Positions 1-30,788 of a stretch of DNA of 30,788 nt are shown here, piece after piece (position 1 is the stretch's first letter; every line of letters begins with the position of its first letter). The notes under the pieces are model-generated. The model had not been told where the DNA came from, searched no databases, and saw nothing but the letters and a program-made list of their open reading frames with translations. This DNA comes from an uncultured Mogibacterium sp. (GTDB lineage Bacteria; Bacillota_A; Clostridia; Peptostreptococcales; Anaerovoracaceae): NCBI RefSeq assembly GCF_938039775.1, contig NZ_CALHTQ010000086.1:1-30788 (forward strand), in the 5' to 3' direction. Made by a program: the position numbers and the translations under genes.

Positions 1-23
1 ATCTTAAGATGCAGCAGGTAAAA

Positions 24-67
24 GGCCCTTATAGGGCCAAAACAAACCACCAGCTCAGCTGGTGGTT
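24..67 (-). terminator. Tandem hairpins downstream of cardiolipin synthase
   Basis: Two perfect inverted repeats lie just after the cls stop codon: a 10-bp stem with a 3-nt loop at 45-67, then a 6-bp GC-rich stem at 24-38 followed on the minus strand by TTTT. Together they read as a tandem intrinsic terminator for the nrdD-cls transcript. The T tract is short, so efficiency is uncertain. Confidence 0.65.
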
Positions 68-81
68 ATGATTATCCAAGT

Positions 82-1653
82 CTACATGAGAACTGAGAAC
101 AACCTTAGAATTTGCCTAAAGATATTGATTGATTTCTTGCCATCCAGATATTTCTCTGTTACTTCTACACACTTTGAAATCGTTTCATCAAAATCGTCCT
201 TTATGTCATGAACAGCTTTGCAGTTATACATCACAACCCCATTTTCAAAGTGGTGATAAAAGCTCCTGTAGTCAAGATTGATAGTTCCACAAGTCGCTAT
301 CTCGTCGTCTGCAACACACTGCTTCGCGTGACAAAAGCCAGGTGAGTATTCATATATCTTAACTCCATCCCTTACAAGCCTTGAATAGTATGATCTCGTC
401 ACAGCGTATGTCGCACGTTTATCTGGAATTCCAGGCGTGATTATCCTGACATCCACACCTCTTGAAGCTGCGAGAGTCAAAGCCTTATTAATTTCGTCCG
501 TGATGATGAGGTAAGGTGTCATAAACCACACGTAGACATCCGCATTGTTGATAATGCTGAGATATACGTTCTCTCCAACATGCTCATGGTCAAGCGGTGT
601 ATCACCGTATGGCTGAATAAAACAGCCTTCCTCCTTATTCTCCAGTTTCACCTCCGGCATATACTTGGAATAAATTGCGTCCTTGGTTCCGTGAGTCTTT
701 GTGGCATTCCATATCTCGAGAAACATCATCGTCAAATTATGAACCGCGTTTCCTTCTATACGCACACCGGAATCCTTCCAGTCACCGTAAGGTCTAGTGA
801 GCTTGAAATACTCATTTGCAAGGTTATATCCACCTGTAAATCCAACTTTGCCATCGACTACCGTAATTTTACGATGGTCACGATTATTGAGAAATACGTT
901 GGCTATTGGCACTACGGGATTGAAAACTCTACACTTGATACCTAAATCGTTCAAACGTTTTATAAAACTGCTATCTATAAACCCAACGCTTCCGACATCA
1001 TCGTAGATGATTCTTACTTCAACACCTTCAGCCGCTTTCTCTGCCAAAATCTCTTTGATTCCCGCAAATGCCGCAGAATCCTCGATTGCATGGTACTCCA
1101 TAAATATGAAGTGCTCGGCATTTCGCATCGCTTCTTTTTGCGCCACTAAAGCCTCTCTAGCTTCACCATAAAACTCTATATTTGAGTCACTATAAGCCGG
1201 GAAAAAAGCTTTTTTCGACACATACCTAAACACATTGGCAATGCCTAGATCTTTTTCGCCTATCTCCTCTAATACAGCCTTATCACCATTAAGTAATGGG
1301 AATAGCTCGTTATCGACATTTAAAAATCTTGCCCGCATCTTTCTTGTTGAGCCAGATAGTCCTACCATAAAATAGATTGTCACACCTATGATAGGATTTA
1401 GCATGATTAGTACGACCCACGGTAATTTTACAGATGCACTCGTTGATTTGGTGGAAATTGCTATGACGATAGCCAAAGCGACGATTCGGAAAACTGTGTA
1501 TAGAATAGTATATTTTTCATTTAATTGATTTATAAGCGTAGCAATAAGGAGCACTTCAGCCGCAATCGCTATGACTGCTAGAATCAGCCTACCAATGCTG
1601 TTTTTGACTTGCTCTTTCTTCTCATATGTTGCGAATGTCTTGGAAACACTCAT
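82..1653 (-). CDS. cls: Cardiolipin synthase (phospholipase D family)
   Basis: A membrane enzyme that joins two phosphatidylglycerol molecules (or related phospholipids) into cardiolipin. The 523-residue product has hydrophobic segments near residues 20-70 and 75-100, then two HKD catalytic motifs: H260-x-K262-x4-D267 (HRKITVVD) followed by GGYN, and H442-x-K444-x4-D449 (HAKQCVAD) followed by an NLDYRSF stretch. Length and order match bacterial Cls. The frame is open 14 codons further upstream, but the ATG at 1653 has an AGGGGGG-type ribosome binding site about 8 nt before it and leaves 22 nt after nrdG, whereas the longer form would overlap nrdG. It is the last gene of the nrdD-peptidase-nrdG-cls run, and two hairpins follow it. 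Family assignment is firm; the exact phospholipid substrate is not shown. Confidence 0.93.
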   Translation of the reverse strand: MSVSKTFATYEKKEQVKNSIGRLILAVIAIAAEVLLIATLINQLNEKYTILYTVFRIVALAIVIAISTKSTSASVKLPWVVLIMLNPIIGVTIYFMVGLSGSTRKMRARFLNVDNELFPLLNGDKAVLEEIGEKDLGIANVFRYVSKKAFFPAYSDSNIEFYGEAREALVAQKEAMRNAEHFIFMEYHAIEDSAAFAGIKEILAEKAAEGVEVRIIYDDVGSVGFIDSSFIKRLNDLGIKCRVFNPVVPIANVFLNNRDHRKITVVDGKVGFTGGYNLANEYFKLTRPYGDWKDSGVRIEGNAVHNLTMMFLEIWNATKTHGTKDAIYSKYMPEVKLENKEEGCFIQPYGDTPLDHEHVGENVYLSIINNADVYVWFMTPYLIITDEINKALTLAASRGVDVRIITPGIPDKRATYAVTRSYYSRLVRDGVKIYEYSPGFCHAKQCVADDEIATCGTINLDYRSFYHHFENGVVMYNCKAVHDIKDDFDETISKCVEVTEKYLDGKKSINIFRQILRLFSVLM

Positions 1654-1675
1654 ACGGCTAGCCCCCCTATCACAT

Positions 1676-2197
1676 CTATTCGTCCCAGAGCACAACCTTT
1701 CCTTCTTCTCTAGTCTTATTCATGTCTATGAGCCTCTGATTCTCAGAGCCTCTGAATCTCAGCTGAATATTCTTTAAATCCTGCTCAAACCTGCCATCGA
1801 TAAGCACGTCAAGCATGTTAAGCATATCGATAGTCACATCTGTGTGGCAGTGTGTACCCTCTGACATAAGGTCTTCTAATACAAAGCCTGAAAATGCCCA
1901 TATGGTCTTGTTAGGATATGCTTCCTTTACTCGTTTCAAGAACGGAACGAGTACGACCTGATTTTCCGGCTCAAATGGTTCTCCGCCGAGAACCGTTAGA
2001 CCTGTTATATAATCAGGCTTAAGCATCTCGAGAATCTTATCTTCTGTCTCTTTCGTAAATTCCTGACCATAATTAAAATCCCATGTCTGGGGTTGGAAAC
2101 AGCCCGGACATCTATTTGTGCAGCCCGACACGAATAGGCTGACCCTTATGCCAATCCCATTGGCAATGTCACAATCTTTAATCTCTCCGTAATTCAC
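1676..2197 (-). CDS. nrdG: Anaerobic ribonucleotide reductase activating protein (radical SAM)
   Basis: Uses a [4Fe-4S] cluster and S-adenosylmethionine to form the glycyl radical on NrdD. The 173-residue protein has the radical-SAM motif C-x3-C-x2-C (CTNRCPGC) near residue 26, a TVLGGEPF segment like the SAM-binding GGE motif, and a family-typical N terminus (MNYGEIKDCDIANGIGIRVS). Translation starts at GTG (2195-2197); upstream ATGs are out of frame and quickly stopped, and the ribosome binding site is weak (a GAGAG-like run). It lies two genes downstream of its partner nrdD, separated by a peptidase gene, and has a plausible promoter of its own in the 89-nt gap upstream. Confidence 0.95.
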   Translation of the reverse strand: MNYGEIKDCDIANGIGIRVSLFVSGCTNRCPGCFQPQTWDFNYGQEFTKETEDKILEMLKPDYITGLTVLGGEPFEPENQVVLVPFLKRVKEAYPNKTIWAFSGFVLEDLMSEGTHCHTDVTIDMLNMLDVLIDGRFEQDLKNIQLRFRGSENQRLIDMNKTREEGKVVLWDE

Positions 2198-2228
2198 TTT
2201 ATTACTCTCATTTCATTTTGTTAACACA

Positions 2229-2257
2229 ATTATATCGCATATGGCATAACATTTTAA
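2229..2257 (-). promoter_or_regulatory. Possible promoter for nrdG-cls
   Basis: On the minus strand TTAAAA (2257-2252) is followed after 17 nt by a perfect TATAAT (2234-2229), about 30 nt before the nrdG GTG start. A 14-bp AT-rich palindrome (TTTTAAGCTTAAAA, 2252-2265) overlaps the -35 region. This could give nrdG and cls expression independent of the nrdD promoter; it rests on sequence match only. Confidence 0.5.
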
Positions 2258-2286
2258 GCTTAAAAAACTATATGCAGTGTCATAAT

Positions 2287-3033
2287 CTACCATTTCGTCG
2301 GTAAGTTGCGAAGGCTACGCCTTCTCTCTTTGTAATGTGGCTCAAATTGTCTCACAATATCCCAAAACGCCTCAGAATGATTAGCTTCGATAAAATGTGC
2401 AAACTCATGAACCACTACGTATCTAAGGTCCTCATACGGTGCTGTAACGAGCAATAGATTAAGTGTTATCTTACCGAGATCAGGGCGGCATGAGCCCCAT
2501 CTTGATTTCATCTGCCTGATAGTCACATGCGGAAATGGCACGCGGTAAAGGTGCCTAAATTCATCATATACATCATGTACAACACTCATAAACAGATCCC
2601 TTGCCTGTCTGCTATACCACCGCTTCACCACATCTATGCGAGCAGCAGAATTTGCAGGCTCAGGCATTTCTATTAGCAAGGAGTCATCATAGGCTCTTAC
2701 ATCAACCCTAGGTCCTTGCGACAGCTTAACCTCTAATTGCATTCCGAGAAAATAAGCCTTATCTCCGTCAGCATACTTCGATTTCTCTGTCTTGGAACCT
2801 CTAATGCGCACAAGTGCATTGATAATAAAAGCGCCCTTGCTGAGTATGAAATCTTCAATCTCAGCCAAGGGCACTCTATGAGATGCTGAGACGTATATCG
2901 AGGCATCTGGCCTAATCCGCAGGTTGATATTTCTCACATTTTTGCGTTCTAAAGTGTAGACTATAGTCTCTCCAGATATGCTTACAACATGAGTTTCAGT
3001 GCGTATATCGCTTCTCAAATATTGTCTCCTCAT
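2287..3033 (-). CDS. YgjP-type M48-like zinc metallopeptidase
   Basis: A 248-residue protein of the YgjP/WLM (DUF45) metal-dependent hydrolase family. The hallmarks are in the C-terminal half: RQMKSRWGSC, then the zinc motif HEFAH in VVHEFAHFIEANHSEAFW, where the later histidine (NH) is the expected third ligand, and a family-like end (YKERRRSL). The N-terminal half has beta-strand-like content (VYTLERKNVRNINLRIRPD) also typical of the family. No signal peptide is visible, so it should act in the cytoplasm. It sits 12 nt after nrdD and is presumably cotranscribed with it. Substrates of this family are mostly unknown; a role in ribonucleotide reductase maturation is only a guess from position. 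Confidence 0.85.
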   Translation of the reverse strand: MRRQYLRSDIRTETHVVSISGETIVYTLERKNVRNINLRIRPDASIYVSASHRVPLAEIEDFILSKGAFIINALVRIRGSKTEKSKYADGDKAYFLGMQLEVKLSQGPRVDVRAYDDSLLIEMPEPANSAARIDVVKRWYSRQARDLFMSVVHDVYDEFRHLYRVPFPHVTIRQMKSRWGSCRPDLGKITLNLLLVTAPYEDLRYVVVHEFAHFIEANHSEAFWDIVRQFEPHYKERRRSLRNLPTKW

Positions 3034-3045
3034 ATTAATTTTCTC

Positions 3046-5217
3046 TTATAGGTGGAGAACTCTGTCTTTGATTTCCTGAGTTCTTCCCTGGTTCCAGAAC
3101 TGTGTTCCGATGTATCCACAAGTTCTTCTTGCTACAGACATCTTATCCTGGTTGCGATTTCCGCAGTTTGGGCACTCCCACACGAGCTTGCCTTCTGCGT
3201 CTTCAACAATCTTGATCTCACCGCTAAATCCGCACTCATCACAGAAGTCACTCTTTGTGTTGAGCTCAGCGTACATGATGTTCTCGTAGATATACTTCAT
3301 AACTTCGAGGATAGCAGGAATGTTATTCTGCATATTTGGAACCTCTACGTAGCTGATAGCGCCACCTGGAGATAGCTTCTGGAAGTCTGACTCAAACTTC
3401 AGCTTCTGGAATGCATCAATCTCTTCCTCTACGTGAACGTGATAGCTGTTTGTGATGTAGTTCTTATCTGTAACGTGAGGGATTACACCGAATCTTCTCT
3501 GGAGTGACTTAGCAAACTTGTAAGTTGTTGACTCCATTGGTGTTCCATATACAGAGTAGCTGATATTCTCAGCAGCCTTCCACTCAGCGCACTTGTCGTT
3601 GAGTCTCTGCATAACCTTTAGCGCAAACTCTCTTCCCTCATCAGTTGTATGGCTCTTGCCTACCATGCGGTAGCACATCTCACAAAGTCCAGCATATCCT
3701 AGTGATATAGTTGAGTATCCGTTGTAAAGTAGCTTGTCGATTGTCTCGCCCTTCTTGAGTCTAGCAATCGCTCCATACTGCCAAAGGATAGGTGCAACGT
3801 CTGAAGGTGTGCCGAGAAGTCTCTCATGACGAAGTCTTAGGGCACGGTGGCAAAGTTCTAGTCTCTCGTCTAGGATTTCCCAGAACTTGTCCATATTTCC
3901 ATATGATGAACAAGCTACGTCAACGAGATTGATTGTAACAACACCCTGGTTGAATCTACCGTAGAACTTGTGGCTTCCGTCAGCGTTCTTCTGAGATTCT
4001 TCAACTGTCAGGAATGATCTGCATCCCATGCAAGTATAAACGTTGCCCTTCTTGAGTTCCTTCATCACTTTAGCAGATATGTAGTCTGGAACGAGTCTCT
4101 TAGATGTGCACTCTGCAGCGATCTCTGTCAGGTGCCAGTAAGGTGCATCCTCTCTAATGTTGCACTCGTCAAGAACGTAGATTAGCTTAGGGAATGCTGG
4201 TGTAATCCATACACCCTTCTCGTTCTTAACGCCCTGCATTCTCTGCTTAAGAACCTCTTCGATGCAGAGAGCTAGGTCATCTCTAGTTCTTCCCTCTGGA
4301 GCCTCCTCAAGGTGCATGAACATAGTTACGAATGGAGCCTGTCCGTTACAAGTCATCAGTGTGATGAGCTGGTACTGGATAGTCTGGATACCACTCTTAA
4401 TCTCGTCTCTTAGTCTATCTTCAACAACCTTATCAAGTGCTTCCTGAGTTGTATCGATACCTGCGTCCTTGAACTCCTTCTCAACCTTAGTTCTGATTTT
4501 CTGTCTGCTTACATCAACAAACGGAGCTAGATGCGCTAGTGAGAAAGACTGTCCGCCGTACTGATTAGAAGCAACCTGAGCGATAATCTGCGTTGTAATG
4601 TTACATGCTGTGTAGAAGCTATGTGGCTTCTCAATAAGTGTCTCGCTGATTACAGTTCCGTTCTGCAGCATATCCTCTAGGTCGATAAGGTCACAGTTAT
4701 GCTCCTTCTGTGCGAAGTAGTCGGAATCGTGGAAATGGATGATTCCAGCATCGTGTGCAGCAGAGATTTCCTCTGGAAGAAGGATTCTTCTAGTGAGGTC
4801 CTTACTTACTTCTCCAGCCATATAGTCTCTCTGTGTGGAGTTGATAATAGGGTTCTTGTTGGAATTCTCTTGCTTAGCTTCTTCATTATTAAGCTCGATA
4901 AGCGAAAGAATTTTGTCGTCTGTTGTGTTGGACTGACGAACGAGGGATCTTGTATATCTGTATGTAATATATGCCTTTGCAACCTCATAAGCTCCGTGCT
5001 GCATGATATGCTCTTCCACCATATCCTGAATTTCTTCTACAGCAGGAGAACGACCTAAATCTTCGCAAGACAAAATTACGCTGTCAGTGATTCTCTTAAT
5101 CTGAACTGGTGTAAGTCTAACTGCTTCTTCAACGGAATTATTTGCTTTGCTTATCGCATTTTCAATCTTGGCTTTGTGAAAAGTTACTTCTGAGCCATTT
5201 CTCTTGATAACATTCAT
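3046..5217 (-). CDS. nrdD: Anaerobic (class III) ribonucleoside-triphosphate reductase
   Basis: Reduces ribonucleoside triphosphates to dNTPs with a glycyl radical. The 723-residue protein has an N-terminal ATP-cone regulatory domain (about 1-95), a central barrel with the thiyl-radical cysteine segment MTCNGQAPFV, a C-terminal zinc site made of two Cys-x2-Cys pairs (CDECG and CPNCG), and the glycyl-radical motif RTCGYIG, with Gly701 the expected radical site. The length is normal for the family. The start ATG at 5217 is preceded by an AAGGAG-like site. A consensus promoter and an NrdR-like box lie 100-140 nt upstream. The activase nrdG is two genes downstream, so the maturation pair is complete in one locus. 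No aerobic ribonucleotide reductase is in the window. Confidence 0.97.
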   Translation of the reverse strand: MNVIKRNGSEVTFHKAKIENAISKANNSVEEAVRLTPVQIKRITDSVILSCEDLGRSPAVEEIQDMVEEHIMQHGAYEVAKAYITYRYTRSLVRQSNTTDDKILSLIELNNEEAKQENSNKNPIINSTQRDYMAGEVSKDLTRRILLPEEISAAHDAGIIHFHDSDYFAQKEHNCDLIDLEDMLQNGTVISETLIEKPHSFYTACNITTQIIAQVASNQYGGQSFSLAHLAPFVDVSRQKIRTKVEKEFKDAGIDTTQEALDKVVEDRLRDEIKSGIQTIQYQLITLMTCNGQAPFVTMFMHLEEAPEGRTRDDLALCIEEVLKQRMQGVKNEKGVWITPAFPKLIYVLDECNIREDAPYWHLTEIAAECTSKRLVPDYISAKVMKELKKGNVYTCMGCRSFLTVEESQKNADGSHKFYGRFNQGVVTINLVDVACSSYGNMDKFWEILDERLELCHRALRLRHERLLGTPSDVAPILWQYGAIARLKKGETIDKLLYNGYSTISLGYAGLCEMCYRMVGKSHTTDEGREFALKVMQRLNDKCAEWKAAENISYSVYGTPMESTTYKFAKSLQRRFGVIPHVTDKNYITNSYHVHVEEEIDAFQKLKFESDFQKLSPGGAISYVEVPNMQNNIPAILEVMKYIYENIMYAELNTKSDFCDECGFSGEIKIVEDAEGKLVWECPNCGNRNQDKMSVARRTCGYIGTQFWNQGRTQEIKDRVLHL

Positions 5218-5302
5218 TGTTTCTCCTTAACCGAACACCCGAACATATTGATTTATGTGAGTTAATTCTCTTAAAATTAATTAATACACTTTTTAGCGAC
5301 AA

Positions 5303-5318
5303 ACACTATATCTTGTTT
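5303..5318. promoter_or_regulatory. NrdR-like box in the nrdD leader
   Basis: ACACTATATCTTGTTT matches 14 of 16 positions of the NrdR-box consensus (acaCwAtATaTwGtgt, quoted from memory). It lies just downstream of the nrdD -10 element, at roughly +5 to +20, a position suited to repression. NrdR is the nucleotide-sensing repressor of ribonucleotide reductase genes. A second close box, usual for NrdR pairs, is not convincing here. Confidence 0.55.
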
Positions 5319-5329
5319 GATGCCCTGCC

Positions 5330-5358
5330 ATTATATCCCATATAATGGGGTTAGTCAA
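5330..5358 (-). promoter_or_regulatory. Sigma-A promoter of nrdD
   Basis: On the minus strand TTGACT (5358-5353), a 17-nt spacer and a perfect TATAAT (5335-5330) form a near-consensus vegetative promoter. Transcription would start near 5323, giving a leader of about 105 nt before the nrdD ATG. The -10 is half of a 21-bp inverted repeat (CCATTATA-5 nt-TATAATGG, 5328-5348), so an operator role for that repeat is possible. Confidence 0.8.
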
Positions 5359-5489
5359 TCAGTTTTATACCATATTATTTTATACAATTTTAGGCCTGCA
5401 AGGTAGATGTTTCAAGACTTCTATGCTAGTATTTACTAAAATACGAAAAATATTTTCTGCATATTTTTTTATTAAAAGCGAACAAAAGA

Positions 5490-5505
5490 ACACAAGATAT
5501 TGTGT
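5490..5505. promoter_or_regulatory. NrdR-like palindrome upstream of the alcohol dehydrogenase
   Basis: ACACAAGATATTGTGT is an inverted repeat (ACACAA-GATA-TTGTGT) that matches 15 of 16 positions of the remembered NrdR-box consensus, better than the box in the nrdD leader 187 nt away. It lies 24-39 nt before the ATG at 5529 and just upstream of that gene's ribosome binding site. A redox or Crp/Fnr-type regulator could also use such a palindrome. Confidence 0.5.
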
Positions 5506-5528
5506 CATATGGGGAGGTACTACATATT

Positions 5529-6716
5529 ATGAATAATTTCGATTGGTATGCACCGACACACGTCGTATTTGGAAAAGAAACTGAGTTAGAGGTAAGCTCG
5601 CTATTAAAAGAATCAAAATGTAATCGTGTTCTTCTCCACTACGGTAGCGGTAGCGTGATACGCAGCGGTTTGCTAGACAGAATTAAAGCTTCGCTCGCGG
5701 AAGCTTCTATAGATTATGTCGAGTTGGGCGGCGTTGTAGCTAATCCAAGGCTTTCCCACGTATACAAAGGTATAGATATCGCTAAGTCAAACGAAATTGA
5801 CTTTATACTTGCTGTAGGCGGCGGCAGTGTAATCGATTCGGCAAAGGCAATAGCATACGGTGCAGTTGCGGACTTCGACGTATGGGATATATACGATAGA
5901 AAGCAAATTCCACAATCAGCTCTTCCCGTAGGTGTTGTGCTAACCATTGCAGCTGCAGGAAGTGAGATGAGCAACTCTTCTGTTATCACTAACGAGGATG
6001 GTGGCATAAAGCGTGGTTACAGCAACAACTTAGCTAGACCTAGATTTGCGATTCTTAATCCCGAGCTAACCATGACACTTCCTGACTATCAGACAGCATG
6101 TGGTTGTACAGATATCATGATGCATACTATGGAGAGATATTTTACATCCGCTGGAAATATGGAACTTACGGATGGTATAGCGGAGGCTCTGATGAGGACA
6201 GTTGCAAAGAACGCACTCATACTCGTAGATGACCCTAATAACTACGATGCGAGAGCTGAAATCATGTGGGCAGGAAGCCTCTCTCACAACGGTCTCACTG
6301 GCTGCGGAAATGGCGGTGACGATTTTGCTACGCACCGAATCGAACACGAAATTAGCGGCATGTTCGATGTAGCACATGGTGCGGGGTTAGCTGCAATCTG
6401 GGGCAGCTGGGCTAGATACGTTCTAGATGATTGTCTACCTAGATTCAAGAAATTTGCTATAAATGTATGGGATATTAAAGACTCTGGAGATGACCGAGAA
6501 GTTGCTCTTGCCGGTATCTCGAGAACTGAAGCTTTCTTTAAACAAATCGGAATGCCTATTTCCCTAAGAGACTTCGGTTTTGAGCTAACAGATGAAGTTA
6601 TAGATGAGCTTGCAGAGAAATGCGAGAAAGCTGTCGGTGGCAAAGTGGGTGCTGCCAAGGTTCTTTATAGAGATGATTTTAAAGAAATCTACAAGCTAGC
6701 TTACGAAGAGAGATAG
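5529..6716 (+). CDS. Iron-containing (group III) alcohol dehydrogenase, YqhD/BDH-like
   Basis: NAD(P)H-dependent reduction of aldehydes to alcohols, or the reverse, in the cytoplasm. The 395-residue protein has the cofactor motif GGGS at 97-100 (followed by VIDSAKAIA) and a metal site expected at D195 and H199 (CTDIMMH), H273 (EHEI) and H283 (VAHGAGL). The motif arrangement is that of butanol dehydrogenase/YqhD enzymes. The frame is open 9 codons upstream, but GGGGAGG at 5511-5517, 11 nt before the ATG at 5529, decides the start. It is monocistronic, divergent from nrdD, with an NrdR-like palindrome in its leader and a hairpin after the stop. Chain-length preference, and NADPH versus NADH, cannot be read from the sequence. 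Confidence 0.92.
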   Translation: MNNFDWYAPTHVVFGKETELEVSSLLKESKCNRVLLHYGSGSVIRSGLLDRIKASLAEASIDYVELGGVVANPRLSHVYKGIDIAKSNEIDFILAVGGGSVIDSAKAIAYGAVADFDVWDIYDRKQIPQSALPVGVVLTIAAAGSEMSNSSVITNEDGGIKRGYSNNLARPRFAILNPELTMTLPDYQTACGCTDIMMHTMERYFTSAGNMELTDGIAEALMRTVAKNALILVDDPNNYDARAEIMWAGSLSHNGLTGCGNGGDDFATHRIEHEISGMFDVAHGAGLAAIWGSWARYVLDDCLPRFKKFAINVWDIKDSGDDREVALAGISRTEAFFKQIGMPISLRDFGFELTDEVIDELAEKCEKAVGGKVGAAKVLYRDDFKEIYKLAYEER

Positions 6717-6739
6717 TTTAATGTCGGATATAGACATGA

Positions 6740-6765
6740 AAATGCGCTCCAAAAGGAGCGCATTT
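6740..6765. terminator. Hairpin after the alcohol dehydrogenase
   Basis: A perfect 11-bp stem (AAATGCGCTCC / GGAGCGCATTT) with an AAAA loop lies 24 nt after the stop codon. The arms end in A and T runs, so it could work in both directions between the dehydrogenase and the convergent minus-strand genes. No long T tract follows on either strand. Confidence 0.7.
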
Positions 6766-6845
6766 GATTTGCCTTATAATTATAAGCCTCTACTGGTGAC
6801 TAGGCACCTCTAAATAGCTGTGCGCGTTTTCTTTCTTATAAACTT

Positions 6846-7235
6846 CTACATTGCATTTCTTATAATATCAAAGATCAATATAGCGAAGCAGTACACCCCT
6901 AGGAGCACTTGATTCCAACGAGGCATGCGTTTTTCGGTATAGCTCAGATATACGTTATATACGATTTCAAACAAAATAAAAGGTATAGTCGTAAATATAA
7001 ACGGATTGGCATGAAAAGCCTCGCTAAATCTGAACTGCAAGATATTCACACACAGAGTCGTCGTGCCGCATCCCGGGCATTTGTATCCGGTTATAGCTCT
7101 GAAGACACATGGTATATATATGTGTGTCATCCTCAGCCAGACATAGTAAACGACTCCTAGTATTACAAAAGGAGTCGTTTTTTTAATAAGATAGTGCAGA
7201 AAATCGCACTTTTGATTATTATGCGATTGTAGCAT
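6846..7235 (-). CDS. DUF2752-like small membrane protein
   Basis: A 129-residue protein with three predicted membrane segments (about 18-36, 75-95 and 105-125). The family signature is visible: an IPC segment and GYKCPGCGTTT followed by an alanine/phenylalanine/asparagine-rich AFHANPF. Function is unknown; the CPGCG motif suggests a metal or thiol role but this is unproven. It begins inside the last 17 nt of the upstream DUF4234-like gene, so the pair is probably translationally coupled, as the ribosome binding site is weak (AGGA 14 nt away). The start follows from the need to keep the first membrane segment. A plus-strand terminator-like hairpin lies inside its 5' coding part. Confidence 0.75.
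   Translation of the reverse strand: MLQSHNNQKCDFLHYLIKKTTPFVILGVVYYVWLRMTHIYIPCVFRAITGYKCPGCGTTTLCVNILQFRFSEAFHANPFIFTTIPFILFEIVYNVYLSYTEKRMPRWNQVLLGVYCFAILIFDIIRNAM
7148..7184 (+). terminator. Plus-strand terminator-like hairpin inside a minus-strand gene
   Basis: On the plus strand an 11-bp perfect stem (7148-7158 with 7170-7180) and 11-nt loop run into seven consecutive T (7178-7184), the full form of an intrinsic terminator. It lies within the 5' coding part of the DUF2752-like gene and would stop transcripts antisense to it, such as readthrough from the dehydrogenase at 5529-6716. Confidence 0.5.
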
Positions 7236-7635
7236 ACTTATTTACTTGATCCTGCATGATGCTGTAAGCAACGATTGAAAGCCCAAATATCATCAGAAGA
7301 ACGTACAGAAGTCCAGAATTACCATCTCTGTCATTGAATCTATCGAGCTTTTCACCCATGCAGTAAATCCAGTAAACTCCGTATATTCCACATGTTATAA
7401 GCGAGAACAGAAATACCATTCCGCCAGATGTAGCATTTCTATCGCCAACAATTTCATTTACATCATCATTTAGAACAATCATCCAATAAATGCCGTAAAT
7501 TCCGCAAGTAATAAGCGAGAATAAGATACAGAGTCCAATTTCTCTTCTTGAAATAGGTCTTGTATATTGTGCATAACCATCACCGTTCTGATAATTATTT
7601 TGTTTCGTGTTCTGATCCTGAAAATTATTTTCCAT
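7219..7635 (-). CDS. Duplicated DUF4234-like membrane protein
   Basis: A 138-residue protein with a polar, Asn/Gln-rich N terminus (about 1-28) and then two copies of one membrane hairpin: FSLITCGIYGIYW (about 38-50) and FSLITCGIYGVYW (about 78-90), each followed by an acidic/asparagine-rich loop; a further hydrophobic segment lies near 110-128. The SLITCGIYGIYW motif is the mark of DUF4234-type proteins. The function is unknown. It is the first gene of a pair with the DUF2752-like gene. AAGGAG 7 nt before the ATG and an extended -10 upstream support the start. Confidence 0.75.
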   Translation of the reverse strand: MENNFQDQNTKQNNYQNGDGYAQYTRPISRREIGLCILFSLITCGIYGIYWMIVLNDDVNEIVGDRNATSGGMVFLFSLITCGIYGVYWIYCMGEKLDRFNDRDGNSGLLYVLLMIFGLSIVAYSIMQDQVNKYATIA

Positions 7636-7677
7636 TTCTCTCTCCTTAATACTCTTAATAATTTCTAGCGCCCAAAT

Positions 7678-7686
7678 ATTATAACA
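7678..7686 (-). promoter_or_regulatory. Extended -10 promoter of the DUF4234/DUF2752-like pair
   Basis: On the minus strand TGTTATAAT, a perfect extended -10, lies 43-51 nt before the ATG at 7635. No good -35 hexamer is present at 17 nt, which is common with extended -10 promoters. The same nonamer is found upstream of the aldolase gene. Confidence 0.6.
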
Positions 7687-7734
7687 TAATGCTTTGTTTT
7701 TTCCACGTGTATCTCAGATTATTAATAATTGAAA

Positions 7735-7816
7735 AGAGGGTATCTATACTGTGAAGTGCACCTCAAAAAATTAGTTTGTGTCTAACTTTTGGGGTACACT
7801 TCAACAGATACCCTCT
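7735..7816. repeat. 82-bp hairpin with IS3-family-like termini (MITE-like), possible terminator
   Basis: Outer arms AGAGGGTATCT (7735-7745) and AGATACCCTCT (7806-7816) are exact inverted repeats. Inside, 7752-7803 begins TGAAGTGCACCTCAAAA and, read from the other end, TGAAGTGTACCCCAAAAG with TTAGACACA after it. That resembles the terminal repeats of IS150-type IS3 elements as I recall them. It begins two nucleotides after the SdpI-like stop codon and ends upstream of the DUF4234-like gene, so the RNA hairpin may end the SdpI transcript. There is no transposase. Confidence 0.6.
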
Positions 7817-7818
7817 CT

Positions 7819-8130
7819 CTATTTCTTTTCTTTGTTATAAACAATTCTAGCATATATAATACTAACAATTATTGTCAATCCTAAAGAAGTTAAAAAAATT
7901 TTTTCAGCTGCACTGCTAGAAAATACGAGCCAAGAAAGTATAGATACTATGCCCACAAGTACTTGCAATATACCAGTAAATCTGTTGCTTTTCTTCCAAG
8001 TCTTATCGTTATATTCAGCCCAAGAAATCCGTACTCCCACGACAGGATTTTTAGGAACGAACATACATATAACTCCAACTATTATGGAAACGATAAACGC
8101 AATCAACAAAAAAACTTCATAACTACTCAT
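7819..8130 (-). CDS. SdpI-family membrane protein
   Basis: A 103-residue protein with three hydrophobic segments (about 5-24, 48-66 and 75-93). The soluble loop holds the family motif: VVGVRISWAEYNDKTWKKSNRFTG, matching the GIR-x-W-...-W-x-K-x(2)-R-x-G pattern of the SdpI C-terminal region. In Bacillus, SdpI gives immunity to the SdpC toxin, but many homologues are stand-alone and uncharacterised, and no sdpC-like toxin gene is nearby. An in-frame ATG at 8139 is only 1 nt from the AAAAGGAG site, while the ATG at 8130 is 10 nt from it, so 8130 is chosen. Confidence 0.8.
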   Translation of the reverse strand: MSSYEVFLLIAFIVSIIVGVICMFVPKNPVVGVRISWAEYNDKTWKKSNRFTGILQVLVGIVSILSWLVFSSSAAEKIFLTSLGLTIIVSIIYARIVYNKEKK

Positions 8131-8180
8131 AAGAACCATGCTCCTTTTAGAATAGAGTCGTTTAGCTAAAACTCCTATAA

Positions 8181-8828
8181 CTAGTTAATTATCCTCTTAA
8201 CTTCCAATATGCTCTTGCCACTATATGTGGTCTTTGTACCGGGTCTATAGAGATCAATCTCACAAATGTCGTGAGACGGATCCATAGCGTGTACTATGCG
8301 GCCATTTCCAGCATACATAGCTACATGTAGCCTTTTATTTCCTCTACCAAAGAAAATTATATCTCCAGGTTTCATATCATCTACTGATACTGCAGTTCCT
8401 CCGCAGTTGTCATAAAGCGTATTAACAGATCCCATCTTCCAGTTGTATCCATACTCTTTGTATATGAGTGTAATAAATGAAGCACAGTCACAACCATTTG
8501 TAAGACTCTTGCCACCGAGAATATACGGCTTACCGATGAACTGTTTAGCAAAAGATATGATGCTCGTTCTCTTATCTTCTGCAACCTTGATATCTCTTTC
8601 AGTCTCCGCCTGGGAGATTGTCGCTTTAGTACCAGTCACCGTACCCGAATTATTATCAGAGCTGATGGTCTTAAGTGTTGCTAACTTAATCGATGTGCTA
8701 CCTATATATCTTTCGTTTATGGCATCCGCTTTAACGACAATAGTCGATACCATTACTATCATAAGTAGTAATTCAGTAACGACTATCACCTTAATATTCT
8801 TAAAAGCTGTTTTAAGCTTTGATACCAT
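8181..8828 (-). CDS. NlpC/P60-family secreted or membrane-anchored cell-wall hydrolase
   Basis: Probably cleaves peptidoglycan stem peptides (gamma-D-Glu-diaminopimelate type bonds). The 215-residue protein has an N-terminal signal or anchor segment (about 14-34, VIVVTELLLMIVMVSTIVV), a linker (about 40-85), and an NlpC/P60 domain (about 88-215). Cys in CDCASFITLIY is the expected nucleophile and His in RLHVAMYAG the base; a following IVHAMDP supplies the usual third polar position. There are no SH3 or LysM modules, so targeting is unclear. A -10 element with an overlapping inverted repeat is upstream. The ribosome binding site (GGAAGGA) is 14 nt from the ATG, longer than usual, but no better start exists. 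Confidence 0.85.
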   Translation of the reverse strand: MVSKLKTAFKNIKVIVVTELLLMIVMVSTIVVKADAINERYIGSTSIKLATLKTISSDNNSGTVTGTKATISQAETERDIKVAEDKRTSIISFAKQFIGKPYILGGKSLTNGCDCASFITLIYKEYGYNWKMGSVNTLYDNCGGTAVSVDDMKPGDIIFFGRGNKRLHVAMYAGNGRIVHAMDPSHDICEIDLYRPGTKTTYSGKSILEVKRIIN

Positions 8829-8858
8829 GCGCGTTTTCCCAATCCTTCCATTTGAAAC

Positions 8859-8878
8859 AATACCTAGTCAGTATTATA
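8859..8878 (-). promoter_or_regulatory. -10 element and overlapping palindrome upstream of the NlpC/P60 gene
   Basis: A minus-strand TATAAT (8878-8873) overlaps an inverted repeat AATAC-7 nt-GTATT (8859-8875). The repeat covers the probable transcription start, so it may be an operator. No matching -35 was found, and the repeat also fits the loose T-N11-A pattern of LysR sites. Confidence 0.4.
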
Positions 8879-8937
8879 TTATCACAAAACGTCTGGTATC
8901 GCATGTGTAGTTTTTATAGAAATTATTGTTGGATTTC

Positions 8938-10725
8938 TTACTGGAATTTTTCCTTGTAGTGATCCCTAATTTCATCCATTATCTGAACGCACTCGAGGGT
9001 TCCTACGTAGTTGCCCTCGGCATCGCGAACTGCCCTATAGCTAACGAGAACCTCATTTTCTCCTTTATTCATCCACACCTCAACCTTATCCTGTGCTCCT
9101 GATTTGAACGAAGATATGATGCTGCGAACCATAGGTTCAATCGTTGGTGGGTGGCAAGTGTAAACTTCTCTATCTAGAGAGCTGATAGGTCTCTTGAAGA
9201 GTTTCTTCTCTCCATTGTCATTGTAGTATCTGTTCATGTCTACATGGTCAACGAACGTCAATTCGAGCGGAATCGTATTGAGCATAGCCTCAAGCTGGTA
9301 TGGAGTCATGTGACCTAATGCAAAGATAACTTCATCATTTCCAGCAGCTCCGTTCTTACCTTCCTTAGCGGCTCTATGCGTATAATCTTCCTTCGACGCC
9401 TTCTCCCACTCTGCTGGCTCTTCCTTAAGCAGGCAGAAATCGTATTCCTTGAGGTCACGACCAACTTCCTCCCACTCCTCATCCTTGAAGAACTGTACGC
9501 AGATTGGGAATAGGATATTTGCCTCTTTGAAGAGCATTTCATCTGCTCTCTTAACTACAGCCTTAGACTTCTCAAGCCACTCTTCATCAGATAATGTTCC
9601 GTCAGTTACACGTCTTAGCTCGTCTCTGATTTCATCGTCAACTGTCCACATTACATCAGATGGCCCAGTTACGTCATATCTGCTCTTGAGTATTGTGTAG
9701 ATGATGTCGCCCTTCTTAGCGTAGTGAATCGATACTGCACGAAGTTTGTTCAGCTCTTCGGTTATAACCGCACGATCCGCACCCTCTTCAAATAGCTTAT
9801 TCACTACTGCGATTTGCTCGGCAATACCTTCGTTCTCAAGAGTCAGCACATTTAGAGGATGTCCTGGTTCTGCGATTAGGGTCTGTGCCTTGACTTCTGC
9901 TTCCTTACGGTCATTGGCACCGTTCATTCTTCTCTGTGCTGCCTCCTTAGATGCCGCCACAGCCTTCTCAGCATTCATGACTTTCTCCTGCTTAGTCGAG
10001 CCGTGGAATAGTGCTGAATGAACGTCACAAAGCTTCTGAACCTCCTGATAAGGAACTCCACTTCTAATTAAATGCTGCTCTGCATTTGCAATTTCAAGAG
10101 CATCAACCTCTTTAAAATTTTCCACGAACTCTGCTCTTACAGTCTCGAGATCCTCACCATTTGTAAGTCTCTCGATATAGCTGCGAAGAAGAACTTCCCT
10201 CTCGCTAGCATTCTTTGGCTTCTTTGAATCTTCCTCTACCGGTTTCCCTTCACCCTGTGCATCAGTTCCTTCCATAAATGGCGGAAGTTTGCTTGGGTCG
10301 ATTCTTCCGTCCGCATCGAGGAAGTTCTTTACAAAATCAGGAACCTTATCCACATCTACAGTGCCATCTTCTCTTATGTAAGCCTTTGCAAAATCAGGGA
10401 TGTTGAGTTTGCTAATATCGAATGCTGGTTTTGCAGGCTCTTCCTTTACTTTAGCAGGCTGAGCCTTCTCCTTCTCCTTCTTCTCTAATTTAGGAACATT
10501 TATAACTTCAAATCCCTTTTCTTCAAATAGGTTCACGATTGCTTCCAAATCAATTCCCTTAATCTGGGAGCCCTTAGGAATTGTCATCACTCTTCCCATT
10601 GTATTTAAAGCAACTGGATTAGAGATATCCTTAAATCCAAGTTCAATCATTATATCGATTACTTCTGGATACTCTGTTGCTAAATCGTGTACGTTTTTCT
10701 TCATGTCTAATACTTTTGCAGCCAT
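8938..10725 (-). CDS. DUF1858-DUF438-hemerythrin-like-PAS protein
   Basis: A 595-residue soluble protein, probably a sensor or repair-type factor; its biochemical role is not known. Domains in order: DUF1858-like (about 1-78); a Lys/Glu/Pro-rich linker (79-100) and three approximate 20-residue repeats ending in P-x-F (102-155); DUF438 (about 175-245); a hemerythrin-like four-helix part (about 285-440) starting with GHPLN at 288; and a PAS domain (about 468-590) with the family-typical R-x-V-x-TCHPP, EVWM and SYRAVRDAEGNYVG stretches. The expected HxxxE ligand pair reads H334-A-K-K-G338, and the usual HDE-I-R reads DDEIR (363-367), so metal binding looks impaired. AAGGAGG precedes the ATG. It stands alone, with its own promoter region and a long hairpin before it. 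Confidence 0.85.
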   Translation of the reverse strand: MAAKVLDMKKNVHDLATEYPEVIDIMIELGFKDISNPVALNTMGRVMTIPKGSQIKGIDLEAIVNLFEEKGFEVINVPKLEKKEKEKAQPAKVKEEPAKPAFDISKLNIPDFAKAYIREDGTVDVDKVPDFVKNFLDADGRIDPSKLPPFMEGTDAQGEGKPVEEDSKKPKNASEREVLLRSYIERLTNGEDLETVRAEFVENFKEVDALEIANAEQHLIRSGVPYQEVQKLCDVHSALFHGSTKQEKVMNAEKAVAASKEAAQRRMNGANDRKEAEVKAQTLIAEPGHPLNVLTLENEGIAEQIAVVNKLFEEGADRAVITEELNKLRAVSIHYAKKGDIIYTILKSRYDVTGPSDVMWTVDDEIRDELRRVTDGTLSDEEWLEKSKAVVKRADEMLFKEANILFPICVQFFKDEEWEEVGRDLKEYDFCLLKEEPAEWEKASKEDYTHRAAKEGKNGAAGNDEVIFALGHMTPYQLEAMLNTIPLELTFVDHVDMNRYYNDNGEKKLFKRPISSLDREVYTCHPPTIEPMVRSIISSFKSGAQDKVEVWMNKGENEVLVSYRAVRDAEGNYVGTLECVQIMDEIRDHYKEKFQ

Positions 10726-10822
10726 TTCTATTTCCTCCTTCGAAAATACTCTTATCTTTTTATCAGTCTGCGTCTTCGTCAGGCGTATTTACTTTAATTT
10801 GTTTACTTCAAGTTGTATATAC

Positions 10823-10863
10823 ATTATACATTAAATGACTCTAATCTCCGTAACAGATGTTAC
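10823..10863 (-). promoter_or_regulatory. -10 element and 14-bp palindrome upstream of the DUF438 gene
   Basis: A minus-strand TATAAT (10828-10823) lies about 95 nt before the ATG. A perfect palindrome, GTAACA-GA-TGTTAC (10850-10863), overlaps the place expected for the -35 hexamer, which is otherwise poor. This arrangement fits an activator of the Crp/Fnr type, or a repressor; the identity of the protein is unknown. Confidence 0.5.
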
Positions 10864-10900
10864 ATTTTTGAATAATTCATAAAATTTCCATATTAATTCA

Positions 10901-10973
10901 AAAACGGATGTATCTGCTGCACTCACTAGCGTTACCACAGTACCGCAAATGATGCAAAATCTACATCCGTTTT
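10901..10973 (-). terminator. Long stem-loop after the MetA-aspartokinase gene
   Basis: A perfect 12-bp outer stem (AAAACGGATGTA / TACATCCGTTTT) starts 4 nt after the stop codon on the minus strand and ends in a run of five T. The interior holds a second imperfect stem (TGCATCATTTGCG with CGCTAGTGAGTGCA) and a small apical loop, giving a roughly 73-nt rod. It is best read as a strong intrinsic terminator of the long larC-metA operon. Confidence 0.75.
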
Positions 10974-10977
10974 ATTT

Positions 10978-13239
10978 TTATGCTTTCGCAACGAAAGCGT
11001 TATAAATTGCTCTTATAGCCCTCTGATAATCAGATTCTGATACACCCACCTGCACGCTTATACGTTCAGGAGCATGGTCGATAAATCTAACATTTACGTG
11101 AGCACTTGATAGCGCTTCAAATATCTTCATCGCTACAGAAACCTCTCCAGAGATATTTCTTCCGACTATAGAAATCGCTGCAATACCAGTAGAAATCGTA
11201 ATTTCATCAGCATCTGTTGCAGAACGTAGTCTCTCTGTCAACTCTTCCTCGCAGCATGCTACACTTGCCGAACCTACAATAACAGAGAATGAGTCTAATC
11301 CAAGCTGCTCACTTTCCACAGCGATGTTGAACTCTTCGAGAATGCTCTGAATTCTGTCACGATATTTCGCATCGTCGTTGAGTTTCTCGCGCTCGATAAG
11401 AATGGATGAATAGCCCTTCTTACCGGTTATACTAGAGATTTCTAGAAGGTTCCCATATGAATCAGCATTCTTAACGATAAGAGTACCTGGCTTCTCTGGC
11501 TCTAGTGTGCTCTTGATATTAATCGGAATTCCGCACTGGCTTACAGGTCTAACTGCATCCTCATGCAGCACTTCTGCGCCTCTTAGCGCTAGCTCCCTTA
11601 GTTCCTTATAGATAATTACAGGAACACTAAGTGGCTGCTTAACGATGCGAGGATCTGCCATCAAAAGGCCAGGAACATCTGTCCAGTTCTCATATAGGTC
11701 TGCCTTTGCAGCGGCAGCAACGATTGAGCCTGTGATATCAGAACCTCCTCTTGAGAATGTTACTACTTCTCCTGCTTCATTTGCACCGTAGAAACCAGGG
11801 AATACTATATACTCGTGATTTCTGATTAGATTCTGAATATTAGCTCTTGTAACGTCAGCAAGAAGCTTACCATCGCCATCAAATCTGATTACCTCAGCAG
11901 CATCTATAAAGTCAAATCCAAGCTGCTCAGCCACAAGCTGTGCAGTTATGAATTCGCCCCTGCTGGTCAGGTAGTCTCTGTTACCAGTAGCCTTATATGT
12001 ATCTACAATCTTATCAAAGATTTCATCTATATTAATCTTCGAATCTAGCTCAAGCGCAAGGTTCTTGAATCTCTTTCTCGCTAGCTCCAGCTTGCTGTCA
12101 AAGCTCTCTGGATTATCATGCGCCGAAAGTAAGAGGTCAGTAATCTTAACCTTCTCATCGTCATGAACACCTGGCGCTGAAACCACTACATAGCGACGAA
12201 CCTTGTTCTGGCGCACAATCTCTGCCGCATTTTTGATGCGCTCAGCTGTCGCAAGTGAAGAACCACCAAACTTAGCAACTGTGAGCTCTGACTTATTTCT
12301 AAGTGCAGGTGCAATATCCTCATTCTCGATTAGCTTGATATCGTATGGTGTAGACTGGTATACGAAGTAGTTCAGCCAATTTGAAAATAGCAAGCTGCCG
12401 GAGGATCTCCAGCGAACCACAGGAGTTTTTGAATCGTCGTCGTCAGGGAAGTAATTTACAGGTATTTCTGGATTGATTCCTGCATTTTTATCTCTCACGT
12501 ACTCCTTGAGTAATGTATTCCAGTCGTACTCGGTATGTCCTGTCACAAATATCTGCCTATCGTTGTCAGATTTAACGCAGAACACACCACCTTCCTCAGA
12601 TGTGGAAAGCAAGGTAATTCCTGGAGTCTTCTCTATATCCTCTTCGTTCACAGTAGTATTTCTAGACTGCGGCACATAAAACTCGTCGTCAAAACCTCGG
12701 AAAAGCATACTGCGCTTAGTTTTGAGAGTATGCTTAAACACTCCGGAAAGTTTCTTAGGCAGCTTCTTCTTATCTATACCGTAGTGATAATAGAGGCCTG
12801 CCTGCGCACCCCAGCAGATATGAAAAGTGCTGTGAACGTGAGTCTTGGACCACTCCATGATTTCACATAGCTCTTCCCAGTAATCAACCTCTTCAAACTC
12901 GAGAAGCTCAATCGGAGCTCCCGTGATAATCATTCCGTCATAATACTCGTTCTTAATATCATTAAACGTCTTGTAGAATGCCAGCATGTGCTCTTGAGAT
13001 GTAACGTGAGGCTTATGAGTTGCCGTCTGTAACAATTCAAGCTCGACCTGGAGAGGCGTGTTACTGAGCATACGTGTAATCTGTGTCTCTGTGTCAATCT
13101 TTGTGGGCATCAGATTGAGGAGAAGTATGTGAAGCGGACGCATATCCTGCGTCATAGCACGTGTATCCGTCATTACGAATACATTTTCATTAGTAAGCGT
13201 CTCTATCGCCGGCAAATTATTTGGTACTTTAATTGGCAT
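10978..13239 (-). CDS. Fusion: MetA-type homoserine O-acyltransferase + aspartate kinase
   Basis: A 753-residue protein joining two enzymes of the aspartate pathway. Residues 1-305 are a full MetA domain: nucleophile Cys142 (HICWGAQAG), His235 and Glu237 (TGHTEYD), and Glu111 in TGAPIELLEFE. In characterised MetA enzymes Glu111 goes with acetyl-CoA and Gly111 with succinyl-CoA, so O-acetylhomoserine is the likely product. Residues about 318-753 are an aspartokinase: KFGGSS at 323-328, a SRGGSD segment and two C-terminal ACT-type regions (about 600-750) that normally bind lysine or threonine. No stop or frameshift separates the halves and the linker is only about 15 residues. It is the last gene of the operon, 24 nt after prmA, with AGGAG before the ATG. 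No homoserine dehydrogenase or aspartate-semialdehyde dehydrogenase is nearby. Confidence 0.92.
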   Translation of the reverse strand: MPIKVPNNLPAIETLTNENVFVMTDTRAMTQDMRPLHILLLNLMPTKIDTETQITRMLSNTPLQVELELLQTATHKPHVTSQEHMLAFYKTFNDIKNEYYDGMIITGAPIELLEFEEVDYWEELCEIMEWSKTHVHSTFHICWGAQAGLYYHYGIDKKKLPKKLSGVFKHTLKTKRSMLFRGFDDEFYVPQSRNTTVNEEDIEKTPGITLLSTSEEGGVFCVKSDNDRQIFVTGHTEYDWNTLLKEYVRDKNAGINPEIPVNYFPDDDDSKTPVVRWRSSGSLLFSNWLNYFVYQSTPYDIKLIENEDIAPALRNKSELTVAKFGGSSLATAERIKNAAEIVRQNKVRRYVVVSAPGVHDDEKVKITDLLLSAHDNPESFDSKLELARKRFKNLALELDSKINIDEIFDKIVDTYKATGNRDYLTSRGEFITAQLVAEQLGFDFIDAAEVIRFDGDGKLLADVTRANIQNLIRNHEYIVFPGFYGANEAGEVVTFSRGGSDITGSIVAAAAKADLYENWTDVPGLLMADPRIVKQPLSVPVIIYKELRELALRGAEVLHEDAVRPVSQCGIPINIKSTLEPEKPGTLIVKNADSYGNLLEISSITGKKGYSSILIEREKLNDDAKYRDRIQSILEEFNIAVESEQLGLDSFSVIVGSASVACCEEELTERLRSATDADEITISTGIAAISIVGRNISGEVSVAMKIFEALSSAHVNVRFIDHAPERISVQVGVSESDYQRAIRAIYNAFVAKA

Positions 13240-13263
13240 TATTATCTCCTCCCAAATCCCCTT

Positions 13264-14238
13264 TTATTTCAGCTCAGCTGCGATGGCGCACCATTCGCCC
13301 CGTTTAGCTACCGCTAGCCACTGAAAACCGTTATCTCTTAGTACTTCTAGTACCTTGTCCTGCTGATTAGTTAGTATACCAGACATTATGTATCTTCCGC
13401 CACTATTTAGGTGATTACGTATATCACCAGTGAGGCGAATGACGAGGCTTGTAAGTAGATTTGCCACCACTAAGTCAGCTTTAAAGTCTACTCCCCCTGT
13501 CAAATCAGCTTTTTTAATCACTGCATTATGAACATTGTTAGCCTTGAGGTTTTCAATCGAAGCTGTAACCGCTTCGTCGTCAATGTCTATACCAAGTACT
13601 TCACTAGCTCCGAGTTTGCTAGCTACAATAGACAAAATTCCCGTTCCACAGCCCACGTCTAGCACTTTATCGCCTTCCTTGATATATGTCTCAAGAAAAT
13701 CTGCGGAAAGCGAAGTCGTCTCATGAAGACCCGTTCCAAATGCCATACCCGGATTAATACATATAACCTCTCTATCATCAAATTCACAATCATATTCGGA
13801 CATATCTATCCACGGAGGTGTAGCTACAAAACTATATCCGAGTGACGCTGGCTTAAGGAACTCCTTCCAGAGGTCTTTCCACTCCTCATCGTCGCGGATA
13901 TTTACAGCAACCTTTAATGAACCGAGATCTGCACATGTGCCAAAAAATCCTTTTTTTACATTATCTCTAACGGTTTTAACAGCTTTCTTAACTACATTGA
14001 TAGTATTATCAGCCTCTTCATTAGCTGCTGCATATACGACGATGCTAGGATTCTTGTTACTCTCCCTATCGAAGTCCTCTGGTGCCAGGTAATCTGTTTC
14101 TCCAAGATGCTCATTCATAAACGACGCATCGGAGGGATCGTTTACCTCAGCAGTATCTATTCCCTCACATATGAGCGAGGCCAGTACCGGCTCTATCCCA
14201 AGTTCTGATACTTCAATTTCTATTTCGTAATATTTCAT
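13264..14238 (-). CDS. prmA: Ribosomal protein L11 methyltransferase
   Basis: Methylates lysines and the N terminus of ribosomal protein L11 with S-adenosylmethionine. The 324-residue protein has an N-terminal substrate-recognition domain (about 1-140) and a Rossmann methyltransferase domain with GTGLHETT (168-175), SAM motif [13 protein letters not shown] (192-203), the acidic GIDIDDEAV (216-224) and the NLL segment (260-262) that follows DLVVA. All are PrmA hallmarks. Its ATG overlaps the nfo stop codon by 4 nt (ATGA), which implies translational coupling. Confidence 0.95.
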
Positions 14239-15059
14239 CTAAGTGTCTCAATCTCTCTTGCGTAACCTTCAAGGTCTTCATGCGGTGTTTCTAAAATGCA
14301 TGGAAGCCCAACAACATGTGGATTATTCACCACTTCGAGCATCGCTTCGAGTCCTATCTCTCCATCACCAATCTTCTCATGTCTATCCTTTGCTGCACCC
14401 ATTGGGTTCTTACTATCATTAATATGAAGTGCACGAAGTCTATCTAAGCCAATAATTCTATCGAACTCTTCAAGCACACCTGCAAAGTCATTCTTTACAT
14501 CGTAACCAGCATCACTGATATGGCAGGTGTCTAGGCATACACCTATCTTGTCTCTGAATTTCACCCCATCTATAATCTGGCGCAGTTCCTCAAAATTTTT
14601 ACCGACTTCACTTCCTTTTCCTGCCATTGTCTCAAGAAGCACTATAGTCTGCTGGTCTTCCCACATGACCTCATTTAGTGTATCGATAATCATTTGAATC
14701 CCGAGCTCACTGCCCTGTCCAACATGACTACCTGGATGGAAGTTATAATAATTCCCAGGAAGGTACTCCATGCGTTTTAGGTCTTCTGCCATACAGGTAC
14801 TTGCAAATTCTCTCACGCTCTCCTTACCGGAACAAGGATTGAGTGTATACGGCGCATGCGCAACTAGCTTGCCAAAACCGTGCTCATCCATAATCTTAAT
14901 CAAAGCCTGAATATCAGCTTCATCAATAGCTTTGGCCTTACCACCTCGTGGGTTTCTCGTAAAAAAAGCGAATGTATTGGCGCCGATCGATAGCGCAGCC
15001 TTTCCCATGGCTTCAAACCCATCCGAAGTTGATAGGTGGCATCCCAAATATTTCTTCAT
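14235..15059 (-). CDS. nfo: Endonuclease IV (deoxyribonuclease IV)
   Basis: Cleaves DNA 5' of abasic sites in base-excision repair with a trinuclear zinc centre. The 274-residue protein starts GCHLS and carries the zinc-ligand segments of the family in order: [46 protein letters not shown] and ILETP. The length is normal. It lies 13 nt after the GTPase-nuclease gene and overlaps prmA by 4 nt, inside the long minus-strand operon. Confidence 0.95.
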
Positions 15060-15072
15060 CTATAGTCCCTTT

Positions 15073-17706
15073 CTATCTGTTTTCATCCAGAAATGCTCTA
15101 ATATCCTGTAACACTGATTCAATATCTATTAAAAATTCTCTTGATGACAACCTTAGTGCTCCGTGACCTAGCGACATCTCCTGTACTAGTGCATCTGACG
15201 ATACGACCGTAACACTTTCACGCTTACCAATCTCTTTTGTAAGTTCAGCAATGTATGCATCTGCTGTCTCATTTTCCTTAGTATAAACTATGTCTGTATC
15301 ATTAATTGTATATTTTCTGCCGAAACTATACGGCACACGATATGCGTCAAAAACTATCGTCATCTTACAGCCGAGATAACCGCGGTAATTCGCAAGTATA
15401 TTAACGAGGTAATCTCTCGCCGCCCCTATATCAGCCTTCGAAAGTGCCTTCATATGCTCATCAGCATTTATCAAATTGTATCCGTCTATCACGAAATGCG
15501 AATCTGGAGTTGCTACTCTCTCTAGTCTATGTAGCGACCGTTTCTGTTTATCCATAGCGCGGTATTCTGCCTCGGAAGGTTTTTCCTTACGCTTTGTAGC
15601 TTTGTCACGCGATATGCTTCCGTATGTTTTCTCAAATATAGCTAGAAGTTCAGCATCACTTGCCAGCTTGCGACCAGCCACCATCGTCTCAGCCCTTGCC
15701 GAACTACTTTCAGTGTTCGATTTATCACCTGACTCAAGCACATACGGAAGATGCATGTAATTCTGCACCTCATCCCATTTGACAGTTTTACCTGATCCGT
15801 GATGACAGAAGATAGAGTCTCCAGTTTCGACTTCATCTTTGTCTGTATCATAAACAGAATCTTCAATAACTTCCTCTTCATTGTGACAGAAGTCATATCC
15901 GATGAGCATACAGCTAATACGACCTCGTCCTCCAGTGTATGATGTAAGCTTTCTCTGATAGTCAAGGAGCAATGCTGCCGGAGCCTTTCCATTAAGAATC
16001 GACATGTCTCCATCTACTTTCGGTTCGTCAAACGTCCCTGAGCCATTCTTAATATCTGTCATAGCCATACCGATATTTGCACTTGGAAGGTTTATCTCGA
16101 AGCTGAACCAAGGCTCGAGTATGCGGCATCTAGCCCGCATAAGTCCATTTCTAACGGCTCTGTATGTTGCTTGTCTAAAATCTCCACCTTCTGTGTGCTT
16201 CTCATGCGCCTTTCCAGCGGCGAGTGTGATGTGTACATCAGTTAGAGGTGCTCCTATCAGCACACCGCGAAACATTCTCTCATCAAGATGCGAAAGAATT
16301 AGATTCTGCCAATTTCTTCCGAGAACATCCTCTGGGATTTCGCTATCTGTGACAATTCCACTTCCTCTCTCTCCAGGACTGATAATCAGATGAACCTCTG
16401 CGTAATGTCTCAGCGGTTCGAAGTGTCCCACTCCTTCAACTGGCTCTATCACCGTTTCCTTGTAGATTATACTTCCTGTCTCAAAGCGAACACTGTACCC
16501 GAATCTCCTCATTATCTGCGACTCTAGGATTTCCTGCTGCACTTCTCCCATAAGCCTTATATTCACACCACGAATATTATCCTCTAAATCTATGTGTAGC
16601 TTAGGTTCTTCCTCTTCTAGCACTCTCATATCTGAGATGAACTTGTTTTGATCTACATGATCAGAAGGAACAATTTTATATGTAAGAAACGGCTCGATTA
16701 CACCATTTCTTGCTTCATTCTCTGCCAATGCACCAAGCCCATGTCCTGCTCTCGATGAGCCTATACCAGTAATAGCACAAATGTCGCCTGCAGAAACCGA
16801 GTCTACCATCGAATACTTCTGCCCTGAATATATCCTTATTTGGTTGACCTTCTCATGAACAATTTCACCGTCACTATTTCTTACAGCAATGCTATCCCTC
16901 ACTTTAAGAGTGCCGTTCATAACACGTACAAATGAAAGTCTTTCATCTCTCTGGTCGCGTGCAATTTTATAAACTAGTGCACCCATTCTATCATCTTGGG
17001 TTATTCCATCATGAATCTCATCAAAACCATAAGTATATGTTGAGAGTGCATCCATGAGCCTATCAACACCATCTAAATGAAGTGCAGATCCAAATAGGCA
17101 CGGAAATACCTGACATTCGCATATTGCCTTGCGAACTCCCTCTGTCGGTAACTTGAGCTTTTCCAAAAACTCCTCTGCAAGTTCTGGCGAATAAAAAGTT
17201 ACACCATTTATAAATTCTTCATCGTCCTCACTCATACTAAAATCGACAAATCCCTCTCCAAGTCTGCCTTTGATACGGCTAATCTGCTCTTGTCGATCCG
17301 CAATTGCAAGATCCATCTTATTAACAAATACAAACGTCGGAATATTTCTTGCCCTAAGCAGTCGATACACAGTTTCTGTGTGCCTCTGTGGTCCATCCAC
17401 ACCACTGATAACTAGAAGTGCATAATCTATAACCTCGAGCGCCCTCTCCATCTCTGCCGAAAAATCGTCGTGTCCCGGAGTATCGAGTATAGTAATTTGA
17501 CTCTCCTTCCAGCTTAGCCCAGCTTGTTTTGAAAAAACTGTAATTCCACGGTTTTTTTCAACCTCGTAATTGTCAAAAAACGAGTCTCCCTTGTCGACTC
17601 GTCCTATTTTTCTTATTGTCCCAGCAGAGTACAGCATGGCTTCGCTGAGCGTTGTCTTGCCCGCATCTACGTGAGCCAATATTCCAATTGTCAGCTTTTT
17701 GCTCAT
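15073..17706 (-). CDS. TetM/EF-G-like translational GTPase fused to a YacP/Rae1-like NYN nuclease
   Basis: An 877-residue protein. Residues 1-610 are laid out like ribosome-protection factors of the Tet(M) type: G1 AHVDAGKT (11-18), G2 RGITV (53-57), G3 DTPGH (75-79), G4 NKMD (129-132), then domains II-V, with DFRQATYRAVRNGL (509-522) and a GRGRIS segment (593-598). The loop before DFR reads AGKAHEKHTEGG instead of the SPVST seen in Tet(M), so plain tetracycline resistance is doubtful. After a charged linker (about 610-735), residues 737-877 form an NYN domain: VIDGYN (D741, N744), VFDAYR (D787), KENETADAYI (E811, D816) and VVSSD (D838). Related Rae1/YacP proteins cleave mRNA in the ribosomal A site. 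A ribosome-directed nuclease is therefore inferred. It is 43 nt after cysE. Confidence 0.9.
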   Translation of the reverse strand: MSKKLTIGILAHVDAGKTTLSEAMLYSAGTIRKIGRVDKGDSFFDNYEVEKNRGITVFSKQAGLSWKESQITILDTPGHDDFSAEMERALEVIDYALLVISGVDGPQRHTETVYRLLRARNIPTFVFVNKMDLAIADRQEQISRIKGRLGEGFVDFSMSEDDEEFINGVTFYSPELAEEFLEKLKLPTEGVRKAICECQVFPCLFGSALHLDGVDRLMDALSTYTYGFDEIHDGITQDDRMGALVYKIARDQRDERLSFVRVMNGTLKVRDSIAVRNSDGEIVHEKVNQIRIYSGQKYSMVDSVSAGDICAITGIGSSRAGHGLGALAENEARNGVIEPFLTYKIVPSDHVDQNKFISDMRVLEEEEPKLHIDLEDNIRGVNIRLMGEVQQEILESQIMRRFGYSVRFETGSIIYKETVIEPVEGVGHFEPLRHYAEVHLIISPGERGSGIVTDSEIPEDVLGRNWQNLILSHLDERMFRGVLIGAPLTDVHITLAAGKAHEKHTEGGDFRQATYRAVRNGLMRARCRILEPWFSFEINLPSANIGMAMTDIKNGSGTFDEPKVDGDMSILNGKAPAALLLDYQRKLTSYTGGRGRISCMLIGYDFCHNEEEVIEDSVYDTDKDEVETGDSIFCHHGSGKTVKWDEVQNYMHLPYVLESGDKSNTESSSARAETMVAGRKLASDAELLAIFEKTYGSISRDKATKRKEKPSEAEYRAMDKQKRSLHRLERVATPDSHFVIDGYNLINADEHMKALSKADIGAARDYLVNILANYRGYLGCKMTIVFDAYRVPYSFGRKYTINDTDIVYTKENETADAYIAELTKEIGKRESVTVVSSDALVQEMSLGHGALRLSSREFLIDIESVLQDIRAFLDENR

Positions 17707-17749
17707 GCTTCCTCCTTCTGAAAATTTTTACTTCCTTACAAGACATTAC

Positions 17750-18757
17750 CTAGATCACATAGAACCACTCATCTTGCTTACGTTCTTTTTCCTGCCCTGT
17801 CTTATGCGTATGTTTATCATATACCATCTCGAGAGTCTTAATTGTTACTGTCGTGTGCGGATCTACAGATTTTGTTACAAACGCATTTCCGCCAATAACA
17901 GCACCTTCTCCGATTACAGTATTTCCTCCAAGCACCGACGCGCCAGAGTAGAGTGTTACATTGTCCTCGATAGTAGGATGCCTTTTCGTACCATGGAGCT
18001 TCTGCCCAGCCTTAGTAGAAAGTGCACCGATTGTGACACCCTGGTATACCTTCACATGTTCACCGATAATAGACGTCGAGCCTATTACCACACCAGTTGC
18101 ATGGTCCATGCAGAAGTACTTTCCAATCGTTGCACCCGGGTGAATATCCACACCAGTTTTTCTATGTGCATATTCAGTCATAATTCTTGGAATCAGTGGC
18201 ACATTAAGCTCATGTAGCTCGTGTGCAAGTCTGTAAATTGCAGTAGCATAGAGCCCTGGATAGGCAAGAACTATTTCGTCCTTGCTATTTGCCGCTGGAT
18301 CACCCTCATATGTCGCAAGAATGTCAGTATTGAGATATTCTCTAATCTTAGGGATCTGCTTAAAGAATGCTTTTACGATTTTCTTCGCTTCCTCCTGCCT
18401 CAGCGCTATGCAAGTATCTTTAAACTCTGCTCTATATAATAGAGCTTTCTCTATCTGTTTAGTCATCATGTACATTACATCTTCAAGTATTACCAAAATC
18501 TTTTTCTCAACGCTGTATGTACGATAAGATTTCTCACGATAATAGCCTGGAAGCAGCACCATCATAAGCTCACGAATCATTTCCTTGATAGCCTTAAGGT
18601 CAGGAATTTCAGACATTCTAATCGTATCGATATCACGATTCTGCTTGTAATCAGTCAAAAGCTGCTCAGCTAGTTCGCTCATATCCTTGTCAATTTCCTC
18701 AAAGCTGCTCTTGTCACCGGTATGGCAAGGTTCTACCATCATTACATCCTTATCCAA
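17750..18757 (-). CDS. cysE: Serine O-acetyltransferase, long form
   Basis: Makes O-acetylserine from serine and acetyl-CoA for cysteine synthesis. The 335-residue protein has a helical N-terminal region (about 1-180) longer than in E. coli CysE and then a left-handed beta-helix of hexapeptide repeats (about 200-315). The catalytic histidines are expected in the DIHPGATIG and MDHATGVVIG segments, and KRHPTI is also typical. Translation most likely starts at TTG (18755-18757), which has AGGAG 6 nt upstream; an ATG five codons later is the alternative. It may share an operon with the MetA fusion further down, both making O-acetylated precursors for sulfur amino acids. Confidence 0.9.
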   Translation of the reverse strand: MDKDVMMVEPCHTGDKSSFEEIDKDMSELAEQLLTDYKQNRDIDTIRMSEIPDLKAIKEMIRELMMVLLPGYYREKSYRTYSVEKKILVILEDVMYMMTKQIEKALLYRAEFKDTCIALRQEEAKKIVKAFFKQIPKIREYLNTDILATYEGDPAANSKDEIVLAYPGLYATAIYRLAHELHELNVPLIPRIMTEYAHRKTGVDIHPGATIGKYFCMDHATGVVIGSTSIIGEHVKVYQGVTIGALSTKAGQKLHGTKRHPTIEDNVTLYSGASVLGGNTVIGEGAVIGGNAFVTKSVDPHTTVTIKTLEMVYDKHTHKTGQEKERKQDEWFYVI

Positions 18758-18842
18758 TTTGCTCTCCTCTCTACACTCCTCATATGTACATCAAATACAA
18801 TCATTTGTTTAACTCTCTTATATATTTGCTCATGCACGCCTT

Positions 18843-19334
18843 CTACAGTTCAGCACCACACTCCATACAGTATGGTGCTTCAGGAGGCACTTCAACTCCA
18901 CACTCTGGACATACTGTAACATTGGATTTATCTACGACATCCATAATTGCTAGCTCTACGCCATCGCGGAGCTTTTCGACAATCCTATTGGCATAACTCG
19001 AAATCTTAAAATTCTGACAGCTAAACCTGACATTGCTTGCCGTCATCTCAAGTAATGCAAATACATCATCGTAATCTGCACCTTTTCTAAATACGAGTGA
19101 TATCGTGTAAGGTGTAGGTTTATTCACTACTAGTGATATGAAGTGACGCTTTTCATAATAAAGCACTGTATAAAGCTGTTCATTGGTGTTGATTCGAGCT
19201 CCATCAATAGGTACCCCCTTGTCGTCTGCGATGACAACGTAATCACCCACAAAGCTAAACGAACTCGCCTTTGATGCTTTCTTATTTACGACAAACATGC
19301 ACTCTCCGGTGCATTCTAGCTTAGTAGCTCCCAC
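18843..19334 (-). CDS. Uncharacterised protein with C-terminal zinc ribbon
   Basis: I do not recognise the main domain. The 163-residue product has no membrane segment or signal peptide. Residues 1-135 have alternating strand-like hydrophobic patterning with two further cysteines near the start (CTGEC) and one near 110. The C terminus is a rubredoxin-like zinc ribbon, CPECG and CMECG separated by PVEVPPEAPY-like residues. It starts at GTG (19332-19334) with GGAGG 5 nt upstream; an overlapping ATG one base earlier is in another frame. It lies between gph-like and cysE genes in the long operon. Confidence 0.7.
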   Translation of the reverse strand: MGATKLECTGECMFVVNKKASKASSFSFVGDYVVIADDKGVPIDGARINTNEQLYTVLYYEKRHFISLVVNKPTPYTISLVFRKGADYDDVFALLEMTASNVRFSCQNFKISSYANRIVEKLRDGVELAIMDVVDKSNVTVCPECGVEVPPEAPYCMECGAEL

Positions 19335-19370
19335 ATTTTCCTCCGTAAATTATCTAGTATCTAATCAAGT

Positions 19371-20075
19371 CTAGTCTGCAATTGCTTCTACTAACGCGTT
19401 CATATCTGAGCACACTGATTCGGCTCCGATATTTTCTAAAAACTTCCTGCTTCTGAACCCCCAGTCTACACTGATGCAGGCAAGTCCAGCATTATGTGCA
19501 GTTTTAATATCTACCTCTGTATCTCCAATGTATACCGCTTCACCTTGCTCAAGCCCCATGAGCTCAAGCACCTTGAGTGTCGCATCGGGATTAGGTTTTC
19601 TCCTAATTGTATCATCCACTCCCTGTACATATTCAAATACGCCAGGAAAATATCTCTCAGCGAGAATCACTGCTGCCTCATGCATCTTGTTGGAAACCAC
19701 TGCAGTTCTTACTCCTCTCTCTCTAAGAGCATTGATTGCTTCAGTAATTCCTGCAAAAGGCTGTGTCTTCTCATCACAGTGCTCAGGATACCACTCTTCA
19801 AACGAGGCTATTACAGATGCAAGCTCAGACTCATCACCTTCATATGATGACTCTACACCAATGCGGTCTACATCTTCTTCACTATATCCAGCTTCAGTTG
19901 CAAGAGCTCTAGCCATTGCAACCTTGACGCCACTACCAAAGAACCTAGAAGCATCTTTAACACTGTAGTCACACCTATGTCCGTTTACCCTCAGTGCATG
20001 ATTGATACTGTCTTTGAGATCTGTAATCGTATCAAGAATAGTGCCATCCATATCAAATATTGCAGCCTTGTACAT
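19371..20075 (-). CDS. gph: HAD-family phosphatase, phosphoglycolate phosphatase-like
   Basis: A 234-residue cytoplasmic hydrolase of the haloacid dehalogenase superfamily, subclass with an alpha-helical cap. Motif I is DMDGTILDT (residues 8-16, nucleophile Asp8, acid/base Asp10), motif II is VVSNK, motif III is the lysine in RKPNPD, and motif IV is GDTEVD. This arrangement fits phosphoglycolate phosphatase/PpaX-type enzymes, but the true substrate cannot be told from the motifs. Its ATG shares one base with the larC stop codon (TAATG), so the two are translationally coupled. Confidence 0.85.
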   Translation of the reverse strand: MYKAAIFDMDGTILDTITDLKDSINHALRVNGHRCDYSVKDASRFFGSGVKVAMARALATEAGYSEEDVDRIGVESSYEGDESELASVIASFEEWYPEHCDEKTQPFAGITEAINALRERGVRTAVVSNKMHEAAVILAERYFPGVFEYVQGVDDTIRRKPNPDATLKVLELMGLEQGEAVYIGDTEVDIKTAHNAGLACISVDWGFRSRKFLENIGAESVCSDMNALVEAIAD

Positions 20076-21646
20076 TAGTTCCTTATACCTTTCTCAAATG
20101 CAGCCCTAACTGACTTAATGGATACTCCCAGCTCCGACGCAGTCAGTCTAAGGCTCTCATACTCAGGATATGTAAAAGTTTGTCCTGCAGCAGTAGAGAC
20201 TCTCTTCGCCTCAATTGGCCCAAGCTCTGTTTCTACCACGACCTTAGTTCTTGTGAGCTCCTCGCGCTGTACAGGAAAGTATCTAACACCTATCGTTGTA
20301 GTTTCCGCAAAAATAATCTCGCATAGTCTCTCCCTACTCTCGGCTCTACAGATAACTTCGAGCCTATAAGCAGGTCTATTCTTTTTCATAAATATTGGCG
20401 CATAAGATACATCGAGCGCACCAGCATCCATGAGTCTTTCAAGCACGTACCCTAGTTCTTCACCAGTTGAATCATCGATATTAGAGTTTATAACCATGAT
20501 ATCACCTGTTTGAGCTGCATTTCCTACTGACACCTCTTCTCCAAGTATAATCCTTAGTGTGTTCGGACCGCCTATGTTGCGGCTTCCCACTCCAATTCCT
20601 ATTCTGCTTATATTCATCTCAGGCATCAGTCCGTATGACTCTGCAAAAGTCGAGACAATCGCCGCTCCTGTAGGTGTCACGAGTTCAGTTGGTACTTCAA
20701 TCTGCTTAAACCTAACCTGTTCATTTTTGTAAATCGCTGATGTCGCAGGTACTGGAACACTAAGTACTCCGTGAGCACATTTAATCGTACCATATCCATC
20801 GGAAACGACACTAGAAACAACTCGGTCTGGCTTAATATAATCCATAAGTATCGCTACACTGAAGATATCAACAATCGAATCTAGCGCCCCAACCTCATGA
20901 AAATGCACTTCATCAATCGGTTTGCCGTGTACTGTAGCTTCTGCAACTGCAACCTTATGGAACATAGCTTTTGCAAGCTCCTTAGCACCATTTGTTATTC
21001 CGCTATTATCTATTATCTGCTTTATATCACCATAAGTCCTATGAACATGGTGATAGCTGTTGTGTTCATGACCGTGATTGTGGTCATTATGAGTCTGGTC
21101 GTGATCATGATGTACATGCGGATGATGTTTTTCATGATTCTCTTGTGTATGAGACTCATCACTAGCTTCAATAGCGCGATCTACATACTCGCCTCTACAC
21201 TTGCAGTAGCCCTTGAAATTCGGTTTCTCACACTTTCCGCAAAGCTTCTTCTTTTTCTTCTTCTTGAGCTTTTTAGCTAGCTTCTTCTCTTCTTTTGATT
21301 TTTTCTTAGTCTTCTCATCTTCACAATCGGAATAAAATGTGTAACCATGTCCATGGTGATACTCCCCTTCGTGATTATGAAGACCTCCATGTATATAGAG
21401 TCCTCTCCTTGGAATTTCTTCAGGTAGCACATCAACTGGGATATCTGTCCCAGCTTCTAGAACCTCTACATAAGTTCCATCGATTCCGTGTGACTCTCTC
21501 TTTACAATGCTAACATCATATCCTGAAACTCCTAGCTTATTGAGCTCACTTCTCAAATACTGTTCGCCATCCGACACCTCAAGAAGTGCTCCTATAGCCA
21601 TATTCCCGCTGATGCCTTTCGCGCAGTCAAAATAAAGTGTTTTCAT
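20075..21646 (-). CDS. larC: LarC nickel-insertion protein of the nickel-pincer cofactor, with unusual insert
   Basis: LarC inserts nickel into the pyridinium-bisthiocarboxylate cofactor of lactate racemase and related enzymes, using CTP. The 523-residue protein has the family start LYFDCAKGISGNM (residues 4-16), and later HFHEVGALDSIVD (248-260), TPTGAA and GVGSRNIGG-type segments. Lactobacillus LarC is split by a programmed frameshift; here one frame covers both parts. Residues 84-203 are an added region: glycine/histidine-rich, then 11 lysines in a row of 15 (about 121-135), a CGKC-CKC cysteine pair (136-150), and a histidine/asparagine-rich tract (165-202). LarA, LarB and LarE are not in the window. 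GAGG 6 nt before the ATG supports the start, and the larC-gph junction is overlapping. Confidence 0.93.
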   Translation of the reverse strand: MKTLYFDCAKGISGNMAIGALLEVSDGEQYLRSELNKLGVSGYDVSIVKRESHGIDGTYVEVLEAGTDIPVDVLPEEIPRRGLYIHGGLHNHEGEYHHGHGYTFYSDCEDEKTKKKSKEEKKLAKKLKKKKKKKLCGKCEKPNFKGYCKCRGEYVDRAIEASDESHTQENHEKHHPHVHHDHDQTHNDHNHGHEHNSYHHVHRTYGDIKQIIDNSGITNGAKELAKAMFHKVAVAEATVHGKPIDEVHFHEVGALDSIVDIFSVAILMDYIKPDRVVSSVVSDGYGTIKCAHGVLSVPVPATSAIYKNEQVRFKQIEVPTELVTPTGAAIVSTFAESYGLMPEMNISRIGIGVGSRNIGGPNTLRIILGEEVSVGNAAQTGDIMVINSNIDDSTGEELGYVLERLMDAGALDVSYAPIFMKKNRPAYRLEVICRAESRERLCEIIFAETTTIGVRYFPVQREELTRTKVVVETELGPIEAKRVSTAAGQTFTYPEYESLRLTASELGVSIKSVRAAFEKGIRN

Positions 21647-21690
21647 CTATACCTCTTATATTTATTTACTTTTTCTATGTTTATAATAGT

Positions 21691-21717
21691 AGAGCATTGC
21701 GCTCTGCGCAATGCTCT
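21691..21717 (-). terminator. Hairpin between aldolase and larC
   Basis: A perfect 11-bp stem AGAGCATTGCG / CGCAATGCTCT with a 5-nt loop follows the aldolase stop codon by about 30 nt on the minus strand. There is no T run, so it may be a weak or processing signal. A possible larC promoter (TTGCGC, 17 nt, TATTAT) starts inside the hairpin, and the region could serve both functions. Confidence 0.5.
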
Positions 21718-21747
21718 TAATCTCGTCAAATCAATACTTTTCAAGTA

Positions 21748-22689
21748 TTATAGCGCTTTTCCTGAGCAGCCGAGAACATTAACAATCTTGTGTCTTACAA
21801 GCTCCTTGATATTAGCTCTTGCTGGCTTCAGATACTGTCTTGGATCAAAGTCTGCCGGACACTCAGCTAGATGCTTTCTAACAGAACCTGTCATAGCAAG
21901 CCTTAAATCTGAATCGATATTAATCTTACAAACTGCTGAACGAGCTGCCTCTCTGAGCTGGTCTTCTGGAACACCTATTGCGTCCTTCATAGCTCCACCA
22001 TAAGTGTTAATCATTTGAACATATTCCTGCGGAACAGAAGAGGCCCCGTGTAATACGATTGGGAAACCTGGTAGTTTCTGCTCGCACTCGCGAAGAACAT
22101 CAAATCTAAGCTGTGGCTTAGTGCCTGGTTTAAATTTAAATGCACCGTGGCTAGTTCCGATTGCGATAGCAAGAGAATCACAGCCAGTTCTACGCACAAA
22201 CTCTTCAACCTCTTCAGGACGTGTATAAGATGAGTCTTCTGCAGCAACTACTACGTCATCTTCGATTCCAGCAAGTGTACCGAGCTCAGCTTCAACTACT
22301 ACACCATACTTGTGAGCATAGTCTACGACCTTTTTTGTAATCTCAATATTCTCTTCAAACGGCTTTGAAGAAGCATCAATCATAACGGAAGTAAATCCGC
22401 CATCTATGCAAGACTTGCAAGTCTCAAAATCAGGACCGTGATCGAGGTGGAGCGCAATCGGGATATCTGGGCAATCCATAACTGCTGCCTCAACTAGCTT
22501 CATAAGATATGTATGACTCGCATATGAACGAGCACCTTTTGACACCTGAAGAATTACAGGGGCATTCTCCTCCCTGCACGCCTCGGTTATTCCCTGAACG
22601 ATTTCCATATTATTTACATTAAAAGCCCCGACAGCATAACCTCCATCATAAGCCTTCTTAAACATCTCTGTAGTTGTTACAAGTGCCAT
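21748..22689 (-). CDS. fba: Class II fructose-bisphosphate aldolase
   Basis: Splits fructose 1,6-bisphosphate into dihydroxyacetone phosphate and glyceraldehyde 3-phosphate in glycolysis, with a zinc ion. The 313-residue protein has the HLDHG motif with Asp83 (proton donor) and zinc ligand His84, EAELGTLAG with Glu135, a GTSHGA histidine (181) and a VLHGASS histidine (214), followed by NIDSDLR at 258-264 that binds phosphate. Length and motif order are standard. AAAGGAGG precedes the ATG. It appears monocistronic, or read through into larC, 101 nt away, on the same strand. Confidence 0.96.
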   Translation of the reverse strand: MALVTTTEMFKKAYDGGYAVGAFNVNNMEIVQGITEACREENAPVILQVSKGARSYASHTYLMKLVEAAVMDCPDIPIALHLDHGPDFETCKSCIDGGFTSVMIDASSKPFEENIEITKKVVDYAHKYGVVVEAELGTLAGIEDDVVVAAEDSSYTRPEEVEEFVRRTGCDSLAIAIGTSHGAFKFKPGTKPQLRFDVLRECEQKLPGFPIVLHGASSVPQEYVQMINTYGGAMKDAIGVPEDQLREAARSAVCKINIDSDLRLAMTGSVRKHLAECPADFDPRQYLKPARANIKELVRHKIVNVLGCSGKAL

Positions 22690-22750
22690 TAATAACCTCC
22701 CTTTCTCGGTTCGAATTTCAAATGACCGTAACCTTCATGATTAATTTACA

Positions 22751-22759
22751 TTATAACAC
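22751..22759 (-). promoter_or_regulatory. Extended -10 promoter of fba
   Basis: On the minus strand TGTTATAAT lies 62-70 nt before the fba ATG, a perfect extended -10. The -35 region is a T run with little match. It faces the plus-strand promoter at 22801, so the two genes diverge from a shared 150-nt space. Confidence 0.6.
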
Positions 22760-22800
22760 ACAGAATGTAGATAAAAAACTATGTGTATAGGCTCAAATAT

Positions 22801-22809
22801 GTTACAATT
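22801..22809 (+). promoter_or_regulatory. Extended -10 promoter of the membrane-protein operon
   Basis: TGTTACAAT is an extended -10 with one mismatch, 34 nt before the ATG at 22843; AAAGGA 7 nt upstream of that ATG acts as the ribosome binding site. Confidence 0.5.
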
Positions 22810-22842
22810 TAGTAGATATTTTTTGTTAAGAAAGGAATAGTT

Positions 22843-23448
22843 ATGACAGAACAGAGCATTGCAAAAAAAGGTATAATTCTTAATACCGTACTCGTAATTG
22901 CTACACTAGTAGCATTCTTGGTAATAAAATTTACCAATCAGTATCTATTATCTTCGTATGGTTACAGCGGTTACTACATGGAGATATACACCGTTCAGAG
23001 AGCTACGTTCATTGGACTATTAGTTGTTTCAATTGCGATTATTATTTTCTCAATAATCTTAATGACTAAGAGCAGAAGCAAAAACACTGGTTTTATACTC
23101 CTTATTATCGGAGCTGCTCTAGCTGCCATACTAGCTATGCGTGGCCTAATGCTCGGTATCGTAACATGGATTCTATGCGGTGTATCTATCAACCAGTTCA
23201 GGAAGCTGCAGGGCGAAAGCAACTTTGAGAGCAATCTCGACTTTGGCGCAGTTGCTGAACTTAAGAAAACTGCTAGTAACGACACACAAACTCAGGCTTC
23301 ACCTGTTTCGGAAACGCCTGTTCATAATGTAGAGACTGTTGTTGAAGCAGAGGCTGTACCTGCTGAGGCTGAATCCGCACCTGTAGATGTTGCGTACGAA
23401 GTAAAAGCAGAGGATGCTACGACACCTCCTGAGAACAACGAAGCATAA
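22843..23448 (+). CDS. Unrecognised membrane protein with acidic C-terminal tail
   Basis: A 201-residue protein I do not recognise. It has hydrophobic segments near 9-31, 53-74 and 82-115 (the last may be two) and a soluble C-terminal tail of about 70 residues, rich in Ala, Glu, Val, Thr and Pro, which ends in PPENNEA. The tail looks unstructured. It is the first gene of three on the plus strand, each a small membrane protein. AAAGGA lies 7 nt before the ATG and an extended -10 promoter is upstream. Confidence 0.7.
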   Translation: MTEQSIAKKGIILNTVLVIATLVAFLVIKFTNQYLLSSYGYSGYYMEIYTVQRATFIGLLVVSIAIIIFSIILMTKSRSKNTGFILLIIGAALAAILAMRGLMLGIVTWILCGVSINQFRKLQGESNFESNLDFGAVAELKKTASNDTQTQASPVSETPVHNVETVVEAEAVPAEAESAPVDVAYEVKAEDATTPPENNEA

Positions 23449-23504
23449 CAGATTTAGACACGTTATTTGTAAGAACAATATTAAAGGATTATCTGAAGAG
23501 AGAT

Positions 23505-23990
23505 ATGAGAAATATAGAAACTAAGTTTTATTCACAGGGCTTATATGAGAGGTCGATTAAGCGAATTTTCGTAGTATATATAGCCTTTGCAGTTCTGCGC
23601 ATTATCCTGTTTTCGACACTTGGAATATCGGTATCAAACAGCATATCGTTTGGTGATACTTTTTTCTTCTATCAAGATTATGCTGCACTGTTCAAGCTGT
23701 TTTTCTTGGGATTCGTTTTCTTGCTTTTATTTATTGCGTCCGTAGTACTGTTGGCATCTTGCCTAAATATTGTCGCGGACTTAGACGATAGCCACGATTT
23801 AAAGAAGCGTCTATATTTCTACTTGATTCCTATGCTGCTAGATATTTTTGCGGGATTGTCTTTAGCAGGCATTGTCGTTATAAATAAGGCAGCATCGTTT
23901 TTAGGTATCATCTTGTCGCTTGTAGAGATTGGCCTTCTCATATGGCTTAAGGTCAGCGCGAACAAAGATACTCAGAATACTACAAGATAA
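23505..23990 (+). CDS. Unrecognised four-segment membrane protein
   Basis: A 161-residue protein of unknown family with about four predicted membrane segments (about 18-40, 60-88, 103-127 and 130-150). Charged clusters (ERSIKR near the N terminus, DLDDSHDLKKR at about 92-102) lie between them. It has no catalytic motif I can see. It starts 56 nt after the first gene of the trio; the GAAGAGAG before the ATG is a modest ribosome binding site. Confidence 0.65.
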   Translation: MRNIETKFYSQGLYERSIKRIFVVYIAFAVLRIILFSTLGISVSNSISFGDTFFFYQDYAALFKLFFLGFVFLLLFIASVVLLASCLNIVADLDDSHDLKKRLYFYLIPMLLDIFAGLSLAGIVVINKAASFLGIILSLVEIGLLIWLKVSANKDTQNTTR

Positions 23991-24011
23991 TTGGTCAAGG
24001 AGCTAATCAAT

Positions 24012-24524
24012 ATGAGTATAGCAAAAGGTAATGTTAATATTAACGCACAAGCAGAATTGGTACAGATTGCTCTAAAGGGGCTTCTCTCTTACTCGGGTGT
24101 TGATACACCGGAGAGCTATTATTTTGATCGCCCAAGCCTAAAAGCTCTGCAGAAAACTCCTGAGGGCAAAAATTTATCTGGATTAATAATTAATGTCAAC
24201 TATTTAAAGCTTGATCTTGTATCAACATCTAGTGAGACTTCTTCCCTTTTGTATGAAGCAGAGACAAGGAGCTGGAAGGCGCCGATTCCAATGCTGCTAC
24301 TTATAGAGAGTGCATTTCTATTTGTGTTAGGACTTATTATGCAGCTAGTCACTGGCTTTATGCCACTTGCTGTTATGAGCTATGGAATTGCAGCAATCGT
24401 GCTAATAATTACATTGGTATTTGTCATTCCAACGGGAAATAAGATTGATAAGCTTATTCATAGGTTCTTACTTCCTAGACTTGATCGTTATATAGACATT
24501 ATTAACGAGCATATAGAGAGATAG
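24012..24524 (+). CDS. Unrecognised membrane protein with N-terminal soluble domain
   Basis: A 170-residue protein of unknown family. Residues 1-88 are soluble-looking (VNINAQAELVQIALKG at the start), then two membrane segments (about 90-112 and 116-138) and a basic, amphipathic C-terminal helix (about 142-168). The start at the ATG 24012 is set by AAGGAG at 23998-24003, 8 nt upstream; an in-frame TTG 21 nt further up lacks such a site. It ends the trio and is followed by a strong terminator. Confidence 0.7.
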   Translation: MSIAKGNVNINAQAELVQIALKGLLSYSGVDTPESYYFDRPSLKALQKTPEGKNLSGLIINVNYLKLDLVSTSSETSSLLYEAETRSWKAPIPMLLLIESAFLFVLGLIMQLVTGFMPLAVMSYGIAAIVLIITLVFVIPTGNKIDKLIHRFLLPRLDRYIDIINEHIER

Positions 24525-24546
24525 CTTTACAATCAGAAATAAGATT

Positions 24547-24585
24547 AGCAGCCCACATGTGATATCCTGCGGGCTGCTGTTTTTT
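24547..24585 (+). terminator. Terminator of the membrane-protein trio
   Basis: An 8-bp perfect stem (AGCAGCCC / GGGCTGCT) with a 16-nt loop is followed on the plus strand by GTTTTTTA. It lies between the convergent last gene of the trio and hypB, and can also hinder transcription in the other direction. It strongly resembles the terminator after the LysR gene (30546-30583). Confidence 0.85.
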
Positions 24586-25252
24586 ATGAATTCCACATTG
24601 CTACTTCAGATTTCAGCCATGCCTCGAGCTCTTCAAAGCCTTCTCCAGTCTTAGCAGAAACGGGGAATATCTTGATGCTTGGATTTCTCCTTGTTGCATA
24701 TTCCATTAATTTTTTCATATCAAAATCAAAATACGGTAACACATCAACCTTATTAACAACGAGTGCTTTACACACCTCGTACATGAGAGGGTATTTGAGA
24801 GGTTTATCATGACCTTCTGGAACAGATAAAATCGACATATTGAAAGTGGCACCGGTGTCGAACTCCGCAGGACATACTAGATTCCCAACATTTTCAAGCA
24901 CCAACATGTCAAAGTCTTCATATCCTATCTCATCAAGCCCTTGCTCAGTCATTCCAGCGTCAAGATGACACATCCCACCTGTATGTATCTGTATAGACTT
25001 TGCTCCAGTTTCAGCGATAGCCTCCGCATCTACAGTGGAATCGATATCTGCCTCCATTACCCCAATTGAAATTTCAGTACTCAAATCGCCAATTAACCTG
25101 CGAAGAGTAGTGGTCTTACCAGCACCAGGTGATGACATTAGATTTATTAGGCATGTCTTCTTAGATTTTAGTTTCTCTCGTACCCTATCCGCCTCTCTAT
25201 CGTTATTTGCAAAAACGCTTTCCCTTACTTCAATTACTTTTACTTTATCCAT
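24584..25252 (-). CDS. hypB: HypB GTPase, nickel insertion
   Basis: A nickel-binding GTPase that, with HypA, loads nickel into [NiFe] hydrogenase or other nickel enzymes. The 222-residue protein has the P-loop SSPGAGKTT (40-48), the metal-site cysteine and histidine GGMCHLD (Cys95, His96), a second cysteine in NLVCP (Cys127), and the guanine-specificity NKVD (167-170). It has no histidine-rich N-terminal storage tract and no CxxCGC motif. It begins 2 nt after the hypA stop. HypC, D, E and F, and hydrogenase subunits, are absent from the window, so the client is unknown. Confidence 0.95.
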   Translation of the reverse strand: MDKVKVIEVRESVFANNDREADRVREKLKSKKTCLINLMSSPGAGKTTTLRRLIGDLSTEISIGVMEADIDSTVDAEAIAETGAKSIQIHTGGMCHLDAGMTEQGLDEIGYEDFDMLVLENVGNLVCPAEFDTGATFNMSILSVPEGHDKPLKYPLMYEVCKALVVNKVDVLPYFDFDMKKLMEYATRRNPSIKIFPVSAKTGEGFEELEAWLKSEVAMWNS

Positions 25253-25254
25253 CT

Positions 25255-25605
25255 CTAAACCTCTGGTACTTCTACTTCCTTAATCATAAATTCATTACCA
25301 CGTATCAAATAAGTATTCCCACTCCCACAATATGGGCAAGTACGTCCATGCTTTACGGTTGAATATTCACGAGCACATGCCTCACAGTAAGTAACTGCCG
25401 AAATAGTTTCAATCAAGAGCTCAGCATTTGAAACAAATTCATGTTTTGCAGATGCCCATTTCCAGCAATCCTCAAGATATGAGGGTATTACAGAAGATAC
25501 CTCCCCAAGTTCAAGGACGACTTTAGAAAACCTGGTCACATTGTTGTCTTCTGCAACAACTTTCAGTTCATCGATAATATGAAATACCACTCCAAGTTCA
25601 TGCAT
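25255..25605 (-). CDS. hypA: HypA nickel metallochaperone
   Basis: Delivers nickel with HypB. The 116-residue protein starts MHE (Met1-His2-Glu3), the N-terminal nickel site, and has the structural zinc site as Cys74-x2-Cys77 and Cys90-x2-Cys93. Both are intact. It starts 5 nt after the flavoprotein gene and is followed after 2 nt by hypB, so all are on one transcript. The link of hypAB with a flavoprotein and a DUF5692-like membrane protein is not a usual hydrogenase setting. Confidence 0.95.
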   Translation of the reverse strand: MHELGVVFHIIDELKVVAEDNNVTRFSKVVLELGEVSSVIPSYLEDCWKWASAKHEFVSNAELLIETISAVTYCEACAREYSTVKHGRTCPYCGSGNTYLIRGNEFMIKEVEVPEV

Positions 25606-25610
25606 GAAAT

Positions 25611-28403
25611 TTAACCTTTCTTTCCTGCAATCTTTACTCTCACTGCCTGTTTGATTGCGTATGGGATTATGTGTTTCATTTTTTCTTCGCTAGGTACCAT
25701 CTTGGAACATTCTGGATGTTCACGATGTAGCTTAATTGCGTCGAATCCACATTTTGTAGTACATACACCGCACCCGATACACTTATTCTCGTCTACGATT
25801 GAGGCTCCACATGATAAACATCTTGAAGTTTCCTTCTTGACCTGCTCTTCGGTAAAGGAGATTCTCTCATCTTTAAATGTCCTTGCCAGTGCCTCATTAT
25901 ATCCAATTCTCTCTCTTGGTGAATTATCGAATGACTCTTCGTTTACACTCATATCTTTTTTATTAAATTCAACAAAATTTCTGTGATCTCTCCCTATCGT
26001 AAGGCTTGATCGTGGTTGTACAAATCTATGAAGAGACACAGCCCCTTCTTTACCTGCTGCAATCGCATCAATAGCGAACTTCTGACCAGTGTAAACATCG
26101 CCTCCAACAAAGATATCCGGTTCGTCCGTCTGATATGTAACTGGATCCGCCTTTACAGTCCCATTTGCATTAAGTTCAACATCAGTACCTTCAAGTATCT
26201 CTCCCCACTCTACCTTTTGACCTATACAGTAAATTACGGTGGTACATCTAGCAGTCACACGATCGTTATCATCAAACCTTGGAGCAAATCTGCCTTCGTC
26301 ATCTCTCACTCTGAGGCACTTTCTAAACGATATCGCTTCACAATTATCTTCATTTTTTGAAATAGAGACTGGTCCCCATCCACCATGAATTGTTATTCCA
26401 TCACGTTCACACTCACCTCTATCCTCTTCACCGCAAGGCATCTTTTCATATTCTTCAAGGGAATACATATCCACGGCATCTGCACCAAGTCTTATGGCTG
26501 TCCTAGCAACATCGCAAGCTATATTACCACCACCGATAACAACCACTCGTCCTTTTAGTTCAGTTGCATCGCCGAGATTAACCCTACGCATAAAATCGAT
26601 ACCAGATATAATGCTATTTGCATCAGCTCCACTGATATCTAGCTCTCCGCCAGACTGCAGCCCAACAGCTAAGTAGAATCCTTTGAAACCTTGCTCCCTT
26701 AGCTCTGGAATCGTGATATCCCTACCTACTTCAACTCCACATCTAAATTGGACACCAAGTTCTTTTAGCACATCGATTTCTGCCTCTACAACATCCTTTT
26801 CAAGTCTAAAACTAGGAATTCCATTGGTAAGCATTCCACCCATTCTGCGTTCCTTCTCGAATATTGTTGGACTGTATCCCTTTATAGCTAAATAATATGC
26901 GCAGCTTAAACCAGCTGGTCCGCCACCAATTATGGCAATCTTTTCCTCAAAATCCCCACACACCTTAGGTATAACCTTATCAGGGACAAATCTTCTGTCG
27001 CTGTCAAGATCTTGCTGTGCGATAAACCTCTTCACTTCATCAATTGCTACCGCCTGATCGATAGTCCCTCTCGTACATGCATCTTCACATCTTCTGTTGC
27101 AGATCCTACCGCAAACCGCTGGAAACGGGTTCTCTCTCTTTATTAACTCCAGTGCCTCCTTATATTTTCCTTGTGCCGCAAGTCTTAAATAACCCTGAAC
27201 TGCAATATGAGCAGGGCAGGCCGTTTTACAAGGAGCAGTTCCAGTTTCATAGCAATTGATGCGGTTATTGTCTCTATAATCTATATCCCATTTCTCAGGA
27301 CCCCACTTCTCAAGTGAAGGCATAGAACTCTTTGGATACTTAACTTCCGACCCGTCCGCTTTACATAGCTTCTGACCAAGCTTAACCGCACCTGCTGGAC
27401 AGTACTCTACACATCTGCCACAAGCAACGCAATTTTCTTTCTCAACTCTTGCAACATATGATGAGCGCGACATATTTGGAGTATTGAATAGCTGTGACGT
27501 TCTTAATGCATAACACACATTTACATTACAGTTGCATATTGCGAATATCTTCTGCTCTCCGTCAATATTAGTAATCTGATGAACAAATCCGTTATCCTCT
27601 GCTTTTTTAAATATCTCAAGCGCCTCTTCTTTGGAAATGTATCGTCCACCCTTCTTCGTTTCTACAACGTAATCCGCCATATCACCGACAGCTATGCACC
27701 AATCATTAAAATCATCAGCGCAGCCTTCATCGTATGAGCAGTTAGACTTACGGCAAGAGCATGGGCTCGCCGCATACTTGCCTTCATATTTTTCAAGCCA
27801 GTGCGAAATGTGCTCAACAGAGATAGAAGTATCTTCCATTGAAATTGCTTGCTCTACAGGAATAACATGCATTCCAACACCAGCACCCCCAGGAGGAACA
27901 ATTTTAGTGACTCTCTCAAGAGGAAGAAACGTCATCCTCTCGAAAAATCGACCAAGCTCCGGATGCTCATTCATATTGGTCTCATGCATAGCTGCAAATT
28001 CACCAACTCCAGGTACAAACATAGGAACTATGTATCTCTTTTCATTCTTAGGATTTGTACCATCTAGATTCTCCCAATTATACTCGAGAATGCCCTGTTC
28101 GGACATATGATCTATGAGTTTCCTGCAGTGCTCTTCACCCATGCCCGAAAGCTTATGAATTTCTTCAAATGTCTTTGGTTTCCTCACTCCGAGTTTACTC
28201 GCTAGCTCAGCCTCCTCGTCAGAAATTAAAGCTGCCAGCCCCCAATACTCCGGGTCATCTTTTGTAATCTTCTTAAGACCTAGATGCTGTGCAGGTCTAT
28301 CGGTAATCATCTTAGCAAGTTTAACTATCGGTTCGCGAATGGGACCGTCATCCTTAACACATTCTGGTTTTTTATTTCCGTTAATCTTATCGTAATTAAT
28401 CAT
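25611..28403 (-). CDS. Multi-domain FAD/NAD(P) and 4Fe-4S oxidoreductase, GltD/NfnB-like
   Basis: A 930-residue soluble enzyme, probably moving electrons between NAD(P)H and Fe-S centres; substrate unknown. Domains: a helical/winged-helix-like part (about 45-115); a cysteine-rich segment (Cys215-x-Cys217, Cys222, Cys228, Cys236, and CNCNVNVC at 290-297); a first 4Fe-4S site CVACGRCVEYCP (325-336); a GltD-type N-terminal Fe-S region (Cys384, 392, 396, 431, 435, 439, 443); FAD Rossmann GGGPAG (493-498); NAD(P) Rossmann GGGN (624-627); the GGDVYTG segment (767-773); and a last pair, CLSCG (862-866) with CIGCGVCTTKC (875-885). This resembles GltD/NfnB with an added Fe-S N terminus. It is 29 nt after the DUF5692-like gene; TAGGAGAG precedes the ATG. 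Confidence 0.88.
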   Translation of the reverse strand: MINYDKINGNKKPECVKDDGPIREPIVKLAKMITDRPAQHLGLKKITKDDPEYWGLAALISDEEAELASKLGVRKPKTFEEIHKLSGMGEEHCRKLIDHMSEQGILEYNWENLDGTNPKNEKRYIVPMFVPGVGEFAAMHETNMNEHPELGRFFERMTFLPLERVTKIVPPGGAGVGMHVIPVEQAISMEDTSISVEHISHWLEKYEGKYAASPCSCRKSNCSYDEGCADDFNDWCIAVGDMADYVVETKKGGRYISKEEALEIFKKAEDNGFVHQITNIDGEQKIFAICNCNVNVCYALRTSQLFNTPNMSRSSYVARVEKENCVACGRCVEYCPAGAVKLGQKLCKADGSEVKYPKSSMPSLEKWGPEKWDIDYRDNNRINCYETGTAPCKTACPAHIAVQGYLRLAAQGKYKEALELIKRENPFPAVCGRICNRRCEDACTRGTIDQAVAIDEVKRFIAQQDLDSDRRFVPDKVIPKVCGDFEEKIAIIGGGPAGLSCAYYLAIKGYSPTIFEKERRMGGMLTNGIPSFRLEKDVVEAEIDVLKELGVQFRCGVEVGRDITIPELREQGFKGFYLAVGLQSGGELDISGADANSIISGIDFMRRVNLGDATELKGRVVVIGGGNIACDVARTAIRLGADAVDMYSLEEYEKMPCGEEDRGECERDGITIHGGWGPVSISKNEDNCEAISFRKCLRVRDDEGRFAPRFDDNDRVTARCTTVIYCIGQKVEWGEILEGTDVELNANGTVKADPVTYQTDEPDIFVGGDVYTGQKFAIDAIAAGKEGAVSLHRFVQPRSSLTIGRDHRNFVEFNKKDMSVNEESFDNSPRERIGYNEALARTFKDERISFTEEQVKKETSRCLSCGASIVDENKCIGCGVCTTKCGFDAIKLHREHPECSKMVPSEEKMKHIIPYAIKQAVRVKIAGKKG

Positions 28404-28432
28404 ACTGCTCTCCTATAATCACTAGAATCTGA

Positions 28433-29470
28433 TTATGCTGCTCTCGCCATAGCCTCTTCAAAGTCACGTGTACCTTTAAATACTTCTTTTTTGTATGGAT
28501 TAATGCCCTGAGCTTTTGCTCGTTTAACGATGTATGCAAATATTGCAAGGTTAATAAGAATTGAAGCGATTGCAACAACTCCACCAGCTCTAGGATCAGC
28601 GGCAGTTGGGTGAATATTGGACTTCATGAAACCATCTGCGTATAAGCTTGGTATTACGGAGAATCTGCTATAATCTTGGAACATTGGGAATACTTGTGCG
28701 AACATACACCAAGTAGCGAGTGTATTGGCACGATTCTGAATCCATCCACCTTTATTCCAGAACATCGCTGCAACAGTTGGTGCTAATAGTAGCGCAAATC
28801 CGCAGTACCACGAATGTGTTGGAAGATTTAAATACGTATACTCAAAATTCCAAATATCATAAGCTAGTATATAAGCCCATGTCATATCCGGCCATAGCAT
28901 ATCATCTTTCTTTTTAGACTGATAAATCCCCCACCATCCAGTCATGCAGAATATGTTTATAATGCCTGCAACACCATTTGCTACATTCCACCAGCCACCG
29001 TAAAGCCATACACCCTCAGAGGATAACCACCATCTCGTGCCTGTATTTGCCAGTGCAATAGAACCTCTTATTGCACTCTCAAAATCACTACATACCGCGA
29101 TTACTATATTAATAGCCACGATTACAAACGGAAAGACTTTAAACCATTCAGTCTTTCCAATCCCCTTCTTGTATTTGAGCATCATAAACCCTATGCATCC
29201 TGCTGTAGCTGCATAGAGCTTAGCATAGTGGAACCAGCTAGTCATATGAACGTATGTAGGGTTCTTAAGCGCCCAGGAAGCACCATTAGCCGCACCGATA
29301 TAGATAGCGATAAAATAAGCAGTGAGTGCCGCCGGTAACACGAAAAAGAAAAAACAGCCTCCCGCCTTAGATCTTCTCTGAATCTCATTTGTAATAATAA
29401 GTCCTGCAAAAACCATAACCCAGCCAATTAGCTGGTAAAATGAGTTATCACCATAAACCTGGAATAACAT
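28433..29470 (-). CDS. DUF5692-like polytopic membrane protein
   Basis: A 345-residue protein with about eight to nine hydrophobic segments and an unusually high tryptophan content, including GGWW, GWWG and FWNKGGW. It resembles the DUF5692 family from memory, with the long aromatic membrane segments and the N-terminal VYGDNSFYQLIGW typical of it. The function is unknown; a role as transporter or membrane electron/substrate partner for the next gene is only inferred. There is AAGGAGG 6 nt before the ATG. It is the first gene of the flavoprotein-hypA-hypB operon and is divergent from the LysR regulator. Confidence 0.75.
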   Translation of the reverse strand: MLFQVYGDNSFYQLIGWVMVFAGLIITNEIQRRSKAGGCFFFFVLPAALTAYFIAIYIGAANGASWALKNPTYVHMTSWFHYAKLYAATAGCIGFMMLKYKKGIGKTEWFKVFPFVIVAINIVIAVCSDFESAIRGSIALANTGTRWWLSSEGVWLYGGWWNVANGVAGIINIFCMTGWWGIYQSKKKDDMLWPDMTWAYILAYDIWNFEYTYLNLPTHSWYCGFALLLAPTVAAMFWNKGGWIQNRANTLATWCMFAQVFPMFQDYSRFSVIPSLYADGFMKSNIHPTAADPRAGGVVAIASILINLAIFAYIVKRAKAQGINPYKKEVFKGTRDFEEAMARAA

Positions 29471-29510
29471 ATGATGCCTCCTTCAATAAATAATTCGCAA
29501 TATTTTATTC

Positions 29511-29529
29511 GATATCTGTGATTGATATC
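29511..29529. promoter_or_regulatory. Candidate LysR operator (ATATC-N7-GATAT)
   Basis: GATATC-TGTGATT-GATATC forms an inverted repeat with the T-N11-A core of LysR-type binding sites, placed 41 nt before the DUF5692-like gene and 104 nt before the lysR ATG. The location between divergent genes is the usual one for a LysR activator site. Confidence 0.5.
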
Positions 29530-29557
29530 TTTTTATCAATTGTAATCTTGTTTCACG

Positions 29558-29586
29558 TTGTCCCGCAATTCAAAATATGCTAGTAT
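29558..29586 (+). promoter_or_regulatory. Promoter of the LysR gene
   Basis: TTGTCC (29558-29563) and, after 17 nt, TAGTAT (29581-29586) preceded by TGC make an imperfect but extended -10 promoter, giving a leader of about 40 nt. Confidence 0.5.
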
Positions 29587-29632
29587 TTATTCTATATTAG
29601 AATATATAGCTTCGTTAATCGAAAGGCACGTT

Positions 29633-30523
29633 ATGAATACAGAACATATAAAAGAATTTATTTTATTGGCTAGCAATCTTAATTTTAGCAAGGCTGCCGA
29701 GGATTCATTTATATCACAATCATCATTATCTAAACATATAAGAATTCTTGAGAAGGAACTTGGGGCACAATTATTTATTCGAACCACGCGATCAATTAGG
29801 TTAACTGAAGCAGGAATCATGTTTCTGCCTTATGCAAAAAAGATAATTGGACTATGCGACTCGTACTCGAGTGAGTTAGAGCTATTTAGCTCCAGGGATA
29901 ACAACAAGCTCGTTGTTGGGATTATCTCAAATCCACAGTATTACGATCTTGCAGGGTATATGATTGGATTTATGATTGCTGAACCCGATATAAATTTTAA
30001 TCTTATAGAGGCAGATGAAATAGGCTTGCTAGAGATGTTCAAACAACGAAAATACAATCTATTTACGGCATTTCCTCCTAGCGAGTTAACTGGGAATTAT
30101 GAGTTTCTGCCAATGGTTGAAACTAAATTTGTAGCATTAGTTAATACATCTCATCCACTTGCTAATAAAACCAGCCTATCGCTTAAGGATTTGTCTGGCG
30201 AGAAGATACTCATACCTGGGAGGAACTCCACTCTCCAGGCTATTATTAAAGATGCCATGATTTCGCAGGAGCTTGAATTTTGTCCTACGTACGAAGGTAG
30301 TTCAATAGGAAGTATTGAGCTAATAAAGGCTGGAATGGGGATTTCACTTCATTCTGTTGAATTTTCTAATAATCTGCCATACAATTCAAATATACAGGCT
30401 ATACCAATTGAGCCAGATATAAAATTCGTATACGGTATAGGACATCGTCCTATAGATGAACTTTCTTCAAGCGAAAAAAAATATTTAAACTACCTAAAGC
30501 AATTCGAATTAAAAAAAATATAG
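29633..30523 (+). CDS. LysR-family transcriptional regulator
   Basis: A 296-residue regulator with the N-terminal winged helix-turn-helix (about 1-60; NFSKAAEDSFISQSSLSKHI is the helix-turn-helix, then EKELGAQLF and RLTEAG) and a C-terminal periplasmic-binding-fold effector domain (about 88-296). A frame open 25 codons upstream is rejected: AAAGG 6 nt before the ATG at 29633, a normal LysR length, and conserved start fix this start. It is divergent from the DUF5692/flavoprotein/hypAB operon and probably controls it in response to an unknown small molecule. Confidence 0.93.
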   Translation: MNTEHIKEFILLASNLNFSKAAEDSFISQSSLSKHIRILEKELGAQLFIRTTRSIRLTEAGIMFLPYAKKIIGLCDSYSSELELFSSRDNNKLVVGIISNPQYYDLAGYMIGFMIAEPDINFNLIEADEIGLLEMFKQRKYNLFTAFPPSELTGNYEFLPMVETKFVALVNTSHPLANKTSLSLKDLSGEKILIPGRNSTLQAIIKDAMISQELEFCPTYEGSSIGSIELIKAGMGISLHSVEFSNNLPYNSNIQAIPIEPDIKFVYGIGHRPIDELSSSEKKYLNYLKQFELKKI

Positions 30524-30545
30524 ATATATGTGATATAAACAAAAC

Positions 30546-30583
30546 ATCAGCCTGCAGGTGATATCCCGCGGGCTGATATTTTT
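30546..30583 (+). terminator. Terminator of the LysR gene
   Basis: A 10-bp stem ATCAGCCTGC / GCGGGCTGAT with one T-G wobble and a 12-nt loop is followed by ATATTTTT on the plus strand. It is close kin to the hairpin at 24547-24585. Confidence 0.85.
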
Positions 30584-30704
30584 AGTCAATGCATTTAGGT
30601 GATATGAATCATCGTTTTTATGTTTTTATATTCAGTGCTATATATGAAAATATGGAAAATTTACCTCCTAACACCTTCTCTATTTCAGTTCAGGTTTCGC
30701 ATCT
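30584..30704. other. AT-rich spacer without recognised gene
   Basis: A 120-nt AT-rich stretch between the LysR terminator and a possible gene at the right edge. It has an AGGAGG sequence on the minus strand (near 30662-30670) but no start codon at the right distance, so I see no gene in it. Confidence 0.4.
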
Positions 30705-30788
30705 TCATGCCTGCTTTCTGTCATGATTACGCATTATCTCGCGGTCGAGCACTAGCTCCTTGATGTTAACATTTACGCACTTTACCTG
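30705..30788 (-). CDS. Possible 3' end of a gene cut by the window edge
   Basis: On the minus strand 27 codons are open from the edge to a TGA, reading QVKCVNVNIKELVLDREIM and then RNHDRKQA; the other two minus frames are closed. The composition looks protein-like, but the segment is too short to assign a family. Confidence 0.3.
   Translation of the reverse strand, partial: QVKCVNVNIKELVLDREIMRNHDRKQA

Follow-up and report, generated by a model that had tools for sequence, protein, structure and literature searches.

A translational GTPase fused to a Rae1/YacP-type nuclease is a common chromosomal gene of gut-type Clostridia and seems to replace the free nuclease

The nuclease Rae1 (YacP) of Bacillus subtilis cuts mRNA in the ribosomal A site (PMC12320835, PMC6613710). 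It is a free protein with a C-terminal tail and is encoded in the operon of rlmB (yacO). To our knowledge, it is unclear how nucleases of this type find the right ribosomes. Translation factors resembling EF-G place their domain IV in the A site, and in the Tet ribosomal protection proteins the functional loop at the tip of this domain is SPVST. The two components have been seen in one protein: the survey of Atkinson et al. (2015) describes ten Clostridiales whose Tet proteins bear a YacP-like NYN domain, and it suggests a role in resistance (PMC4342817). The domain order and the kind of host given in its passages on these proteins are those found here; these passages speak of acquired resistance and of a possible RNase activity on rRNA or tRNA (PMC4342817), whereas the present analysis describes a subfamily that is widespread, separate from Tet and found in genomes devoid of a free rae1 gene. 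The architecture is thus already in print, filed under resistance, and what is added here is evidence, drawn from sequence comparison, for a common chromosomal gene that would replace free Rae1. No later treatment and no functional test of the fusion was found in the open-licence literature.

The DNA analysed (the window) comprises 30,788 nucleotides of a contig from an uncultured Mogibacterium sp. On its minus strand, which carries all features described here, positions 15073..17706 encode a fusion of a translational GTPase and a Rae1/YacP nuclease of 877 residues, preceded by a Shine-Dalgarno sequence, AAGGAGG, read directly at 17712..17718. A single frame comprises a complete EF-G/Tet-like GTPase (residues 1-610), a C-terminal extension, a linker and a Rae1/YacP NYN domain. 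The G domain (residues 5-224; 17035..17694) contains the P-loop AHVDAGKT, RGIT, DTPGH with His79, and NKMD, and its key residues are invariant in family alignments of 26 and 64 rows. It is followed by EF-G domains II (residues 243-322; 16741..16980), III (residues 338-408; 16483..16695; below the Pfam cut-off, with the fold supported by the structure model), IV (residues 412-525; 16132..16473) and V (residues 528-610; 15877..16125). Within domain IV, the motif GHFEPLRHYAEVH occupies residues 427-439 (16390..16428), and the loop GKAHEKHTEGGDFR, a hallmark of the family that replaces the SPVST of Tet proteins, residues 498-511 (16174..16215). The extension (residues 611-652; 15751..15876) ends in W..V...MH, at or a few residues past which the unfused sister GTPases terminate. 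The flexible linker (residues 653-735; 15502..15750), mostly of low model confidence, is 83 residues long, which is also the median over the 91 of 113 fused rows that could be parsed (range 66-151), and it includes a conserved helix, SDAELLAIFEKTYG (residues 683-696; 15619..15660). The NYN/PIN-like nuclease domain of the Rae1/YacP type spans residues 736-872 (15091..15501). The predicted structure has a pTM of 0.60, and the placement of the nuclease relative to the GTPase in it is unreliable. Just ahead of the nuclease, a linker helix of the pattern ELxxIFxxT[YFP] is found in 63 of the 91 parsed proteins; by eye, SDAELLAIFEKTYG bears a slight likeness to the tail helix of Rae1, EEVLKTFEKWRR, the two being too short for a test.

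The joining of two genes by a frameshift or an assembly error, which the sequence-only reading had named as one way in which its interpretation could fail, is ruled out, as the architecture is common to 119 of the 120 homologues listed as the best matches of a protein search that scored at least 7979 candidates, all 119 having an NYN_YacP domain. The same reading had suspected that such fusions sit in databases under tetracycline-resistance names, and this is so: those homologues that bear a name are called “translation factor GTPase family protein”, “TetM/TetW/TetO/TetS family” or “ribosomal protection tetracycline resistance protein”.

The GTPase half belongs to the EF-G (EF2) group, having a GTP_EFTU domain complete with its motifs as well as domains II, IV and V. 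It resembles Tet(M), Tet(O) and Tet(Q) in being an EF-G-like multi-domain GTPase, alignable with them over residues 5-607, and differs from them in the loops at the tip of domain IV, in its branch of the tree, in its distribution, in the C-terminal extension and in the nuclease. The best NCBIfam match of the fusion is the Tet protection model (tet_protect, NF012153), with 415.3 bits against a cut-off of 775, that is, missed by 360 bits; the EF-G model (TIGR00484) also stays below its cut-off, with 283.4 against 659.4 bits. An HMM of the GTPase part scored two fused proteins at 983 and 1082 and three unfused sisters at 732-870, as compared with 344-402 for four Tet/Otr types and 332 for one EF-G; over all fetched loci, complete fused proteins scored as low as 509. 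Two unfused GTPases (L138 and L139, of genomes G139 and G051) lie at about 445-530 bits, intermediate between the fusion family, Tet and EF-G; they have the mixed loops GEDHVMHSNPGDF and GEYHVVHTKAPDF and may represent a further subfamily.

The domain-IV loop, with the consensus G[KR].H.KHT.GGDFR, and the motif GHFEPLRHYAEVH are common to fused and unfused members and are unlike the corresponding parts of EF-G and Tet. Across 130 family rows (the alignment omitted L081-L084, L096 and L103 as partial or duplicate, L161 as a split frame and L163 as a duplicate), Thr505 and Asp509 are present in 130, His504 in 129 and His501 in 123; the divergent fused rows L140-L142 retain His504-Thr505 and not the GG. 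SPVST is present in three of four Tet/Otr rows; the window protein has EKHTE at this position. His501 matches a histidine of the single EF-G row and none in the Tet rows, from which no function is drawn. The unfused sister GTPases (of Ligilactobacillus, Paenibacillus, Subdoligranulum and others) share the domain-IV signatures and the extension with its MH and, unlike the fusion, have neither linker nor nuclease. Since they also carry the loop, it predates the fusion; marking the whole GTPase subfamily, it is uninformative on the nuclease specifically. Of the earlier argument from the replaced SPVST, the part that holds is that simple drug protection is unlikely, while the loop is not peculiar to the fusion. 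In a quick GTPase tree, the family forms one clade (support 100), separate from a branch (support 99) of the four Tet-type rows, namely Tet(Q), Tet(O/W/32/O), an Otr(A)-like and a TetB(P)-like protein; the single EF-G row is nearest to the family with support of 89, in a tree that has no inferred root and many rows of odd composition.

The nuclease half is Rae1 both by sequence (E 1.8e-20; NYN_YacP of Pfam at 128 bits against a cut-off of 24.6) and by predicted fold. The C-terminal model contains an NYN fold that matches B. subtilis Rae1 (PDB 5mq8, 5mq9), with the catalytic residues shared and about 35% identity in the structural alignment. Residues D741, N744, D787, D816 and D838 are invariant in 113 of 113 fused proteins and in 21 of 21 free YacPs, which, together with the single 877-residue frame, bears out the original proposal: a factor resembling Tet and EF-G is joined to a nuclease of the Rae1 type whose catalytic residues are intact. 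In B. subtilis as in the carriers of the fusion there is mostly a single YacP per genome; in the fusion, unlike in B. subtilis, the nuclease is tethered to a GTPase, encoded elsewhere in the genome and short-tailed.

For the comparison of tails, 20 free YacPs were taken from the 59 in the class sample described below; eight more were added later, six of them from the family of G009. The tail of the window protein has 11 residues, whereas those of the free YacPs have at least 25 in 20 of 20; tails of fewer than 25 residues occur in 51 of 113 fused proteins as against 0 of 20 free ones. In the first 20 free YacPs, the tail has a median of about 37 residues and a mean net charge of +4.1, compared with +0.3 in the fused proteins, and its strict basic LEKxRR-type end is found in 18 of these 20 versus 2 of 113 fused rows. 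With a relaxed motif, the counts are 10 of 113 fused and 24 of 28 free (19 of 20 in the first free set). Among the eight added free YacPs, the strict motif is found in none and the relaxed one in five, and the net charge of the tail is -2 to +1 in five; these forms weaken the argument that a basic tail was lost by fusion. The long tail and the rlmB neighbourhood, as defined here from the free sequences, are a trait of the free subgroup and not of the Pfam family. In B. subtilis Rae1, the motif reads FEKWRR, with R166 as the last residue; W164L is the mutant that was crystallised, according to the structure title, and R166P is described among suppressors consistent with loss of Rae1 function (PMC6613710). 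The tail and its LExxR end thus accompany the free enzymes, while the basic charge was already weak in those free YacPs that the tree places closest to the fused proteins. A relaxed need for the tail in the fusion is suggested, and it is possible that the GTPase has taken over the role of the tail.

The architecture search proposed for Clostridia in the sequence-only reading found the fusion in 74 of the 196 genomes of a class sample, along with free YacP in 59, neither in 63 (a category that includes missing data) and both, above the Pfam cut-off, in none; the sampled genomes are related, and these counts are not independent. The frames of free YacPs in this sample have 168-216 residues and all others at least 313. 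The GTPase lies in a frame of at least 780 residues in 70 of the 74 fused cases (in G071 and G199 only by readthrough of one stop), the other four being broken by contig ends or split frames, with G194 giving no GTPase match. Two extra sub-cut-off matches considered as a second YacP in fused genomes (G129 and G183) proved to be Lrp/AsnC regulators, and contig-end fragments in G513 (above the cut-off), G544 and G594 were excluded as second genes. Scored by frame length alone, the family of G009 comprises 65 fused, 6 free and 9 neither among 80 genomes (with G516, where the gene is split over two overlapping frames, and G561, where a contig end interrupts it, scored as fused, and the 260-residue frame beside rlmB in G537 as free), and the family of G001, 40 fused, 0 free and 14 neither among 54. 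In a second class, that of G205, seeded from a Massilimicrobiota MAG, 20 of 198 genomes have YacP above the cut-off; by frame length, which is at least 615 residues throughout, all 20 are fused and none is free, the GTPase being confirmed in 15 of the 20; the phylum sample for this class has 15 fused and one unfused GTPase among 195. The fusion is at least 80% present in 2 of 72,556 plasmid records and 2 of 50,697 phage records. It is thus a real, conserved and widespread gene, common on the chromosomes of many gut-type Clostridia. Its carriers appear to have given up the free Rae1 gene, and the fusion seems to be the replacement. In two lactobacilli, unfused members lie on plasmids: L085, which carries a tetracycline-resistance annotation, and L093, with a truncated frame.

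The unfused GTPase was found in 11 genomes of the class sample, six with and five without free YacP. The Rosetta-stone expectation that it would co-occur with free YacP is unsupported, the frequency of free YacP being 6 of 11 as compared with 53 of 111 other genomes without the fusion. As the unfused GTPase is found with YacP about as often as without it, the GTPase did not need YacP, and the lack of a tie implies that it already served a separate function before the two were fused.

The free gene has a characteristic place, the cysS-rlmB-yacP-sigH locus, where the name sigH is our assignment, presumed from the gene order of B. subtilis. For free yacP, 28 loci were compared: all six from the family of G009, and 22 from the class sample, which has 59. 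In 25 of them rlmB is the gene immediately ahead of yacP, in 21 a sigma-factor gene follows, and 17 have cysS. Among the rlmB loci of ten fused genomes, five (L177, L181, L183, L185 and L186) have a sigma-factor gene after rlmB and no yacP match in between, with a gap of about 540 bases in L183; the sigma factor was identified as Sigma70_r2 by Pfam in L177 and by tblastn in the other loci. In the remaining five, the rlmB locus is rearranged and no sigma-factor gene was found. In five of the ten fused genomes checked, yacP has thus disappeared from its ancestral place.

The fused gene itself has no such place. rlmB lies inside the fetched stretch in 2 of 112 fused loci and is not among the identified neighbours of the fusion gene in the window; no constant neighbour emerged, the best shared neighbour family occurring in 8 of 107 fused loci. 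As conserved operon partners, nfo (0 of 112, without a match), cysE (0 of 112) and prmA (1 of 112) were rejected at an E value of 1e-15. As the neighbours in the window rarely recur, local gene order is uninformative. Several of the other minus-strand genes of the window have features of their own. A single 753-residue frame at 10978-13239 joins a homoserine O-succinyltransferase (HTS, residues 2-299) to an aspartokinase-like part (AA_kinase, 319-576; ACT, 689-749), combining two steps of the synthesis of aspartate-derived amino acids. The LarC nickel-insertion protein at 20075-21646 (LarC1 and LarC2 models) has a long, histidine-rich and charged insert at roughly residues 90 to 203. A 595-residue protein at 8938-10725 contains DUF1858, DUF438, hemerythrin and PAS domains and has no NCBIfam match, and a 163-residue protein at 18843-19334 has a C-terminal zinc ribbon. 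The window has no match to a known defence system in PADLOC, no Rfam match and no tRNA gene.

Trees of both halves were built with 40 of the 113 fused rows, the GTPase tree without the truncated L093. In the GTPase tree, all 40 fall into one clade (support 99) together with one unfused Ligilactobacillus protein, which suggests one fusion event; the unfused copy nested in this clade, one of 41 rows, is probably the result of a later loss of the nuclease. In the NYN tree with 21 free rows, the fused domains lie on one side of a branch (96/96). With 29 free rows, in a tree whose bootstrap values had not settled, the fused rows need three changes: 33 of them lie near seven of the added free YacPs, which stand beside or within this larger fused group, and the NYN domain of the window lies apart with five others. 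A tree in which all fused NYN domains are held in one group is worse by 0.3 log units, and the test does not reject it (p-AU 0.505). The seven free YacPs (L165-L169, L172 and L173), located in or near the rlmB locus, have the NYN domain and the weakly charged, LExxRL-type tail closest to those of many fused proteins, and adding them disturbs the single fused group of the NYN tree with 21 free rows. One fusion is the simplest reading of both trees; alternatively, the two halves may have been fused more than once, or the nuclease part may have been exchanged after a single fusion.

We regard it as moderately probable that the fusion is a housekeeping ribosome factor, the only Rae1 of the cell, in which the GTPase aids targeting to the ribosome. 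We infer that its cutting would be GTP-dependent and that its target would be, as for B. subtilis Rae1, mRNA on paused ribosomes. The EF-G/Tet-like GTPase would bind at the factor site of the ribosome when the A site is accessible, its histidine-rich domain-IV tip would probe the decoding centre, and the GTPase would hydrolyse GTP and withdraw; the Rae1 nuclease, on its linker of about 80 residues, would cut the mRNA at the A site or next to it. Domain IV and the NYN domain presumably cannot share one A site, and this competition requires a sequential model, in which the nuclease acts ahead of or following the stay of domain IV, or at another place on the mRNA. The GTPase might engage, hydrolyse GTP and vacate the A site for the tethered nuclease to enter, or else the nuclease might cut at the mRNA entry side while domain IV sits in the A site. 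By our estimate, made without computation on the ribosome, the linker seems long enough for either. An elaborated version, which we consider unlikely, is a two-stroke machine whose GTPase senses or clears a stalled A site and whose tethered Rae1, upon GTP hydrolysis, cuts the codon and leaves the ribosome ready for rescue. If it were true, GTP would set the timing of mRNA cutting on the ribosome, a form of control absent from free Rae1, and the unfused sisters would represent just the half that clears.

A different account, rather unlikely in our estimation, is that the GTPase keeps an ancestral ribosome job, such as the clearing of A-site ligands or the splitting of stalled ribosomes, and that the nuclease is merely co-localised, each half acting independently. 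The unfused sisters with the same domain-IV signature, six with and five without YacP, agree with it, as does the long, flexible linker; so does the drop in tail charge, which, being seen in free YacPs as well, need not stem from the fusion. Set against this are the rarity of unfused rows inside the fused GTPase clade (1 of 41) and the maintenance of the fusion over one class and part of another, with the free gene lost and the tail lost in 51 of 113, which together suggest that the nuclease gains from the GTPase.

The suggestion of the 2015 survey was that the protein protects the ribosome from tetracycline, or from some other drug that acts at the A site, and that the nuclease contributes a further means of resistance (PMC4342817). 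It is in line with the TetM/TetW/TetO/TetS names of several records and with the Tet protection model being the best NCBIfam match, but that match reaches 415 bits against a curated cut-off of 775, SPVST is replaced, with His504 and Thr505 in 129 and 130 of 130 rows, and the family forms its own clade (100) with the four Tet/Otr rows on another branch (99) of the quick tree. Moreover, the gene is highly prevalent in two families (65 of 80 and 40 of 54 genomes), it is found in only 2 of 72,556 plasmid records, and a resistance role would not entail loss of the free Rae1 gene; we therefore consider drug protection improbable. About as improbable, in our judgement, is the action of the nuclease on stable RNA, in rRNA or tRNA maturation or decay during ribosome assembly or recycling, rather than on mRNA. 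The survey refers to an earlier suggestion that the YacP-like domain serves in the maturation of rRNA or tRNA, and EF-G-like factors act in recycling too (PMC4342817), but the characterised relative, B. subtilis Rae1, is reported to cut A-site mRNA (PMC12320835, PMC6613710).

The preferred reading, that of a housekeeping factor with a GTPase-targeted Rae1, names a candidate partner for Rae1, and as the free nuclease gene appears to have been given up, the targeting of Rae1 is directly testable in the carriers of the fusion. This very common gut gene often goes under a tetracycline-resistance name; the findings suggest that its product is a core translation factor, and counts of resistance genes would be inflated wherever the name is taken at face value.
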